From Pigmentiphaga humi (GTDB lineage Bacteria > Pseudomonadota > Gammaproteobacteria > Burkholderiales > Burkholderiaceae_B), in contig NZ_UWPJ01000025.1 of assembly GCF_900606115.1 (NCBI RefSeq), forward strand, positions 1 through 64,000: a stretch of DNA of 64,000 bases. Direction: 5' to 3'. Below are positions 1 through 64,000 of this stretch, one piece after another. How positions within the stretch are numbered: position 1 is the stretch's first letter; the number at the start of each line of letters is the position of its first letter. A model generated the notes under the pieces. The model was not told the DNA's origin. It did not search any database and was given only the letters and a program-made list of their open reading frames with translations. The position numbers were made by a program, and so were the translations under genes.

Positions 1-27
1 CCCCCCCCCCCCCCCCCCCCCCCCCCC
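1..27. repeat. poly-C homopolymer tract
   Basis: An uninterrupted run of 27 C residues occupies the window edge, so its full length may be greater. It is followed by more C-rich sequence up to about position 58. Long C tracts in Bordetella promoters are known to vary in length and switch fimbrial genes, but no fimbrial gene is visible here. The gene it could serve may lie to the left, outside the window, or be rpmE2 about 210 bp to the right. Confidence 0.9.
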
Positions 28-237
28 GCGCCCGCCCCGCCCCCGGCGCCGGCTCAGGAACCCCATTCGAGGCAAGCAAAAAGGCCTCCAACCAACACCC
101 CATTGCATTCCTCGCCATCCCCAGCGATAATAGACAGCTTAGCTATCGAAATTGGGCACGTTGTCGGACCGGATATCCGCGCTTTGGCGGTTTCCTCGCT
201 TGTCTCGGCTGGCGACCCGCACCAACCAAGGAAGACC

Positions 238-498
238 ATGAAAGAAGGCATCCACCCCGAATACCGCGACGTCGTGTTCCAGGACCTGCAAACGGGCAAC
301 AAATTCATCACCCGTTCGACCCTGAACTCCCGCGAAACCATCGAACTCGATGGCAAGACCTACCCGCTCTTCAAGTGCGACGTGACCTCTGAATCGCACC
401 CGTTCTACACGGGCGCCCAGACCCGCATCGTCGAAACCGGCCGCGTCGAAAAATTCCGCGCCCGCTTTGCCCGCACCACCGGCAAGACGTCCGCCTGA
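238..498 (+). CDS. rpmE2: 50S ribosomal protein L31 type B
   Basis: An 86-residue protein beginning [10 protein letters not shown], the typical start of type B L31. It has one Cys only, so it lacks the zinc-binding CxxC pair of the zinc-dependent L31; type B L31 is known to replace that form when zinc is scarce. ATG 238 is preceded by an AAGGAAG ribosome site at about 227-233. The open frame extends upstream to 103, but that extension has no L31 similarity. A strong terminator follows at 521-544, so the gene is monocistronic at its 3' end. Regulation by a zinc repressor is common for this family, but I cannot show an operator here. Confidence 0.95.
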
Positions 499-520
499 GC
501 CGGACCCTGCCCAGGAACAA

Positions 521-544
521 AGCAGCCTCAGGGCTGCTTTTTTT
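521..544 (+). terminator. Rho-independent terminator after rpmE2
   Basis: A 7-bp stem AGCAGCC / GGCTGCT with a 4-nt loop is followed directly by a run of T residues. It lies 22 bp after the rpmE2 stop codon and is the clearest intrinsic terminator in the window. Confidence 0.92.
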
Positions 545-637
545 ATCCATGGCCGCCATCGCGCCCCGCCTCGCCCGAGACGCGCGCCGCAATGGCTAGA
601 ATGCGACTTGTCGCCTGACAGGTAAATCCGCGGTTCG

Positions 638-2440
638 ATGCCCACTCGCCTGCCTTCCCCCTTCTCCGCTCCGGTACTGCCGCCCACCCCGGCCCGGCTC
701 ACCTCGCACGCAGCGGCCAAGCTGCCGCGCTGGGGACTGCTCGCCCTGTGCCTGCTCTACATCGTCGTCGGCCTGGTCATGCGCGAACCGTGGAAAAGCG
801 AAGACGTCATCGGCCTGTCGCAGATGTGGGCCGCCTACGACGGCGGCTGGCAGCAATGGCTGGCGCCCGAAACCGCGGGCGTGGCCGTCTCGCAGGAAGG
901 GCCGATCGCCACGTGGGTCGGCGCCCTGTGCATGTGGCTGTTCTCTCCGCTCTTCGGCACCATCCTGGCCGGGCGCGTCCCCAACCTGATCTGGTTCGGC
1001 ATCGCCAGCAGCAGCCTGTGGTACGGCGCCTACCTGCTCGGCCGGCGGACCGAAGCCCAGCCCCTGGCGCTGCCCTTCGGCGGACAGCCCGAGCCGCGCG
1101 ACTACGGCCGCATGCTGGCCGATGCCGCGCTGCTGCTGCTGCTCGCGACCCTGGGCGTCCTGTGGCGCAGCCATGAAACCTCCGCCGAGCCGGCCAGCCT
1201 GGCCTTCCACGCCCTGGCCTTCTACTCGCTGGCGCGCATGCTCGACCACCCCCGCGCCGGCGCTCTCACGCTCGGCCTGGCGCTGGGCGGCGCCTTCCTC
1301 GCGCGCGGCTTTCCGGCCGTGGCGCCGCTGGCGCTGGCCATCGCGGCCCTGGCCTGGCGCAGCCAGGCCCTGCGGCCGGCGCTACGCTGTATCGCCCTGC
1401 TGAGCGTACCGCTGGCGCTGCTGCTGGGATTGGCCTGGTGGCTGCCCACCGCACTGCTCAAGCCTTACTGGATGAGCGGCTGGTGGGCCTGGAACGCCAG
1501 CGTATTCGGCTTCCTGACCGCGGAAGGCCTGTCCAGCGCGGTGCGCAACATGCCCTGGTTCCTGTGGCCCACCGGCCCGCTGGCGCTGCTCGCGCTGTGG
1601 CGCTGGCGCAGCTACCTGCGCGCGCCCCACATCCAGATTCCGGTCGCGCTGATGCTGGCCGCGTTGCTCGTGCTGCTCGGCACGCGCGCACCGGTCGATG
1701 CGGAGTACCTGGCGCTGGTCACTCCCGGCGCCATGCTCGCCGCGCTCGCGCTGCCCACCCTGCGCCGCGGGCTGATCAATGCCCTGGACTGGTTTGCCGT
1801 CATGGTGTTCTCCACCGCCGCCTGCGTAGTCTGGGTGGGATGGATCGCCATGATGACCGGCGTGCCGCCCAAGCTGGCCCGCAACATCGCGCGCCAGACC
1901 CCGGGCTTCGACGTCGACTTTTCGCTGTTTGCCTTTCTTGCCGCATTGGCGGCGAGCGCGGCCTGGATCGCGCTGATCGCCTGGCGCTTCCGCAACCGCC
2001 CCACCGGATTGTGGCGCGGCACCGTGCTGTCGGCCGGCGGCGTGGTGGCCTGCTGGCTGTTGATCATGACCCTCTGGCTGCCCTCGATCAACTACAACAA
2101 GAGCTATCGCCTCGTGTCGCAGGGCCTGGCGCTGTCGCTGGCCGAGGAACAGGCGCGCACCGGCCGGCGCGAATGCGTGCGCAGTGTCGGCCTGGGCCTG
2201 TCGCAGCGCGCCTCCTTCGCGGTCTTCGACGGCCTGGTCTTCGAAACCTCGGGCGGCTGCCCGCTGGTCTTGCTGCAGGGCAATGCCAGCGTACTGTGGA
2301 ACATCGTGCGCCGGGGCGAGTATGCGCACGCCAGCATCCTCTGGGAAGGAACCCGCGCCGCCGAATTCCGGCGTGCGCCCGATTCGCGCGAATACTTCAT
2401 GCTGATCCGGCAGCGCCCGCCGGGAGCCGCCGCATCGTGA
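638..2440 (+). CDS. ArnT-like integral membrane glycosyltransferase (GT-C fold, GT39/GT83)
   Basis: A 600-residue polytopic membrane protein. After a short cytoplasmic lead, the first membrane segment (about residues 31-48) is followed by a loop with REPWKSED (E55, D56), the position of the acidic catalytic motif in GT-C enzymes such as ArnT and protein O-mannosyltransferases. About a dozen hydrophobic segments follow, then a soluble C-terminal domain from about residue 490. The family transfers a sugar from a polyprenyl-phosphate donor to lipid A or protein on the periplasmic side; the substrate here is unknown. The stop codon overlaps the start of the MATE gene, so the two are translationally coupled. 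It is not next to other lipid A genes, so I give no arnT symbol. Confidence 0.85.
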   Translation: MPTRLPSPFSAPVLPPTPARLTSHAAAKLPRWGLLALCLLYIVVGLVMREPWKSEDVIGLSQMWAAYDGGWQQWLAPETAGVAVSQEGPIATWVGALCMWLFSPLFGTILAGRVPNLIWFGIASSSLWYGAYLLGRRTEAQPLALPFGGQPEPRDYGRMLADAALLLLLATLGVLWRSHETSAEPASLAFHALAFYSLARMLDHPRAGALTLGLALGGAFLARGFPAVAPLALAIAALAWRSQALRPALRCIALLSVPLALLLGLAWWLPTALLKPYWMSGWWAWNASVFGFLTAEGLSSAVRNMPWFLWPTGPLALLALWRWRSYLRAPHIQIPVALMLAALLVLLGTRAPVDAEYLALVTPGAMLAALALPTLRRGLINALDWFAVMVFSTAACVVWVGWIAMMTGVPPKLARNIARQTPGFDVDFSLFAFLAALAASAAWIALIAWRFRNRPTGLWRGTVLSAGGVVACWLLIMTLWLPSINYNKSYRLVSQGLALSLAEEQARTGRRECVRSVGLGLSQRASFAVFDGLVFETSGGCPLVLLQGNASVLWNIVRRGEYAHASILWEGTRAAEFRRAPDSREYFMLIRQRPPGAAAS

Positions 2441-3852
2441 GCCGCGCCCTGCTGTCCGGCCGCGCCACCATTCCCCGGCGCATCCTGCAACAAGGCTGGC
2501 CGGTACTGGTGGGCCAGTGGGCCAGCATGGCCTTCGGCGTGCTCGATACGGCCATGACCGGCCATGCCTCGCCGGTCGCGCTGGCGGCGATGGCGCTGTC
2601 GGTCTCCATCTACATTACCGTCTTCATCGGCTTGACCGGCGTGCTGCACGCGCTGATCCCGATCGCCGCCCAGCACTTCGGCGCCCGCCGCCTGCCGGCG
2701 ATCGGCCACGCCTGGGGCCAGGCCGTCTGGCTATCGCTCGGGCTGTCCATGCTGGGCGCCTTGGCGATGATGTTCCCCGACGCCTGGCTCGCCATGTCGG
2801 GCAACGTCGATCCCGCCGTCCGCGCCCAGGTGGCCGGCTATCTGTCCATGCTGGCGCTGGCGCTGCCCGCGGCGCTGCTTTTCCGCACCGTCTATGCGCT
2901 GAACACCGCGATTTCCCGGCCCAAGATGATCATGGCGATCAACATCGCCGGCATCGGCTTCAAGGCGTTCTTCAACTGGCTGTTCATCTACGGCAAGCTC
3001 GGCCTGCCCGCGCTGGGCGCCGTCGGCGCCGGCCTGTCCACGGCCCTGGTGTTCTGGCTCAGCATCGCGGTCAGCGCGCTGATCCTGTGCCGCGATCCGT
3101 TCTACCGCCAGTTCTTGCTGCGCATCGGCCGCCCGCACTGGAAAACGCTGGGCGAACTGCTGCGGCTGGGGGTTCCGATGGGCGCCTCCTACCTGATCGA
3201 GGTCACCTCCTTCACCTTCATGGCCCTGCTGGTGGCGCGCGAAGGCATCTACGCCACCGGCGGCCACCAGATCATGGCCAATGTGGTGGCGCTGTGCTTC
3301 ATGATGCCGCTTGCGCTGGGCGTGTCCACCGGCGCCCAGGTCGCCCAGGCCATAGGCGCGGGGTATCCGATGCGCGCCCGCCGCATCGGCACGGCCGGGC
3401 TGGCGCTGGCCGTCACGGGCGCGCTGCTGACCATCGCCGTCATCATGCTCGCGCGCCACCCCATCGTGCGCGCCTATACGGCCGATCCGGGGGTAGGCGC
3501 CGTGGCGTCCGGCCTGCTCGGCCTGTTGGCGCTGTTCCACCTGTCCGATGCGATGCAGTGCATGACCAGCTACCTGCTGCGCGCCTACAAGGTGGCCGTG
3601 GGCCCCATGCTGATCCAGGCGGGTGCGCTATGGGGCATCGGCCTGCTGGGCGGCTGGTGGCTGGCGTTCGGCCCCGCCGCCGGCGCGCTGTCGGGCCTGA
3701 TCGGCACGCTGCTGCCGGGCGCCCCGGTGGGCGCCGGCACCATGTGGCTGATGGCCGCGCTCAGCATGGCCGTCTCCGCGCTGCTGCTGCAATGCGTTTA
3801 TTGGCGCGTGGCCGGCCGGGCGACGCCGGCGCAGCCGTCCGCCTCCGCCTAG
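2437..3852 (+). CDS. MATE family efflux transporter
   Basis: A 471-residue protein with about twelve hydrophobic segments and the two-bundle MATE pattern: an N-terminal QGWPVLVGQ segment and a central PMGASYLIE segment marking the second repeat. Members export cationic compounds using sodium or proton gradients; some relatives in the wider MOP superfamily flip lipid-linked sugars. The start is GTG at 2437, overlapping the upstream stop TGA (2438-2440), which indicates coupling with the membrane glycosyltransferase. That pairing is unusual for a drug pump and leaves room for a role in moving a glycolipid precursor, which is my inference. An open frame reaching back to 1438 is a shadow of the glycosyltransferase gene. 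Confidence 0.88.
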   Translation: MSRALLSGRATIPRRILQQGWPVLVGQWASMAFGVLDTAMTGHASPVALAAMALSVSIYITVFIGLTGVLHALIPIAAQHFGARRLPAIGHAWGQAVWLSLGLSMLGALAMMFPDAWLAMSGNVDPAVRAQVAGYLSMLALALPAALLFRTVYALNTAISRPKMIMAINIAGIGFKAFFNWLFIYGKLGLPALGAVGAGLSTALVFWLSIAVSALILCRDPFYRQFLLRIGRPHWKTLGELLRLGVPMGASYLIEVTSFTFMALLVAREGIYATGGHQIMANVVALCFMMPLALGVSTGAQVAQAIGAGYPMRARRIGTAGLALAVTGALLTIAVIMLARHPIVRAYTADPGVGAVASGLLGLLALFHLSDAMQCMTSYLLRAYKVAVGPMLIQAGALWGIGLLGGWWLAFGPAAGALSGLIGTLLPGAPVGAGTMWLMAALSMAVSALLLQCVYWRVAGRATPAQPSASA

Positions 3853-3889
3853 GCGTCCACGAGGATTCCGCCCCGCGCGCCCGGCCCGG

Positions 3890-4435
3890 TCATACCTTCA
3901 GGAAGTGCTCGCGGTAGTACTCCAGCTCGGCGATGGATTCGTAGATATCGGCCAGCGCCTCGTGCCGGCTCTTCTTTTCGAAGCCCTTGTAGATCTCGGG
4001 CCGCCAGCGGCGGCACAGCTCCTTCAAGGTGCTGACGTCGAGATTGCGATAGTGGAAGAAGGCTTCGAGGCGCGGCATGTAGCGGACCATGAAGCGGCGG
4101 TCCTGGCTGATGGTATTGCCGCACAGCGGCGATTTGCCCGGCGGCACGTGCTGGGCGAGGAATGCCAGCAGGGTATCTTCCGCCTCCGATTCGGTCAGCG
4201 TGGATGCCTTGACCTTGTCGATCAGGCCGCTGCGGCCATGGGTGCCCTTGTTCCAGGCATCCATCGCGTCCAGCAGTTCGTCGGATTGGTGCACCACCAA
4301 TACCGGACCTTCGGCGATCACCATCAGCTGCGGGTCGGTCACCACCACCGCCACTTCGATGATGCGTTCTTTTTCCGGGTCCAGGCCGGTCATTTCCATG
4401 TCCAGCCAGACCAGGTTGTTTTCGTTCAAGGCCAT
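3890..4435 (-). CDS. orn: Oligoribonuclease
   Basis: A 181-residue DEDDh 3'-5' exoribonuclease that degrades 2-5 nt RNA and pGpG, the last step of cyclic-di-GMP turnover. The ExoI motif [10 protein letters not shown] (about residues 10-19) holds the first Asp-Glu pair, and HEALADI near residue 160 carries the last His and Asp. The length matches the family. It is convergent with the MATE gene and divergent from the M48 protease; a TATAAT hexamer at 4435-4440 overlaps its start codon and may be the -10 element of the rightward promoter. Confidence 0.97.
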
Positions 4436-4597
4436 ATAATCGGTGCTCCGGAGCTATGCACAGGCCCGCGCGGCGCCAGGAAAGGCGGCGCGGGCGCAAA
4501 TGGCGATTTTCTCACAGGCCGGCGTCCCGCCCGCCGGAAGCGGCTCGACCCGTCTCCGGGGCGGCGCGGACGCCCGGTTTTTCGGCGGGCCGATATC

Positions 4598-5857
4598 GTG
4601 TTCACCCTGTTGTTCATCTTCCTGTTGCTGGCCAGCGTCGCCGCCCGGCTCTGGCTGGCCAGCCGCCAGACGCGCCACGTCGCCCGCCACCGCGACCGCG
4701 TCCCGCCGGAATTCGCCGACCGCATCAGCCTGGCCAGCCACCAGCGCGCGGCGGACTATAACGTCGAGCGCCTGCGCCTCGATATGAGCGCGCTATTGTT
4801 CGATACCGCGGTGCTGATCGGCCTCACTCTGCTGGGCGGCCTGCAGGCGCTGAACGAGCTGGCCGCCGCGTTGACCGGCGGGGATTTCGGCAGGCAGCTG
4901 CTGCTGGTGTCCATGGTCGCCGCCCTGCTGGCATTGCTGGAGCTGCCCTTCACGCTATGGCGGCAATTCGTGCTGGAAGCCCGCTACGGCTTCAATCGCA
5001 TGACGCTCCGGCTGTTCGCCGCCGATACCGCAAAGGGCGTCATGCTCGCGGTGGTATTCGGCGTGCCGTTGGTATCGGCCATGCTATGGCTGATGGCCAG
5101 CGCCGGGCCGCTCTGGTGGGTCGCCGGCTGGGGGCTGTGGGTCGCGTTCAGCCTGGTCATCATGCTGTTGCTGCCCACCGTGATCGCCCCGCTGTTCAAC
5201 CGCTTCACGCCGTTGGCCGACCAGGCCCTGGCCGCGCGCATCGAGGCGCTCGCTCGGCGCACCGGTTTCGCGCTGGGCGGCCTGTTCGTCATGGACGGAT
5301 CCAAGCGCTCGGCCCACGGCAACGCCTATTTCACCGGCCTGGGCAGAAGCAAGCGCATCGTGTTCTTCGACACCTTGCTGTCGCGGCTCGCGCCGCAAGA
5401 GGTCGAGGCCGTGCTGGCGCACGAACTGGGGCATTTCAAGCTGCGCCACATCGCCAAGCGGCTGGCGTTCAGCTTCGGCATATCGCTGGCGTTCTTCGCG
5501 CTGCTCGGCTGGCTGTCGCAGCAAGCCTGGTTCTATACCGGCCTGGGCACGGTGCCCACGCTGGGCGGCCGCAACGACGCGCTCGCGCTGCTGTTGTTCT
5601 TCCTGGTCGCCCCTGTGTTCACCTTTGCCTTCATTCCGCTGGCCAGCTGGTACTCGCGCAAGCACGAATTCGAGGCCGATCGTTATGCCAGCGAACAGGC
5701 CGACGCCGCCGAACTCGCCTCGGCGCTGGTCAAGCTCTATGACGACAATGCCGCGACGCTGACGCCGGACCCGCTCCACTCGGCGTTCTACGATTCGCAT
5801 CCGCCCGCCGGCGAGCGCATCGGCCGGCTGCGCCTCCACGCCCGGGCGGCCGCCTGA
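4598..5857 (+). CDS. M48 (Ste24/HtpX-like) membrane metallopeptidase
   Basis: A 419-residue integral membrane protease of the CAAX prenyl protease Ste24 family. An N-terminal membrane helix, several further helices, the zinc motif HELGH near residues 275-279 and the downstream EFEADRYA segment supplying the third ligand near residue 357 are all present. In bacteria the family is linked to membrane protein quality control. I chose GTG 4598 because it keeps the first hydrophobic segment; the first internal ATG (4785) would delete it. The gene overlaps rsgA by one base (TGATG), so the two form an operon. Confidence 0.9.
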
Positions 5858-6801
5858 TGGCCGGCCCGCGCACGAAGCCGCCCCGCCGCGGCGGCGCCGC
5901 CACTTTGCAGGGACGCGTCATCGCCGCCTTCGGCCGGCATTTCACGGTGGAATTCGAAGACGGCAGCACCCGCCAGTGCTATCCCCGCGGCAAGAAGGGC
6001 ACGGCCGCGGTGGGCGACTGGGTCGTCGTCGCTCCCGAGGGGCCGGCCGAAGGCGCCATCGAATCCGTCGTGCCGCGCCGCAACCTGCTCTACCGTTCCG
6101 ACGAAATGCGCACCAAGCAGTTCGCCGCCAACGTCGACCAGTTGCTGATCGTTGTAGCTACCGAGCCGGAATTTTCCGAGGAATTGGTAGGACGGGCGCT
6201 GGTAGGCGCGCGCAACGCCGGCATCGAACCCGTCGTCTTGCTGAACAAGGCCGATCTGCCCGCCGGGCTGCCCGCCGCGCGCGCCAGGCTGGCGCCCATT
6301 GCGGCGCTGGGCATCACGGTCCTGGAATTGAGCGCCCATCGAGCCGACGCCACCCGCGCCTCGCTCGCGCCGCTGCTGGCCGGGCGCACCAGCCTGCTGC
6401 TCGGCCAGAGCGGCATGGGCAAGTCCACGCTGCTCAACGCCCTGGTGCCGGATGCCGGGGCCGCGACCCGCGAGCATTCACAGGCGCTGGGCGCAGGCAA
6501 GCATACGACGACCAGTACCCGCCTCTACCACGTGCCGGCCGAGGTGGCGGAGCGCGCCGACCTGATCGATTCTCCCGGCTTCCAGGCTTTCGGGCTGCAG
6601 CACCTGGACGGCACGCAGCTGGTGCACGGTTTCCCGGAGTTCGAGCCCTACCTGGGCCAATGCCGCTTCTACAACTGCACGCACGTCCACGAGCCCGGCT
6701 GCGCCGTGCTCGAGGCCTTGCAAGCGGGACGGATCGCCCCGCCACGCCACGCGCTCTACCGGCGCCTGCTGGAAGAACTGGAGCTCGGCAAGCGCTATTG
6801 A
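5857..6801 (+). CDS. rsgA: Small ribosomal subunit-dependent GTPase RsgA
   Basis: A 314-residue circularly permuted GTPase that acts in late 30S maturation. An OB-fold (about residues 15-75) precedes the GTPase domain, whose motifs come in permuted order: NKAD (G4) first, then the P-loop GQSGMGKST (G1), then DSPGF (G3). A C-terminal zinc knuckle is visible in [14 protein letters not shown]. The start codon overlaps the M48 stop by one base, so translation is coupled. The arginine-rich N-terminus is ordinary for the family. Confidence 0.97.
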
Positions 6802-6810
6802 ACGCCGCGG

Positions 6811-7371
6811 TCAGCCGCGCGCCAGCAGGTCGGACATATCGTCGGCGTGCTCTTCCTCGACGGCGAGAATGCTTTCCAGCAGCCGGCGCGTGGTCGGATC
6901 CTTGTCGCCCAGATAGCGGACCATGGCCCGGTAGCTCTCGATGGCGATACGCTCGGCCACGAGGTTTTCCTTGATCATGTTTTCCAGCGTATCGGCTTCG
7001 ACGTACTGGGAATGGCTATGCGCGATCATGCCCTGCGGCGAGAAATCGGGCTCTCCGCCCAGTTGCACGATGCGCTGGGCGAGCTGGTCGGCATGTTCCT
7101 GTTCCTGGGTCGCATGCTCGGCGAACTCGGCCGCCACGGGATCGGCGTGGATGCCGCGGGCCATGAAATAGTGGCGCTTATAGCGCAGCACACAGGTGAG
7201 CTCGGTCGCCAGCGCTTCGTTCAACATGTCCAGCACGGCCTTGCGGTCGGCCCCGTAGTCCTCGGTCACGGCACCGTCGTCCAGGTGCTCGCGGGCGTTG
7301 GCGCGAACGGCATCGAGATCGATCGAGAATTTGTGGGCCCCCGTCTCGCCCGGCTTGACTGCCTGGTCCAT
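6811..7371 (-). CDS. Ferritin-like (bacterioferritin-type) four-helix protein
   Basis: A 186-residue protein with a ferritin-like four-helix bundle. Metal-ligand-type motifs are visible: E in NEALATELTC, EQEH in ATQEQEHADQ, and EEEH in LAVEEEHADD near the C-terminus. ATG 7371 has the strong ribosome site AAGGAGAAGGAC; the open frame continues upstream to 7542 without family features. Relatives store iron or protect DNA under stress. It is not a canonical Bfr (no clear haem-binding Met context) or Dps. It is convergent with rsgA and lies downstream of a TonB receptor gene, separated by 187 bp containing the inverted repeats GCTGT-N4-ACAGC (7430-7443). Confidence 0.82.
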   Translation of the reverse strand: MDQAVKPGETGAHKFSIDLDAVRANAREHLDDGAVTEDYGADRKAVLDMLNEALATELTCVLRYKRHYFMARGIHADPVAAEFAEHATQEQEHADQLAQRIVQLGGEPDFSPQGMIAHSHSQYVEADTLENMIKENLVAERIAIESYRAMVRYLGDKDPTTRRLLESILAVEEEHADDMSDLLARG

Positions 7372-7558
7372 GTCCTTCTCCTTGGCAAGGATAATCAGAG
7401 ACTCAGGATAGGCATCGGCGCCGGGCAAGGCTGTAACAACAGCTCTCGACCTCCTACAAGCGCCCGGCGGCGCAGTGCCGGTTTGCGAGGCTGCGCCGCC
7501 GGCGGGGCTCGACCGCAGCATACAGGCGTTACACCTGGACACCCCGGCCGCGAGCCGT

Positions 7559-9649
7559 TCAGAACGTCAGCCGCACCCCCACGATCAGGCTGCGTCCCAT
7601 CAGCGGCGCCGCGTTCTTGATGAAGGACGTGCTCCGGTAGGCGAGCTTGTCGGTGAGGTTGTTCAGGCGCGCATAGAGCTGGTAGCGGTTACCGGCGAGC
7701 CGGCCCTCGTAGGCCGCGGCCAGGTTCACCATCGCATAGCCGGGCGTCTGCGTCTCGAACTCGGCCACTTTGTCCTGGCGTCCCACGAAAGAAAGCTCGG
7801 CCGCGGCGCTCCAGGCCTGCCAGCGCGCATCAAGGCGGGTTCCCACCCGATAGGCCGGTATGCGCGGCAGGTTGCCGCCGCCGTCCAGGCGCGCCCGCAC
7901 ATAGTCGCCCAGCAGCGTCACCGCGAACACCTTGTCGATCTGATGGCGCACGCGCGCCTCCAGGCCGGTCAGCGTGGCATCGTGCTGGGTGTACTCGAGC
8001 AGTTGCAGTCCTTCATGCACGTCGAGGGTACGGCCGTAGATGTAGTTGTCGACCTTGTTGCGGAATACCGAGACCGAGAAAGTGGTCGGACCGTCGAACT
8101 TGCGCAGCGTCAGATCGATATTGTTCGAGGTTTCCTTCTTGAGACCGACATTGCCGACTTCGTAGGTGGAGGTCGCCATGTGCAGACCGTTTGCGTACAG
8201 CTCTTCGGCCGTGGGCATGCGCTGCGAACGCGACACCGACATTCCGAGCGAATACTGCGGCGCAAAGCGCCACACCGCGCCGCCCGATACCGAGGTGCCG
8301 CGATGACGGGTATCGGGCAGCCCGGCCGACGCCTCCACCCGCTGCCAGTCCTGGCGCAGCCCGCCTTCGAAACGCCACGCGCCCCAGGTGTACTCCTCCA
8401 GCGCGAACAGGCCGTTGCTGCGGGTCACCGTCGGCTGCACGTAGGCTTCCTCGCCCAGCGCGCTGAAGTCCCGGCGCGCCACCTGCGCGCCGATCACGCC
8501 GCGCAGGCCGCCCAGGGGCTGGTGCTCCAGTTCGACGCGCGCATCGTAGGCCTTGTTGCGGAACGTGGTCGCAACCGTCTCTTCCTCGATTTCGTCGTGC
8601 TGGTAGTCGGTCAGGCCAGCCCGCACGCGCAGCCGCGAGAATCCCGCGAACGGATCGCGCAATTCGCCGCGCACGTCCCAGCGCTGGCTGCGCAGCTTGA
8701 CGAAGGGCACGCCATGCGCGTGGTCGTGGGCGTGATCATGATCATGGTCGTCGTCGTGATCGTGGTCGTCATCGTCGTCATGGCCATGGCCGTCGTCCGG
8801 GCAATGGAGGTGAGCCCCGTGCGTGTGGCATCCCTCATAGCTGTGATTGTGCCCGGGCAGGCCGTAGCGGTTCTGCTGGTGGGTGTAGGCCAGGCCGAGA
8901 TAGCCCCGCTCGCCCACCCAGGACAGCCCCACGCTGCCGGTCTGGGTGTCGTTGTACGACCCCTCGACCCGCTTGCCGCCCGACCAGCCGCGGCCCACGG
9001 CATAGTCGCCCGAGTCGCGCTTGAGTCCCTCGGCATGCAGCACCAGGCCGCCGCCCACGCCGGTGGTCACTTCGAACGCGCCCGAAGTCTCGCGCGGGCC
9101 CGTCGCGCCGCGCAGCTCCACGCTGCCTTCCACGCCCTCCGGAATGGCCGTCGGAATCTTGTTGTCGAGCACGTTGACCACGCCGCCGATCGCCCCGCCG
9201 CCATACAGCAGCGTCGCCGGGCCGCGCAGCACCTCGATGCGCCGCGACAGCATGGGCTCCAGGCCCACCGCATGATCCGGGCTCATGGTCGAGGCATCCT
9301 GCACCTCCGCGCCGTCGGACAATACCTTCACGCGCGGACCGTCCATGCCGCGGATGATGGGCCGGCTCGCGCCAGCGCCGAAATGCGTGGCCGTGATTCC
9401 GGGCTCCTGCTCCAGCGTCTCGCCCAGCGTGGCGCTGCGCTTGTCCAGCAGCGCCTCTTCGTCCAGCACCGTGGCCGGCGCAGCCAGGTCGTCATTGCCG
9501 TGCGACAAGGGCACGGCGGACACGGAGATCTCGCGCAGCGTCTGCGGCACCTGGCCGCTGCCGGCCTGCTGGGCCGACACGGCTCCCGGCAGCCCCCCCC
9601 AGGCAATTCCCAGCAGCGCTACGACGAGCGGATTCAGCCTTCCCGGCAT
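7559..9649 (-). CDS. TonB-dependent outer-membrane receptor, ZnuD-like (probable zinc uptake)
   Basis: A 696-residue receptor. Residues 1-26 form a signal peptide ending near AVSAQ, a plug domain follows, and a beta-barrel ends in the aromatic C-terminus LTF. An extracellular loop at about residues 262-310 is extraordinarily rich in His and Asp, with repeats of HD and DH and the nearby CHTHGAHLHC; this is the hallmark of ZnuD-type zinc receptors. I start at ATG 9649, where the signal peptide begins; the frame continues to 9757 without support. Palindromes upstream at 9752-9773 are candidate repressor sites. Iron or copper uptake cannot be excluded. Confidence 0.85.
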   Translation of the reverse strand: MPGRLNPLVVALLGIAWGGLPGAVSAQQAGSGQVPQTLREISVSAVPLSHGNDDLAAPATVLDEEALLDKRSATLGETLEQEPGITATHFGAGASRPIIRGMDGPRVKVLSDGAEVQDASTMSPDHAVGLEPMLSRRIEVLRGPATLLYGGGAIGGVVNVLDNKIPTAIPEGVEGSVELRGATGPRETSGAFEVTTGVGGGLVLHAEGLKRDSGDYAVGRGWSGGKRVEGSYNDTQTGSVGLSWVGERGYLGLAYTHQQNRYGLPGHNHSYEGCHTHGAHLHCPDDGHGHDDDDDHDHDDDHDHDHAHDHAHGVPFVKLRSQRWDVRGELRDPFAGFSRLRVRAGLTDYQHDEIEEETVATTFRNKAYDARVELEHQPLGGLRGVIGAQVARRDFSALGEEAYVQPTVTRSNGLFALEEYTWGAWRFEGGLRQDWQRVEASAGLPDTRHRGTSVSGGAVWRFAPQYSLGMSVSRSQRMPTAEELYANGLHMATSTYEVGNVGLKKETSNNIDLTLRKFDGPTTFSVSVFRNKVDNYIYGRTLDVHEGLQLLEYTQHDATLTGLEARVRHQIDKVFAVTLLGDYVRARLDGGGNLPRIPAYRVGTRLDARWQAWSAAAELSFVGRQDKVAEFETQTPGYAMVNLAAAYEGRLAGNRYQLYARLNNLTDKLAYRSTSFIKNAAPLMGRSLIVGVRLTF

Positions 9650-9751
9650 AGAACGGTTCCCCCTTTTGGATCTCGACGAATGAGAGAGCCGGACGGCGCG
9701 CATGGCCGCCGCCCGGCAAAGAGGCTGCATTCTCACCTGGAAATCATTTAA

Positions 9752-9773
9752 ATGCAACTCTATTGCATATGCA
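9752..9773. promoter_or_regulatory. Overlapping palindromes upstream of the TonB receptor
   Basis: ATGCAA-N5-TTGCAT (9752-9768) is a perfect 6-bp inverted repeat, and the perfect 10-bp palindrome TGCATATGCA (9764-9773) overlaps it. A further TTGCAT follows at 9780-9785. They sit 100-125 bp upstream of the receptor start in an A+T-rich patch. A metal-responsive repressor (Zur or Fur family) is the obvious candidate, by inference only. Confidence 0.5.
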
Positions 9774-9837
9774 TGTTTGTTGCATCAATCTCCCCAAAAA
9801 AATGCGCTCTGCGCAAACCGGGAAATGATCCAGGATG

Positions 9838-9907
9838 CGGTGGATCCGGCTCCGCCGGTCCACACGCATCGCCCCCTTGAGGGGGCGCCCGCAGGGCGTA
9901 GGGGGTG
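9838..9907 (-). repeat. Dispersed intergenic hairpin element, copy A
   Basis: The right half of the gap before the oxalocrotonate decarboxylase stop holds the element GGATCCGGCTCCGCCGGTCC (9842-9861), then a CCCCCTTGAGGGGG stem, then GTAGGGGG. It begins a few bases after the stop codon of the minus-strand gene. The same block recurs at 13.8, 37.7, 48.0 and 63.5 kb. Confidence 0.85.
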
Positions 9908-9912
9908 GGACC

Positions 9913-10692
9913 TTACTCCGTCACGTGGAAGCCGACCCGGCCCAGGTTCTGCATTTCCAGCTCGACCCAGGTGCCGGCCACCAGCGCTTCGGCGGCGCTA
10001 GCGCCGCCCGCCATCACGATGGACCCTTCCGGCAGGATCTCGCCGGCCTGCGCCACCAGGCGCGCGGCGGCGACCAGCGAACGCAGCGGATGGCCCAGGA
10101 TGGCGGCGGTGGTGCCGACCTGCTGGGCCTTGCCGTTGCACGACATGATCAAGCCGAGATTGGAGAAATCGATGTCGGGCTTGTGCCAGTTGCCGATCAC
10201 CACGCCGGACGAGGAGGCGTTGTCGGCCACCACGTCTTCCAGCGAGAACTTGAATGCCTTGTAGCGCGAATCGATGACTTCCAGCGCCGGGGCGATGGCT
10301 TCGACGGCGTCGAGCGCCTCGATGGCCGACACCACGCCGGATAGCGGCTTGCGCAGCAGGAAGGCGATCTCGGGTTCGACGCGCGGATGCACGCGGGTGG
10401 CCAGGCTCAGTTCGCCGCCCTCGTCCACGCGCATGTCGTGCGTCAGACGGCCCCAGATCATGTCGTGCACGCCCATCTGGATCATCTTGGCGCGGCTGGT
10501 GAAGCCCATTTTCATGCCGATGCGGCGTTGGCCGCGATCCAGGCGGCGCTGGATCAGCATGCGCTGCACTTCATAGGCGTCGGCCAGGGTCATCGGGCGG
10601 CGTTCGACGAACTGCTCGACCTCGCGCGGCAGGGTGGCGCCTTCGTCCAGTTCCCGCGCCACGTCGGGTAGGGTCATCAGCGAACCGGTCAT
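9913..10692 (-). CDS. 4-oxalocrotonate decarboxylase (DmpH/XylI/NbaG-like)
   Basis: A 259-residue member of the fumarylacetoacetase-fold hydratase/decarboxylase family. Signature segments are [19 protein letters not shown] (metal-binding Glu pair) and DNASSSG. It converts 2-oxohex-3-enedioate (4-oxalocrotonate) to 2-oxopent-4-enoate in meta-cleavage pathways. The start ATG overlaps the stop of the hydratase gene (ATGA), and the two enzymes are known to form a complex in the catechol pathway. I assign decarboxylase rather than hydratase because the neighbour is the better hydratase match. That split rests on family pattern, not on a diagnostic residue. Confidence 0.82.
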
Positions 10693-11510
10693 GCTTGCTC
10701 CTTAGCGCCAAAAGCGGCGCGCACGGAGCCCAGGCCCTCGATGCGCGCTTCCAGAATTTCCTGTCCCTGCACCGCGGCCATCGGACCCAGCGCGCCGGTC
10801 AGCACCACGTCGCCCGCGCGCAGCGGGTTGCCGCGCTCGGCCATCTTGCGCGCCAGCCACAGGGCTGCGTTCAAGGGATGGCCCAGGCACGCCGCGCCGG
10901 CGCCGATCGAGACCTGGTCGCCGTTGCGCTCCATGACCATGCCGCACAGGCGGGCATCGAAATCGCCCAGCTTGACCGGACGGTTGCCCAGCACGAACAG
11001 GCCCGACGAGGCGTTGTCGGCGATGGTGTCGACGATGCCGATCTTCCAGTTGGCGATGCGGCTGTCGACGATCTCGATGGCCGGCAGCGCATAGGCCGCC
11101 GCCGAGATCAGCTCGGCCATCGTGGCCAGCGGCTGGGTCAGGTCGCGTTCCATGACGAGCGCGATCTCGGCCTCGACCTTGGGCTGGATCAGGCTGGACA
11201 GCGGCACTTCCTCGCCGTCGCAGACCGCCATGTCGGCGAACAGCATGCCGTAGTCGGGCTGGTCCACGCCCAACTGCTTCTGCACGGCCTTGGAGGTCAG
11301 GCCGATCTTGCGGCCCACCAGCCGGCGGCCCTGCTGGACCCAGTAATCGGTATTCGCCTGCTGCACCGCATAGGCCGCGTCCAGATCGCCTTCCGGCAAT
11401 TGACCGCGGATCGGGTCGATCCCGGTGCGGCTTTCATGGGCGTTGCGCAAGCGCTGCGCAAGCCCGGCGATCGCCTCGGTGGCAACGCCTCCTTGTCCTA
11501 TCTGCCCCAT
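10689..11510 (-). CDS. 2-oxopent-4-enoate hydratase (DmpE/XylJ/MhpD/NbaH-like)
   Basis: A 273-residue hydratase of the same fold, with [22 protein letters not shown] and [11 protein letters not shown] segments. It adds water to 2-oxopent-4-enoate to give 4-hydroxy-2-oxovalerate. It is the first gene of a two-gene minus-strand operon, overlapping the decarboxylase by 4 nt. Upstream lie a tandem decamer repeat (11532-11551) and a palindrome (11568-11587) that matches one before the dehydrogenase at 12.3 kb. The aldolase and acetaldehyde dehydrogenase that normally follow are not in this window. Confidence 0.85.
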
Positions 11511-11531
11511 GGGTAGTCAGTCCTGTTCTAG

Positions 11532-11551
11532 AGTTGATGGAAGTTGATGGA
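11532..11551. repeat. Tandem decamer direct repeat upstream of the hydratase
   Basis: AGTTGATGGA occurs twice back to back, one helical turn apart, 22-41 bp upstream of the hydratase start. It may be a protein-binding site or part of the core promoter; the repeat itself is directly visible. Confidence 0.6.
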
Positions 11552-11567
11552 AAAACACCATTTATGC

Positions 11568-11587
11568 CGTATACGTACAAATATACG
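11568..11587. promoter_or_regulatory. Candidate MarR operator, hydratase operon
   Basis: CGTATA-N8-TATACG is a perfect 6-bp inverted repeat located between the MarR stop and the hydratase start. Its left part, CGTATACGTAC, is repeated exactly upstream of the dehydrogenase at 12303-12313, flanking the MarR gene on both sides. Confidence 0.65.
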
Positions 11588-11601
11588 GGAGAAACCATGC
11601 G

Positions 11602-12141
11602 CTAGACAACGTCGGGCCGCCCCCCCGGCCCGGCGGGCGGCTCGGATGCCACCCCGGCCATCAATTTCAGGCATTTGACGAACAATGCGCGATATTCGGG
11701 CGGCAATATGCCGATGATGGCGTCCTCGACCTCTTTGTCGCGCGGCAGCACGCGCTCCAGCACGTCCACGCCCGCCGGGGTGATGGTGACGGAATAGGCG
11801 CGCTTGTCGGCGGGCGCGCGGCGGCGCTTCAGGTAGCCCTTGCGCACCAGGCGGCCGATCATGTCGGCCAACGAGTTGCGGTCCAGCGCGATGTCCTCGG
11901 CGAGCTGGTTCTGGGTCGCCCCCGGATGCTTGCAGACGGTGATCAGCAAGGCCTTCTGGCGCGGCGTGAGGTCTTCGTCGTGGAACGCCTGCATGAACAG
12001 CCCCTCGGCGCGGAAATGGGCGCGCCGCAGCAGGTGCGACACCACGTCGGTCAGCTCGAAATCGCGCACCGCTTCGGCGCCGGGCGTCTCGGGGACGTCG
12101 GACGTGGCGGAACGGCGGGGATCGGCGGGGGAAGCGTTCAT
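11602..12141 (-). CDS. MarR family transcriptional regulator
   Basis: A 179-residue winged-helix regulator. The recognition region LAEDIALDRNSLADMIGRL and the wing RRAPADKRAYSVTITPAG are typical of MarR proteins, which are usually repressors released by aromatic ligands. ATG 12141 is used; a TTG at 12153 would add four residues. The gene sits between the hydratase operon and the divergent dehydrogenase, and near-identical palindromes lie before both, so it probably controls both sides. The ligand is likely an aromatic or a muconic intermediate, by context. Confidence 0.88.
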   Translation of the reverse strand: MNASPADPRRSATSDVPETPGAEAVRDFELTDVVSHLLRRAHFRAEGLFMQAFHDEDLTPRQKALLITVCKHPGATQNQLAEDIALDRNSLADMIGRLVRKGYLKRRRAPADKRAYSVTITPAGVDVLERVLPRDKEVEDAIIGILPPEYRALFVKCLKLMAGVASEPPAGPGGRPDVV

Positions 12142-12302
12142 GATGGCAGGCAAGTATGACGTGGAATCTTAACTGAACTGCCGCCCTTCCCCGCACATGC
12201 GGGATGCCGGCGGCCGCGGGTCTTCGCGCCGGCTATGGCAGGCGCCGAATTTATTATGGCCCGCGATCTGGCCGGCGGTAACGGGTTCCATTACCATTAT
12301 GT

Positions 12303-12316
12303 CGTATACGTACTAA
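12303..12316. promoter_or_regulatory. Candidate MarR operator, dehydrogenase promoter
   Basis: CGTATACGTACTAA contains the self-complementary CGTATACG and shares its first 11 bases with the site before the hydratase operon. It lies 22 bp upstream of the dehydrogenase start, where a bound repressor would block initiation. Confidence 0.6.
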
Positions 12317-12338
12317 ACCTTCCACGGAATCCAGAGCC

Positions 12339-13796
12339 ATGTCGGTCAAATCCCTGCGCAACTTCATCGGCGGCCGCTTCGAAGACGGCATCCGCACCTT
12401 CGACAAGATCAACCCGGCCAACGGCGAATTGGTCGCCCGCGTCCATGAGGCCAGCCGCGAGCAGGTGGATGCCGCCGTGGCCGCCGCGCGCAGGGCGCTG
12501 CCTGCCTGGGCCGCCCTGCCGGTGAACCGGCGCACGGACTATCTGTATGCGCTGGCCGACGGCATCGAGCGCCGCTTCGACGAATTCCTCGCCGCCGAGA
12601 TGGGCGACACCGGCAAGCCGGTGGGCTGGGCCAGCCAGATCGACATTCCGCGCGGCGCGGCCAATTTCCGCGCCTTCGCCGAGATCGCCCGCACGCTGGA
12701 CATGGAAAGCTTCATGACCGACACGCCGGACGGCCGCCAGGCGCTGAACTATGCCTACCGCAAGCCGCTGGGCGTGGTCGGCGTGATCTCGCCCTGGAAC
12801 CTGCCGCTGCTGCTGTTTACCTGGAAGGTCGCGCCGGCGCTGGCCTTCGGCAACACCGTGGTGGCCAAGCCCTCGGAAGTGACGCCCTCCACCGCCACGC
12901 TGCTGGCCGAGGTCGCCGCCGAAGCCGGCCTGCCCGAAGGCGTGTTCAACGTCGTGCACGGCTTCGGCCCCAACTCCGCCGGCGAATTCATCACGACCCA
13001 CCGCGACATCGACGGCATCACCTTCACCGGCGAATCGGCCACCGGCAGCACCATCATGAAGGCTGTCGCCCCGGGCGTGAAGCCGGTCTCGTTCGAACTG
13101 GGAGGCAAGAACGCCGCGCTGGTATTCGAGGATGCCGATTTCGACGCCGCCGTGGCCGGCGTGGCCCGCTCGGTATTCGCCAACTGCGGCCAGGTCTGCC
13201 TGTGCACCGAGCGCGTCTACGTGCAGCGTCCGATCTTCGACCGCTTCGTGGCCGCGCTGAAGCAGGAAGCCGAAAAACTGGTGCTGGGCCGCCCGATGGA
13301 TAGCGCCACCACCATGGGTCCGCTGGTCTCGCACGAGCACCGCGAGAAAGTGCTGTCCTACCTGAAGCTGGCGGTGGCAGAAGGCGCCACCGTCGTCACC
13401 GGCGGCAGCGTGCCGGCCTTCGGCGACGAGCGCGACCAGGGCGCCTACATCCAGCCCACCATCTGGACCGGCCTGGCCGAGGATGCCCGCTGCATCAAGG
13501 AAGAAGTGTTCGGCCCGGTCTGCCATATCGCGCCCTTCGATACCGAAGAAGAAGCCATCCGGCTGGCCAACGACACCGAATACGGCCTGGCCGCCGCGGT
13601 CTGGACCACCAACCTCAACCGCGGCCACCGCGTGGCGCAGGCCATGAGCGTCGGCCTGGCATGGGTCAATTGCTGGTTCCTGCGCGACCTGCGCACGCCG
13701 TTCGGCGGCAGCGGCCTGTCGGGCATCGGCCGCGAAGGCGGCCGCCATTCGCTGCACTTCTACACCGAGCCCACCAACGTCTGCATAAAGTTGTGA
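12339..13796 (+). CDS. 2-aminomuconic / 2-hydroxymuconic semialdehyde dehydrogenase
   Basis: A 485-residue NAD-dependent aldehyde dehydrogenase. The catalytic Glu lies in FELGGKN and the catalytic Cys in NCGQVCLC; the cofactor region PWNLPLLLFTWK is standard. The overall sequence follows the DmpC/XylG/NbaE branch. With 3-hydroxyanthranilate dioxygenase nearby, oxidation of 2-aminomuconate semialdehyde is the more likely local role, but 2-hydroxymuconate semialdehyde is also possible. A second homologue lies at 39.1 kb in the extradiol operon. A dispersed hairpin element starts at the stop codon. Confidence 0.88.
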   Translation: MSVKSLRNFIGGRFEDGIRTFDKINPANGELVARVHEASREQVDAAVAAARRALPAWAALPVNRRTDYLYALADGIERRFDEFLAAEMGDTGKPVGWASQIDIPRGAANFRAFAEIARTLDMESFMTDTPDGRQALNYAYRKPLGVVGVISPWNLPLLLFTWKVAPALAFGNTVVAKPSEVTPSTATLLAEVAAEAGLPEGVFNVVHGFGPNSAGEFITTHRDIDGITFTGESATGSTIMKAVAPGVKPVSFELGGKNAALVFEDADFDAAVAGVARSVFANCGQVCLCTERVYVQRPIFDRFVAALKQEAEKLVLGRPMDSATTMGPLVSHEHREKVLSYLKLAVAEGATVVTGGSVPAFGDERDQGAYIQPTIWTGLAEDARCIKEEVFGPVCHIAPFDTEEEAIRLANDTEYGLAAAVWTTNLNRGHRVAQAMSVGLAWVNCWFLRDLRTPFGGSGLSGIGREGGRHSLHFYTEPTNVCIKL

Positions 13797-13866
13797 CCCC
13801 CCTACGCGCTTACGCGCGCCCCCCAGGGGGCGGCACTGGCGGACCGGCAGAGCCGGATCCGCTGTG
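13797..13866 (+). repeat. Dispersed intergenic hairpin element, copy B
   Basis: The element begins directly after the dehydrogenase stop: CCCCCTACGCGCTTACGCGC, then a CCCCCCAGGGGGCG stem, then GGACCGGCAGAGCCGGATCC. Relative to its gene it has the same orientation as copies A, C and D, consistent with a 3'-end transcript element. Confidence 0.88.
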
Positions 13867-13967
13867 CCCGTGGTTAGGGCACTTGCTTGCGTGAGGTCAA
13901 GGCCGTGTCCTGTGCGGGTGCGTCCAACCGGTCGCAAATGGGCGATAATCGGGCAACTCTCGCTGCC

Positions 13968-15567
<1,600 letters not shown>

Positions 15568-15635
15568 ACGCGCCGCCTGCTGCGTCGGCGAACGGCGCAA
15601 CAGGCAAGGACGCCGGGCCGAAGCGCAAAAAATAC

Positions 15636-15647
15636 TTTAGATCTAAA
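15636..15647. promoter_or_regulatory. Perfect palindrome upstream of the orphan binding protein
   Basis: TTTAGATCTAAA is a perfect 12-bp A+T-rich palindrome in the 263-bp gap before the binding-protein gene. Such sites are typical of dimeric repressors, including GntR types. Nothing else in the gap resembles a gene. Confidence 0.5.
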
Positions 15648-15830
15648 ACGTGTAGACCCTCGAAGGATGGCGGTCAAGCAGAACTTCCCCTCAGTGCGAA
15701 GTCAGTCCAAATGCAACACTATTCGCTTTCCTAATCCCGCAGGCAGGGGCGACAGCGCCCGCTTCCACCCGGGGCCGGGGTCCGCTTCGGCCATCCACCA
15801 GGCAAGCCAGGAGTCAGAAGGAGTCTATCG

Positions 15831-16997
15831 ATGAAATCCATGAAAATGATCGCCGTCGCGGTGATCTTGCAAACGGCGTTCGCCGCTTCCGCCGTCGCCG
15901 CCGTCAAGATCGGCTTCGTCTCCACGATGTCCGGCCCCGGCTCGGTGCTGGGCCAGGACCAGTACGACGGCTTCATGCTGGCCGTCGAGCAGGGCAAGGG
16001 CAAGCTCGGCGGCGTCGACGTCGAAGTCATCAAGCAGGACGACCAGATGAAACCCGAGGTCGGGCTGCAGGTCGTGCGCGAACTGCTGCAGCGCGACAAG
16101 GCCCCCATCATTACCGGCCTGATCTACTCCAACGTGATGATGGCGGTCCACCGCCCCATCACCAGCGCGGAAGTGTTCCTGATCGGCTCGAACGCCGGTC
16201 CCACCCCCATCACCGGCAAGGGCTGCTCGCCGTACTTCTTCTCCACGTCGTGGAACAACGACCAGCTCCACGAGGCCGGCGGCCAGCTCGCCAACATGAT
16301 GGGCGTCAAGAAGGTGCACCTGCTGGCGGCCAACTACCAGGCCGGCAAGGACGCCATGGAAGGCTTCAAGCGCACCTTCAAGGGCCAGGTCATCGGCGAG
16401 ACCTTCACCCAGGTCAACCAGCCCGACTACTCGGTCGAGATCTCCGCCGTCGCCGCCGAGAAGCCCGAGGCCATCTACACCTTCTACCCGGGCGGCATGG
16501 GCGTGAATTTCGTGAAGCAATACCGCCAGGCAGGCATGTTCGACAAGATGCCCATCCTGTCCTCGTCCACCATCGACGGCTCGACCCTGCCGGCGCTGCA
16601 GGACGCCGCGCTGGGCGCGGTCACGGCGGCCCCGTATTCGCCGGACCTGGACAACGCCGCCAACAAGAAATTCGCCGAAGCCTACCGCAAGAAGTACAAC
16701 CGCGAGCCCTCCATCTACGCCGCCCAGTCCTACGATGCGGCCAACCTGATCGCCTCGGCCCTCGCCAAGACCAAGGGCAACGTCGCCGACAAGGCCGCCT
16801 TCCGCGCCGCCCTGCGCGAGGCCAAGTTCGACTCCGTGCGCGGCTATTTCGCCTTCAACACCAACCAGTTCCCGATCGCGCCGTTCTACCGCGTGGACGT
16901 GGCCAAGGACGCCAACGGCAAGGCCGCGTTCGTCACCAAGGGCGTGATCTTCGAGCGCAGCAAGGATTCCTTCGCCGGCGAATGCCAGATGAAGTAA
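15831..16997 (+). CDS. Periplasmic binding protein of a branched-chain amino acid/aromatic ABC transporter (orphan)
   Basis: A 388-residue type I periplasmic binding protein (Peripla_BP_6). Residues 1-24 form a signal peptide, followed by VKIGFVSTMSGP, the usual mature start. It is clearly related to the binding protein at 37.7 kb: both share IGF.S.MSGP, GQDQYD, FMLAVEQ and a C-terminal FAGECQMK/YAGECSMK. No permease or ATPase gene is adjacent, so it may share the LivHMGF complex 20 kb away. Location after nbaC suggests an aromatic acid ligand; that is inference. Confidence 0.9.
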   Translation: MKSMKMIAVAVILQTAFAASAVAAVKIGFVSTMSGPGSVLGQDQYDGFMLAVEQGKGKLGGVDVEVIKQDDQMKPEVGLQVVRELLQRDKAPIITGLIYSNVMMAVHRPITSAEVFLIGSNAGPTPITGKGCSPYFFSTSWNNDQLHEAGGQLANMMGVKKVHLLAANYQAGKDAMEGFKRTFKGQVIGETFTQVNQPDYSVEISAVAAEKPEAIYTFYPGGMGVNFVKQYRQAGMFDKMPILSSSTIDGSTLPALQDAALGAVTAAPYSPDLDNAANKKFAEAYRKKYNREPSIYAAQSYDAANLIASALAKTKGNVADKAAFRAALREAKFDSVRGYFAFNTNQFPIAPFYRVDVAKDANGKAAFVTKGVIFERSKDSFAGECQMK

Positions 16998-17002
16998 CGG
17001 CT

Positions 17003-17020
17003 GGACGCGCCGGCGCGTCC
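17003..17020. terminator. GC-rich perfect palindrome after the binding-protein gene
   Basis: GGACGCGCCGGCGCGTCC is a perfect 18-bp palindrome starting 6 bp after the stop codon. It is followed by GCGCGCCGCCGCTTTT. It may act as a weak terminator or stabilise the mRNA 3' end. Confidence 0.5.
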
Positions 17021-17039
17021 GGCGCGCCGCCGCTTTTCA

Positions 17040-17083
17040 TACAATAGGGCGACATCGCGGGCCATTGCGGCCCGCTTTCTTTT
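17040..17083 (+). promoter_or_regulatory. Promoter -10 and leader hairpin with T-tract, first GT9 gene
   Basis: A TACAAT hexamer (17040-17045) is followed by a 7-bp hairpin GCGGGCC-ATTGC-GGCCCGC (17057-17075) and TTTCTTTT (17076-17083), then GGAG and the GTG start. If the hexamer is the -10 element, the hairpin and T-run form an intrinsic terminator inside a very short leader. The duplicate gene at 18.2 kb has the same arrangement. Confidence 0.6.
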
Positions 17084-17096
17084 GATCGGAGCCTCC

Positions 17097-18059
17097 GTGT
17101 TGCCCGACCGAACCCGGCTGGAAAGCACCGCCCTCGTTACCTCGCCCGCCATCGGCGATTCGCTGCTGCTGATGACGGTCGCCCACAACCTGCGCCGCCA
17201 CGGCGCCGCGGTGACGGTCTTCGGCCCCCACATCCACGCCTTGCGCGCATGGTTCCCCGGCCTGGACATCCAGCCCGCGCCGGCTGCGGCCGACGCGCCG
17301 GCGCAGCTGTCGCGCTTTCGCACCGTCATCCAGCTGCACGACCACCGCCCGCTGCCGGATTTCACCGGGCTGCATCCGAACGCCATCGTGCTGGAAGAAC
17401 TGTGCCGCCGGCGTTCGCCCCAATCCATGGCGCAGCGCCTGGCCGAATTCAGCCGCAGCGGCCTGGGGCTCGTCCAGGCCGGCACGTACAACGGCATCGT
17501 TCCGCCCTCCGGGCTGACGCACCGCCGGCATGCCGAACGCGTCGTCATCCATCCCACCGCCAGCACCCCGGACAAATGCTGGCTGCCCGGGCGCTTCATC
17601 GCGCTGGGCCTGAAGCTGCGCCGCGCCGGCTTCGATCCGCAATTCATCGTCAGCCCGGCCGAACGCCCTCGATGGGAGCACGTACGGTCGCACGGCCTGG
17701 GGCTGCCCGACCTGGGCGCGCTGGACAAGGTCGCCGCGTGGGTGTTCGAGTCCGGCTGGTTCATCGGCAACGACTCGGGCATCGGCCATCTCGCCTCCAA
17801 CCTGCACGTCCCCACGCTGTCGCTGTTCATGCGCCAGGGCGGCGCACGCACCTGGCGGCCCGATTGGGGTCCCGGTCTCGTGCTGGTGGGCAGCACGGGC
17901 ATTCCTACCGGCAAGCTCAAGGAAAAGCTGTGGAAGTACGCCCTGACTTCGGGACGGGTGGCGCGGGCCTTCGCGCAGCTGCGGGCCCGCGAGGCGGCGC
18001 AGCCCTCCCCGCCGCCTTGGAGCGCGGCCTTGCCGGCGGCGTCCGCCGCGCAGCCCTGA
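17097..18059 (+). CDS. GT9 family (heptosyltransferase-like) glycosyltransferase, copy 1
   Basis: A 320-residue protein of the ADP-heptose:LPS heptosyltransferase fold. Typical segments are PAIGDSLLLMTVAHNLRRHG at the N-terminus and the C-terminal donor-site region FIGNDSGIGHLASNLHVPTLSLF. GTG 17097 follows a GGAG site and matches the GTG-Leu-Pro start of its neighbour. It is a tandem duplicate of the next gene, with long identical stretches in protein and DNA. Addition of a core sugar to LPS at the inner membrane is the likely role; acceptor and donor are unknown. Confidence 0.85.
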   Translation: MLPDRTRLESTALVTSPAIGDSLLLMTVAHNLRRHGAAVTVFGPHIHALRAWFPGLDIQPAPAAADAPAQLSRFRTVIQLHDHRPLPDFTGLHPNAIVLEELCRRRSPQSMAQRLAEFSRSGLGLVQAGTYNGIVPPSGLTHRRHAERVVIHPTASTPDKCWLPGRFIALGLKLRRAGFDPQFIVSPAERPRWEHVRSHGLGLPDLGALDKVAAWVFESGWFIGNDSGIGHLASNLHVPTLSLFMRQGGARTWRPDWGPGLVLVGSTGIPTGKLKEKLWKYALTSGRVARAFAQLRAREAAQPSPPPWSAALPAASAAQP

Positions 18060-18116
18060 GACAGGCGGCCATGCCCCTGCCTGCGGGCCCGGACCGCGCT
18101 GCACCGCCCATGTCCC

Positions 18117-18162
18117 TATAATCTGGCTCGCGCGGCGCACGCCGGCCGCGCGCCCCATTTTG
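18117..18162 (+). promoter_or_regulatory. Promoter -10 and leader hairpin, second GT9 gene
   Basis: A consensus TATAAT (18117-18122) is followed by an 8-bp hairpin CGCGCGGC / GCCGCGCG (18129-18152, 8-nt loop) and CCCCATTTTG, then AGGAA and the GTG start. The layout matches the leader of the first GT9 copy although the hairpin sequence differs. Confidence 0.58.
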
Positions 18163-18172
18163 CAGGAACACC

Positions 18173-19108
18173 GTGCTGCCCACGTCCCATCGCCCGAAGA
18201 ACGTCGCCCTGATCACCTTCCCCGCCATCGGCGATTCGCTGCTGTTGATGACGGTCGCCCACAACCTGCGCCGGCACGGCGTGGCGGTCACCGTTTTCGG
18301 CCCCCACGTCCACACGCTGCGCAACTGGTTTCCCGGCATCCCCATCGAGCCTGCCCTGGCGGCCGGTTCGGCCGGCGAACGCCTGGCGGGTTTCGATCTG
18401 GTCATCCAGCTGCACGACGACCGGCCCTTCGTCGATCTGGCGAGCCTGCACCCGCGCGCCATCGTGCTCGAACACCTGTGCCGGCAGCGCTCCCCCAAAT
18501 CCATGGCGCAGCGCCTGGCCGAGTTCAGCCGCGACGAACTCGGGCTGCCGCAGGCCGGCAAGTACAACGGCATCGTGCCGCCCGCGGGCCTCGGCTATCG
18601 CCGCCACGCCACCCGGATCGCCATCCACCCGACCGCCAGCACGCTGGACAAATGCTGGTTGCCGCAGCGCTTCACCGCGCTCGGCCTGAAGCTGCGCCGC
18701 GCCGGCTTCGATCCGCAATTCATCGTCAGTCCGGCCGAACGGCCGCAGTGGGAGCACGTCCAGGATCTCGGCCTGGGGCTGCCCGACCTGGGCGCGCTGG
18801 ACAACGTCGCCGCGTGGATGTTCGAGTCCGGCTGGTTCATCGGCAACGACTCGGGCATCGGCCACCTCGCCTCCAGCCTGCACATCCCCACGCTGTCGCT
18901 GTTCAAGCGCCTGGGCAGCGCCCAGACCTGGCGCCCGGACTGGGGCCCCGGCCGGGTGGTGATCGGCAGCGCCTACATCCCCGCGGGCCGGCTGAAGGAA
19001 AGGATCTGGAAATACACGCTGACGCCGGGGCGGGCGGCGCGCGCCTTCGCGCGGCTGCGCAAGAACCTCCCCATCCCCGCCGCTTTCGCGCCGCCCGAGG
19101 GCATGTAG
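18173..19108 (+). CDS. GT9 family (heptosyltransferase-like) glycosyltransferase, copy 2
   Basis: A 311-residue paralogue of the preceding gene. The proteins align without large gaps and share MAQRLAEFSR, KLRRAGFDPQFIVSPAERP and FESGWFIGNDSGIGHLAS. Differences concentrate in the N-terminal acceptor half, which fits transfer to different acceptors after duplication. It has its own -10 sequence and leader. It is convergent with msbA, with only 9 bp between the stops. The copy 1 tail rich in Pro and Ala is absent here. Confidence 0.85.
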   Translation: MLPTSHRPKNVALITFPAIGDSLLLMTVAHNLRRHGVAVTVFGPHVHTLRNWFPGIPIEPALAAGSAGERLAGFDLVIQLHDDRPFVDLASLHPRAIVLEHLCRQRSPKSMAQRLAEFSRDELGLPQAGKYNGIVPPAGLGYRRHATRIAIHPTASTLDKCWLPQRFTALGLKLRRAGFDPQFIVSPAERPQWEHVQDLGLGLPDLGALDNVAAWMFESGWFIGNDSGIGHLASSLHIPTLSLFKRLGSAQTWRPDWGPGRVVIGSAYIPAGRLKERIWKYTLTPGRAARAFARLRKNLPIPAAFAPPEGM

Positions 19109-19117
19109 GGCCGGCGC

Positions 19118-20887
19118 TTATTCCCCGCCCTGCGCCGCCGCGCCCTCGTTGAACTGCATCTTGTAGAGCGCGGCGTACAGCCCGTCGGCGGCCAGCAGGT
19201 CGGCATGGTGGCCCTGCTCGACGATGTGCCCCTGGTCCAGCACGACGATGCGGTCCGCGTTCTGCACCGTGGACAGCCGGTGCGCGATGACCAGGGTGGT
19301 GCGGCCCGCCATCAGCCGCTCCAGCGAGGCCTGGACCTGCCGCTCCGATTCATTGTCGAGCGCGGACGTCGCCTCGTCCAGAATCAGAATGGGGGCGTCC
19401 TTGATCAGCGCGCGGGCGATCGCCAGGCGCTGTCGCTGCCCGCCCGACAGCCGGGCGGCATTCTCGCCCACCTGGCTATGGATGCCCTGCGGCAGCGAAT
19501 CGACGAACTCCAGCAGGTTGGCGTCGGCCAATGCCTGGCGAATCGCCTGCTCGGACGGTTCGCTATTGGCGCCGTAGCCCACGTTGGCGGCGATGGTGTC
19601 GTCGAACAGCACCACGTCCTGGCTGACCAGCGAAATCGAATCGCGCAGGCTGGTCAGCGTCAGTTCATCGACGGGCACGCCGTCCACCCGTATCGTCCCC
19701 GCCGACGGCAGCGTGAACCGCGGCAGCATCGAGACCAGCGTGGTCTTGCCGCTGCCGGAACGGCCGATGAAGGCCACGGTCTGGCCCGGTGCCACCTCGA
19801 GCGAGATGTCGGCCAGGGTGTCCCGGCCCGCTTCGGGGAAGCGGTGGGACACGTGCTCGAATTCGATATGGCCGCGCACGGGCTGCGGCAGCGTGCGCGT
19901 GCCGGTATCGCTCTCGGGCAGCTCGTCCATCAGCGCGAACACGCTCTCGGCGGCAACCAGCATGCGCTGCATGGGACTGGCGATGTTGGCCAGGCGCTTG
20001 AGCGGATCGAGCATCTGGATCATCGCGGTGACGAAGGCCGCAAAACCGCCTACGGTAATCTGGTTGGCGCCGGACTGTCCCAGCGCCGTCGCCACCACGA
20101 CGGCCAGCGCCACCGCGGAGATGGCCTGGGTAATGGGCGCCGAGGCCGCCCCCGCCACGGTATTGCGCATGGCGAAGCGGCGCAGCCTGCCGCTGATATG
20201 GAAGAAGCGCTTTTCCTCGTGCTCATAGCCGCTGAACAGCTTGATCACCCGCTGCCCGTCGATCGCTTCGCTGACCACGCGGGTGAGCTCGGCGTTCATC
20301 ACGATGGTCTCGCGGTTGATGCCGCGGATGCGCCGGGCGATCGCCCGCATGATGAAGGTGGACAGCGGAAAGGCGATCAGCGCGATCAGCGTGAGCTGCC
20401 AGGACAGGTACAGCAGCACGCACACCAGCGATACGACGATCAGCGTCTCGCGCACCAGCACGGTGATGACCTCGGTCGCCAGCTGCATGACCGAGGCGGC
20501 GTCCGAGACGAAGCGATTGAGCAGCAGCGACGAGCCCATGCGCTTGAAATACGCGTCGGGCAGGCGCAGCAGGCGGTCGAACATGTCTATGCGCAGGTCG
20601 GCCAGGACGTGGTTGGCCGACCATGCCATCAGGTAGTCGCTCAGGAAGTTCATCACCCCGCGCACCAGGAAGATCCCGATGATGGCGAGCGGAATCATCC
20701 AGACGTAGTCCGGATTCTGACCGTTGAAGCCGCCGTCCAGCAGCGGCTTCATCAGTATCGCCAACAGCGGCTGGGAGGCGGCGACCCCGATCAGGAACAG
20801 CATGGCGAGCGCGAGCGCTTTCCAGTACTTGAGAACCCGCGTATAGACGCGGCGCCACAGGTCGGCGTTGACGGGATGGGAATTCAC
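19118..20887 (-). CDS. msbA: Lipid A export ATP-binding/permease protein MsbA
   Basis: A 589-residue half-transporter that flips lipid A-core across the inner membrane. Six membrane segments come first, then an ATPase domain with Walker A GRSGSGKTT, signature LSGGQRQRLAIARAL, Walker B ILILDEATSALD and the switch His in VIAHRLST. I place the start at GTG 20887, which has an AGGAAG site 9 bp upstream; ATGs at 20923 and 20935 are alternatives. It is divergent from the GT9-GT9-GT4-ligase operon, consistent with a shared LPS assembly locus. Confidence 0.93.
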   Translation of the reverse strand: MNSHPVNADLWRRVYTRVLKYWKALALAMLFLIGVAASQPLLAILMKPLLDGGFNGQNPDYVWMIPLAIIGIFLVRGVMNFLSDYLMAWSANHVLADLRIDMFDRLLRLPDAYFKRMGSSLLLNRFVSDAASVMQLATEVITVLVRETLIVVSLVCVLLYLSWQLTLIALIAFPLSTFIMRAIARRIRGINRETIVMNAELTRVVSEAIDGQRVIKLFSGYEHEEKRFFHISGRLRRFAMRNTVAGAASAPITQAISAVALAVVVATALGQSGANQITVGGFAAFVTAMIQMLDPLKRLANIASPMQRMLVAAESVFALMDELPESDTGTRTLPQPVRGHIEFEHVSHRFPEAGRDTLADISLEVAPGQTVAFIGRSGSGKTTLVSMLPRFTLPSAGTIRVDGVPVDELTLTSLRDSISLVSQDVVLFDDTIAANVGYGANSEPSEQAIRQALADANLLEFVDSLPQGIHSQVGENAARLSGGQRQRLAIARALIKDAPILILDEATSALDNESERQVQASLERLMAGRTTLVIAHRLSTVQNADRIVVLDQGHIVEQGHHADLLAADGLYAALYKMQFNEGAAAQGGE

Positions 20888-21009
20888 GCGGTGTTCTTCC
20901 TGGGCCAGCCCGGCATGCCGCATCGACACACCCATGGCCTCGTGGCCCGCATACAATACAGGGTTCCCGATTGTACGCGCAGCCGGCGCCAGCCCAACCG
21001 AACCCCTCC

Positions 21010-21969
21010 ATGTCATCCGCCGATCCCGTCTATGTCCGGCTGCCCAACTGGGTAGGCGATGCCTGCATGTGCCTGCCCGCCCTGCGCCTGCTCCAGCGTG
21101 CAGGCTGCCGGCTGGCCCTTTGCGGCCGCCCCTGGGCGCGCGACCTGCTGGCCGGCCTGGCGCCCGCCGGTTTCGTGGAACTGGGCCGCAGCTTCGGCGA
21201 AAACCGCCAGGCGCTGCGTCAGGCCGCTGCCGGCCAGCGCAACGTGCGCGGCCTGGTGTTCACCAATTCCCTGTCCAGCGCCGCGCTGTTCCGCCTGGCC
21301 GGCATCGCCGCCGCCGGCTACCGCGGCGACGGCCGCTCGCTGCTGCTGCGCTGGGCCCTTCCCAAGCCGCGCGAGGTCCACGAAGTGGAGGTGTTCTATC
21401 GCCTGGCCCACGCCACGCTGCTGCGCTGGCAGCCGGAACGCGAATTCCCGCCCGTTCCGGAAGCGCGCCTGGCGCTGCCCCTGACGCCGGCGCACCATGC
21501 CGCCGCCGCCCAAGTGCTGGCGCAGGCCGGCATGAACAGCCCTTTCGTGCTGCTGGCCCCGATCGCCACCGGTCTGCACCATGGCAAATCCAAGGCCTGG
21601 CCGCTGTTCGGCGAACTGGCGCGCACGCTGGCCGAACAGGGCGTCGCCTGCGTGGCCTGCCCGCCGCCGCACGAGATCGCCGAAACCCGCGACGCCGTGC
21701 CCGCCGCGACCCTGCTTCCGCCGCTGGGCCTGGGCGCCTTCGCGGCGCTGACCACGCGCGCCGGCGCGGTCGTCTGCAACGATTCGGGCACCTCCCACGT
21801 GGCGGCCGCCGCCGGCGCTCGCCAGGTCACGCTATTCGGCGTCACGCGCCGCGAGCGCACCGGCCCCTGGTCGCCCGATGCGGTATGCCTGGGCGCCGAG
21901 GGACAATGGCCGGCCCTGCCCGAAGTCCTCGGCGCCGTCCAGCGGCTGATGGCCGGCGCCGACTCATGA
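21010..21969 (+). CDS. GT9 heptosyltransferase, WaaF-like
   Basis: A 319-residue heptosyltransferase. The start MSSADPVYVRLPNWVGDACM carries the conserved N-W-(I/V)-GD motif of WaaF, and CNDSGTSHVAAAAGARQVTLFG is the donor-site block. WaaF adds the second inner-core heptose in the cytoplasm. It is the first of four genes joined by 4-nt ATGA overlaps, so the whole operon is translationally coupled. The exact linkage cannot be read from sequence. Confidence 0.88.
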   Translation: MSSADPVYVRLPNWVGDACMCLPALRLLQRAGCRLALCGRPWARDLLAGLAPAGFVELGRSFGENRQALRQAAAGQRNVRGLVFTNSLSSAALFRLAGIAAAGYRGDGRSLLLRWALPKPREVHEVEVFYRLAHATLLRWQPEREFPPVPEARLALPLTPAHHAAAAQVLAQAGMNSPFVLLAPIATGLHHGKSKAWPLFGELARTLAEQGVACVACPPPHEIAETRDAVPAATLLPPLGLGAFAALTTRAGAVVCNDSGTSHVAAAAGARQVTLFGVTRRERTGPWSPDAVCLGAEGQWPALPEVLGAVQRLMAGADS

Positions 21970-23123
21970 ACGCCATGCTTGCAGCCCCTCCCAGGCAAGT
22001 GCTGGTCATCGCCCTCAGGTATCTGGGCGACGTGCTGCTGACCACCGCGCTGCCCCACGCCTTGCGCGCCCATTACCCCGGCTGCCAGATCGACATGCTG
22101 GTCTTTCGCGGCACCGAGGGCATGCTGCAGAACAATCCCGACATACGCGAGGTATTCACGATCGCCGAGCGGCCCAAGCGCGAGGAAATGCGCGCCATGC
22201 TGCGGCGCCTCTGGCGGCGCTACGACGTCGCGCTGGTGCCCCAGCCGGGCGACAAGCCCCATCTGTTCGGACTGACGTCCGCGCGCCTGCGGCTCGGGCT
22301 CGTGCCGCCCCATGCCAGCCATGCCTGGTGGAAGCGGTTGTCGCTGCGCCGTCCGCTGCTGGTCGACGAACAGGCGCACCGCATCCACGAGAACGAGCGC
22401 GTGGCCGCCCTGCTCGGCATCGCGTCCGCGCGCACCGTCGTCCCGCCCACCGCGCACACCGCCGTGCACGCCTGGCCCGCGCGCCTGACCGGTGCCGGTC
22501 CCGCGGCGGCTTTCGACATCCTGCGGCCCTTCGCCATCGTTCACCCTTCGCCGCGGTGGCACTACAAGCGCTGGCATGCCGAGGGATGGCGCGCGCTGGT
22601 GGCCGCGCTGCAGCACCAGGGACTGCAAGTGCTGCTCAGCGGCGGGCCGGGCGCGGCCGAGGCCGGCTATCTCGACGAACTCATGGACGGGCTCGATGCC
22701 CGGGAGCGCGCCGGCGTGCTGCGTATCCACGGCCGCCTCAGCCTCGCCGAACTGGCCGACCTGCTGCGCCATGCCAGCCTCTATGTCGGCCCCGACACCG
22801 CCACGACCCACCTGGCGGCCACGTGCGGCACACCGACGCTGGCGCTGTTCGGCCCCACCGATCCATGCCAGTGGGGCCCGAGCCCCGCCGCCGGCCTCGA
22901 CCAGCCGTGGCTCAAGTCGGCGCCGCGCCAGGTACGCGGCAACGTCGTCATGCTGCAGCATGCCTCCAAACCCTGCATCCCGTGCCGCAACGAGGGCTGC
23001 GACCGCCATCACGCCAGCCGCAGCGCCTGCCTGGACGAGCTTCCCGCCGGCACCGTCGTAGCGGAAGCCCTGCGCCTGCTTCCCGCCCCGGCAGCGGACG
23101 CGGCCACGGAGGCAGCCGTATGA
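21966..23123 (+). CDS. GT9 heptosyltransferase, WaaQ-like
   Basis: A 385-residue GT9 enzyme with the start motif VLVIALRYLGDVLLTTAL and the donor block YVGPDTATTHLAATCGTPTLALFGPTDP. A Cys-rich segment KPCIPCRNEGCDRHHASRSAC near residue 340 is typical of the WaaQ/RfaQ heptosyltransferase III branch. It overlaps both neighbours by 4 nt. It probably adds a side-branch heptose to the LPS inner core. Confidence 0.86.
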   Translation: MNAMLAAPPRQVLVIALRYLGDVLLTTALPHALRAHYPGCQIDMLVFRGTEGMLQNNPDIREVFTIAERPKREEMRAMLRRLWRRYDVALVPQPGDKPHLFGLTSARLRLGLVPPHASHAWWKRLSLRRPLLVDEQAHRIHENERVAALLGIASARTVVPPTAHTAVHAWPARLTGAGPAAAFDILRPFAIVHPSPRWHYKRWHAEGWRALVAALQHQGLQVLLSGGPGAAEAGYLDELMDGLDARERAGVLRIHGRLSLAELADLLRHASLYVGPDTATTHLAATCGTPTLALFGPTDPCQWGPSPAAGLDQPWLKSAPRQVRGNVVMLQHASKPCIPCRNEGCDRHHASRSACLDELPAGTVVAEALRLLPAPAADAATEAAV

Positions 23124-24196
23124 AGCTGGGCATCGCCTGCCACCGCTTCGGCTACGGTGGCGGGATGGAGCGCTACACCATGGACCTGGTCAAGGGCCTG
23201 CGCGAACTCGGCATCCGGCCGGTGGTCTTCGCGCGCAGCTTCGACACCGCCATCCCCGAGTACCAGTCGATCGAACCGGTGCGCATCGCCGTCTGGGCGC
23301 TGCCCGGCAAGGTCCGCGACCATTATGTCTCCGCGCGAGTCCGGGCGCTGAAGGCGCGCCACGGCGTGGACGTGCTTATCGGGTGCAGCCGCACCGTTGC
23401 TTCCGACATCGCCATTTGCGGCGGCACCCACCTGGGGCATCTGCGGCATGCCGGGCGCCCGGCCACGCGCTGGGATCGCTGGCAAGTGGCGCTGGAGCGC
23501 GCGCACTACGCCCATGCCCATGTCGTGGTGGCGCACTCGCAGTTGATGGCGGACGAATTGCGGCGCTTCTACGGCGTGCCCGACGAGCGCCTGCAAGTGC
23601 TGTATCCGCCGGTCGACCCGGGCACGTTCTGCCCCGTGGACGGCGAAAAGCGCGCGGCGCTGCGCCGCGCGCTGGCCATCCCCGACGGCACGGTCGCCTT
23701 CCTGTTCCCGTCCACCGGGCACGAACGCAAGGGCTATCCTCTGCTGGAGGCCTGCTTTGCCGCCAGCGAACTGCCGGTATCGCTGCTGGTGGCCGGCCGC
23801 CCGGTGGAGTCGCAGTCGCCGCGCATCCGCTACATCGGCTACCGGCAAGACCTCCACGATTGCTACCGGGCGGTCGACTTCACCATCCTGGCATCACGCT
23901 ACGAGCCCTTCGGGCTGGTGGGGCCGGAATCGGTGCTGTGCGGCACCCCGACCGTGCTGCCCCGCGGCATAGGCAGCACCGAAACCTTGTCCGCCGACGC
24001 CTGCCTGGGCTTCGACGTCGATCGCCCCGACTCGCTGGCCGATGCGGTCTCGCAGGCCGTGGCGCGCGTGCGCCAGAGCCGGGCCCGCCTGGTCCAACCG
24101 CTGGATCACCTGAACTACCTTCCCGGCGTCCGTGCCCACGTCGAAGCGCTGCTGGCGCGCTGGCAGGCCGTGCCGCCCCTGTCCCGAGCCCAATGA
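23120..24196 (+). CDS. GT4 family glycosyltransferase (LPS core)
   Basis: A 358-residue GT-B fold transferase. The N-terminal GYGGGMERYTMDL loop and the C-terminal E-x7-E motif in SRYEPFGLVGPESVLCGTP are characteristic of GT4 retaining enzymes such as WaaG. WaaG-like enzymes add glucose or a related hexose to heptose II of the core. Start and stop overlap the neighbours by 4 nt. The donor sugar (glucose, glucosamine or other) is not determinable here. Confidence 0.87.
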   Translation: MKLGIACHRFGYGGGMERYTMDLVKGLRELGIRPVVFARSFDTAIPEYQSIEPVRIAVWALPGKVRDHYVSARVRALKARHGVDVLIGCSRTVASDIAICGGTHLGHLRHAGRPATRWDRWQVALERAHYAHAHVVVAHSQLMADELRRFYGVPDERLQVLYPPVDPGTFCPVDGEKRAALRRALAIPDGTVAFLFPSTGHERKGYPLLEACFAASELPVSLLVAGRPVESQSPRIRYIGYRQDLHDCYRAVDFTILASRYEPFGLVGPESVLCGTPTVLPRGIGSTETLSADACLGFDVDRPDSLADAVSQAVARVRQSRARLVQPLDHLNYLPGVRAHVEALLARWQAVPPLSRAQ

Positions 24197-25503
24197 CCCG
24201 CATCGCACTGGATACCTCCCCCCACCTGCTTCCTTCCGCCCTGCTCTGGCTCGCGGCCTGCGCCGCGGCCCTGCAGCCCGCCCTGGCGCTATGGGTGCGC
24301 GGCAGCGCGAACGCGCTGATGTTCCTGCTGGTGCTGCTGGCCATCGCCGCCACCGCCTGGCGCGGCCGGCTGCCGCCCGCGTCCCGGTTCGGCGCGACCG
24401 TCCGGCAGTGGTGGCTGCTGTGCGCCGCCCTCGCCCTGCCCTTCGTTGCCGCCTGCCTGAGCACGCTCGCCGCCGGCATGCGGACGCCGCAAGTCCTGCA
24501 GCAGCTCAGCGTGCTCGATACGCCATTGCGGCTCGCCCTGTTCGCCCCGGTCCTGTGGCTGCTGCTGCAAGTCCCGGCGCGCTGGCTGCGGCAATTCCAA
24601 TGGGGATGCGTAGCCGGGGCACTGGCTGCCGCGCTGATCCTGCACCGGCAGATCGGCCTGTCCGAAGACGGACGCCCGACGCAGATCCTGTTTTCCAACC
24701 TGCTGCCATTCACCAATATCGCGCTGCTGCTGGGACTGCTCTCCCTGCTGTCGATAGGCTGGTCGCGGCGGGCCGCCCTGGCCGGCAAGCTCGCGATTGC
24801 GCTGAAGCTGCTGGGCGCGGCTGCCGGTTTCTACGTTTCGTATGCGTCCGGCGCGCGCGGCAGCTGGGTAGCGCTGATGGCCGTCGTTCCCGTCCTGGTC
24901 TGCCTGGCGCCCGTGCGCCTGGGCGCCAAGGTGCTCGCCGCCGTCCTGCTGGCCGGCGCGCTCGCGGCGGTCTACTACTCCAGCGAAAGGGTCCAGCAAC
25001 GGATCGACGAAGTGCGCACCGAAATCGTCGATTATCAGGCGGGGCGTGGACTGGACAGTTCCGTGGGCAACCGCCTCCAGCTCTGGGGCGCGGCATGGCG
25101 AGCCTTCGAATCCCATCCGCTGCTGGGCGTCAGCCGGCAAGGCTACGCCGCGGCCATGAAGGAAGCGGCCCAGGCGGGCGTCATCACGCAGGAGGCCTCC
25201 GGATTCCGGCATTCCCACAACGAGTTCATGTACAACCTGGCCACGCTGGGCGCGCTGGGCGGCCTGGGCATGCTTGCGGTCTACCTGGCGCCCGCCTGGG
25301 TATTCCTGCGCGCCGCGCGCCGCGGCACGCGGGCCCAGCGGGTGGCGGCCGCCATGGGCCTGGTGCTGGCCGTGGGCTTCCTGGCCTCCGGCCTGACCGA
25401 GGTCATGTTCGCCATGTCGCTGGTCGCGGCTTTCTACGGCGTCATGACCGCGCTGCTGGTGGCGCTGGCGGTACGCCCCGAGCAGCCCCGGAGCCCGGCA
25501 TGA
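24193..25503 (+). CDS. O-antigen ligase (WaaL/Wzy_C type)
   Basis: A 436-residue polytopic membrane protein with about twelve hydrophobic segments. The Wzy_C-type motif YASGARGSW (about residue 217) and a large periplasmic loop ending FRHSHNEFMYNLATLG are the conserved features of O-antigen ligases, which join undecaprenyl-linked polysaccharide to lipid A-core. It is the last gene of the coupled LPS operon, ending 9 bp before the convergent dnaE stop. A Wzy polymerase is the alternative, but the core-gene context favours a ligase. Confidence 0.83.
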   Translation: MTRIALDTSPHLLPSALLWLAACAAALQPALALWVRGSANALMFLLVLLAIAATAWRGRLPPASRFGATVRQWWLLCAALALPFVAACLSTLAAGMRTPQVLQQLSVLDTPLRLALFAPVLWLLLQVPARWLRQFQWGCVAGALAAALILHRQIGLSEDGRPTQILFSNLLPFTNIALLLGLLSLLSIGWSRRAALAGKLAIALKLLGAAAGFYVSYASGARGSWVALMAVVPVLVCLAPVRLGAKVLAAVLLAGALAAVYYSSERVQQRIDEVRTEIVDYQAGRGLDSSVGNRLQLWGAAWRAFESHPLLGVSRQGYAAAMKEAAQAGVITQEASGFRHSHNEFMYNLATLGALGGLGMLAVYLAPAWVFLRAARRGTRAQRVAAAMGLVLAVGFLASGLTEVMFAMSLVAAFYGVMTALLVALAVRPEQPRSPA

Positions 25504-25512
25504 CTCCCGGCC

Positions 25513-28500
25513 TCAATACTCCAGGCCCACGTCCGTAGGCTGCCCGGTCAGCTTGGCCAGCTGCTGCAACAGCACCTCGGGCACGCGCACCCGCCAGTCT
25601 TCGCTCAGCCGCACCACGCAGCGCGCATCGCCGCTGTTGTAGACGATCTCGACCGGCGTGCCCGGGAAGCCATTCTCCGGATCGGCCCGGTGGGGATTGA
25701 GCACCTCACGCAGCGACCCGGCATGCGCGTTGCCGTTCAGGCGGATGGACAAGGCGCGCGCCTTGGACTCGCGCGCCATCTGCAGGTCGTAGAGATCGTC
25801 CGCGACGATGCGCATGCCGCCCGAGTACTCGTCGTTGCTGACCTTGCCCGACACGATCAGCAACTGGTCTTCGCGCAGGCGCGCGCGGTGCCGTTCGTAC
25901 AGCTCGTTGAACACCGAGATCTCGACCTGCGCCGAACCGTCGTCGAGCACGGCGAACACCATCTTGCCGCGCCGGGTCATCTGGGTGCGGACGGCGGACA
26001 GGATGCCGGCCATCCATTGCAGGTCGCGGCTGGGCTGCAGATTGGCCAGCGGGCCGCGCACGAAGCGCCGCACCTCGGTGCGGTAGGCATCGAACAAATG
26101 GCCGCTGAAGTAGAAGCCCAGCGCGGTCTTCTCCTGGGCCAGGCGCTCGCGCTCGTCCCAGGGCTCGACGTCGGCCAGGTCGCCGGAGAGGTCGGCATGG
26201 TCGTCGCCGCCGAACAGCGAGACCTGGCTGGCGGCGCGCGCCGCCTGTTCGGCCGCATCCATCGCCGTGCCCAGCGTCGCCAGCAGCGCGGCGCGGTTGT
26301 CGGCCAGCGTGTCGAAGGCGCCCGCCTTGATCAGCGCCTCGATGGCGCGGCGGTTGACCTGGTGGCGGTCGATGCGGCGGCAGAAGTCGAACAGGTCGGT
26401 GAACGGACCCTTGTCGGTGCGGGCGCGGATGATTTCCTCGACCGCGTTCTGGCCCGTGCCCTTGACCGCGCCCAGGCCGTAGCGGATCGTGCGCGGCGGC
26501 TGGCCGCGCGAGGAATATTCGTCCAGCACCGGTTCGAAGCGGTAGCCCGACAGGTTGACGTCCGGCGGCAGCACCTTGACCTTGTTGGCCACGGTGTCGG
26601 CCCAGAAAATCTGGACCTTGTCGGTGTCGTCCATGTCGGACGACATGGTGGCGGCCATGAATTCGGCCGGATGGTGCGCCTTGAGCCAGGCCGTCTGGTA
26701 GGCGATCAGCGCGTAGGCCGCGGTGTGCGACTTGTTGAAGCCGTATTCCGCGAACTTCTCCATCAGGTTGAACAGCGTGACCGCGATATCGGGGTCGTAG
26801 CCCTTCTTGACCGCGCCCGACTCGAAGATCTCGCGGTGCTTGGCCATTTCCTCGGGCTTTTTCTTGCCCATGGCCCGCCGCAGCATGTCGGCGCCGCCCA
26901 GCGTGTAGCCGCCGATGATCTGCGAGATCAGCATCACCTGTTCCTGGTAGACGATGACCCCGTAGGTGCTCTTGAGGACCGCCTCCAGGTCGGAGTGGAA
27001 ATATTCCGCCTTGGCGCGGCCGTGCTTGCGGTTGACGAAGTCGTCCACCATGCCCGAGCCCAGCGGGCCCGGCCGGTACAGCGCCAGCACGGCGATGATG
27101 TCTTCGAAGTTGCTGGGCTTGAGCTTCTTGAGCAGCTCTTTCATGCCGCGCGATTCCAGCTGGAACACCGAGGTGGTGTTGCCGTCGCTGAGCAGCTTGT
27201 AGGACTCGAGATCGTCCAGCGGCAACTCCATCACGTCGAAGCCGCGCATGCCCTCGTTGAAATCGCGCACATAGCGCACGGCCCAGTCGAGAATGGTCAG
27301 GTTGCGCAGGCCCAGGAAGTCGAACTTCACCAGGCCCACGGCCTCCACGTCGTCCTTGTCGAACTGCGAGACGGCGATATGGCTCTGCCCGGGCTGGCAG
27401 TACAACGGGCAGAAATCGGTCAGCTTGCCGGGAGCGATCAGCACGCCCCCGGCGTGCATGCCGATGTTGCGGGTCAGGCCCTCGAGCGGCTGGGCCAGGT
27501 CGATCAGCGCGTGCGCTTCCTCGTCGTTGTCGTAGCGCTCTTTGAAGACGGGCTCTTCCTTGAGCGCTCGCTCCAGGCTCCACGGGTCGGCCGGCGAATG
27601 CGGGATGATCTTGGACAGGCCGTCGCAGAACAGGTAGGGCAGGTCCAGCACCCGGCCCGCGTCGCGGATCACCGCCTTGGCGCCCAGCGTACCGAAGGTC
27701 GCGATCTGGCTCACGGCATCGCGGCCGTACTTCTGCTTGACGTACTCGATGACCTTGTCGCGGTTGTCCTGGCAGAAATCGATATCGAAGTCGGGCATGG
27801 ACACCCGCTCCGGGTTCAGGAAGCGCTCGAACAGCAAGTCGTAGCGGATCGGATCGATGTCGGTAATGCCCAGGCTGAAGGCCACCAGCGAGCCGGCGCC
27901 CGAACCCCGGCCCGGCCCCACCGGTACGCCGTTGTTCTTGCCCCAGTTGATGAAGTCCTGCACGATCAGGAAGTAGCCGGGAAAGCCCATGTCGATAATG
28001 GTCTGGCATTCCGTGTCCAGGCGCTGGCTGTATTCCTCCCAGTGCCCGGCGCGCTCGGCCTCGTCGGGAAAGAGCTGCGCCATGCGCCGCTCCAGACCCT
28101 CTTTCGAAAGCTGCACCAGGTATTCGGCCAGCGTCACGCCCTCGGGCGTGGGGAAATTGGGCAGCTTGGGATTGCCCAGTTCCAGCGTCAGGTTGCAGCG
28201 CATGGCGATGGCCACGCTATTGGCCAGGGCCGAAGGCACGTCGACGAAACGCTCGGCCATCTCCTGGGAAGACAGCAGGTATTGCTCTTCCGTGTAGAGG
28301 CGCTGGCGCCGCGGATTGGCCAGGATCTCGCCCTCGGCGATGCAGACGCGGGCCTCGTGCGCGCGGAAATCGTCGCGCTCGAGGAACTGCACCGGATGCG
28401 TGGCCACCACCGGCGCGCCGCACTCGGCCGCCAGCCTCATCGCGGCCTGCACATAGGTTTCGTCGCCCTCGCGGCCGGCGCGCTGCAGTTCGATGTAATA

Positions 28501-29004
28501 ACTGCCGGGAAACACCGCCATCCAGTGGCGCGCGGCAGCCAGCGCCGCGTCGTGGCTGCCGGCCTCGAGCGACTGGCCGACGTCGCCCTGCCGCCCGCCC
28601 GACAGCGCGATCAGGCCGGCGCCGTAGGTCGCCAGCCACTCCGGCCGGATCTCGCCCCGGCCGCGATACTGGTTGACCAGGAACGCCTGGGTCAATAGCT
28701 CGCACAGATTCAGGTAGCCGGCGCGATCGCGCACCAGCAGCAGCATCCGATAGGGCTTGTCGCGGTCGGCGTCGTTGGACACCCAGACGTCGCAGCCCGC
28801 GATCGCCTTGATCCCCTTGCCCCGCGCCGCCTTGTAGAACTTGATCAGGCCGAACAGGTTGGAAAGATCGGTCAGCGCGACGGCCGGCTGCTCCAGCGCG
28901 ACCACGCGCTTGACCAGATCGGGGATGCGGACGATGCCGTCGGACACCGAAAACTCGGAGTGGACGCGCAAATGGACGAAGGCGGGGGAAGCGGACTGGG
29001 ACAT
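25513..29004 (-). CDS. dnaE: DNA polymerase III alpha subunit
   Basis: A 1163-residue replicative polymerase, close to the usual 1160. The N-terminal PHP domain begins VHLRVHSEFSVSDG; the catalytic Asp pair lies in PDFDIDFCQDNR, and the third acid in VKFDFLGLRNLT. Tandem HhH, OB and C-terminal domains follow. Two in-frame ATGs (29004 and 29013) are possible; the second has a GGGG upstream and would add three residues. The rightward open frame opposite it (25690-28698) is a coding shadow. Confidence 0.97.
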   Translation of the reverse strand: MSQSASPAFVHLRVHSEFSVSDGIVRIPDLVKRVVALEQPAVALTDLSNLFGLIKFYKAARGKGIKAIAGCDVWVSNDADRDKPYRMLLLVRDRAGYLNLCELLTQAFLVNQYRGRGEIRPEWLATYGAGLIALSGGRQGDVGQSLEAGSHDAALAAARHWMAVFPGSYYIELQRAGREGDETYVQAAMRLAAECGAPVVATHPVQFLERDDFRAHEARVCIAEGEILANPRRQRLYTEEQYLLSSQEMAERFVDVPSALANSVAIAMRCNLTLELGNPKLPNFPTPEGVTLAEYLVQLSKEGLERRMAQLFPDEAERAGHWEEYSQRLDTECQTIIDMGFPGYFLIVQDFINWGKNNGVPVGPGRGSGAGSLVAFSLGITDIDPIRYDLLFERFLNPERVSMPDFDIDFCQDNRDKVIEYVKQKYGRDAVSQIATFGTLGAKAVIRDAGRVLDLPYLFCDGLSKIIPHSPADPWSLERALKEEPVFKERYDNDEEAHALIDLAQPLEGLTRNIGMHAGGVLIAPGKLTDFCPLYCQPGQSHIAVSQFDKDDVEAVGLVKFDFLGLRNLTILDWAVRYVRDFNEGMRGFDVMELPLDDLESYKLLSDGNTTSVFQLESRGMKELLKKLKPSNFEDIIAVLALYRPGPLGSGMVDDFVNRKHGRAKAEYFHSDLEAVLKSTYGVIVYQEQVMLISQIIGGYTLGGADMLRRAMGKKKPEEMAKHREIFESGAVKKGYDPDIAVTLFNLMEKFAEYGFNKSHTAAYALIAYQTAWLKAHHPAEFMAATMSSDMDDTDKVQIFWADTVANKVKVLPPDVNLSGYRFEPVLDEYSSRGQPPRTIRYGLGAVKGTGQNAVEEIIRARTDKGPFTDLFDFCRRIDRHQVNRRAIEALIKAGAFDTLADNRAALLATLGTAMDAAEQAARAASQVSLFGGDDHADLSGDLADVEPWDERERLAQEKTALGFYFSGHLFDAYRTEVRRFVRGPLANLQPSRDLQWMAGILSAVRTQMTRRGKMVFAVLDDGSAQVEISVFNELYERHRARLREDQLLIVSGKVSNDEYSGGMRIVADDLYDLQMARESKARALSIRLNGNAHAGSLREVLNPHRADPENGFPGTPVEIVYNSGDARCVVRLSEDWRVRVPEVLLQQLAKLTGQPTDVGLEY

Positions 29005-29076
29005 GGGGAGCATTTTAGCCCCGATGCCAGCCGGCACGATGGCTGTAACAATCGGCCGGACATGTCCCGCATCAGG

Positions 29077-29526
29077 TCAGCGCGCGGAGGGCGCTCTCTT
29101 CAACGACTGCATCAGCTTGTCGAGCAGGTAATCCAGCGACTCCAGTTCTTCCTGGCTGAAATCGCCGAACATCACCTCCTGTTCGTGGCCGGCGCCGATG
29201 CGGTCGGCTTTCTCCCGGACCTTGCGGCCTTTCGCGGTCAGCGTGAGCTCGAAGGCCCGGGCGTCGCGCGGGCTGATCGTCCGTTCGGCCAGCCCGAGTT
29301 CGATCAGCCGGCTCACCACCTTGGACAACACCGTCTTCTCGATGAAAGTGGCCGCCTGCAGGGCCGACACGCCGATGCCCGGCGCATCGCCGATCTGCCG
29401 CAGCACTCGCAGGTCCCGCACCACCAGCCCGAGCTCCTTGCGGTACAGCTCGTTGACCTGCCGCACCGCCTCGCTCTTGATCATGTCGAGCTTGTAGGTG
29501 AAGTAGGTTTCCAGCTTCTTGGTCAC
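29077..29526 (-). CDS. MarR family transcriptional regulator
   Basis: A 149-residue MarR protein with a helix-turn-helix around ALQAATFIEKTVLSKVVSRL and the wing RTISPRDARAFELTLTAKG. GTG 29526 is preceded by GAGAGAAC; the frame runs on to 29604 without similarity. It is divergent from the M20 amidohydrolase gene, with a strong palindrome between them (29632-29648). It probably represses the amidohydrolase-Bug operon in response to the substrate or product. Confidence 0.87.
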   Translation of the reverse strand: MTKKLETYFTYKLDMIKSEAVRQVNELYRKELGLVVRDLRVLRQIGDAPGIGVSALQAATFIEKTVLSKVVSRLIELGLAERTISPRDARAFELTLTAKGRKVREKADRIGAGHEQEVMFGDFSQEELESLDYLLDKLMQSLKRAPSAR

Positions 29527-29631
29527 GGCGTTCTCTCGCACGGCGGCAGCCCGCCATTGTATGACGCGCGTCGGCCCCGGACGAAGCGCGCTTGCGTTCC
29601 CCATCCCTTCCGGGGTAAATACTTAGTGCAA

Positions 29632-29648
29632 ATTTCAATAGTTGAAAT
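29632..29648. promoter_or_regulatory. Candidate MarR operator
   Basis: ATTTCAATAGTTGAAAT is a perfect inverted repeat with 7-bp arms and a 3-bp centre, 39 bp before the amidohydrolase start and within the divergent promoter. AGTT/AACT-type cores like this are common in MarR operators of aromatic catabolism. Confidence 0.7.
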
Positions 29649-29686
29649 AGCATCCTAATTTACCCAGAAAGAAGCACAGGAACACA

Positions 29687-30838
29687 ATGAATCTCGAGGT
29701 GCCAGACACCCACGCGCACGACATGACCACGTGGCGGCGCGCGATCCACCGCAACCCGGAGCTGGGTTTCGAAGAATACGAAACCGCCGCCTTCGTGGCC
29801 GAACGGCTGCGCGAGTGGGGCATCGAAACCCATACCGGCATAGGCGGCACGGGCGTAGTCGGGGTCATCCGCGGCACGCTCGGCGCAGGCCGCAACGTCG
29901 GCCTGCGCGCCGACATGGACGCCCTGCCCATGCAGGAACAGACCGGCCTGCCCTATCAATCGGCCAAGGCCAACCTGTTCCACGGCTGCGGCCACGACGG
30001 CCATACCGCCATCCTGCTGGGCGTGGCCCGCCACTACGCCAGCCACCGCGACTTCCGCGGCACCCTGCACCTGATCTTCCAGCCCGCCGAAGAAACCCTG
30101 AAGGGCGGCTCGGCCATGATCCGCGACGGATTGTTCGAACGCTTCCCCTGCGACGAGGTCTACGGCCTGCACAACCATCCGCCGCTCGAACCCGGCCGCG
30201 TGGGCGTGCGCAACGGCGCCATCCTGTCGGCCTGCGACCTGTTCCGCATCCGCATCCACGGCGTCGGCGGCCACGCCGCCAGCCCGCACCGGGCCATCGA
30301 CCCGATCATGATCGGCAGCGCGCTGATCCAGAGCATGCAAAGCATCGTCAGCCGATCCGTGGATCCCCTGCAGACCGCCGTCGTCAGCATCTGCCAGTTC
30401 CATGCCGGCACCGCCATCAACATCATCGCCGATCATGCCGTGCTCGAAGGCACCGTGCGCACGCTGGACCACGGCGTACAAACCGACGTGCTCAAGCGCC
30501 TGCGCGAAATCTGCGCCGGTGCCGAGCAGGCCTACCGCTGCCGCATCGAATTCGAACACCTGCAGACCTCGCCCGCGACCATCAACACCGCCGAACAGGC
30601 GCAAGTCGTGCGCGATGCCGCGCGCGCCGTCCTGGGTGAAGCAGGACTGGACCCCGACATCGCGCCGCTGATGGCCTCCGAAGACTTCGCCTACATGCTC
30701 CAGGAAAAGCCCGGCTGCTATTTCTTCCTCGGCAACGGCGGCCACATGTGCCACCACCCCAAGTTCGATTTCAACGACAAGGTGCTCCCCGTGGGCATGT
30801 CGGTCATGGTCGAGATCACGCGCCGCCGACTGGCCTAG
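29687..30838 (+). CDS. M20 family amidohydrolase (hippurate hydrolase-like)
   Basis: A 383-residue dinuclear metal amidohydrolase. Metal-binding features are seen in GLRADMDALP, HGCGHDGHTA and FQPAEE, with a later HNHP and a C-terminal HHPKFDFND. The family removes acyl or aroyl groups from amino acids, as in hippurate to benzoate and glycine, or cleaves IAA conjugates. It is followed 41 bp later by a Bug binding protein on the same strand, so uptake of an N-acyl or N-aroyl amino acid is plausible. The actual substrate is not determinable. Confidence 0.9.
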   Translation: MNLEVPDTHAHDMTTWRRAIHRNPELGFEEYETAAFVAERLREWGIETHTGIGGTGVVGVIRGTLGAGRNVGLRADMDALPMQEQTGLPYQSAKANLFHGCGHDGHTAILLGVARHYASHRDFRGTLHLIFQPAEETLKGGSAMIRDGLFERFPCDEVYGLHNHPPLEPGRVGVRNGAILSACDLFRIRIHGVGGHAASPHRAIDPIMIGSALIQSMQSIVSRSVDPLQTAVVSICQFHAGTAINIIADHAVLEGTVRTLDHGVQTDVLKRLREICAGAEQAYRCRIEFEHLQTSPATINTAEQAQVVRDAARAVLGEAGLDPDIAPLMASEDFAYMLQEKPGCYFFLGNGGHMCHHPKFDFNDKVLPVGMSVMVEITRRRLA

Positions 30839-30879
30839 TCTTCCAACCCGTCAACCACCCATATCCGAAGAAGAACGCC

Positions 30880-31860
30880 ATGCTCACACGCCGCCGTCTC
30901 GCCGCCCCGCTGCTGGGCCTGCTCGCGCTTGCCGCCGCTCCTGTCGGCCACGCCGCCGACGCCTACCCCAGCAAGCCCATCCACGTCATCGTCAACGGCG
31001 CCCCGGGCAGCCTGCCCGACCTGTTCGCCCGTCCCATCGCCGAGAAAATGCGGCAATCCATGGGCCAGGCCGTAGTCATCGACAACCGGCCCGGTGCCGG
31101 CGGCCTGCTGGCCATGACCAACCTGAAGAACAGCGCCGCCGACGGCTACACCCTGGCCATCGTCACCAACGCCCACGCCGTCTGGAACCAGTACCTGTTC
31201 AACAAACTGCCCTACGACCCGCAGGCCGACCTGCAGGCCGTCGCCCCGGTCGCGGTCATCCCCATGGTACTGACCGCCAACCCCGGCCTGCCCGCCAACT
31301 CGCTCCAGGACCTGGTCGCGCTGGCCAAATCCAAGCCCGGCGTACTGAACTACGCCTCCTCCAGCGTGGGTTCGCCCCCGCACGTCCTGTTCGAGATGTT
31401 CAAGCTCCAGACCGGCGCCGACATCCTGCACGTTCCCTTCAAATCCGGCCCCGACGCCCTGAACTCCACCATCGGCGACCGCACCCAGCTCTACCTGGCC
31501 GGCTCCGCCCTGGTCGAACCCCAGATCAAGGACGGCCGCCTGAAAGCCCTGGCCATCGACACCAAAGACCGCCTGCCCAGCCTGCCCAACGTCAAGACCT
31601 TCGACGAGCAAGGCTTCCAGGGCTACGAAAGCACGGTCTGGCTGGGCATCGTCGCCCAGACCGGCGTGCCTAAGGACATCGTGCAGAAACTGAACCGCGA
31701 GATCACCAAGGCGGTCCAGGGCGACGACATGAAAAAACTCTATGCGTCCCACGGCTCCATCGTCTACACCAGCAGCGTCGAGGACTTCGCGGCGCGCATC
31801 AAGGCTGACCACGCGGTTTGGGGGCCGGTGATCAAGAAGGCGAATATTTCGTTGGACTGA
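30880..31860 (+). CDS. Bug/TctC-family periplasmic binding protein
   Basis: A 326-residue tripartite tricarboxylate-type receptor. Residues 1-23 are a signal peptide ending GHAA; the mature start YPSKPIHVIVNGAPGSLPD and the DNRPGAGG block are typical. Bordetella carries very many such orphan receptors. It forms an operon with the M20 amidohydrolase. The usual P(F/W)xxGGxxD segment near the binding site reads NGAPGSLPD here, suggesting a non-tricarboxylate ligand. Confidence 0.92.
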   Translation: MLTRRRLAAPLLGLLALAAAPVGHAADAYPSKPIHVIVNGAPGSLPDLFARPIAEKMRQSMGQAVVIDNRPGAGGLLAMTNLKNSAADGYTLAIVTNAHAVWNQYLFNKLPYDPQADLQAVAPVAVIPMVLTANPGLPANSLQDLVALAKSKPGVLNYASSSVGSPPHVLFEMFKLQTGADILHVPFKSGPDALNSTIGDRTQLYLAGSALVEPQIKDGRLKALAIDTKDRLPSLPNVKTFDEQGFQGYESTVWLGIVAQTGVPKDIVQKLNREITKAVQGDDMKKLYASHGSIVYTSSVEDFAARIKADHAVWGPVIKKANISLD

Positions 31861-31898
31861 TGGCCCTGGGCGCGCTGACGCGCGCCGTCATGAGAAGA

Positions 31899-31919
31899 GC
31901 CAGCCGCCATGCGGCTGGC
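31899..31919. terminator. Bidirectional hairpin between convergent genes
   Basis: GCCAGCCGC-CAT-GCGGCTGGC has a perfect 9-bp stem. It lies 38 bp after the Bug stop and 9 bp from the Rpn-family stop, so it could terminate both. In the minus direction it is followed by TCTTCTC; the plus side lacks a T-run. Confidence 0.7.
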
Positions 31920-31927
31920 CTCCCCAG

Positions 31928-32998
31928 TCAGGCAGCGCCGTGGCGGAATACCTCGTCCAGCGTCCCGGCATCCAGCAGGTTCAAGGCCCAGGTCTCCAGC
32001 TGGGACACGGTGCCGGCGCGCAGTTGTTCGCGGACAGCATCGGGCAGCGGGCCGAACTTGCGAATCAGGAGATTTTCCAGCAGGTGAACCTGGCCTTTCT
32101 GAAGACCCTGCTCGAGGCCTTGTTCCAACCCCTGCGCCATCCCTCGTTCCACTCCGGTGCGCGTGGCATAAGCCAGCGCGGCGGCCTCATCGGCAATCGC
32201 CTTTTCGCGGGCGAAGGCCCGCCAGCGAGCGTCCTCGTCCATGGTGAGCACCTTGAGCCGGCCCAGCGCTTCATGGACCGGTTCGTGGGTGATGTCTTTC
32301 ATCCGGGCTTCCTCCTGGGCGTGCTGCAGGCACGCAACCCATGCCGACAGGGCCGGCGGCAGGCGGCCGAGCCGTTCGGCCTTGCGCAGTTCGATTATAT
32401 GCAGCTGCAGCGTCTCTCCCAGCCGCACCGCGGGTTGGCGCTGGTCGCGCAGCTCGAAGCGCCAATCGGCCTGGTCCGGATCGCCCAGCAGGTCCTGGAC
32501 GAGGAAGTGGATGGCGATGGTGGGCTTGAGGGCGAGGTAATCATGGCCGCGTTCGATCTGCCCCGACAACGCGCGGGCCAGGTAGTAGGCGCTGCGGGCG
32601 GGCCATTGTTCGTAGTGGCGCACCTGCATCTCGATGTTGTAGAGGTGGCCGGCGGTATCGCGGGCGAGCAGGTCCAGGGCGATGGCCTTGCCGTGCAGTT
32701 CGATGGGATCGATGTGCGGGTTCAGGATCCGCTCGACCTGGATCGGCGCCTGGTCGTGGCGCACGGCGTTGATCAGATCAGCCAGCAGGTGCGGGGCGCT
32801 GGTGAACAGGAGCTTGAAGACCAGGTCGTTGCGCAGGTCGAGCAGCGGGCCGGTATAGGGTTGGCTGGCGTGGGGCCGCTCAAGACCCGAGGCGTCCTGG
32901 AGGGAGCCGTAGGGCGGCGTGTCGGGTTCGGACACGCGGCTTCGGAGCGGGCGGACCGGATGCCGCGGATAGGGGAAGGTGCCGTGGAAGCGCTGCAT
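31928..32998 (-). CDS. Rpn family (PD-(D/E)XK) recombination-promoting nuclease / putative transposase
   Basis: A 356-residue protein. The Rpn/PDDEXK_2 signature is visible as LDLRNDLVFKLLF (about 53-65), then LDLLARDTAGHLYNIEMQ (about 108-125), which contains the catalytic D and the E-x-Q motif. Family members are DNA endonucleases that promote recombination; several are toxic, and some encode a small internal product from the C-terminal part. The C-terminal repeats GLEQGLEQGLQKG are typical. ATG 32998 is chosen because it directly abuts a strong 9-bp hairpin. No terminal inverted repeats or IS partner is seen, so this is not an intact transposon. Confidence 0.88.
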   Translation of the reverse strand: MQRFHGTFPYPRHPVRPLRSRVSEPDTPPYGSLQDASGLERPHASQPYTGPLLDLRNDLVFKLLFTSAPHLLADLINAVRHDQAPIQVERILNPHIDPIELHGKAIALDLLARDTAGHLYNIEMQVRHYEQWPARSAYYLARALSGQIERGHDYLALKPTIAIHFLVQDLLGDPDQADWRFELRDQRQPAVRLGETLQLHIIELRKAERLGRLPPALSAWVACLQHAQEEARMKDITHEPVHEALGRLKVLTMDEDARWRAFAREKAIADEAAALAYATRTGVERGMAQGLEQGLEQGLQKGQVHLLENLLIRKFGPLPDAVREQLRAGTVSQLETWALNLLDAGTLDEVFRHGAA

Positions 32999-33029
32999 GG
33001 TGGACTCGCTCGGGGAAAGGGAGTCCACC
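32999..33029 (-). promoter_or_regulatory. Stem-loop abutting the rpn start codon
   Basis: In the minus direction the leader reads GGTGGACTC, a 13-nt loop (33008-33020), then GAGTCCACC and immediately ATG. The 9-bp perfect stem covers the whole region where a ribosome site should be. This predicts tight translational control of the nuclease. Confidence 0.72.
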
Positions 33030-33078
33030 TTAATCCGGCCATCGCATCCGGAAACGCCAGGTGCATGGGTTTGCCCAA

Positions 33079-33117
33079 GCGGATTACTACGCATGGCACG
33101 TAGATCCGCTTCTTTTG
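33079..33117. promoter_or_regulatory. Bulged inverted repeat upstream of rpn
   Basis: GCGGAT-TA-CTACG (33079-33091) pairs with CGTAG-ATCCGC (33099-33109) across a 7-nt loop, giving an 11-bp stem with a 2-nt bulge, followed by TTCTTTTG on the plus strand. It lies between the rpn leader and the SDR stop. It may be an operator, or a terminator for plus-strand transcription. Confidence 0.45.
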
Positions 33118-33183
33118 AAATACTCCCGCAGCCCGCGTACGTCGCTCCGACGGCCGGGCCGAAAATCCGGAAGCCGGCAGAAA

Positions 33184-33966
33184 CTAAACAGGCAGCGAAT
33201 CCACCTTCACCGTGTAGTTCAACGCAAGACGCCCGCCATCCACGTAGACCGTCTGCCCCGTCACGTAATTGGCATCCTCGCTGGCCAGGAACAAGGCCAC
33301 GCTCGCGACCTCGTCCGGGCTCCCCAAGCGCTTCATGGGAATCCGCGACAACACCGTCCGGTAAGCCTCCGGATCATCCGTGATCGTCGCCATGATGTCC
33401 GTCTCGATGCTCCCCGGCCCCAGCGCGTTGACCCGCACCCCGTGCGGGGCCATCGCCAGCGCCATGGACTTGGTCATCTGCCGCACCGCGCCCTTGCTCG
33501 CGCCATACGCCATCTGGTTGGACATCGCCAGTTCCGCCGTCATCGACGACAAGGTAATGATGCTGCCGCCGCGCCCCTGCCGCACCATCGCCTTCGCCGC
33601 GGCCTGCGCCACCAGGAACGTGCCCCGGACGTTCACATTCAGCACGAAATCCAGGTCCTCCAGCTCCAGGTCCAGGAACTCCGCCGCGCGAATCACCCCG
33701 GCATTGCACACGCAGATATCCAGCCCGCCGAATTCGCGCTCGCACAGCGCCACCATCTCGGCCACCTGCGCGGGATCCGTCACGTCGCCGCGCATCGCCT
33801 TGGCCGGGCCGGCCATCTGCGCCAGCGCCTCGGTCTCGACCTTCTCCGCGCGGTCGACCAGCACCACCCGCGCGCCTTCCCGGCTATAACGGCGCGCAAT
33901 GGCCAGGCCGATGCCGCCCGCCGCGCCCGTCACCAGCGCGACCTTGTCCTTCAACCTCGTCGACAC
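33184..33966 (-). CDS. SDR family oxidoreductase
   Basis: A 260-residue classical short-chain dehydrogenase. The cofactor motif TGAAGGIGLAIA, the NAG motif CNAG and the active-site YGASK (with upstream Ser in SSM) are intact. Asp in VLVDRAE suggests NAD preference. GTG 33966 starts one base after the stop of the LivF-type gene, so it is the last gene of the ten-gene extradiol-transporter operon. It probably oxidises an alcohol or ring diol upstream of ring cleavage; this is inferred from context. Confidence 0.9.
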   Translation of the reverse strand: MSTRLKDKVALVTGAAGGIGLAIARRYSREGARVVLVDRAEKVETEALAQMAGPAKAMRGDVTDPAQVAEMVALCEREFGGLDICVCNAGVIRAAEFLDLELEDLDFVLNVNVRGTFLVAQAAAKAMVRQGRGGSIITLSSMTAELAMSNQMAYGASKGAVRQMTKSMALAMAPHGVRVNALGPGSIETDIMATITDDPEAYRTVLSRIPMKRLGSPDEVASVALFLASEDANYVTGQTVYVDGGRLALNYTVKVDSLPV

Positions 33967-33967
33967 C

Positions 33968-34663
33968 CTAGACCCCTACGTATTGCGCGATCAACTCTGG
34001 ACGCGCCGCCAGCTCCGGCGACGAACCTTTCCACACCGTCACCCCCTTGTCGAGGATGAAATTGCGGTCGGACAGGCGCAGCAGCGCCTTGGTGTTCTTG
34101 TCCACCACGATCATCGTCAGCCCTTCTTCCTTGAGCCGCGCCAGCACGCTCCAGATCTCGGCGCGAACGATAGGCGCCAGGCCCTCGGTGGCTTCGTCGA
34201 GCACCAGCAGGCGCGGGTTGGTCATCAGCGCGCGGCCGATGGCCAGCATCTGTTGCTCGCCGCCCGACAGTTGCGTACCCAGGTTGCTGCGGCGCTCCTT
34301 CAGACGCGGGAACAGCTCGTAGATCTTGTCCAGCGTCCACGACGACGCGTCGGTGCGCTTGGCCGTAGCGAGCAGGTTCTCCTCGACCGTCAGGGTCGGG
34401 AAGATCTGCCGGCCCTCCGGCACCAGCGACAAACCCAGGCGGCCGACCCGGTGCGGCGCCAGGCCGTTGAGCTGCTGGCCGTCGAACGAAATCGTGCCCG
34501 CCGCCGGCTTGAGCAGGCCGAACAGGCAATTGATGACCGTCGTGCGGCCCATGCCGTTGCGGCCGATCAGACCGATCACCTCGCCGCGCTTGACCTCCAG
34601 GTCGACATCGAACAACGCCTGGCAGGAGCCGTACTTGGCCGCCAGTCCTTGAATAGAAAGCAT
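33968..34663 (-). CDS. livF: ABC transporter ATP-binding protein, LivF type, with Arg in Walker A
   Basis: A 231-residue ATPase of the branched-chain amino acid/aromatic acid importer class. The signature LSGGEQQMLAIGRAL and Walker B LLVLDEATEGLAP are normal, but the Walker A motif is GRNGMGRTT: the invariant Lys is Arg at residue 40 (codon CGC at 34544-34546). This would be expected to impair nucleotide binding at one of the two sites. ATG 34663 follows GCAGGAGTGCAC; a GTG at 34669 would add two residues. It is adjacent to livG (13 bp) and the SDR gene. Confidence 0.9.
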   Translation of the reverse strand: MLSIQGLAAKYGSCQALFDVDLEVKRGEVIGLIGRNGMGRTTVINCLFGLLKPAAGTISFDGQQLNGLAPHRVGRLGLSLVPEGRQIFPTLTVEENLLATAKRTDASSWTLDKIYELFPRLKERRSNLGTQLSGGEQQMLAIGRALMTNPRLLVLDEATEGLAPIVRAEIWSVLARLKEEGLTMIVVDKNTKALLRLSDRNFILDKGVTVWKGSSPELAARPELIAQYVGV

Positions 34664-34676
34664 GTGCACTCCTGCC

Positions 34677-35432
34677 TCAGGCGTCCGCGTCGTCGCCGAG
34701 GTAGGCGCGACGGACTTCGGGATGGTTGCGGATTTCCTCGATCGAGCCGGTGGCGACGATCTTGCCGTAGACCAGCACGCTGATGCGGTCGGCCAGCGAG
34801 AACACGGCGTTCATATCGTGCTCGATCAGCAGGATGGTGTAGCGGCCCTTGAGCGAACGCAGCAGCTCGATGGCAGCCGCGCCCTCGGCGGCGCTCATGC
34901 CGGCCATGGGCTCGTCCAGCAACAGGATGCGGGGATCGGCGGCCAGCGACATGGCCACCTCCAGCTGCCGGCGCTGGCCGTAGGCCAGGTTGGCGACCAC
35001 GGTGTCGGCCACGTCGGACAGGTGGCACTGCTCGACGATGTCGCGCGCCTTGGCCATCACCTCGCCATAGGCCGACAGCGGCTTCCAGACCGCCCAGCGC
35101 ACGCCCTGCTTGCGCAGCGCGCCCAGGCAGACGTTCTCGATCACCGTGAACGCATCGAAGATGGACGTGATCTGGTAGGAGCGCAGCAGGCCCTTGCCGA
35201 CGCGGTGCTGCACCGGCGTGCCGCCCACCTCCTCGCCGTCCAGGCGGATGCTGCCCTCGTCCGACCGCAGTTCGCCGGTCAGCAGATTGATCAGCGTGGT
35301 CTTGCCGGCGCCGTTGGGCCCGATGATGGCGTGCAGTTCGCCCGGTTCGATGTCCAGCGTGACGCCGTCGGTGGCGCGCAGGCCGCCGAAACGCTTGACC
35401 AGGTCGCGGGTGCTCAGTCCGATGGGGTTCAT
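34677..35432 (-). CDS. livG: ABC transporter ATP-binding protein, LivG type
   Basis: A 251-residue ATPase with a canonical Walker A GPNGAGKTT, Walker B RILLLDEPMAGM and the LivG-type signature LAYGQRRQLEV. It would pair with the LivF-type ATPase below a LivH/LivM permease. The start ATG overlaps the LivM stop by 4 nt. Because its own Walker A is intact, it may carry most ATP hydrolysis if the partner site is impaired. Confidence 0.94.
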   Translation of the reverse strand: MNPIGLSTRDLVKRFGGLRATDGVTLDIEPGELHAIIGPNGAGKTTLINLLTGELRSDEGSIRLDGEEVGGTPVQHRVGKGLLRSYQITSIFDAFTVIENVCLGALRKQGVRWAVWKPLSAYGEVMAKARDIVEQCHLSDVADTVVANLAYGQRRQLEVAMSLAADPRILLLDEPMAGMSAAEGAAAIELLRSLKGRYTILLIEHDMNAVFSLADRISVLVYGKIVATGSIEEIRNHPEVRRAYLGDDADA

Positions 35433-36430
35433 TGCGCTTCTCCCGCGGGAACGGCGACAGGCTTGGCGGCAGCGGGCGCGGCCGGGGCGGCGGGCGCCGG
35501 GCGCAGGCGCTCGAACAGCTTGAAGCCGTTCCTGGTCGCCAGGGCGATCACGACGATGACCGGGCCCATGATCAGCATCCAGTGCTGCGTCAGGCCCTTG
35601 AAGAATTCTTCCATGACCAGGAAGGCAATGGCGCCGAAGATCGGGCCGGTGATGGTGCCCAGGCCGCCGATCACCAGCATGACGATCAGGTCGCCCGACA
35701 CCGGCCACGACATGTAGCTGGGCGAGGCGAAGGCGGTCAGGTTGGCCAGCAGCAGGCCGGCCAGGCCGGTCAGCACGCCCGAGATCACGTAGGCCGCCAG
35801 TTGCACCTTGAACACCGAATAGCCGAAGGCGTTCACGCGGCGCGGGTTGATGTGGGTGGCCTGCAGCACCATCCCGAACGGCGACTTCTTCAGGCGCGCC
35901 AGGAAAATCGTGACCGCCAGCAACACCGCCCAGGCCGCCCAATACACCTCGGTGCTGCCGGTCAGTTCGAACAGGCCAAAGTTGCTGGCCCCGTTGATGT
36001 TCAGGCCGTCGTCGCCGCCGAAGGTGGTCATGCTGACCATCAGGAAATAGAACATCTGGGCGAAAGCCAGCGTGATCATGATGAAGCCGATGCCCGACGT
36101 CCGCAGGCAGACGGTGCCCACCAGCAGCCCCACCAGCCCGCAGACCACCACCGCCGCCAGCAATTGCAGCCAGCCGTTGTCGATGCCGTAGAAGCTCAGG
36201 ATGCCGACCGCGTAGCAGCCCAGGCCGATGAACATCGCATGGCCGAAGCTCACCAGCCCGGCAAATCCGAGCACCAGGTTGAGCGCGCACGCGGCCAGCG
36301 CGTAGACCAGCACGCGGGCGAAGAAAGTGACGTAGAAGGGTTCTCCCAGCGCATTGGCGGCAAAGGGCACGCACGCCAGGAGCAGAAACAGGACCGGGAT
36401 CACCCAGCCCCCGAATTTGACGCGATTCAT
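35429..36430 (-). CDS. livM: ABC transporter permease, LivM type
   Basis: A 333-residue inner-membrane permease with about ten hydrophobic segments. The conserved LNLVLGFAGLVSFGHAMFIGLG block near residue 50 and GGLGTITGPIFGA near residue 250 are typical of LivM. The C-terminus is a short Ala/Pro-rich tail. It sits between livH (22 bp gap) and livG (overlap). Context with ring-cleavage genes suggests import of an aromatic acid rather than leucine. Confidence 0.93.
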   Translation of the reverse strand: MNRVKFGGWVIPVLFLLLACVPFAANALGEPFYVTFFARVLVYALAACALNLVLGFAGLVSFGHAMFIGLGCYAVGILSFYGIDNGWLQLLAAVVVCGLVGLLVGTVCLRTSGIGFIMITLAFAQMFYFLMVSMTTFGGDDGLNINGASNFGLFELTGSTEVYWAAWAVLLAVTIFLARLKKSPFGMVLQATHINPRRVNAFGYSVFKVQLAAYVISGVLTGLAGLLLANLTAFASPSYMSWPVSGDLIVMLVIGGLGTITGPIFGAIAFLVMEEFFKGLTQHWMLIMGPVIVVIALATRNGFKLFERLRPAPAAPAAPAAAKPVAVPAGEAQ

Positions 36431-36452
36431 ATCGTCTACCTTGCAGGACGGG

Positions 36453-37373
36453 TCAGCGCTTGGCGGGCGCGAGGATGCCGTTGGGCCGGAAGGCTAGCAC
36501 CAGGGCCATCAGGATGTAGATCAGCATCGATGCCACGGCCGGTCCGACCGCGTTGGCCGTGGCCGGCTTCATGAACGAACCCAGCATGTGCGGCATGTAG
36601 GCGCGTCCGAGCGTATCGATGATGGCGATGATCATGGCCGCGACCAGTGCGCCGCGGATAGAGCCGATGCCGCCCACCACGATGACCACCAGCGCCAGGA
36701 TCAGCACCGGCTCGCCCATGCCCGACTGCACCGACAGGATGGGACCGGCCAGCGCGCCGGCCAGGCCGGCCAGGCCCGCGCCCAGCATGAACAGCAGCTT
36801 CTTGAGCAGGTCGATGTTCACGCCCAGCACGCTCACCATGGCCGAGTTGCTCGCGCCGGCGCGGATCAGCATGCCGAAGCGCGTCTTCTGGATCAGGTAC
36901 CAGGCGCCCAGCGCGACCAGGATGCCCACCACGATGATCAGGATGCGGTAGACCGGATACTGCGAACCGAACACCGTCACCGCGCCCTCCAGCGCGGACG
37001 GGATCGCCGCGTAGTAGGGCCGGCTGCCGAAGATGACGATGGCCAGCTCGTTGAAGAACATCATCAGGCCGAAGGTCGCCAGCACCTGGTACAGGTGGTC
37101 GTAGCGATACAGCGGTTTGGCCACGAGATGCTCCAGCAGCAGCCCGACCAGCCCCGCCGCCACGATGGCCGCGATGATCGCGAAAACGAAGGAGCCGCTG
37201 GCGTTGTAGGTAGCGGCCCCGATGAACGCCCCGACCATGTACAGCGAACCATGGGCGAGGTTGATGAAATTCATGATGCCGAAGATCAGGGTCAACCCCG
37301 ATGACAGCAGGAACAGCAGCACGCCCAACTGCACACCGTTGAGCAACTGCGACAAAAACAGCGAACTATTCAT
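36453..37373 (-). CDS. livH: ABC transporter permease, LivH type
   Basis: A 306-residue permease beginning with LLNGVQLGVLLFLLSSGLTL, then the LivH block FGIMNFINLAHGSLYMVGAF, and VVVGGIGSIRGALVAA near residue 230. It completes the LivHMGF complex. The gene lies 339 bp downstream of the binding-protein gene; that gap contains a dispersed hairpin element, so expression relative to the binding protein may be reduced. Confidence 0.93.
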   Translation of the reverse strand: MNSSLFLSQLLNGVQLGVLLFLLSSGLTLIFGIMNFINLAHGSLYMVGAFIGAATYNASGSFVFAIIAAIVAAGLVGLLLEHLVAKPLYRYDHLYQVLATFGLMMFFNELAIVIFGSRPYYAAIPSALEGAVTVFGSQYPVYRILIIVVGILVALGAWYLIQKTRFGMLIRAGASNSAMVSVLGVNIDLLKKLLFMLGAGLAGLAGALAGPILSVQSGMGEPVLILALVVIVVGGIGSIRGALVAAMIIAIIDTLGRAYMPHMLGSFMKPATANAVGPAVASMLIYILMALVLAFRPNGILAPAKR

Positions 37374-37638
37374 GGATCATTCCATATACATGTGGCCGAG
37401 CCTTCCCCGCGCATGCGGCCGGCCCACCGAAGTCCTCATGCGAAAACGCGCTCCCCTGCCAAGAAAGCGCGACCGCGAAGACCAGCCCGTCGCACCCGCC
37501 CCCCAGGAACCCCATCGGCGGACCGCAACCGCCAATCCGACATCCGCTGGAGCGGCACCAGCGTAACAACGAAGCAAGACATGCAGAACCCGGGAAACCG
37601 CGCATCCCCCCACAGCATATTGGGGATTGAACCCAGGG
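37374..37638. other. Intergenic region between binding protein and livH
   Basis: This stretch, with the hairpin element to 37712, is the longest gene-free gap in the window. Several short open frames cross it on both strands but none has protein-like composition or a ribosome site. I see no promoter hexamers that stand out and no RNA gene. Confidence 0.6.
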
Positions 37639-37712
37639 CACAGCGGATCCGGCTCCGCCGGTCCGCCAGTGCCGCCCCCCGGGGGGCGCGCGTAAGCGCG
37701 TAGGGGGGGGGC
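37639..37712 (-). repeat. Dispersed intergenic hairpin element, copy C
   Basis: CAGCGGATCCGGCTCCGCCG, then a CCCCCCGGGGGGCG stem, then CGCGCGTAAGCGCGTAGGG. It ends exactly at the stop codon of the binding-protein gene, and it lies inside an operon, so it is more likely a processing or attenuation element than a full terminator. Confidence 0.88.
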
Positions 37713-38882
37713 CTACTTCATCGAGCATTCGCCCGCGTAGGCATCCTTGTGGTCCGTCAGAACCTGGGCCAGCTGCTTGTAGGTCACCTTGCCGCCCTCT
37801 TGCACGACCTGGTAGGCGTAGTAGTTCTGGACCGGCATGTTGTTGGTGTTGAAGCCGAACTTGCCGCGCACGGTCGGGAACTGCGAACCGGTCTCCTTGA
37901 CCGCCTTGGCCAGCGCAGCCTTGTCGCCGACCTTGCCGCCGACCTTGCGGATGGAGGCATCGAGCAGGTAGGCGGCGTCATAGGCGTTGGCGGCATACTC
38001 GCTGGGGGTACGCTTGTACTTCGCCTCGAAACCCTGGACGAATTTCTTGTTCTGGGGGTTGTCCAGCACCGGCGCCCAGTTGGTGCCGTAGATGGCGCCC
38101 ACGGCCTGTTCTTTCAGGGCCGCGACCGAGTTGGCGTCGATCAGGCTTTCCGAGAAGAACGGCAGCTTGCCCATCAGGCCCGCCTGGTTGAACTGGCGGG
38201 CGAAGTTGACGCCGATGCCGCCGGTATAGAACACGAACAGCGCGTCGGGCTTGGCGTTCTGCACCGCAGCGATTTCAGCGGCGTAGTCGAGCTGGTCGAG
38301 CGGGGTGTAGACCTCGTTCTGCACTTTGTCGCCATAGAAGCGCTTGAAGCCGGCCAGCTTGTCCTTGCCGGCCTGGTAGTTCGACGTCATCAGGTAGACA
38401 TTCTTGTAGCCCTGGTCTTTGACGTACTTGCCCATGGCTTCGGACATGCCGTCGTTCTGCCAGCCCATCACGAACAGGTTGGACAGGCAGCCCTTGCCGG
38501 CGATCGGGGCCGGGCCGGCGTTCGTGGACAGCGCCACCACGCCGGAATCCTTGATGCGGCGCGCTTCGGCCATCAGCACGTTGGAGAAGCCCAGGCCGAC
38601 AATGGCATTGACCTTGTCGCGCTCGACGAATTTCTGCACGATCTGCGCGCCCACGTCGGGCTTGAGCTGATCGTCTTCGCGCAGCACCGTGACCGGCTGG
38701 TCGCCCAGCTTGCCGCCCAGTTGTTCGACCGCCAGCATGAAGGCGTCGTACTGATCCTGGCCCAGCGCGGCCATCGGCCCCGACATGACGCCGGTAAAAC
38801 CGATCTTTATATCGGCGTGCGCGGCGCCCGCCGCCATCGATGCTGCCAGCGCCAGGGCCAGCGTCGTCGTCTTCATCATCAT
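37713..38882 (-). CDS. Periplasmic binding protein for the LivHMGF transporter
   Basis: A 389-residue type I periplasmic binding protein with a signal peptide (residues 1-23, ending AAHA) and mature start DIKIGFTGVMSGP. It is a paralogue of the orphan protein at 15.8 kb. It is encoded in the extradiol operon just ahead of its permease genes. Members of this branch bind aromatic acids as well as amino acids; the tautomerase and dehydrogenase next door favour an aromatic ligand. Confidence 0.92.
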   Translation of the reverse strand: MMMKTTTLALALAASMAAGAAHADIKIGFTGVMSGPMAALGQDQYDAFMLAVEQLGGKLGDQPVTVLREDDQLKPDVGAQIVQKFVERDKVNAIVGLGFSNVLMAEARRIKDSGVVALSTNAGPAPIAGKGCLSNLFVMGWQNDGMSEAMGKYVKDQGYKNVYLMTSNYQAGKDKLAGFKRFYGDKVQNEVYTPLDQLDYAAEIAAVQNAKPDALFVFYTGGIGVNFARQFNQAGLMGKLPFFSESLIDANSVAALKEQAVGAIYGTNWAPVLDNPQNKKFVQGFEAKYKRTPSEYAANAYDAAYLLDASIRKVGGKVGDKAALAKAVKETGSQFPTVRGKFGFNTNNMPVQNYYAYQVVQEGGKVTYKQLAQVLTDHKDAYAGECSMK

Positions 38883-38914
38883 TCTGCGTGTCTCCGGTTG
38901 CGTGAGAAAAGAGT

Positions 38915-39106
38915 TCAGCGTCCCAGCGCTTTCGCTGTCTTGCCGCCGATCCCGAAATTCGTCTTGGGCACTTCGACCAGCACCACCCGCACGGACTCGC
39001 GCGGCGCGCCGATGGCGCGATGGGCGGCGTCGGTCAATTCTTCGATCAGGGCCGCACGTTGTTCGTCCGTGCGGCCTTCCATCAACTGCACCTGGATAAT
39101 GGGCAT
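38915..39106 (-). CDS. 4-oxalocrotonate tautomerase
   Basis: A 63-residue protein. Pro2, which becomes the N-terminal catalytic base after Met removal, is present, with the catalytic arginines R12 and R40 in MEGRTDEQ and ESVRVVLVE. It isomerises 2-hydroxymuconate to 4-oxalocrotonate. It lies 10 bp after the semialdehyde dehydrogenase stop, exactly the order expected in a meta-cleavage operon. Confidence 0.95.
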   Translation of the reverse strand: MPIIQVQLMEGRTDEQRAALIEELTDAAHRAIGAPRESVRVVLVEVPKTNFGIGGKTAKALGR

Positions 39107-39116
39107 GGCGTTCTCC

Positions 39117-40571
39117 TCAGAGCTTGACGCAGACGTTGCGCAATTCGGTGTAGAACTCGAGCGAGTGCACGCCGCCCTCGCGGCCGATGCCGGACTGCTT
39201 GGCGCCGCCGAAAGAGGTGCGCAGGTCGCGCAGGAACCACGAGTTGATCCAGCAGATACCCACGTTCAGCGCCTTGCCCAGGCGGTGCGCGGTGCCGACG
39301 TTCTGCGTCCAGACCGTGGCGGCCAGGCCGTAGGGCGTGTCGTTGGCCATCTTGATGACTTCTTCTTCGGTATCGAACGGCGTGATGTGGCAGCACGGCC
39401 CGAAGATTTCCTCGCGGATCACGGCGGCGCTCTGCGGCAGGCCGGTCCAGATGGTCGGCTGCACCCAGGCGCCCTCGGCCATCGCGCCGGGCATGTCCGG
39501 CACGCCGCCGCCGGTGACGACGGTGGCGCCTTCCTCGCGCGCCTTGGCGTAGTAGCTCAGCACTTTCTCGCGGTGGACCATGGACACCAGCGGACCGAAG
39601 TTGGTGCCGTGGTCGTGCGGGTCGCCCAGCTTGAACGACTCGGCCTTGGCCTTGAGCGCGGCGACGAACTTCTCGAAGATCGGGCGCTGCACATAGACGC
39701 GCTCGGTGCCCAGGCAGACCTGGCCGCTGTTCTCGAACGCCGAGCGGGCGATGCCGGCCACGGCCTTGTCGAAGTCGGCATCGGCAAACACGATGCCGGG
39801 GTTCTTGCCGCCCAGTTCGAACGACACCGGACGCACGCCCTTGGCGGCAGCCTTCATGATGACTTCGCCGGTGCGGGTTTCACCGGTGAAGGTGATGCCG
39901 TCCACGCCGGGATGGGCAGTCAGGAATTCGCCCGCGGAATCCGGGCCGAAACCGTGCACCACGTTGTACACGCCCGGAGGCACGCCGACCTCGTTCATCA
40001 CCTCGCCCAGCAGGGTCGCGGTGGCGGGCGTCTCCTCCGAGGGCTTGACGACCACGGTATTGCCGCAGGCCAGCGCGGGGCCGACCTTCCAGGTCATCAG
40101 CAGCAGCGGCAGGTTCCACGGGCAGACCACGCCGATCACGCCGCGCGGCACGCGCACCGAATAGTTCATCGCGAAGCCGTTGTCCGGCGTGTCCATGTCG
40201 AAGGCTTCGCCCGGCACGTTGCGGATCAGGTCGGCGAAGACCTTGAAGTTGGCGGCGCCCCGCGGAATGTCCACGTGGCTGGCGAGCACGTGCGGCTTGC
40301 CGGTGTCGGCGATTTCGGCCGCCAGGAAGTCGTCGAAGCGGCGATGGATGCCGTCGACGATGGCATGCAGCATGTCCACGCGCTGCTGCACTTTCATGGC
40401 GGCCCACGGGCCCGACAGCGCGGCGCGCGCGGCCTGGACGGCGGCATCCACTTCGGCGCGGCCGGCTTCGTACACCGGGCCGATCAGGCTGTTGTCGACC
40501 GGATTGCGGTTCTCGAAAGTCTTGCCGGTGGTCACCCACTGGCCGTTGATGAAATTCTTGAATTCGTTCAT
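39117..40571 (-). CDS. 2-hydroxymuconic semialdehyde dehydrogenase
   Basis: A 484-residue NAD-dependent aldehyde dehydrogenase with FELGGKN (catalytic Glu) and NSGQVCLG (catalytic Cys). It is a close homologue of the dehydrogenase at 12.3 kb. Being next to a catechol 2,3-dioxygenase-type enzyme and 4-oxalocrotonate tautomerase, it most likely oxidises 2-hydroxymuconate semialdehyde. The frame extends upstream to 41189 only as a shadow; ATG 40571 is the family start and is preceded by AGAGAGCTCCC. Confidence 0.92.
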   Translation of the reverse strand: MNEFKNFINGQWVTTGKTFENRNPVDNSLIGPVYEAGRAEVDAAVQAARAALSGPWAAMKVQQRVDMLHAIVDGIHRRFDDFLAAEIADTGKPHVLASHVDIPRGAANFKVFADLIRNVPGEAFDMDTPDNGFAMNYSVRVPRGVIGVVCPWNLPLLLMTWKVGPALACGNTVVVKPSEETPATATLLGEVMNEVGVPPGVYNVVHGFGPDSAGEFLTAHPGVDGITFTGETRTGEVIMKAAAKGVRPVSFELGGKNPGIVFADADFDKAVAGIARSAFENSGQVCLGTERVYVQRPIFEKFVAALKAKAESFKLGDPHDHGTNFGPLVSMVHREKVLSYYAKAREEGATVVTGGGVPDMPGAMAEGAWVQPTIWTGLPQSAAVIREEIFGPCCHITPFDTEEEVIKMANDTPYGLAATVWTQNVGTAHRLGKALNVGICWINSWFLRDLRTSFGGAKQSGIGREGGVHSLEFYTELRNVCVKL

Positions 40572-40588
40572 GGGAGCTCTCTCTTGCT

Positions 40589-41290
40589 TCAAATCACGTC
40601 CGCGAATTCGGGATCCCCGTCGCACAGGTATTCCCACATCCGCTCGAAAATACGGCCGGCGCCGGTGGCGCGGCGGGAAGCTTCTTCCGGCGACAGGACG
40701 GGGCCGTCGCCCAGCCCGGCCGCCCGCAGCTGCAGTTCGATGCGCGCGGCGTCTTCCAGGTACCAGTTCAGCACCACGGCCTGCTCGATATTGGGCGCCG
40801 CCACCACTGCGCCGTTGCCGCGCATGACGACCGCGGCGGCCTGGCCCAGCGTGGCGGCCACGCCGGCCGCCTGCTCTTCGGTTCGGATGAGCTGCGGATC
40901 GTCCCACAGCGGCACCGCCGGCGAGAAATACGACCCCATGCCATGGCGCGGCGCGGGCGTCACGCGCGCGCTGGACAGCGTCATCACGTCGCGCGGCATG
41001 CTGCGGATCACCGCGCCGACTTCCGGGCGCGCGCGATAGATCTGCTGGTGGATGCGGACTTCGCCCAGCACGCCCTCGGGCAGTTCGCCGTTCACCGGCA
41101 CCACGGTGCCGGACTCGTGCGGGGCGATCATGCCCATGGGCTTGGCGGCGCAGACGAGGAAATGGCCGGCGTCCAGGCGCAGGCTGCAATGGCCGTAGGC
41201 ATGGACCAGATGGGCGCGCGCCAGGGCGCGCGCGGCCGCCCGCACCTGGCTCTGCTGCCGGGCGGTCGGAACGGGACGCGGGATAGTCAA
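40589..41290 (-). CDS. Class II aldolase/adducin family protein (possible dihydroxyarene-carboxylate decarboxylase)
   Basis: A 233-residue class II aldolase fold. Likely metal-site features are HAYGHCSLR, the Glu in APHESG and HQQIYRARPEVGAVI. The start is TTG 41290, overlapping the dioxygenase stop (TTGA) with GGAG 8 nt before it; a longer ATG start (41326) would overlap the dioxygenase by 40 nt. The family includes sugar aldolases and also 3,4-dihydroxyphthalate decarboxylases of the PhtC/PehC type. Placement directly after an extradiol dioxygenase favours a decarboxylase that makes the catechol substrate, but this is inference. Confidence 0.8.
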   Translation of the reverse strand: MTIPRPVPTARQQSQVRAAARALARAHLVHAYGHCSLRLDAGHFLVCAAKPMGMIAPHESGTVVPVNGELPEGVLGEVRIHQQIYRARPEVGAVIRSMPRDVMTLSSARVTPAPRHGMGSYFSPAVPLWDDPQLIRTEEQAAGVAATLGQAAAVVMRGNGAVVAAPNIEQAVVLNWYLEDAARIELQLRAAGLGDGPVLSPEEASRRATGAGRIFERMWEYLCDGDPEFADVI

Positions 41291-42150
41291 GTCTTGAACT
41301 CCGGAATATCGGGCTTGGCGCCCCACATGCAGAACGACGACGGCACGGCGGGGAAATTGCGCGGACGATAGGTTTTCTCGTCCTCTTCGGTAATCAGGCG
41401 CACGCCGGTGGAGTACTCGTAGATCATGCCGTCCGGTCCTTCGAAGTACAGAAACTTCGCGCCGGAAGTCGGATGCCGCCCCGGACCGAACCGGATGGGA
41501 ATCTGCCGCTCCAGCAGGATGTAGTAGGCGCGCATGATGTCGTCGATGCTTTCCACCTGATGGTTGATGTGCTGCACGCCCGGATAGCTGGAGGGGAACA
41601 GCGCGATCTTGTGGTGGACGTCGTCGATGCGCAGCAGCGGCGCTTCGCCGATGCGGTCGCTGACCTTGGCGCTCAGGATCTTGGTCCAGAACTCCTCGTC
41701 GCGGCGCGCATTCAGCGTGCGCAGGCCGATGTGGCTGAATCCGGTGATGCCGGCGTCGCGCGACGGGAAATAGCGGCGGCCGCTGTGATGCGCGGCGTAG
41801 ACCAGGTCCACGCTGTTGCCGGACGGGTCCTTGAAGTTGATGAACTCGCGCACGTAGCGCTTCTCGGATTCTTCCACGCTGCCGCGGGTCGCCGCGTAGC
41901 CGGCTTTCTCCAGCTGTGCCATGGCCTGGTCCAGCTCTTCCGGGGAATCGACCTCGAACGCAGCGGTGTGATCGCGCGGATCGCCTTCGAAATAGCAGAG
42001 GGTGTGATCGCGGCTGTCGGAACGCAGGTAGACGGATTTGCCCTCCGCGCGCGCCACTTCCAGGCCCAGGACTTCGGTTGCATAGCGCACCGACCCTTCC
42101 AGATCGGGCGTGCCCAGCCGCACGTAGCGGATGTCATGTAGATGTATCAC
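41287..42150 (-). CDS. Extradiol (catechol 2,3-dioxygenase-like) VOC dioxygenase
   Basis: A 287-residue two-domain vicinal oxygen chelate dioxygenase. The iron ligands appear as His in FSHIGLRT, His in VQHINHQVE and Glu in IYEYSTG near residue 245, all intact. It cleaves a catechol-type ring next to the hydroxyls. It is the first gene of the minus-strand operon and is divergent from a GntR regulator, with elaborate palindromes between. The ring substituents accepted are unknown. Confidence 0.9.
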   Translation of the reverse strand: MIHLHDIRYVRLGTPDLEGSVRYATEVLGLEVARAEGKSVYLRSDSRDHTLCYFEGDPRDHTAAFEVDSPEELDQAMAQLEKAGYAATRGSVEESEKRYVREFINFKDPSGNSVDLVYAAHHSGRRYFPSRDAGITGFSHIGLRTLNARRDEEFWTKILSAKVSDRIGEAPLLRIDDVHHKIALFPSSYPGVQHINHQVESIDDIMRAYYILLERQIPIRFGPGRHPTSGAKFLYFEGPDGMIYEYSTGVRLITEEDEKTYRPRNFPAVPSSFCMWGAKPDIPEFKT

Positions 42151-42240
42151 TTCATCTCCTGCGCGGGGCGACTCGCCCCGGATCCTTGCATTGCAGGCCA
42201 GACAATACGCTACAAAATATCGGAAGAGAATATTTTTATC

Positions 42241-42298
42241 GAGATTCTATGGATTTCCCTAGGTTTCTTGGAATTTGCCAAGAATCAACTAGAATCTC
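42241..42298. promoter_or_regulatory. Nested inverted repeats in the GntR-dioxygenase divergent promoter
   Basis: Outer arms GAGATTCTA (42241-42249) and TAGAATCTC (42290-42298) form a perfect 9-bp inverted repeat 40 bp apart. Inside, TTCTTGG (42265-42271) and CCAAGAA (42278-42284) form a perfect 7-bp repeat. The region is A+T-rich compared with its surroundings. The inner repeat has the size of a FadR-type GntR operator. Confidence 0.72.
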
Positions 42299-42343
42299 CA
42301 TACCCATCCACCGTACGAGAGGGGCATCAGCCGCCCACGACGC

Positions 42344-43093
42344 ATGCCCGCAACCAGCACCATCGAACTGCCGCCCCTGGCTCATGCCGCCGCGCCGACC
42401 ACGCTGGTCGGCACGGCCTATGCCGCTTTGCGGCGGGACATCATCGAAGGGCGGCTCGTGCCGGGCTCCAGGCTGCGCGTCGAGCACTTGAAAGACTCTT
42501 ACGGAGTAGGCGCGGGCACGCTGCGCGAGGCGCTGTCGCTGCTGGTGTCCGATGCGCTGGTGGTCTCGCACGGCCAGCGCGGCTTCCACGTCACGCCGAT
42601 CTCGATGCAAGACTTCCTGGACATCACGCGCAACCGCATGCTGCTCGAATGCGAAGCCCTGCGCCAGGCCATCCTGGAAGGCGACGACGTTTGGGAAAGC
42701 CGCATCATCGCGGCCTTCCACCGGCTCAGCCGAGCCGAGGAAAGGCTGAGTGCGAGCGCAGTCAACCGCTTCGACGAATGGGAAGAACGCAACCGCGAGT
42801 TCCACCAAGCGCTCATCAGCGCCTGTTCCTCGCGCTGGATGCACCACTTCCTGGGCATCCTTTACCAGCAGGCCGAACGCTATCGGCGGCTGTCGGTGAC
42901 CCGCAAGCCCATTCCCCGCGACGTGCACGACGAGCACCGCAACATCTTGGAAGCCTCACTGGCGCGCGACACGGAACGCGCCACACGCTTGTTATCCGAG
43001 CACATCAGCACGACCTATGAGGCCATCAAGCACCTTCCGGCCGACCTGTTCAACAACGTCATGACGATCACCGACGGCGCGACCGCGTCCTGA
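42344..43093 (+). CDS. GntR (FadR/FCD subfamily) transcriptional regulator
   Basis: A 249-residue regulator. The N-terminal winged helix includes LRVEHLKDSYGVGAGTLREALSLL, and the FCD ligand domain carries a metal-type pattern: D/R around MLLECEALR, EFHQALI, and the later DEHRNILEASLARD. It is divergent from the extradiol operon and almost certainly controls it. Ligands of such FCD regulators are usually carboxylic acids of the pathway. Confidence 0.9.
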   Translation: MPATSTIELPPLAHAAAPTTLVGTAYAALRRDIIEGRLVPGSRLRVEHLKDSYGVGAGTLREALSLLVSDALVVSHGQRGFHVTPISMQDFLDITRNRMLLECEALRQAILEGDDVWESRIIAAFHRLSRAEERLSASAVNRFDEWEERNREFHQALISACSSRWMHHFLGILYQQAERYRRLSVTRKPIPRDVHDEHRNILEASLARDTERATRLLSEHISTTYEAIKHLPADLFNNVMTITDGATAS

Positions 43094-43118
43094 ACGCATC
43101 GGGAAACGCGAGCCGCCC

Positions 43119-44054
43119 TTACCGCACGCGGTTGCGCAGGTCCTGCGGCCGGCCTTGCAGAAAGGCCGCCAGATTGGCCTCCAGTATGGGCAGCACCTGA
43201 TCCGCGTAGCAGTCGGATTCGCCGCCCAGGTGCGGCGTCACGAACACCCGCTCCTGCGCCCACAGCGGGTGGCCGACCGGCAAGGGCTCGGTTTCGAATA
43301 CGTCCAGGCCCGCCCCGCCCAAGCGCCCTTCCCGCAGCGCCCGCAGCACGGCGGCTTCGTCGCATACGCCGCCGCGCGCCAGGTTCACGAGAATGGCCCC
43401 CGGCTTGATCGCCGACAGCACACGGGCGTCGACCAGATGGTGCGTCTGGTCGGACAAAGGGGTCAGCACCACCAGGAAATCCGCCAGCGCCGCCGCCTGG
43501 GGGAGATCGCGGCGATCGTGCACGCGCTCGAAACCGGCGAGCGGACGGGGCGTGCCCGACACGCCGTGGACCCGCATGCCGAAGGCCGTGCAGCGCGCAG
43601 CCAGCTCCGTCGCGATGAGCCCGGTACCGACGATCACCACCGTCTTGCCATGCAGCAAGGGCTGCGGATAGCGCGCCCAGACCGCCCTGCGCTGGTTGTC
43701 CACCAGTCGCGGCAGGTCGCGCGACAGCGCCAGCATGTGCATGAACGCCATCTCCGCCACCGCCGGTCCCTGCACGCCGCGCGTGGAGGTAATGGCCACC
43801 TCCGGCCTGTCTTCGCACCACGCCAATACCTGGTCGACGCCGGATGACAGCGCCTGCAGCCATTCGAGCCGGCGCGCCCGGGCGATCATCGCGGGCGATA
43901 GCGCGCTGGCAAAGGCAACGAGCGCGCGCGCCTCGTCCAGGTACGCCCAGGCGGCCTCGGGCGAAGCGGCGGCCCGGATGTCGGCGTCCGGGCAGGAGCG
44001 CGCCAGGCGTTGGCGATAGTAGTCGGCGTCGGCGTTGACGATCAGTATGGTCAT
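43119..44054 (-). CDS. D-isomer specific 2-hydroxyacid dehydrogenase
   Basis: A 311-residue NAD(P)-dependent dehydrogenase. The nucleotide motif is VGTGLIATE, and the catalytic Arg (NLARGG), Glu (VFETEPLP) and His (TPHLGG) are all present. The glyoxylate/hydroxypyruvate reductase branch is the nearest group. It is the last gene of the five-gene operon with MarR, Bug, amidohydrolase and an M24-fold enzyme. The 2-keto acid it reduces is presumably made by those enzymes. Confidence 0.9.
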   Translation of the reverse strand: MTILIVNADADYYRQRLARSCPDADIRAAASPEAAWAYLDEARALVAFASALSPAMIARARRLEWLQALSSGVDQVLAWCEDRPEVAITSTRGVQGPAVAEMAFMHMLALSRDLPRLVDNQRRAVWARYPQPLLHGKTVVIVGTGLIATELAARCTAFGMRVHGVSGTPRPLAGFERVHDRRDLPQAAALADFLVVLTPLSDQTHHLVDARVLSAIKPGAILVNLARGGVCDEAAVLRALREGRLGGAGLDVFETEPLPVGHPLWAQERVFVTPHLGGESDCYADQVLPILEANLAAFLQGRPQDLRNRVR

Positions 44055-44072
44055 GAATATGCAGCGGGCGAC

Positions 44073-45305
44073 TCAGAGTTCGATGATGCGCTGGGGCGTC
44101 CGGTGGAAGCACCGGGGCGGCCCTTCCGGCTGGATGAGATAGTTTTCGCAGACGGTCGTGAACAGCGCGGGCGAACCGATGGCCGGGTGCGCGGCGATGT
44201 TCATTCCCGCTTCGATGCGCAATGTTTCGTCCTGCCGGATCAACGGACGCTCCACCAGATCGTAGCCCTGGCCGTGGCAATGCAGGCGGCGTTCTTCCGG
44301 CCAGCCCCGTGCGCGCATGAATGCGTTGTACGCGGCGAAGACTTCCGCGCACGACGCTCCCGGCTCGAGCATGGCCAGCGTGGCGCGCTGCGCCTCGCAC
44401 ACCGCCTCGAACGCATCGCTCAGCTCGTTCGTGGCCCGGCCCAGGACCAGCGGCCGGGCGATGTGCGCGAACATCCCGCCCGGCCCCGAATTTTCCACCA
44501 GCAAGGTGAACACGTCCCCCTCGCGCAGCTCCCTGCCCTGCTGGAAGCGCGGCCGCAGGCCCGCCGCCTGCCCGGGCGCCGCCGACGAACCGAAGAACAT
44601 GCCTTGTTCGCTGCCCAGCAGTTGTCCGACGTGCTGGGCATGGGCCATGACCTCGAAGTCGCGCATGCCGGGACGGATAGCCGCCGCGACTTCCACCACG
44701 ATACGATCCTGCATGTCGGCGGCGGCCTGGATGAGCGCGATCTCTTCCGGGCTCTTGATGGCCTTGATGGCGTCGACGGCGTCCGTCATGTCGATGCAGG
44801 CGCCCGCGCCCAATTGCTCGCGCAGGCCGGCCCCGAAAGCGTAATAGGAACTGGCCGCGGCCACGATGCCTATGCGCCGGTAGCCGTGCCGGCGGATCTC
44901 GCGCACCACGATCTGCGCATCGTAGTCGGCCGTGTAGACGACCGACGGATAGCTGGGCACCATGCAGCGGCGGCCCACCCCCGGATTGGCGGCGTCGTTG
45001 CCGTCGAACTCGAGCACGGCATCGAAGGGGCCTTGATCCACCAGCGTCATCAAACCTTCGGCGGGAAAAATAAGCGTGCGCGGGTTGTAATTGCCGGGCG
45101 GCTGTCCCGCCAGCCAGCGAAAATGGCCGCCTCCCGAGATGCCGTTGGCGCCCTGCACCACCAGAGCGTCGACGCCGGCGCCGGCCATGGCCCGCCGCAC
45201 GAGCAGCCAGCGCCGCTCCAGTTCGCCGCGCGACACGGGATGCAGCGTCCTGCCGTCCGCCGCCACGCTGATCGCGGGCCGATCAGCGATCGATAAGATG
45301 TTCAT
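44073..45305 (-). CDS. M24 (creatinase/Xaa-Pro peptidase-fold) protein with altered metal site
   Basis: A 410-residue pita-bread fold protein with an N-terminal creatinase domain and a C-terminal M24 domain. Canonical M24 peptidases use D, D, H, E, E. Here the first position is E271 (LLVENSGPGG), the second is replaced near H281, while H344, E365 and E387 are kept. It is therefore unlikely to be a standard dinuclear peptidase; a C-N hydrolase or lyase like other non-peptidase M24 enzymes is possible. It overlaps the amidohydrolase gene by 4 nt. Confidence 0.82.
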   Translation of the reverse strand: MNILSIADRPAISVAADGRTLHPVSRGELERRWLLVRRAMAGAGVDALVVQGANGISGGGHFRWLAGQPPGNYNPRTLIFPAEGLMTLVDQGPFDAVLEFDGNDAANPGVGRRCMVPSYPSVVYTADYDAQIVVREIRRHGYRRIGIVAAASSYYAFGAGLREQLGAGACIDMTDAVDAIKAIKSPEEIALIQAAADMQDRIVVEVAAAIRPGMRDFEVMAHAQHVGQLLGSEQGMFFGSSAAPGQAAGLRPRFQQGRELREGDVFTLLVENSGPGGMFAHIARPLVLGRATNELSDAFEAVCEAQRATLAMLEPGASCAEVFAAYNAFMRARGWPEERRLHCHGQGYDLVERPLIRQDETLRIEAGMNIAAHPAIGSPALFTTVCENYLIQPEGPPRCFHRTPQRIIEL

Positions 45306-46318
45306 CCGATTTCCCCGAGCTTGAGCAAACGCCGCGCGTTGCCTTCGAAAATGTCGTGCCGCTGTGCGGCGGTCAGCTCCAGTCCCTCCACGGCGGCGAT
45401 GGCCGAACGTATGTACCCTGCTCCCTGGTCGGGACCGAAGGGGGCATCGGTCGCAAACAGCATGTGGCCGGGGCCGAAGAAATCCAGACAGCATTCGACG
45501 GGCGGCTGGCCGATCGCTCCCACCGTATCGGCGTAGAACATCCGGAAATAGTCCACCGGTCGCCGCGTCATGGCCTGGCGCAGCGATCGGTAGTCCTCGT
45601 CGGTCGTGCGTGCGCCCAGCCGCTCCCAGACGTTGGTCACGCGGCCTTCCAGATAGGGGATGGTCCCGCCCATCTGGTGGGCGATCACCTTGAGGCCGGG
45701 ATGCCTGTCGAATAGTCCGGACAAGGCGATGTGCGCCATCGCCACGCTGGTCTCGTGCGGCCAGCCGATGGCGAACCAGATCTCGTAATGGCTCTTGGAC
45801 TCCGCGGTGTAATCGGCGTGCGAGGCTTCCCGGTCGGGATGCAGCCAGATGGGACGGTCGAGTTCGGCCATCAGCGCGAACAATCCCAGCGTCGCTGGCG
45901 CGGTCAACGGGCGGCCCTGCACGTGGGTATAGACCTGCACGCCCACTGCGCCGAGGTCGCGGATGGCGCGCTCGGCTTCCCGCAAGAGTCCCGCTTCGTC
46001 GTTCATCGGCAGCGCGGCGACGAAACCGGGAAAGCGGTCGGCATGGCGCGCAACGAGCTCGGCCATCTCGTCATTCGCGCAACGCGCCAGGTCGCAGGCC
46101 AGCGCAGGCCCGCCCATGCTTTCGATGGGCGGGCCCGACATGCAGACGATTTGCGCATAATCGTCGAACTGGTCCATCAGCCGGAACCGCCGGTCCATGT
46201 CATGGAGCGACGGCACGCCGTACAACAGACGCGCGCGCGCCCCGCCGTCGGGCAGCACCTGCTGCATGCGGTCGTAGAACCGCTGCGGATACACATGCGA
46301 AAACACATCGAGCCTCAT
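45302..46318 (-). CDS. Amidohydrolase 2 (ACMSD-like) family protein
   Basis: A 338-residue TIM-barrel protein of the 2-amino-3-carboxymuconate semialdehyde decarboxylase (ACMSD) family. H160 (WLHPD), H214 (IAHQMGG) and D291 (ATDAPFG) fit the metal and catalytic residues, but the N-terminal HxH is F6-S-H8, missing the first His. Family members decarboxylate or hydrolyse cyclic and muconate-like acids. The gene lies 10 bp after a Bug gene and overlaps the M24 gene. It could supply the ACMSD step lacking near nbaC, but its operon suggests another substrate. Confidence 0.82.
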   Translation of the reverse strand: MRLDVFSHVYPQRFYDRMQQVLPDGGARARLLYGVPSLHDMDRRFRLMDQFDDYAQIVCMSGPPIESMGGPALACDLARCANDEMAELVARHADRFPGFVAALPMNDEAGLLREAERAIRDLGAVGVQVYTHVQGRPLTAPATLGLFALMAELDRPIWLHPDREASHADYTAESKSHYEIWFAIGWPHETSVAMAHIALSGLFDRHPGLKVIAHQMGGTIPYLEGRVTNVWERLGARTTDEDYRSLRQAMTRRPVDYFRMFYADTVGAIGQPPVECCLDFFGPGHMLFATDAPFGPDQGAGYIRSAIAAVEGLELTAAQRHDIFEGNARRLLKLGEIG

Positions 46319-46327
46319 GGGAGCCGC

Positions 46328-47308
46328 TCACTCGACCTTGATGTTGGCCGACTTGATGACGCGGCCCCACTTGTCGATCTCGGCGGCGACGAAGGCTCGC
46401 AGCGCCTCGGGCGTACCGGGCGCCGGCTCCATGCCGCCCTGGATGACCGCCTGCCGGCCTTCGGGCGAATTCAGTATGCGGCCCACGTCTTGGCTCACCT
46501 TGCGCACGATGTCGGGCGGCGTGCCCGCGGGCGCGAACATGGCGACCCAGCCGCTCGCGACATAGTCCGGGTAGCCCGACTCGGCAACGGTAGGCACATC
46601 GGGCGCCGACGTCGGCCGCTTCGCATCGACGACCGCGAGTATGCGCAGACGGCGATCCTGGACCAGCGGCATCAAGGTCGTGAGATCCGATATGCCGAAG
46701 TTGACCTCGCCCGAGGCAATGGCCAGCGCCGCCGGCGCCGTGCCTTTGTACGCCACGGCGTTCATCTTCGCGCCGCTCATCGAGGCCAGCAGCTCGCCCG
46801 CCAGATGCGTCTGGCTGCCCGTGCCGGACACACTGTAGAGCAAGCCCTGCCTGCTGCCCTTGCCGAGGGCGACCAGGTCCGCCACGGTCTGCACCGGCAC
46901 CGAAGGATGGACGGCGATCGCCGTGGGAATGGTGGCGATCATGGTGACCGGCGCCAGATCCCTGGCCGCGTCGTAGGGCATCTTGCGGAAATGCTGGTTG
47001 ATCGCAATCGCCCCGGGTGAACTGAGCACGAAGGTATAGCCATCGGGCGCCGCCTTGGCCGCCATCTCCACGCCGATCGCCCCGGCGGCGCCCGGACGAC
47101 TCTCGACCACCACGGACTGCTTCCACTGCGGCGCCAGCTTGGCGCTGAGGAGCCGCGCCAACTGGTCCACGCTGCCCCCAGGCGGGAAGGGCGCGATCAG
47201 GCGCAGCGGGCGCTCCGGATAGCTCTGGGCCAAAGCAGCCATCGGGACGAGGGTCAGGCAGGCGGCGGCGGCCGCGGCGCGAACACAGAACGAACGACGA
47301 TGCGACAT
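46328..47308 (-). CDS. Bug/TctC-family periplasmic binding protein
   Basis: A 326-residue tripartite tricarboxylate-type receptor with a signal peptide ending AALAQ near residue 28. The mature protein starts YPERPLRLIAPFPPGGSVD, the canonical Bug motif, and has VVESRPGAAGAIG. ATG 47308 is preceded by CAAGGAACC. It lies 46 bp after the MarR gene on the same strand and probably captures the substrate of this operon. No TctA/TctB membrane genes are present. Confidence 0.93.
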   Translation of the reverse strand: MSHRRSFCVRAAAAAACLTLVPMAALAQSYPERPLRLIAPFPPGGSVDQLARLLSAKLAPQWKQSVVVESRPGAAGAIGVEMAAKAAPDGYTFVLSSPGAIAINQHFRKMPYDAARDLAPVTMIATIPTAIAVHPSVPVQTVADLVALGKGSRQGLLYSVSGTGSQTHLAGELLASMSGAKMNAVAYKGTAPAALAIASGEVNFGISDLTTLMPLVQDRRLRILAVVDAKRPTSAPDVPTVAESGYPDYVASGWVAMFAPAGTPPDIVRKVSQDVGRILNSPEGRQAVIQGGMEPAPGTPEALRAFVAAEIDKWGRVIKSANIKVE

Positions 47309-47354
47309 GGCGGTTCCTTGCAAGAGAGGAAACTGCGGAGCGATGCGCAAAAAG

Positions 47355-47825
47355 TCAGGCCAGGCCCACAATCTTGCGCATGATGGTGAAAAAGGCCTGG
47401 CGTTCTTCCGGGCCCAGATTGCCCAGGATTTCGTTCTGCGACGAAGCGATTTCTGGCTGTATGCGCTGCAACAGCGACTCGCCCGCGCCGGACAGCCGCA
47501 GTTCATGCGCCCGCCCGTCCACCGCCGAACGCACCCGCTCCACCAGCCCGCGTTCGACGAAACGCTTGACGATGCGGCCCACGGTCACCACGTCCACGGA
47601 GACCGAAGCCGCCAGGCTGGCCTGGTCCACGCCGGGATGGAAATGCAAGGCCGTGAGCAGGACCATCTGCGGCACCGTGAGGTCATAGGGCTGCAGCCGA
47701 CGATCCAGGCCCGCGACCGAAATCTGGTGCGCGCGGCGGATCAGGAAGCCCGGTTTGTCCACGAAACGGTCGACGTCGTTGCGGGCGGCAAGATTGGGAT
47801 GGGAGGCAGGTTCGGGAAGAGACAT
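47355..47825 (-). CDS. MarR family transcriptional regulator
   Basis: A 156-residue MarR protein, with the helix-turn-helix in LAASVSVDVVTVGRIVKRF and the wing SAVDGRAHELRLSGAG. It is the first gene of the five-gene minus-strand operon. Two identical 23-bp repeats with inverted arms lie just upstream (47852-47904), so autoregulation of the whole operon is strongly suggested. Confidence 0.9.
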   Translation of the reverse strand: MSLPEPASHPNLAARNDVDRFVDKPGFLIRRAHQISVAGLDRRLQPYDLTVPQMVLLTALHFHPGVDQASLAASVSVDVVTVGRIVKRFVERGLVERVRSAVDGRAHELRLSGAGESLLQRIQPEIASSQNEILGNLGPEERQAFFTIMRKIVGLA

Positions 47826-47851
47826 GACGCGTCATCTCGATGTGATGCGCC

Positions 47852-47904
47852 AGATAATACGCACGCTTATCAAAACAATCAAGATAATACGCACGCTTAT
47901 CAAA
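47852..47904. promoter_or_regulatory. Tandem operator pair upstream of MarR operon
   Basis: The 23-bp sequence starting AGATAATACGCACGCTTATC occurs at 47852-47874 and again at 47882-47904, with a 30-bp period, about three helical turns. Each copy contains GATAA-N9-TTATC. Two sites on the same DNA face would allow cooperative binding of MarR dimers. Confidence 0.78.
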
Positions 47905-47970
47905 TTGCCGAAAAAAAAGCGACGTGATGGCCATCCGGCATCGCCGCTCGTCGCATCGCCCAGGGCATTG

Positions 47971-48040
47971 GCGGACCGAACGCCTCACCGGTCTACCAAT
48001 GCCGCCCTCTCGAGGGAACGCCCGAAGGGGCAGGGGTAGC
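47971..48040 (-). repeat. Dispersed intergenic hairpin element, copy D (diverged)
   Basis: A diverged copy: GCGGACCGAACGCCTCACCG, then a CCCTCTCGAGGG stem, then GGGGCAGGGGTAG. It ends directly before the stop codon of the VanB-type reductase gene, in the same relation to its gene as copies A and C. Confidence 0.65.
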
Positions 48041-48997
48041 TTAAAGATCCAGCACCAGCTTGCTGCCCTTGCAGCCCGAGACGCAGACCATCATGGTCTT
48101 GTTGGCCTCGCGCTCGCGCTCGGTCAGCACCGAGTCGCGGTGGTCGGGCGTGCCTTCCAGCACCGCCGTCTCGCACGCGCCGCACACCCCTTCGCGGCAG
48201 CTGTAGTCGGCATCCACCCCGGCCTCCAGCAGCGCATCCAGCAGCGACATGCCTGCCGGCACGTCGATGGTCTTGCCCGACTTGGCCAGTTCCACCTGAT
48301 AGCTGCCCTCTTGCGCCGCCTCGACTTCGCCCGCGGCGGCAAAGCGCTCGATGTGCACGTTCTCATAGCCCAGTTCCTTGCAGGTGGCCTCGAAGGCGTC
48401 CAGCATGGGCGTGGGACCGCAGCAGTAGAAGTGCGTGTCGGCGGGATGGCCGCCCAGCAGTTCGCGCAGGTTGGGCGGGCCGCCCGCCTCGGCGTCGAAG
48501 CGCGTCTTGACCTGCTCGCCGGAGGCCAGCAGCTCGTCGACGAAAGCGGCTTCCACCTTGGCCCGCGCACAGTAGAGCAGTTCCACCGGCTTGTCGATGC
48601 TGCGCAGGCGGTTGTACATGCAGAAGATGGGCGTTACGCCTATCCCGCCCGCCAGCAGCACCGATTTGGTCGCGCCCTCGTCCAGCTCGAAGTTGTTGCG
48701 CGGCGCGCCGATCTTGATGGTCGAACCCACACGCAGCTGCTCGTGCACATAGCGCGAGCCGCCCCGGCTGTTACGGTCGTTCAGTACGCCCACCACGTAG
48801 CGGTGGCGCTCGGCCGGCGAATTGAACAGCGAGTAGCTGCGCACCAGGCCGTTGGGCAGATGCAGGTCGATATGGGAGCCCGCCTCGAACGCAGGGAGAT
48901 CCGCGCCGTCGGGCGAACGGAATTCGACGCTGATGATGCCTTGCGCTTCAAGGCGGATGGCTTGAACCAGAACCGTAAGAAGAGAGCTGCTGTTCAT
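48041..48997 (-). CDS. Phthalate dioxygenase reductase-type (VanB-like) flavin/2Fe-2S oxidoreductase
   Basis: A 318-residue electron-transfer protein with three modules: flavin-binding RSYSLFNSP, NAD-binding GGIGVTPIFCM with CCGPTPML, and a C-terminal plant-type ferredoxin with CREGVCGAC and a distant Cys. It passes electrons from NADH to a Rieske oxygenase, encoded two genes upstream. It is the last gene of the IclR-led operon. The fit with a single-component VanA-type oxygenase is good. Confidence 0.94.
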   Translation of the reverse strand: MNSSSLLTVLVQAIRLEAQGIISVEFRSPDGADLPAFEAGSHIDLHLPNGLVRSYSLFNSPAERHRYVVGVLNDRNSRGGSRYVHEQLRVGSTIKIGAPRNNFELDEGATKSVLLAGGIGVTPIFCMYNRLRSIDKPVELLYCARAKVEAAFVDELLASGEQVKTRFDAEAGGPPNLRELLGGHPADTHFYCCGPTPMLDAFEATCKELGYENVHIERFAAAGEVEAAQEGSYQVELAKSGKTIDVPAGMSLLDALLEAGVDADYSCREGVCGACETAVLEGTPDHRDSVLTEREREANKTMMVCVSGCKGSKLVLDL

Positions 48998-49021
48998 TGA
49001 AAAAAGGTCGAAAAAAGGCGG

Positions 49022-49438
49022 TTATGCGTCGTTACGCAAGGCGACGTCGAGGCGCGCGAAAGCATCGATTTCCACCGTCAGGCCGGGGAAAACCAGGGCA
49101 CGGACTTCGACCAACGTGGAGCACGGATACGGCGGCTGGAAGAACGCCTTGCGGGCGCGCCCGACCTCGTCCTTGTCCCGGATATCCGTCACGTAGATCA
49201 CCAGTTTATAAATATTTTGCACCCCACCGCCAGCCGCTTCGACCAAAGCGCGGATTTTGCCCAGCACAATCAGGGTTTGTTCGTATGTGCCCAGCGGGAC
49301 ATCGGCCTTGGATTCCGGATTGGCCGTCATGCCCGACATGGCGATCTCGTCGCCCAGGACGAGGCAATTCGACCACGTCGCGGTCTCCCTTTCGGGGACC
49401 GACGGCGCGGTCACGCGGCGCGCCAGCGCCATCGTCAT
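49022..49438 (-). CDS. RidA/YjgF family protein (enamine/imine deaminase-like)
   Basis: A 138-residue RidA-fold protein. The block VEVRALVFPGLTVEIDAFA contains the conserved Arg and the (V/I)E(I/V)(D/E)A motif that bind the carboxylate of enamine substrates. The start ATG 49438 overlaps the Rieske oxygenase stop by 4 nt. Relatives hydrolyse 2-aminoacrylate-like enamines or act as 2-aminomuconate deaminase. Its presence between oxygenase and reductase genes suggests that a nitrogen-containing intermediate arises in this pathway. Confidence 0.85.
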   Translation of the reverse strand: MTMALARRVTAPSVPERETATWSNCLVLGDEIAMSGMTANPESKADVPLGTYEQTLIVLGKIRALVEAAGGGVQNIYKLVIYVTDIRDKDEVGRARKAFFQPPYPCSTLVEVRALVFPGLTVEIDAFARLDVALRNDA

Positions 49439-50457
49439 GCGGCCTTGCCCTGCAGCGTGTCGAGCTGCTGGGCGGCCAGGTTGCGCAGGTGGCGGCGCAG
49501 GCGCACCAGACCCACATCGTGCTGGTACAGGTTCTCGCGCTGATTGGCGTCGGGCTCCATCACTTCCAGCACTTCGCGGTCCTGCTCCAGCACGGTCCAG
49601 TGGCGCGCTTCCAGCCGGTTGCGGTAGAGGAATTGCCACGCATGCCGCTGCCAGCCCGAGACCCTGCGGCAGCGCCAGTGGAATACCGCGGCCAGGTTCT
49701 CGGTGATCGGCGTGTAAGTGCCGACGATGGCGAAGCTGCCGCCGGGACCGCCGGTGGCCGGGTACGGGATCTCCAGGCGCAGCCAGTGCAGGCCGGTATC
49801 CGCCCACTCGGTCCAGTCGAAGTTCACGCCGCGCTGGCCCTTCTTCTCGAAGATGAAGCCGTGCTCGGTATTGCGCACGCCGAACTCGGCCTCGGACGAG
49901 CCCTCGGCCATCGAGTGCGACTGCTTGTGCAGGTAGGTGCCGTGCATCGGATCCATCACGTTGTCGATCACGTAGCGATAGTCCGAACGCCATTCCGTGT
50001 AGCACAGGAACGCGCCGTATTCGTCGGAGACCAGCTCTTCCGGCAGCGTGAAATCGGGCGCCTCGTCGACGTTCTCGGCCGAGTTGTAGAGGAACACCGC
50101 GTCGTTGCGCTCGACCACGTGGAACGACCGCGCGGCGCGCTTGCCCTCCAGGCTACAGCCGGGGCTGCCGGGAACGTTGGTCACCACGCCGTCGCTGCGC
50201 ACCTGCACGCCGTGATAGCCGCAGGCGATGCGGTCGCCCAGCAGAATGCCCTTGGACAGCGGCGCGCCGCGGTGCGGGCAGTGGTCTTCCAGCGCGTAGA
50301 TCTTGCCGGCCTCGTCGCGCCACAGCACCAGCTTCATGCCCAGGCGGCGCATCGAAACGGGCTTGTCCGCAACAAAGCTGGACGGACAGATGGCGTACCA
50401 GGTGTCCTTCAGGCCGACTTGCAGCAGATCGTCCGGGCTCTCGATTTTCTTGCTCAT
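49435..50457 (-). CDS. Rieske 2Fe-2S ring-hydroxylating/O-demethylating oxygenase (VanA-like)
   Basis: A 340-residue oxygenase. The Rieske centre is CPHRG with CGYHG (about residues 59-84), and the mononuclear iron site is NVMDPMHGTYLH (about 162-176). The size and single-subunit form match the VanA/phthalate oxygenase group, which hydroxylate or demethylate aromatic acids. Electrons would come from the reductase two genes downstream. A small helical protein is encoded 17 bp upstream. The aromatic substrate is unknown. Confidence 0.92.
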   Translation of the reverse strand: MSKKIESPDDLLQVGLKDTWYAICPSSFVADKPVSMRRLGMKLVLWRDEAGKIYALEDHCPHRGAPLSKGILLGDRIACGYHGVQVRSDGVVTNVPGSPGCSLEGKRAARSFHVVERNDAVFLYNSAENVDEAPDFTLPEELVSDEYGAFLCYTEWRSDYRYVIDNVMDPMHGTYLHKQSHSMAEGSSEAEFGVRNTEHGFIFEKKGQRGVNFDWTEWADTGLHWLRLEIPYPATGGPGGSFAIVGTYTPITENLAAVFHWRCRRVSGWQRHAWQFLYRNRLEARHWTVLEQDREVLEVMEPDANQRENLYQHDVGLVRLRRHLRNLAAQQLDTLQGKAA

Positions 50458-50474
50458 GACAGACTCCTAGAACG

Positions 50475-50696
50475 TTACGCAGCCAAGCGGGCCAGTTCGG
50501 CCTGGAGCAGCACTTCCGTCCAGGCCTGGCCATTGGGAGCCGGCGGACCGGCGCGGTTCAGGTACTCCACGATGGGAGCCAGCTCGTGCATGCCGGTGGC
50601 GAATGCGCGCTCCAGCGAATCGCCCAGCAGGCTTTCCCATTCCGTGGGAGGGCGGCGCCGCGCCTGATGCGGCTCGAGATAGCGGTCTTGCATCAT
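50475..50696 (-). CDS. Small protein of unknown function (73 aa)
   Basis: A 73-residue hydrophilic protein, predicted mostly helical, with no Cys cluster, signal peptide or membrane segment. It overlaps the preceding small gene by 4 nt and lies 17 bp before the Rieske gene, so it is part of the operon. I do not recognise its family with confidence. The conserved-looking middle is LLGDSLERAFATGMHELAPI. A role as an accessory or stabilising factor for the oxygenase is only a guess from position. Confidence 0.7.
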   Translation of the reverse strand: MMQDRYLEPHQARRRPPTEWESLLGDSLERAFATGMHELAPIVEYLNRAGPPAPNGQAWTEVLLQAELARLAA

Positions 50697-51016
50697 TTAC
50701 CTCCATTGCGTACGCGTTCGCGGATCCGTTCGCGAACGGGAACAAAGTCATAAGTGGGATAGCACTCCGTACGGAACACGCCCCACGCGGAACGCTCCAG
50801 CTCCACGTTCACCGCCGCCAGCAGGTGCGGCGGCACCTCCAGCGTCACGATCTGCCCCAGGCCCATCGCCACGGTCCAGGACGCCACCCTCACCCCTTCC
50901 GGTGGAAAACGCTCCCACCAGTCGGCTTCCTTCAGCTTGGTCTGGACCGCGTCCAGATTGTTGGACTGATCGTGCTTGAGCAGCACAGTGAGCAAAATAT
51001 TCGCGGTTTCAGCCAT
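50693..51016 (-). CDS. Small protein of unknown function (107 aa)
   Basis: A 107-residue protein with alternating beta/alpha pattern: ILLTVLLKHD, then a Trp-rich ADWWERFPPEG, VASWTVAMGLGQIVTLEVP and a basic C-terminus RERIRERVRNGGK. It may have a dimeric alpha-beta barrel-like fold, but I cannot confirm this. It lies 31 bp after the VOC dioxygenase and overlaps the 73-residue gene. Small proteins of this size are also found in some other Rieske-type catabolic clusters. Confidence 0.75.
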   Translation of the reverse strand: MAETANILLTVLLKHDQSNNLDAVQTKLKEADWWERFPPEGVRVASWTVAMGLGQIVTLEVPPHLLAAVNVELERSAWGVFRTECYPTYDFVPVRERIRERVRNGGK

Positions 51017-51047
51017 CTACCTTCTCCAACTCCGCCCTAGCCGGCGA

Positions 51048-52016
51048 TCACTTCTTATCCGTCAGGAACTGGCCGTCCGGGGCCTTCGCGCTCTTCTGGC
51101 GGCGGGTATTGCCGTCCAGGCCGCCGTCGATCGCCCATTCGGCGAATATCGTGGGGCCGGGCTCGAACTCGCGGGCTTCCCACTCGGCGTCGAGGAAATC
51201 CTCGTCGGCGTAGTACTCGATCAGGCCGCCGCCGGGAAAGTTGAAGTACCAGAAGTAAGCCGACGAAATCGGATGGCGGCCCGGTCCGATCTGCGTGCTC
51301 CAGCCGTCGCGCGCCATGGCCATGCCGCCGCCGAACACCTCATGGATGTCGCGCACGGTGAAGGCCACGTGGTTCAGGCCGGCGCGCGGCTCGGGCGGCT
51401 GCAGCAAGAACAGGTCGTGGTGGCCGCCTTCGGCCGCGCAGCGCATGAAGGCGCCCCGGTTGGGATAGCGGTCGGAAGCGACGAAACCGAAGTTGTCGGC
51501 GTAGAAAGCCTCGCAAGCCTTGACGTCCTTGACGAAGAACACCACGTGGCCCACCTCGATGGGCGTGGCGCGGTCGTAGATCGGACTGCGCTGGTTGCGG
51601 CGCGACTTGGTGCCCCAGGTATTCATGCCCGGGCTGTCCAGGTCGAGCTCGATCTTGCGGGTCTTCTGGAAGCGCACGGCCAGGCCATTCGGATCCATGC
51701 AGCCCACGCGGCCGCCCTCGTTCACATAGCCCGGCTGCCCCTTGAGCTTCTCGGCGAAACGCGCGATCACCTCGTCGCCGGAACAGCCCCACACCACCTC
51801 GCGCAGCGTCGGCCCGTCCTCGATGGCGGGCGGCAGCCCGGGGAAATCGGTCGTCTTCACGATCACCCGGCACTTGTTCATGCTCTCGTAGACCAGCGAC
51901 TTGTCGGTTTCCTCGACCAGGTTCAGGCCCCAGTCGTTCAGGAATTTCTTGCAAGCAGCCAGGTCGTCCGCGCCGTAGGTGATTTCGTCTATGCCCAATA
52001 CGTCCATCATCATCAC
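51048..52016 (-). CDS. VOC family extradiol dioxygenase-like protein
   Basis: A 322-residue two-domain vicinal oxygen chelate protein. Probable iron ligands are His in EVGHVVFFV, His in GLNHVAFTV and Glu in LIEYYADED, the normal set for 2,3-dihydroxybiphenyl- or catechol-type dioxygenases. A C-terminal extension after residue 270 ends in a Lys-rich tail. It is encoded 16 bp after the aldehyde dehydrogenase gene. It probably cleaves the ring after the Rieske oxygenase acts; the substrate is unknown. Confidence 0.87.
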   Translation of the reverse strand: MMMMDVLGIDEITYGADDLAACKKFLNDWGLNLVEETDKSLVYESMNKCRVIVKTTDFPGLPPAIEDGPTLREVVWGCSGDEVIARFAEKLKGQPGYVNEGGRVGCMDPNGLAVRFQKTRKIELDLDSPGMNTWGTKSRRNQRSPIYDRATPIEVGHVVFFVKDVKACEAFYADNFGFVASDRYPNRGAFMRCAAEGGHHDLFLLQPPEPRAGLNHVAFTVRDIHEVFGGGMAMARDGWSTQIGPGRHPISSAYFWYFNFPGGGLIEYYADEDFLDAEWEAREFEPGPTIFAEWAIDGGLDGNTRRQKSAKAPDGQFLTDKK

Positions 52017-52032
52017 TCCTAGAGGCGGAGCC

Positions 52033-53511
52033 TCAATTTGCCCAGGACAAGGGGGATTCGTTCATGCCCCAGTACATGCCCTTTTGCTCCATGTATTGCA
52101 GGATGCCGAGGCGGCCTTTCTCGCGGCCGATGCCGCTGTCGCGCCAGCCGCCGAACGGCGTCGAAATCGAGAACAGCTTGTAGGTGTTGATCCACACCGT
52201 GCCGGCCTGCACCGCGCGGCCGACGCGCCAGGCGCGCTTGTAGTCGCGCGTCCAGATGCCGGCGGCCAGCGCGTACACGCTGTCGTTGGCTTGCTCGATC
52301 AGCGCTTCCTCGCTGTCGAAGGGCATCGCGACCAGCACCGGCCCGAAGATTTCTTCCTGGCTGATGCGGGCCTGGTTGCTCAGGCCCTCGATGATGGTCG
52401 GGCGATAAAAATAGCCCTTGTCGTAGAGACCGCCCTCGGGACGCTGGCCGCCGGTGCGGATGCGTCCGCCTTCGGAGACGCCCAGTTCGACGTAGCGCTC
52501 GATCGACTCGCGGTGCTTGCCGGTGATCAGCGGCCCCATCTGGGTGCGCTCGTCGGACGGGTCGCCCACGCGCAGCGCCGCGGCGCGCTCGGTCAGGCGG
52601 TCGATGAACTGCTCATAGACGGACGAGGCCACGAACAGCCGCGAGCCGGCGATGCAGGCTTCGCCCGAAGAACTGAAGATGCCGTACAGCACGCCGTTGA
52701 CGGCATGGTCCAGGTCGGCATCCTCGAACACCATGGTGGGCGACTTGCCGCCCAGTTCCAGCGAGACAGGCATCATCTTGTCGGCCGCGATGTGGGCGAT
52801 GTGCCGGCCGGTGGCGGTGCCGCCGGTGAAGGACACGCGCTTGACCAGCGGGTGCTTGGTGATGGCGTCGCCGATCACCGACCCCCTGCCGGGCAGCACA
52901 CTGACGATGCCCTTGGGGACGCCGGCCTCTTCGCAGATGGCGGCCAGCTCCAGCGCCATCAGCGGCGTGATCTCGGCGGGCTTGACCACGACGGCGTTGC
53001 CGGCGGCCAGCGCCGGGGCCATCTTCTGCGCCTCGCTGGCGATGGGCGAGTTCCACGGCGTGATGGCGGCGACCACGCCCATGGGCTCGTAGACGCTCAT
53101 CGTGATGTAGTCGCCGCGCGGCGGGGTGATGATTTCTTCCAGCGTTTCGCAGGCGGCCGCGAAGTATTGGAAGGTGCCGGCGGCGCTGGCGACCAGCACG
53201 CGCGTCTCGGAAATCGGCTTGCCGTTGTCCAGGCGCTGGCGCTGGGCCAGTTCCTCGGCCCGCTCGCGAATCAGCTGCGCGATACGATAGAGCACGGCGG
53301 CGCGCTCGTGCGGCTTGCGCTGCGCCCAGCCGCTGGTGCGGAAGGCGTGATGAGCGCCCTGGATGGCCTCTTCGACGTCATCCAGGCTGGCCGCGTTCAG
53401 GTAGGCCACGGCCTCCCCGGTGGCCGGGTAGATGGTGGCGTAGCGGTCGCCGCCGCCTTCGCGCCAGACGCCGGCGATGCAGATGGGAAGCGTCTTGTCG
53501 GAGATCAGCAT
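52033..53511 (-). CDS. NAD(P)-dependent aldehyde dehydrogenase
   Basis: A 492-residue aldehyde dehydrogenase. The cofactor block TPWNSPIASEAQK, the catalytic Glu in LELGGKS and the catalytic Cys in SSGEACIAGSR are intact. It belongs to the betaine/vanillin/aromatic aldehyde group rather than the muconic semialdehyde branch found elsewhere in the window. It is separated from the ThDP-enzyme gene by only 3 bp, so it probably oxidises the aldehyde made by that decarboxylase. Confidence 0.92.
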   Translation of the reverse strand: MLISDKTLPICIAGVWREGGGDRYATIYPATGEAVAYLNAASLDDVEEAIQGAHHAFRTSGWAQRKPHERAAVLYRIAQLIRERAEELAQRQRLDNGKPISETRVLVASAAGTFQYFAAACETLEEIITPPRGDYITMSVYEPMGVVAAITPWNSPIASEAQKMAPALAAGNAVVVKPAEITPLMALELAAICEEAGVPKGIVSVLPGRGSVIGDAITKHPLVKRVSFTGGTATGRHIAHIAADKMMPVSLELGGKSPTMVFEDADLDHAVNGVLYGIFSSSGEACIAGSRLFVASSVYEQFIDRLTERAAALRVGDPSDERTQMGPLITGKHRESIERYVELGVSEGGRIRTGGQRPEGGLYDKGYFYRPTIIEGLSNQARISQEEIFGPVLVAMPFDSEEALIEQANDSVYALAAGIWTRDYKRAWRVGRAVQAGTVWINTYKLFSISTPFGGWRDSGIGREKGRLGILQYMEQKGMYWGMNESPLSWAN

Positions 53512-53514
53512 GGC

Positions 53515-55194
53515 TCAGGCTTCCTTCTTGTCGGCCGTGTTCTTGAGCGGCGGGCCGGCGAACTTGGTGTTGAAACCGCCGATCGACAGCATGTCGAGTT
53601 CGACGATGAACGGCCCTTCCACGACCAAGCCTTCTTTGATCGCGCCTTCGAGCTGGTCCAGGCTGGCGACCTTGGCGTGGCCCAGGCCCATGGACCGGGT
53701 CAGCAGCGCGTAGTCCGGCGTGTGCAGCTGCACGTAGTGCTTGCGGCCGCCGTAGACGGCGTCCTGGATGTTCTTGATGACGCCGTAGGACTGGTCGTTC
53801 ATCAGGATGATCAGCATGTCGGCCTTTTCCTGGACGGCGGTGGCCAGCTCGCCCAGGTTCAGGATGAAGCCGCCGTCGCCGGCCAGCGTGAAGGTCTTCT
53901 TGCCCGATCCGGTGGCGGCCGCGCCGATCGCGGCGCCCACGCCCATGGCCAGGCCCAGGCCGATGCCGCCGCCCAGCGCGTGCACGCCGGCCTTGGAATC
54001 GTGCAGGCACGGCAGGCGGTTGCCCCAGATGCTGTTGGACAGCGTCACGTCGCGCACCCAGTTGAAGGACTCGCCCACCACCGATTGCAGCGTGTCGATC
54101 AGCCTGTCGTAGGGGCCGACGTCATCGCGCAGCCTGGCCATGGCGGCCCGCTTGGCGGCCTGGAGGTCGTCGATGAACGCGGGGTCGACCGCCATCCTGC
54201 CTTCGAGCCGGTCGGCCAGCCCTTCGAGCGCCAGCGTGGCGTCGCCGTTGACGAAGAAATCGGTGGAATAGGCGCGGCCGTCGGCCTGCGCGTCGGCATC
54301 GATGCGGTAGCGCGTGGCGGGCAGCTTGACGGCGTATTTCAGCGTCTCGTTGCTGCGCAGGCGCGAGCCGACCACGACCAGGGCGTCCACGGTCTGGTAC
54401 AGGTTCTCGACGGGCTTGGCGACGGTGAACGAGCCCAGGCAGGCCGGATCGTTCTCGGGAATCACGCCGCGCCCTTGCGTGCTGGTGATGACGCCGAAGC
54501 CCAGCTTGACCAGGCGGCGCACCTGCTCGCCGGCCTGGCGCGCGCCGCCGCCCAGCCACAGCAACGGCCGCTTCGCGCCGGCCAGGCGGCTGGCCAGTTC
54601 GTCCAGCGCGGCTTCGGCCGGCGCCAGCGGCACGACGGGCAGCGGAGTCAGGTCGGCGGGCGCGTCGATCAGCGCAGCCTGTACGTCGATGGGGATCTCG
54701 ATGCTGACCGGACCGGTGGGCGCGGTCATGGCGATCTGCACGGCGCGCTTGACGATGCCCATGGCGGTCTCGGGCGTGCGGATGCGGAAGGCGGCCTTGG
54801 AGACGGCCTTGAGCATGTCCAGCTGGTTGTTGGCCTCGTGGATGAAGCCCAGGTTCTGGTCCAGGTAGGGGCTGTCGATCTGGCCGGTCAGGTGCAGCAG
54901 CGGCGTGCCGGCGGTAATGGCTTCGACCATCGAGCCCGCGGCGTTGCCGGCGGCGGTGCCGGTGCTGGTCACGGTCACGCCCAGGCCGCCGGTGGTGCGC
55001 GCATAGGCGTCGGCCATGTTGGTGGCGCCGGCCTCGCCGCGCGCCATCACGAAGCGGATGTTGCCGCGTTCGCCGAAGGCGTCCAGGATGGGCATGTTGT
55101 GGATCGAGATGACCCCGAACGCCGCCTTGACGCCGCAGTTCTCCAGGAACTGCGCAATGGCTGCGCCGACGGTGATGCGGTTGGCATTAGGCAT
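53515..55194 (-). CDS. Thiamine diphosphate-dependent enzyme (2-oxoacid decarboxylase/acetolactate synthase-like)
   Basis: A 559-residue ThDP enzyme with all three domains. The cofactor-activating Glu is E54 in ARGEAGATNMA, and the pyrophosphate/Mg motif is GDGGFILNLGELATA followed by MND. It resembles benzoylformate decarboxylase and acetolactate synthase large subunits; no small subunit is nearby. Directly upstream of an aldehyde dehydrogenase gene, decarboxylation of an aryl or muconate-derived 2-oxoacid is the likely role. Its start overlaps the SDR stop by 8 nt. Confidence 0.88.
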   Translation of the reverse strand: MPNANRITVGAAIAQFLENCGVKAAFGVISIHNMPILDAFGERGNIRFVMARGEAGATNMADAYARTTGGLGVTVTSTGTAAGNAAGSMVEAITAGTPLLHLTGQIDSPYLDQNLGFIHEANNQLDMLKAVSKAAFRIRTPETAMGIVKRAVQIAMTAPTGPVSIEIPIDVQAALIDAPADLTPLPVVPLAPAEAALDELASRLAGAKRPLLWLGGGARQAGEQVRRLVKLGFGVITSTQGRGVIPENDPACLGSFTVAKPVENLYQTVDALVVVGSRLRSNETLKYAVKLPATRYRIDADAQADGRAYSTDFFVNGDATLALEGLADRLEGRMAVDPAFIDDLQAAKRAAMARLRDDVGPYDRLIDTLQSVVGESFNWVRDVTLSNSIWGNRLPCLHDSKAGVHALGGGIGLGLAMGVGAAIGAAATGSGKKTFTLAGDGGFILNLGELATAVQEKADMLIILMNDQSYGVIKNIQDAVYGGRKHYVQLHTPDYALLTRSMGLGHAKVASLDQLEGAIKEGLVVEGPFIVELDMLSIGGFNTKFAGPPLKNTADKKEA

Positions 55195-55984
55195 GACGGC
55201 AAACCCCTCCGGAAATATCGATATGGCTGCCCGTCGTGTAGGAAGACAAGGGCGAAGCAAGGAAGAAAATGGCGCGGGCGGGCTCTTCGGGACGGCCCAG
55301 GCGGCCCAGCGGAATCTGTTTCTCGGCGGCGATGCGGGCCGTCCACTGCTCCCATGAGAGCGAGCGGTCTTTGCGCTCTTCGTAGCGGCGGCGCCACTGG
55401 CCCGATTCGACCAGGCCCAGCAGGATGCCGTTGACCCGGATCTTCTTCGCGCTCAGCTCGTAGGCGAGCGAGCGCACCAGGTTGTGGATGCCGGCGCGCG
55501 CGGCGGAAGTCGCCACCATGTGCGGCTCGGGCTGGATCGCCAGCAGCGAATTCACGCAGACGATGGCGGCGTCTTCATTCTGCTCCAACTGCGGAATGAA
55601 GGCACGGGTCGGGTTGATGACCGAGAAGAACTTCAGTTGGACCTCGTCCAGCCAGGCCGAGTTCTCGGTGCTGGCGAAGGTGGACACCCTGCCCTGGCCG
55701 GCGTTGTTCACCAGGATCGCCGCTTTGCCCAGTTCGCGCTCCACCTCGGCGGCGAAGGCCTGCACCTGCTCGGGCGCGAGCACGTCGCAGCGCGAGGCCA
55801 GGATGCGTGCATCGGGAAAACGGGCGAGCAGGCCGTTCTTGGCCTGCTCGAGCTTTTCCTCGCTGCGGCCGCAGAACGCAACCGCAGCGCCGGCCTCCAG
55901 CAACATTCCCACGGTGGCCAGGCCGATGCCCGAGGTTCCCCCGGTGACGACGGCGACTTTTCCGGCAAGGTCATACATGCTCAT
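55187..55984 (-). CDS. SDR family oxidoreductase, variant active site
   Basis: A 265-residue short-chain dehydrogenase with the cofactor motif TGGTSGIGLAT and VNNAGQG. The usual catalytic Tyr-x-x-x-Lys is not obvious: the expected region reads VNSLLAIQPEPHMVATSAARAG, where Tyr and Lys appear to be replaced (HMVATSAARA). The C-terminal ISGG is normal. It may bind cofactor but catalyse differently or not at all. It overlaps the IclR stop by 1 nt and the ThDP gene by 8 nt. Confidence 0.85.
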   Translation of the reverse strand: MSMYDLAGKVAVVTGGTSGIGLATVGMLLEAGAAVAFCGRSEEKLEQAKNGLLARFPDARILASRCDVLAPEQVQAFAAEVERELGKAAILVNNAGQGRVSTFASTENSAWLDEVQLKFFSVINPTRAFIPQLEQNEDAAIVCVNSLLAIQPEPHMVATSAARAGIHNLVRSLAYELSAKKIRVNGILLGLVESGQWRRRYEERKDRSLSWEQWTARIAAEKQIPLGRLGRPEEPARAIFFLASPLSSYTTGSHIDISGGVCRHA

Positions 55985-56826
55985 CAGGCAACCATTCCGT
56001 TCAGTTTTCTATCGGATCCGTAGGCGGCATCCTGCCCACGGTAATTGAGTAAAGAAGAAAGTTCCGCCGCGCTCTCGCACACGGCGCGCGCCAATTGCTG
56101 CAGGCGCGCGGGCTCGATGGGAACGGCCGGCATGGCCACGCCCAAGGCGGCCGCGATCGCGCCGCCCTGCTCGCGCACCGGCGCGGCCAGCGTCGAAATG
56201 CCGGAATCGAAGAATCCCTCGTGCAGCAGATAGGGCCGCCGGCGATCCTGCAGCAGCAGTGCGTGCAGCTCCTGGACGTTGCGCGGCGTGAAGGAATTGA
56301 CGACGGCCAACTTGCCGTCCGGATAAAGCCCGGCCAGCTGTTCCAGCGTCATGTCGGCCATCAGCACGCGGCCCAGCACGGTGGCGTGGGCAGGCAGGCG
56401 GGTGCCGACGTTGACCGAACTGGCCATGAGCGTCGTGGCGGCCGCCTTGGCCACGTAGACGATGTCGGTCTCGTCGCGCACGACCAGATGGCAGGAAAGA
56501 TTGAATTCGTCGCGGACGCGCGCGAGCAGCGGCGCGCCCAGCTGGGTGAGCTCCAGCGAAGCCAGGTATTCGAAGCCCAGGCGCAGCACGGCCATGCCCA
56601 GCGCGTAGCCGCGGCCGTTATCGGCGCGCTCCACGAACCCGAGCTGCTCGAGGGTGTTGAGCAGGCGGAATACGGTGGTGCGGGGGACGCCCAGGCGGCG
56701 CGCCAGGTCGGGCGCGCCGACCATGCCGGCGCCGCGGCCGACTTCGCAAAGCACGCGCAGGCCCCGCTCCAGGCCCGGGACCCTATATTTTTCAGCAGAG
56801 AATTCCGACGTCGGCAACTGGCTCAC
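55984..56826 (-). CDS. IclR family transcriptional regulator
   Basis: A 280-residue regulator with an N-terminal helix-turn-helix (APDLARRLGVPRTTVFRLLNTL) and a C-terminal effector domain of the IclR type (VNVGTRLPAHATVLGRVLMA). It is the first gene of a ten-gene minus-strand operon and overlaps the next gene by 1 nt (TGATGA). It therefore probably controls its own operon in response to a pathway compound. Inverted repeats lie upstream at 56849-56894. Confidence 0.93.
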   Translation of the reverse strand: MSQLPTSEFSAEKYRVPGLERGLRVLCEVGRGAGMVGAPDLARRLGVPRTTVFRLLNTLEQLGFVERADNGRGYALGMAVLRLGFEYLASLELTQLGAPLLARVRDEFNLSCHLVVRDETDIVYVAKAAATTLMASSVNVGTRLPAHATVLGRVLMADMTLEQLAGLYPDGKLAVVNSFTPRNVQELHALLLQDRRRPYLLHEGFFDSGISTLAAPVREQGGAIAAALGVAMPAVPIEPARLQQLARAVCESAAELSSLLNYRGQDAAYGSDRKLNGMVA

Positions 56827-56848
56827 AATTCCGTCCTAGCCCTGGTTT

Positions 56849-56894
56849 TGTTCCACCCTTGAAACGGCAGTCCAAATAAGGAACAGAACGGACT
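56849..56894. promoter_or_regulatory. Interleaved inverted repeats upstream of the IclR operon
   Basis: TGTTCC (56849-56854) pairs with GGAACA (56880-56885), and AGTCC (56869-56873) pairs with GGACT (56890-56894). The arms are short and interleaved, so either may be chance, but they fall where an IclR operator would be expected. Confidence 0.4.
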
Positions 56895-56951
56895 ATAGCG
56901 AGTCGGCACCCTGGTTGCGACTAGGGTATACCCGATGATCGCGAAAACAGT

Positions 56952-57266
56952 TCAGCCGCCGCGGCCTTCGCCCAGCACACGCAGCCGCGCCTTCAAGCGC
57001 CGGATCTCCTGGCTCATGTCGAGCATCAGGGCGGCTGCCTCCAGCTCGACGTCGAAGCACTGCTGCAATTGGCGGGCTTCGCGGGCCTGCCGGAGCGCCT
57101 GGCTGTCGAAGCGCCAGGCCGGCGCCGGCCCGCGCGCCTCGATGATGCCCACGCGCACCAGCTGCACCACCCAGGCCTCTTCCGCGCCGCAGGCCCGCGC
57201 CAGATCCCCGGCGCTGAGCGGCTGCTCGCTTCCCACCACCGTGGCAGTGACGGTTATCGTCTTCAT
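56952..57266 (-). CDS. cbpM: CbpM-like chaperone modulator
   Basis: A 104-residue protein of the MerR-like CbpM family, which binds the J domain of CbpA and restrains it. The helical core GAEEAWVVQLVRVGIIEARG and the C-terminal coiled region ALMLDMSQEIRRLKARL are typical. It lies 2 bp downstream of the cbpA stop, in the standard cbpA-cbpM order. Confidence 0.88.
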   Translation of the reverse strand: MKTITVTATVVGSEQPLSAGDLARACGAEEAWVVQLVRVGIIEARGPAPAWRFDSQALRQAREARQLQQCFDVELEAAALMLDMSQEIRRLKARLRVLGEGRGG

Positions 57267-57268
57267 CG

Positions 57269-58210
57269 TCAGTCTCCCAGGTTGCGGCGCGGATCGAACG
57301 GCAGATCGCGCGCCAGGTTTTTGTATGCCTGCCTGGCCTGCTCGGTATCGGCGGGCGGCAGCACGACGTCCAGCACCAGGTACAGGTCGCCGGCCGGATC
57401 GCCCGGGATGCCCTTGCCCTTCAGGCGCAGCTTGCGTCCATTGCGCGAATTGGCCGGCACGCCGACCTCCACCACCGGCCCTTGCGGCGTGGGCGCGCGC
57501 ACCGTCGCCCCCAGCATGGCCTCCCAGGGCGCCACCGGCAGGTCCATGTAGAGATCGCGGCCGTCGACCTTGTAGCGGGCATGCGGCTTGAAGCGGATCT
57601 CCAGATAGAGGTCGCCATTCTCGCCGCCGCCTATGCCGGGCATGCCCTGCCCCGCCAGGCGGATGAACTGCCCTTCGCGCACGCCCGCAGGAATGCGCAC
57701 GTCGAGCGTGCGTTCCTGCAGCTGGGGCCGGCCCTGTTCGTCGTAGCCGATGGATCGCAGCGAAATATCGCGCGAGGCGCCCCGCAAGGCGTCCTCGAGG
57801 TCGATCTCGATGGCGGCATGGTGATCCTCGCCGCGCGCCCGGATGTTCTGGGCGCGGGCCTGCGCGCGGCCGTGCCGGGCGCCGAACAGGGAGGAAAAGA
57901 AATCGCTGAAGGCGGCATCGTCGCCCGGGCCGCCGCCGCGGAATTCGAAGCCGCTGTCCCAGCCCGGAGGCGGATGGAAATCGCCGCCCGGCGAGACGCC
58001 GGCGGCCAGATTGTCGTACGCGGCGCGCTTCTCCGCGTCCTTCAGGACCTGGTAGGCCTCGTTGACGTCGCGCATGCGCGTTTCGGCATCGGCTTCCTTG
58101 CTGACGTCGGGGTGGTATTTGCGGGCCAGCTTCCGATAGGCGTGGCGGATGTCGTCTTCCGAAGCTCCCCGCTCGACGCCCAGGATGTCGTAGTAATCCT
58201 TGAACTCCAT
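57269..58210 (-). CDS. cbpA: Curved DNA-binding protein / DnaJ-class co-chaperone CbpA
   Basis: A 313-residue J-domain protein. The N-terminal J domain (residues 1-70) contains the HPD motif in KYHPDVSKE, a Gly/Phe-rich linker follows, and two C-terminal substrate-binding beta domains lack the zinc finger of DnaJ. It stimulates DnaK and can bind curved DNA. It forms a two-gene operon with cbpM. Confidence 0.94.
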   Translation of the reverse strand: MEFKDYYDILGVERGASEDDIRHAYRKLARKYHPDVSKEADAETRMRDVNEAYQVLKDAEKRAAYDNLAAGVSPGGDFHPPPGWDSGFEFRGGGPGDDAAFSDFFSSLFGARHGRAQARAQNIRARGEDHHAAIEIDLEDALRGASRDISLRSIGYDEQGRPQLQERTLDVRIPAGVREGQFIRLAGQGMPGIGGGENGDLYLEIRFKPHARYKVDGRDLYMDLPVAPWEAMLGATVRAPTPQGPVVEVGVPANSRNGRKLRLKGKGIPGDPAGDLYLVLDVVLPPADTEQARQAYKNLARDLPFDPRRNLGD

Positions 58211-58415
58211 AGTCGCGGTCTCACAAGAGGTGGGGCCGGACGGGGACCGCGGCGGCGCGCCGGAGACAGGCGCGGGCTCGTCTCCGGAACGGCGTCAAGG
58301 ACCCGGCCGGCTGGATACTTCCATAGATGAGGACGCGCCGACTTGTTTCAATCGGCTTGCCAGCCGCCCTGGATGCGGCGGGCACAGCATGGCCGTGTCC
58401 GCCGCATCCAGTCTA

Positions 58416-59114
58416 TCAGTGCAGATCGAACAGCAATACTTCGGCGGCATCGCCCTGCTCGATCACGATAGGCGAGACGCCCTCGACCGCGACCGCGTCT
58501 CCGCCCGACAGCGTCGCGCCATTGACGACCACCGTGCCGCGCGCGACATGCACCCAGGCCCTGCGGTCCGGAGCCAGCACGTGTTCGGCACGCTCGGCGC
58601 CGTCGAACACGCCGGCGTACAGGCGGGCATCCTGGTGGATGCGCACCGACTCCTGCGCGCCGTCGGGCGAGGCGATCAGGCGCAGCCTGCCGCGCTTGTC
58701 GGCTTCGGAGAAATTGCGCTCTTCGTAGCTCGGCTCGACATTCTTGCGGTTCGGCTCGATCCAGATCTGCAGCAGGTGCGTCGCGCTGGCGGCGTCGGGG
58801 TTGAACTCCGAATGCATCACGCCGGTCCCGGCGCTCATGCGCTGCACGTTGCCCGGACGGATGACCGAGCCGTTGCCCATGCTGTCCTTGTGCTCGATCG
58901 CGCCGTCCAGCACATAGGTGATGATCTCCATATCGCGGTGGCCGTGCATGCCGAAGCCCCGGCCGGCGGCGATATGGTCGTCGTTGATCACCCGCAGCGG
59001 GCCATAGCCCATGTGGCCCGGATCGAAATAACCGGCGAACGAGAAAGTGTGGGCGCTCCGGAGCCAGCCATGGTCGGCCTGGCCGCGGTCTTCACTACGT
59101 CGAATAGTCAACAT
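58416..59114 (-). CDS. Pirin family protein (YhhW-like)
   Basis: A 232-residue bicupin. The metal ligands of the N-terminal cupin are visible in GMHGHRDMEI and HSEFN, matching YhhW, which has quercetin 2,3-dioxygenase activity in vitro. The start ATG 59114 (MLTIRRSEDRG) fits the family; the open frame extends to 59192. It is divergent from a LysR gene that may regulate it. Confidence 0.92.
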   Translation of the reverse strand: MLTIRRSEDRGQADHGWLRSAHTFSFAGYFDPGHMGYGPLRVINDDHIAAGRGFGMHGHRDMEIITYVLDGAIEHKDSMGNGSVIRPGNVQRMSAGTGVMHSEFNPDAASATHLLQIWIEPNRKNVEPSYEERNFSEADKRGRLRLIASPDGAQESVRIHQDARLYAGVFDGAERAEHVLAPDRRAWVHVARGTVVVNGATLSGGDAVAVEGVSPIVIEQGDAAEVLLFDLH

Positions 59115-59218
59115 GACAATACTCCTTGCTGTGTTGGATCTATTGTGGGCGTCCGCGACGCCGCGTTGTGTCGTATGCTTTGAGGAGATCATTCAAATTC
59201 ATTGAACGATATCCGCCC

Positions 59219-60163
59219 ATGCAGGCCCTTTCGCCCGAGTCGCTCCAGATGATCGACGCCATCGCCCGCCACGGCAGCTTCGCCAAGGCCGCGCGCGAAC
59301 TGGGCAAGGTGCCGTCGGCGCTGACCTATTCGGTGCGCAAGATCGAGGATGAACTCGATGCCCTGCTGTTCGACCGCAGCGGCCACCGCGCCCGGCTCAC
59401 GCCGGCGGGCGAGGAGCTGCTGCGCGAGGGCCGGCCGCTGCTGGAAGCGCTCCATGCCCTGGCGCGGCGCGTGCATCGCATCGCCACGGGCTGGGAAACC
59501 GAACTGCGCGTGGCGGTCAGCGCCGTGCTCAACTGCACGCCGCTGTTCGAACTGATCGAGGATTTCGAGGCCCTGGGAACGGGCACCCGCCTGCGCTTTT
59601 CCTACGAGGTGCTGCAAGGCAACTGGGACGCCCTGTTGTCCGGACGGGCCGACCTGGTGATCGGCGCCGACGCCGACGACGCTCCCGCCGAAGGCTTCCA
59701 GTCGCGCGCGCTCGGCAACATGCCCTTCGTATTCTGCGTCGCGCCGCACCATCCACTGGCGCAGGCGCCCGAGCCGCTGAGCGCCGCCGACATCGACCGC
59801 CATACGGCCGTCGCCGTGGCCGACACCTCGCGCCGCATGCCCGCCGGCACCAAAGGCCTGCTGTCCTCCCAGCACACGGTCACGCTGCCGACCCTGGAAC
59901 TGAAGGCGCGCGCCCAAGTGCGCGGCATAGGCTGCGGCTACCTGCCCGTGCCCATGGCGGCCCCCTACCTGGCGCAAGGCCTGCTGGTGGCCCGCAAGGT
60001 GGACGGCATCCGTCTGAACGAACGGCTGGTCTATGCCTGGCGCGCGCCCGCGGAAGGCCGGGCGCTGCAATGGCTGCTCGAGCGGCTGCAATCGTCGCGG
60101 CTGCATGCCGCGCTGCTGGCCCACCCGCACTCGCTCGCCGACATGACCCTGCGCGCATCATGA
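59219..60163 (+). CDS. LysR family transcriptional regulator
   Basis: A 314-residue LysR protein with a helix-turn-helix in [25 protein letters not shown] at residues 19-43, then an effector domain with the usual two lobes. ATG 59219 is chosen because the domain begins directly after it. It is divergent from pirin (104 bp between starts), the usual arrangement for a LysR regulator and its target, and overlaps gluQ by 4 nt at its end. Confidence 0.93.
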
Positions 60164-61029
60164 CGACATACATCGGACGCTTCGCCCCCAGCCCCTCCGG
60201 ACCGCTGCATCAGGGCTCGCTGGTCGCGGCGCTGGCCAGCTACCTGGACGCCCGCGCTCACGGGGGACGCTGGCTGGTGCGCATAGAAGACCTGGACGCG
60301 CCGCGCGTGGCCGAAGGCGCGGACCGCATCATCCTCGGCCAATTGCAGGCGCTCGGCCTGCATGCCGACGCGCCGCCCGTCTACCAATCGGCCCGGCACC
60401 CCGCTTATCGCGCGGCCTTCGACGCGCTGCGCGAACGCGGCCTGGTCTATCCCTGCGGCTGCACGCGCAAGGAAATCGCCGACTCCATTCTCAGCGCGCG
60501 CGGCAGCCTGCCGGCCGGCGAACTGCCCTATCCCGGCACCTGCCGCGCCGGCCTGCACGGCCGCAGCGCGCGCGCATGGCGGGTACGCGTGCCGCCCGGC
60601 GTGGTGCGCTTCACCGATCGCTGGCTGGGCCCGGTCGAACAGGACCTGGCGGATGAAGTGGGGGATTTCGTGCTGTTCCGCGCCGACGGCATGTGGGCCT
60701 ATCAGCTCGCGGTCGTCGTGGACGACGCCGCACAAGGCATTACCGACGTGGTGCGCGGCCAAGACCTGCTCGGATCGACGCCCAGGCAGAAACTGCTGCA
60801 AGAGATGCTGGGCCTGCCGTCGCCGCGCTGGATGCACGTGCCGGTGGTCGTCAATGGCCAGGGCCAGAAACTATCCAAGCAGACCGGCGCGGCGGCCATC
60901 GACACCGGCCAGCCGGTGGCGGCGTTGCAGGCCGCCTGGCGGCACTTGGGATTCGCCCCGTTCGCGGCCGGCGACCTTGCCGGCTTCCTCGCGGAAGCCA
61001 CGCGGCGGTGGCAGGAACGGAGCCGCTGA
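60160..61029 (+). CDS. gluQ: Glutamyl-Q tRNA(Asp) synthetase
   Basis: A 289-residue truncated glutamyl-tRNA synthetase paralogue that attaches glutamate to queuosine in tRNA-Asp. The HIGH-type motif is PLHQGSL, the zinc site is [10 protein letters not shown] with a later Cys in YPGTCR, and KLSKQ is the KMSKS equivalent. It lacks the anticodon-binding domain, as expected for this family. The start overlaps the LysR stop (ATGA). Confidence 0.96.
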
Positions 61030-61065
61030 AAACCCGATAAAGCTCGCCTCAACCCGAGGCGCGGA

Positions 61066-62502
61066 TCAGGAAGCGTCGTCGGTTTTTTTGCCGCCGCCCA
61101 GCAGCACCGCCAGGGGGCGCTTGGCCGCAGGCCGTTGTGTCGTCGTGGACGGCGTATCGTGCCGCTGCGCCTCGGCGCTCGCGGAAGGCTCGTAAGGGCG
61201 TAGAAAGAACTCGTCGACCGGCGCGGCCGCCGGTTCATAGCGCCGCTCGCGGCTGCCCCGGCTGCGCTCGGGACGCTCGAAACGTTCGCCGCGCTCGCCA
61301 CGTTCGCGCCGCTCGCCGCGCGAGGCGGCCAGCAGCGACGTCGGCAACTCGAGCTGGCCGCGCGGGATCTCCCGCTTGATCAGTTTCTCGACGTCGAGCA
61401 GGTACTTTTCCTCGGCGCTGGAGAACAGCGAGATCGCCTCTCCCGACGCCCCCGCGCGGCCCGTGCGGCCGATGCGGTGCACGTAGTCTTCGGCGTTGTA
61501 CGGCAGGTCGTAATTGATGACGCACGGCACGCCGGCCACGTCCAGGCCGCGAGCGGCCACGTCGGTCGCCACCAGCACTTCCAGTTCACCGGCCTTGAAT
61601 GCTTCCAGCGCCTTCATCCGGTCGGCCTGGGTCTTGTCGCCGTGGATGGACTCGGCGCGCACGCCATCGCGTTCGAGTTGGCGCGCCAGGCGGGCCGTAC
61701 CGATCTTGGTGTTGGAAAACACGATGACCTGCTTGAGGCCGCGCGACTTGACCAGATGCACGACGGCCGCGCGCTTGGCGTCGCCTTCGAGCTTGTAGGC
61801 GATCTGGCTCACGGTGTCGGCCGTGGCGTTGCGCGCCGCGACCTCGATCTCGACCGGGCTGTTCAGATACGAACGGCCGAGCTTGCGGATCTCGTTGCTG
61901 AACGTGGCCGAGAACAGCAGCGTCTGGCGCTGTTGCGGCAGCAGCCGGATGATGCGTTCGAGGTCGGGCAGAAAGCCCATGTCGAGCATGCGGTCGGCTT
62001 CGTCGAGCACCAGTATGCCGACCTGGCCGAGGTTGACGTTGCGCTGCTCGACGTGGTCGAGCAGGCGGCCCGGCGTGGCGATCAGCACTTCGCAGCCGCG
62101 CCGCAGCGCCTCTTTCTGCGGCCCGATGTCGACCCCGCCGAACACCACGGCGGCGCGCAGCGGCGTGGAGGCTCCGTAGCGCTTGACGCTTTCGGCAACC
62201 TGGTCGGCCAGTTCGCGGGTCGGCGTCAGGATGAGCGCGCGGACGGGATGGCGCGCCGGCGAGGCGCTGGTATTGGCCAGCGGCATCAGCCTGTGCAGGA
62301 TGGGCAGCGTGAAGGCCGCCGTCTTGCCGGTGCCGGTCTGGGCCGCGCCCATTGCGTCGCGGCCGTTCATGACCACGGGAATGGCCTGGGCCTGGATGGG
62401 CGTAGGAGTGGTGTATCCCGTGGCGACGACCGCCTTCAGGATATCTGGATGCAGGCCGCAATCCGCGAAGGAACTTGGCCCTGATACCGCTGTATCTGTC
62501 AT
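61066..62502 (-). CDS. rhlE: DEAD-box RNA helicase RhlE
   Basis: A 478-residue helicase. In order: Q motif GYTTPTPIQAQAI, motif I AQTGTGKTA, motif II VLDEADRM, motif III SAT, and motif VI HRIGRTGRAG. A basic low-complexity tail with RGERRERGERGE repeats (about residues 405-440) is typical for RhlE-type RNA binding. It acts in ribosome assembly and RNA turnover. It is convergent with gluQ, 36 bp apart. Confidence 0.95.
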   Translation of the reverse strand: MTDTAVSGPSSFADCGLHPDILKAVVATGYTTPTPIQAQAIPVVMNGRDAMGAAQTGTGKTAAFTLPILHRLMPLANTSASPARHPVRALILTPTRELADQVAESVKRYGASTPLRAAVVFGGVDIGPQKEALRRGCEVLIATPGRLLDHVEQRNVNLGQVGILVLDEADRMLDMGFLPDLERIIRLLPQQRQTLLFSATFSNEIRKLGRSYLNSPVEIEVAARNATADTVSQIAYKLEGDAKRAAVVHLVKSRGLKQVIVFSNTKIGTARLARQLERDGVRAESIHGDKTQADRMKALEAFKAGELEVLVATDVAARGLDVAGVPCVINYDLPYNAEDYVHRIGRTGRAGASGEAISLFSSAEEKYLLDVEKLIKREIPRGQLELPTSLLAASRGERRERGERGERFERPERSRGSRERRYEPAAAPVDEFFLRPYEPSASAEAQRHDTPSTTTQRPAAKRPLAVLLGGGKKTDDAS

Positions 62503-62698
62503 GGTGGGTGGACCACCAATCCCGCAACACGATGATGCGAATCAATAGCCCAGAAAAATCAAAGACTTAGATTTTACCCCAAAAGCCCGCCGCCGCACGC
62601 AAGCCGTTTCTCGCGGCAAGCGTCACGGCGGCCAGCCGTCGCGTGCCGGCGGCGGCGTCGTGCGAAAATGGCTGCCGTCGTCCGCCCGAGCCCGCGCC

Positions 62699-63433
62699 AT
62701 GCGCCTTTCCGTCATCGTCATCACCCGCAACGAAGCCCACAACATCGCCGCCTGCCTGGAGTCGGTGCGGTTTGCCGATGAAGTGATCGTGGTCGATTCG
62801 GGCAGCACCGACGGCACCGTGGACATCGCCGGCAGCTTTGGGGCCCGGGTGACGGCGGCGCCCGATTGGCCGGGCTTCGGTCCGCAGAAAAACCGCGCAT
62901 TGGCGCTGGCCACGGGCGATTGGGTCCTGTCGCTGGACGCCGACGAACGGGTGACCCCGGAACTGGCCGCCGCCATCGCCCAGGTGCTGCGCGATCCGCG
63001 TCACGACGCCTACGACATGCCACGGCTGTCGAGCTTCTGCGGCCGCTTCATCCGCCACAGCGGCTGGTGGCCCGACCGCGTGCTGCGCCTGTTCCGGCGC
63101 GGCACCGCCCGCTTCAGCGACGACCAGGTGCACGAGAAAGTGCTGCCGGACGGCAGCGTCGGCCAGTTGGCGCCGCATCTTTTGCATTACACCTATCCGG
63201 ACCTAGATACGGCGATCGCCAAGATGAACCGCTACTCCGCCGACAGCGCCCAGACCCTTCATGCGCGCGGCAAACGCGCCTCGATAGGCACCGCCATCGG
63301 CCATGGCCTGTGGACCTTCATCCGCATCTACCTGATCAAGCGCGGCTTCCTCGACGGCCGCCACGGCTTCCTGCTGGCCACCACCGCCGCCGCCGGCAGC
63401 TTCTACCGCTACGCCAAACTGAGCCTGAAATGA
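62699..63433 (+). CDS. GT2 family glycosyltransferase (WaaE/KdtX-like, LPS core)
   Basis: A 244-residue GT-A fold enzyme. The N-terminal SVIVITRNEAHNIAACLESV, the VVDSGSTDGT motif, the DADER metal-binding motif and the DDQVHEKV segment match the WaaE beta-1,4-glucosyltransferase group that modifies LPS inner-core heptose. It stands apart from the main LPS cluster at 17-25.5 kb. A dispersed element and dinB follow. Confidence 0.9.
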   Translation: MRLSVIVITRNEAHNIAACLESVRFADEVIVVDSGSTDGTVDIAGSFGARVTAAPDWPGFGPQKNRALALATGDWVLSLDADERVTPELAAAIAQVLRDPRHDAYDMPRLSSFCGRFIRHSGWWPDRVLRLFRRGTARFSDDQVHEKVLPDGSVGQLAPHLLHYTYPDLDTAIAKMNRYSADSAQTLHARGKRASIGTAIGHGLWTFIRIYLIKRGFLDGRHGFLLATTAAAGSFYRYAKLSLK

Positions 63434-63462
63434 CCTTCGCATTGGATTTCCTACCCAGGAAA

Positions 63463-63530
63463 CAGCGGATCCGGCTCCGCCGGTCCGCCAGTTTCGCCCC
63501 CTGGGGGCGCGCGTAAGCGCGTAGGGGGGG
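63463..63530 (+). repeat. Dispersed intergenic hairpin element, copy E
   Basis: CAGCGGATCCGGCTCCGCCG, then a CCCCCTGGGGGCG stem, then CGCGTAAGCGCGTAGGGG. Unlike copies A-D it faces the opposite way relative to the upstream gene, and its terminal G-run lies just before the dinB start, where it can act as the ribosome-binding site. Confidence 0.88.
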
Positions 63531-63534
63531 CTGA

Positions 63535-64000
63535 ATGCCGGGGGTGAAAATCGTTCATTGCGACTGCGATTGCTTCTACGCGTCCATCGAGATGCGGGAC
63601 GATCCCGGCCTGCGCGGCCGGCCCCTGGCGGTCGGCGGCCGGCCGGAGACGCGCGGCGTGGTGGCCACCTGCAATTATGAAGCGCGCAAGTTCGGCATCC
63701 ATTCGGCCATGTCGTCGGCGCGCGCGCTGCGGCTGTGCCCCGAGCTACTGATCATTCCGCCCGCCATGGAGAAATACCGGGCGGCCTCCGCGCAGATCAT
63801 GGAGATCTACCGCGACTACACCGAACTGGTCGAGCCGCTGTCCCTGGACGAAGCCTACCTGGACGTCACCGACGTGCAGCGCCTGCAGGGCAGCGCCACC
63901 TTGATCGCGCGCGAGATCCGCCAGCGCGTGGCGGCGGCGGTCGGGATCACGGTGTCGGCGGGCGTCGCGCCCAACAAGTTCGTCGCCAAGATCGCCAGCG
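63535..64000 (+). CDS. dinB: DNA polymerase IV (partial, 5' part)
   Basis: The first 155 residues of a Y-family translesion polymerase, cut by the window end. The metal-binding first Asp lies in [12 protein letters not shown], and the catalytic [10 protein letters not shown] motif is intact; the [13 protein letters not shown] block is typical. ATG 63535 begins MPGVKIVH. The ribosome site appears to be the G-run at the end of the dispersed element. Confidence 0.93.

Follow-up and report, generated by a model that had tools for sequence, protein, structure and literature searches.

The ten-gene operon at positions 48041-56826 of the 64,000-nucleotide stretch of Pigmentiphaga humi DNA analysed here (the window) probably belongs to a module for the catabolism of kynurenate (4-hydroxyquinoline-2-carboxylate), a reading to which we assign a probability of about 0.6. 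We favor kynurenate because the enzyme classes of the module match the known degradation route one by one, and because the window's genome carries kynB, TDO, and an aromatic aminotransferase, has no kynureninase above the cut-off, and belongs to a lineage in which the association of this aminotransferase with TDO accompanies the module.

Operon layout and gene content

All ten genes lie on the minus strand, with intergenic spacings of −1, −8, 3, 16, 31, −4, 17, −4, and 24 bp, which agrees with the preliminary description of ten consecutive, tightly spaced minus-strand genes (range −8 to +31 bp). The ThDP gene was taken from its MPNANR start at 55194. The genes are as follows:

55984-56826, minus strand: IclR-family regulator, at the head of the operon (PF01614/PF09339)
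55187-55984, minus strand: SDR1, short-chain oxidoreductase with a non-canonical active site (PRK07062, 445 bits, cut-off 266)
53515-55194, minus strand: ThDP-dependent enzyme, proposed 2-oxoacid decarboxylase (PRK07064, 860 bits, cut-off 495)
52033-53511, minus strand: aldehyde dehydrogenase (ALDH), proposed to oxidize the decarboxylation product (PF00171, 569 bits)
51048-52016, minus strand: VOC type I extradiol dioxygenase, proposed 7,8-dihydroxykynurenate 8,8a-dioxygenase (PF00903)
50693-51016, minus strand: small protein 1, 107 aa, without a family match
50475-50696, minus strand: small protein 2, 73 aa, HTH_62 (PF20552, 105.6 bits)
49435-50457, minus strand: VanA-type Rieske non-haem iron oxygenase, proposed kynurenate 7,8-dioxygenase (PF00355, PF19112)
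49022-49438, minus strand: RidA-superfamily protein, 138 aa, without the canonical Arg (PF01042)
48041-48997, minus strand: VanB-type reductase with an NAD-binding domain and a C-terminal Fer2 domain (PF00111, PF00175, PF22290)

The families first assigned from the letters alone (IclR, SDR, ThDP, ALDH, VOC, Rieske, RidA, and VanB-type) agree with Pfam and NCBIfam, and the interpretation of the genes as a single catabolic operon combining a ring oxygenase with extradiol cleavage was supported. Two small proteins had been called unknown; this stands for small protein 1, which matched no family in Pfam or NCBIfam, and is corrected for small protein 2, a member of PF20552. The regulator scored 161 bits against TIGR02431 (PcaR/PobR-like), under the cut-off of 285. 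Two open reading frames were replaced, a 94-aa frame at 50467-50751 by the 73-aa frame of small protein 2 and a 327-aa mechanical frame by the 138-aa RidA gene. A promoter scan gave two promoter-like sites in all, both at 47854-47911, and no site where the operon starts. Ten further loci retrieved from Pigmentiphaga and its close relatives (two genomes counted twice) have the identical ten-gene order, and the arrangement is therefore beyond chance.

A conserved module across lineages

Sequence comparison places the operon in a conserved module, of which it is the version found in Pigmentiphaga. The set recurs in other Burkholderiales, where a check of gene-order conservation had been proposed earlier, and the module is also present in some Alphaproteobacteria, Klebsiella, and Acinetobacter; elsewhere it additionally includes a canonical SDR (SDR2), a cupin, an alpha/beta hydrolase, an aspartate dehydrogenase, and a transporter. 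Of 48 VOC loci, a set in which two genomes are included twice, 39 carry a ThDP homologue (at least 35% identity) within the sequence retrieved; among the nine loci lacking it, three lie at contig ends or on short contigs and six have a divergent VOC gene (42-44%). No ALDH was detected in the retrieved sequence of the alphaproteobacterial loci L027-L032, which speaks against the kynurenate reading. In Klebsiella, Acinetobacter, and two Caballeronia records, the gene immediately after Rieske alpha is SDR2, as expected for a dihydrodiol dehydrogenase; the partial cluster of pNK84 does not show this adjacency.

In the window's genome, the remaining module genes are split over two further loci, C44:66149-70476 (ABC transporter, SDR2, and IclR) and C22 (cupin, hydrolase, IclR, and aspartate dehydrogenase). 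The cupin is present, outside the operon, in all five module-positive Pigmentiphaga genomes and absent from the one that is module-negative. Over the family, it occurs in 17 of 18 module-positive versus 6 of 133 module-negative genomes, a co-occurrence that we rejected as proof of unlinked co-inheritance; since the cupin mostly lies within the cluster outside Pigmentiphaga, only the contrast within that genus (5/5 vs 0/1) is informative. PRK07064 paralogs on C42 and C37 were considered as second copies of the module and dismissed, there being no VOC or module Rieske homologue detected beside either. The SDR1-ThDP-ALDH trio is retained on C37.

Active sites and accessory proteins

The oxygenase is of the ring-hydroxylating kind, with intact Rieske and Fe ligands and a reductase: C60, H62, C79, and H82 together with D169, H172, H177, and D293, which we take to be the ligands of the Rieske cluster and Fe, are kept in at least 97% of 29 loci, and the VanB-type reductase is proposed to supply its electrons. 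The VOC protein is an extradiol dioxygenase with an intact 2-His-1-Glu triad (H157, H216, and E267, presumably metal ligands by analogy to catechol 2,3-dioxygenase), and these residues as well as H200, H248, and Y257 are kept in at least 97% of 53 loci. The same level of conservation was found for E56 of the ThDP enzyme (query numbering; 44 loci) and for E252 and C286 of ALDH (38 loci). By enzyme class, the latter pair are a 2-oxoacid decarboxylase and an aldehyde dehydrogenase, in keeping with the earlier suggestion that a 2-oxoacid is decarboxylated and the resulting aldehyde oxidized.

SDR1 departs from the classical SDR signature in that TSAAR (36 loci) or TSSAR (4 loci) replaces YxxxK, the T, S, and R being invariant in all 40 homologous loci. 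Its closest PDB entry, 3lf1 (Q9HYA2, E 2e-120), has an identical motif, and we propose that SDR1 reduces a C=C bond of the product of ring cleavage. SDR2 is canonical (Tyr, Ser, and Lys of YxxSK in 34/34 loci) and by class fits a dihydrodiol dehydrogenase, encoded outside the operon at C44:67014-67787.

VanA-type Rieske enzymes are often O-demethylases. In a rival reading, the module degrades a lignin-type aromatic acid bearing methoxy or hydroxy groups, with VanA/VanB as an O-demethylase and the VOC enzyme cleaving the catechol. The VanA_C domain (47 bits in Pfam), the VanB-type reductase, and dicamba O-demethylase as the closest PDB sequence to the Rieske oxygenase (E 7e-19) speak for such a substrate. 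The four NCBIfam matches up to 1e-3 include no VanA equivalog. We consider it improbable, given that it leaves no role for the aspartate dehydrogenase, the adjacency of SDR2 to the Rieske gene, or the association of TDO with the aminotransferase.

The RidA gene had been offered as evidence of an enamine intermediate, an argument that is weak because Ser107 takes the place of an Arg in three other aligned RidA-family structures; this Arg presumably corresponds to the catalytic Arg105 of E. coli RidA, the mark of imine-deaminating members. The closest PDB entry (2ig8, 'PA3499', E 8.8e-41) also has Ser, and the protein scored 39.5 bits against TIGR00004 (cut-off 106), so we rejected an imine deaminase assignment. 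A 2-aminomuconate-type route for an aminoaromatic acid, with RidA deaminating an enamine after ring cleavage, is thus very doubtful, even though a RidA-superfamily gene lies within the operon and an Amidohydro_2 gene (45302-46318) downstream of it. Among the loci compared (E ≤ 1e-3), this RidA was found only in Pigmentiphaga and close kin. Genes for TctC, an amidohydrolase, and M24 follow downstream (44073-47506) but are separated by 534 bp and were rejected as operon members, the amidohydrolase and M24 genes lacking homologues among the 48 VOC loci. The idea that RidA stands in for aspartate dehydrogenase in Pigmentiphaga is weakened by the presence of aspartate dehydrogenase in the same genome.

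Small protein 1 is shared by 10 further loci from Pigmentiphaga and its close relatives, in the slot held by a Rieske ferredoxin in some other lineages; its AF2 model is poor (pLDDT 58.8) and unfit for structure search. The gene of small protein 2 immediately precedes that of Rieske alpha, and among the 27 other loci in which PF20552 and Rieske genes were both detected, the two adjoin in 26.

Probable link to tryptophan and kynurenine metabolism

The window's genome has the genes for a source of kynurenate from tryptophan: KynB (323 bits), TDO (433 bits), and an aromatic aminotransferase (541 bits) all exceed their cut-offs, and no kynureninase does (best E 4.9e-4). This gene set is not universal in the other module-bearing genomes. 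Among TDO-bearing genomes of the family, the aminotransferase adjoins TDO in 7 of 8 that are module-positive versus 0 of 51 that are module-negative (p 2.3e-8), an association that draws on two genera in the family plus one genome in the order, with a p-value that ignores kinship. The module-negative Pigmentiphaga has kynU beside TDO. Against the kynurenate reading, TDO itself is not enriched with the module (8/18 module-positive vs 51/133 module-negative family genomes); at the level of the order, 23 of 32 module genomes are without it, and the nine that have it include six with kynU beside TDO and one with the aminotransferase pair. Behind the TDO-aminotransferase pair lies another Rieske gene, for which 8 further TDO loci gave no counterpart. 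Near a partial module and a molybdenum hydroxylase in Caballeronia NK8, there is a frame-broken relative of the TDO-linked aminotransferase, which supports the kynurenate reading. The link to this tryptophan-kynurenine operon and the module's aspartate dehydrogenase support the earlier supposition of a nitrogen-containing aromatic substrate.

The same chemistry might serve another quinoline, such as xanthurenate, quinaldate, or a further 4-hydroxyquinoline-2-carboxylate, kynurenate then being a side or downstream compound. A xanthine dehydrogenase-family molybdenum hydroxylase lies beside the partial module of Caballeronia pNK84, as would be expected were quinaldate first hydroxylated by an enzyme of this type. 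The TDO-adjacent aminotransferase, moreover, would presumably also yield xanthurenate from 3-hydroxykynurenine. We regard such a substrate as unlikely; the molybdenum hydroxylase comes from one record only and is outside the gene groups queried over loci.

Proposed kynurenate pathway

The degradation of kynurenate was described as chemistry in Pseudomonas in the 1960s, without genes, and its enzymes include EC 1.14.99.2, 1.3.1.18, and 1.13.11.10. To our knowledge, the pathway has no genes assigned and these three enzymes are orphans. The gene set, the intact active sites, the conservation of the module, and the association of TDO with the aminotransferase are direct observations; we infer the substrate, each reaction, and the order of the steps. 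In Pigmentiphaga, kynurenate would be supplied from tryptophan via TDO, KynB, and the TDO-linked aminotransferase. The VanA/VanB-type Rieske system would dihydroxylate its benzene ring at C7-C8, SDR2 would rearomatize the diol, and the VOC dioxygenase would cleave the ring beside the ring junction, giving a dihydroxypicolinate with a 2-oxoacid side chain. SDR1 would reduce the side-chain double bond, the ThDP enzyme would decarboxylate the 2-oxoacid to an aldehyde, and ALDH would oxidize this to 5-(2-carboxyethyl)-4,6-dihydroxypicolinate. The cupin and alpha/beta hydrolase encoded at the other locus may then open and split the pyridine ring, with the C4-N fragment (iminoaspartate) going to aspartate dehydrogenase. 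This scheme leaves RidA and small protein 1 unplaced.

The preliminary description knew of no pathway with this combination of genes. As regards chemistry, this was probably wrong, given the kynurenate route; as regards genes, it agrees with the literature listings covered, three of them cut to the best 20 of 540, 20 of 100, and 20 of 199 and with subscription journals mostly outside them, among which no gene assignment for kynurenate degradation or function for the cluster was seen. Pseudomonas aeruginosa CHA, which lacks kynU, builds up kynurenic acid to 100 µM (PMC4938989); this does not look like a kynurenate degrader and weighs against our reading, CHA being judged here by phenotype and not by gene content.

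We give even odds to the fuller proposition that the module is the missing gene set of the kynurenate pathway, that the SDR without Tyr and Lys is its side-chain double-bond reductase, and that kynureninase has been replaced. If so, an alternative tryptophan route (TDO, KynB, aminotransferase, and module) would stand in for kynureninase in most module-bearing Pigmentiphaga, three orphan enzymes would gain genes, and a set of genes that bear only generic names would be explained in many Burkholderiales and in some Gammaproteobacteria. Kynurenate is a tryptophan product that is neuroactive and immune-active in animals, and the pathway would extend to Klebsiella pneumoniae, Acinetobacter baumannii, and, judging by its presumed gene order, P. 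aeruginosa, which meet host-made kynurenate. The entire pathway would thereby have testable genes, and kynurenate-removing microbes a genomic marker.

Comparison with known systems

A close parallel is the Pseudomonas kynurenate pathway, which likewise proceeds through dihydroxylation, diol dehydrogenation, extradiol cleavage, side-chain reduction, 2-oxoacid decarboxylation, aldehyde oxidation, pyridine breakdown, and transfer of nitrogen to amino acids; for every step, the module has an enzyme of fitting class. The difference is that the pathway is known as chemistry without genes, whereas the module is known here from its genes. A P. aeruginosa cluster provides the closest solved structures of both RidA (2ig8, PA3499) and SDR1 (3lf1, Q9HYA2). 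Q9HYA2 corresponds to PA3507, and PA3504-PA3514 presumably comprise ALDH, aspartate dehydrogenase, ThDP enzyme, SDR, IclR, hydrolase, cupin, SDR, and ABC genes; the parts of the literature covered for the gene names of this cluster give no pathway.

The lumichrome (lum) route of riboflavin catabolism also applies ThDP decarboxylation, a Rieske oxygenase, and an extradiol dioxygenase to an N-heterocycle (PMC12752717), but it starts with a P450, uses two ThDP proteins jointly, includes pyrimidine-ring hydrolases and pyrone hydrolysis, and is linked to actinobacteria. The vanillate and dicamba demethylases share the two-component VanA/VanB-type architecture of oxygenase and reductase; the module's Rieske oxygenase, in contrast, stands amid SDR2, VOC, ThDP, and aspartate dehydrogenase genes, a context that points to dihydroxylation rather than demethylation.

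Results

The ten genes at 48041-56826 on the minus strand, within a 5.1-Mb genome (G000, contig C44), are a real, conserved, and functionally unnamed catabolic operon, encoding IclR, a non-canonical SDR (SDR1), a ThDP enzyme, ALDH, VOC, small proteins 1 and 2, Rieske, RidA, and VanB. The tight packing reported in the preliminary description was confirmed for all ten, with neighbour spacings of −1, −8, 3, 16, 31, −4, 17, −4, and 24 bp, the −8 bp being computed with the ThDP start at 55194. Both small proteins had been described as unknown; the second was assigned to a family and the first was not. Two gene calls were corrected:

50475-50696, minus strand, small protein 2, 73 aa, Pfam PF20552 (HTH_62) at 105.6 bits (corrected gene call)
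49022-49438, minus strand, RidA (corrected frame)

Small protein 1 (107 aa) had no family match in Pfam and NCBIfam profile searches, and its predicted structure was poor (pLDDT 58.8). Outside Pigmentiphaga, a short remnant-like frame (locus L043, 4265-4501) precedes HTH_62 and Rieske genes; it shares 58% identity with the C-terminal portion of small protein 1. Downstream of the operon on the same strand, 534 bp away, lie TctC binding protein and Amidohydro_2 genes (45302-47506); a homologue of this amidohydrolase was found in none of 48 VOC loci. Antisense to the operon, an open frame of 1151 aa (51979-55434, plus strand) is most likely an artefact of high G+C.

The nearest named relatives of the VOC protein are from Pigmentiphaga strains and close kin (88-89% identity), and the gene-order comparison that the preliminary description had called for recovered the identical ten-gene order in ten other loci of this group. 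VOC matches were present in 18/151 family and 20/399 order genomes (protein search, E ≤ 1e-60) and in 10/398 phylum genomes (alignment model, E ≤ 1e-70). Six of the 20 order-level matches, all from one genus at about 44% identity, are probably paralogs, and the four that were fetched (L084-L087) had no further module gene, the module being the wider conserved gene set around VOC. Among the three new phylum-level VOC genomes (G697, G558, and G798), the whole cluster was present in G697 (L154) and was not found in G558 (L155). Across the 48 VOC loci, in which two Pigmentiphaga genomes count twice, once per collection, a ThDP homologue lay within the fetched stretch in 39; of the other nine, three (L030, L047, and L078) are short or sit at a contig end, and six (L082-L087) have VOC at 41-44% identity.

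In most other Burkholderiales loci, a core of IclR-SDR1-ThDP-aspartate dehydrogenase-ALDH-VOC is joined by a canonical SDR (SDR2), a cupin, an alpha/beta hydrolase, and a transporter (NitT/TauT-type ABC or MFS), often also with a Rieske gene preceded by an HTH_62 gene. In six loci (L027-L032), which come from other MAGs that are mostly alphaproteobacterial, the genes are divided between the strands: IclR, cupin, VOC, and SDR2 lie on one, most of hydrolase, SDR1, and ThDP lie on the opposite one, and ALDH is absent from the fetched stretch. Annotated records of Klebsiella pneumoniae, Acinetobacter baumannii, and two Caballeronia plasmids carry one cluster under generic gene names (ferredoxin, HTH_62, Rieske, SDR2, VOC, ferredoxin reductase, cupin, hydrolase, SDR1, aspartate dehydrogenase, ALDH, and ThDP), the HTH_62 gene being annotated as hypothetical in A. 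baumannii; in one K. aerogenes record the VOC gene is annotated as metapyrocatechase 2. Caballeronia NK8 holds the full cluster on plasmid pNK83 and, on pNK84 (L102, 6395-17162), a partial module (ferredoxin, HTH_62, Rieske, ThDP, and VOC) accompanied by a xanthine-dehydrogenase-type molybdenum hydroxylase and by a frame-broken relative (52-60%) of the aromatic aminotransferase linked to TDO; this broken gene is missing from the annotation table. HTH_62 almost always directly precedes the Rieske alpha gene (adjoining it in 26/27 loci with both detected, the exception being L080), a position that suggests a protein assisting the oxygenase rather than one that binds DNA in the manner of a recombinase.

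Further module genes lie elsewhere in the host genome. Past the window end, 9-14 kb upstream of the operon, C44:66149-70476 (L113, 2150-6477) encodes an ABC transporter (ATPase, binding protein, and permease), SDR2, and IclR, 59-79% identical to the canonical cluster. Contig C22 holds together a cupin (84%), alpha/beta hydrolase (45%), IclR (56%), and aspartate dehydrogenase (61%), and the cupin-hydrolase-IclR order is kept in all five module-positive Pigmentiphaga genomes. The catabolic island that holds these genes (L111, 7403-19418) also encodes an FAD monooxygenase and an amidase, and it carries genes resembling by eye nicX, nicF, and nicE from nicotinate catabolism; searches of Pfam and NCBIfam gave no match for the nicX-like ORF. 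Cupin matches (E ≤ 1e-60) occurred in 17/18 module-positive versus 6/133 module-negative family genomes (Fisher p = 1.4e-16, uncorrected for kinship), a count that mainly restates linkage because outside Pigmentiphaga the cupin is mostly inside the cluster. The sole positive genome without a match is a 440-contig draft (G124), and identity is only 55-59% in five of the six negative matches and 81% in the remaining one (G134). For the unlinked locus the relevant contrast is within Pigmentiphaga, where the cupin is present in 5/5 module-positive genomes and absent from the single module-negative genome (G135). Further PRK07064 ThDP paralogs over cut-off lie at C42:30409-32040, where inspection by eye showed sulfatase-like and Rieske genes nearby, and at C37:282598-284226, within an SDR1 (50%)-ThDP-ALDH trio.

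Active sites were surveyed in homologues with at least 35% identity over at least 60% of the query, residues being called conserved at 97% or more. In VOC, H157, H216, and E267 together with H200, H248, and Y257 were conserved (53 loci), in agreement with the residues that serve as ligands and in acid-base catalysis in catechol 2,3-dioxygenase. Rieske conserved C60, H62, C79, and H82 as well as D169, H172, H177, and D293 (29 loci), and SDR2 kept Tyr, Ser, and Lys of YxxSK in 34/34 loci. SDR1 has T, S, and R of TSAAR in 40/40 loci, with Ser as third residue in four; the catalytic Tyr and Lys are therefore gone. The same motif occurs in its closest solved structure, Q9HYA2 (3lf1), presumably a Pseudomonas aeruginosa protein, for which an atypical catalytic centre has reportedly been described. 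The closest solved structure to RidA is P. aeruginosa PA3499 (2ig8), and both have Ser where three other aligned structures have Arg. RidA had been read as a hint of an enamine intermediate; this fails, since Arg is the residue carrying the argument.

TDO (TIGR03036) was found in 59/151 family genomes and kynureninase (kynU; TIGR01814, over cut-off) in 57/151. TDO presence does not follow the module (8/18 module-positive versus 51/133 module-negative); the gene adjoining TDO does. The host genome has kynB-TDO-aromatic aminotransferase (TIGR03035, 323 bits; TIGR03036, 433; PRK09257, 541; all over cut-off) and no kynureninase over the TIGR01814 cut-off. TDO occurs without kynureninase in five genomes, namely the module-bearing Pigmentiphaga G000, G043, G096, and G116 and the module-less G079, an 89%-complete draft. 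A homologous aminotransferase adjoins TDO in seven of the eight TDO-bearing module-positive genomes (Pigmentiphaga G000, G043, G073, G096, and G116; G035 and G091 of another genus), the exception, G076, having kynB and kynU there, versus 0/51 TDO-bearing module-negative genomes (flanks of 1.5 kb at 30 loci and of about 3 kb at another 20, plus G135; a second G009 copy of TDO left out; Fisher p = 2.3e-8, with positives from two genera only). Module-less Pigmentiphaga G135 has kynU in the aminotransferase's place, and G073 has the pair plus kynU elsewhere. Among 32 further module- or VOC-bearing genome entries (ten being family genomes already counted), nine had TDO: in G280 one TDO gene of two has the aminotransferase next to it, in six kynU adjoins TDO, and in two neither lies within 1.5 kb. 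Overall, the pair occurs in 8/68 TDO-bearing genomes, all eight among the 17 with the module, an association that may reflect few events. Behind kynB-TDO-aminotransferase, the host genome carries a second Rieske gene of VanA type together with a TctC gene (L156, contig C27, 12152-14321); this Rieske gene was not found at the eight other TDO loci checked.

Discussion

Our best reading of this gene content is kynurenate degradation, to which we give a probability of roughly 60%. The kynurenate pathway begins with 7,8-dihydroxylation, dihydrodiol dehydrogenation, 8,8a-extradiol cleavage, and reduction of the propenyl side chain, and continues through 2-oxoacid decarboxylation and aldehyde oxidation to 5-(2-carboxyethyl)-4,6-dihydroxypicolinate and on to amino and dicarboxylic acids. 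Assigned in every case by enzyme class, Rieske and VanB would perform the dihydroxylation of kynurenate, SDR2 the dihydrodiol dehydrogenation, VOC the ring cleavage, SDR1 the side-chain reduction, ThDP the decarboxylation, and ALDH the oxidation yielding the picolinate. The cupin, hydrolase, and aspartate dehydrogenase would handle the pyridine ring, putatively by lactam opening and C4-C5 cleavage to iminoaspartate and glutarate; iminoaspartate is what aspartate dehydrogenase acts on. A separate line of genomic evidence for this reading is the aminotransferase that adjoins TDO in most TDO-bearing module-positive family genomes.

The main rival is that the substrate is a close quinoline analogue. 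Some points speak against the kynurenate reading. Demethylation is a common activity of VanA-type oxygenases, and the scheme has no step for either RidA or small protein 1. A kynU mutant of P. aeruginosa CHA accumulates kynurenic acid (PMC4938989), which may also tell against it.

In the open literature, no paper among the matches listed named kynurenate-degrading genes, subscription journals being mostly outside the search, and none, judged mostly from titles and abstract starts, gave this cluster a function. Passages in four papers that name P. aeruginosa loci (PMC9948736, PMC1884159, PMC9732424, and PMC7035377) place PA3505 among nicotinate-metabolism or pyrimidine genes and describe it as needed in certain host-like media; PA3510 is given there as of unknown function. 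Compared with the proposed kynurenate route, the lumichrome route, as described in a commentary (PMC12752717), is a different N-heterocycle route that has some enzyme types in common with the module.
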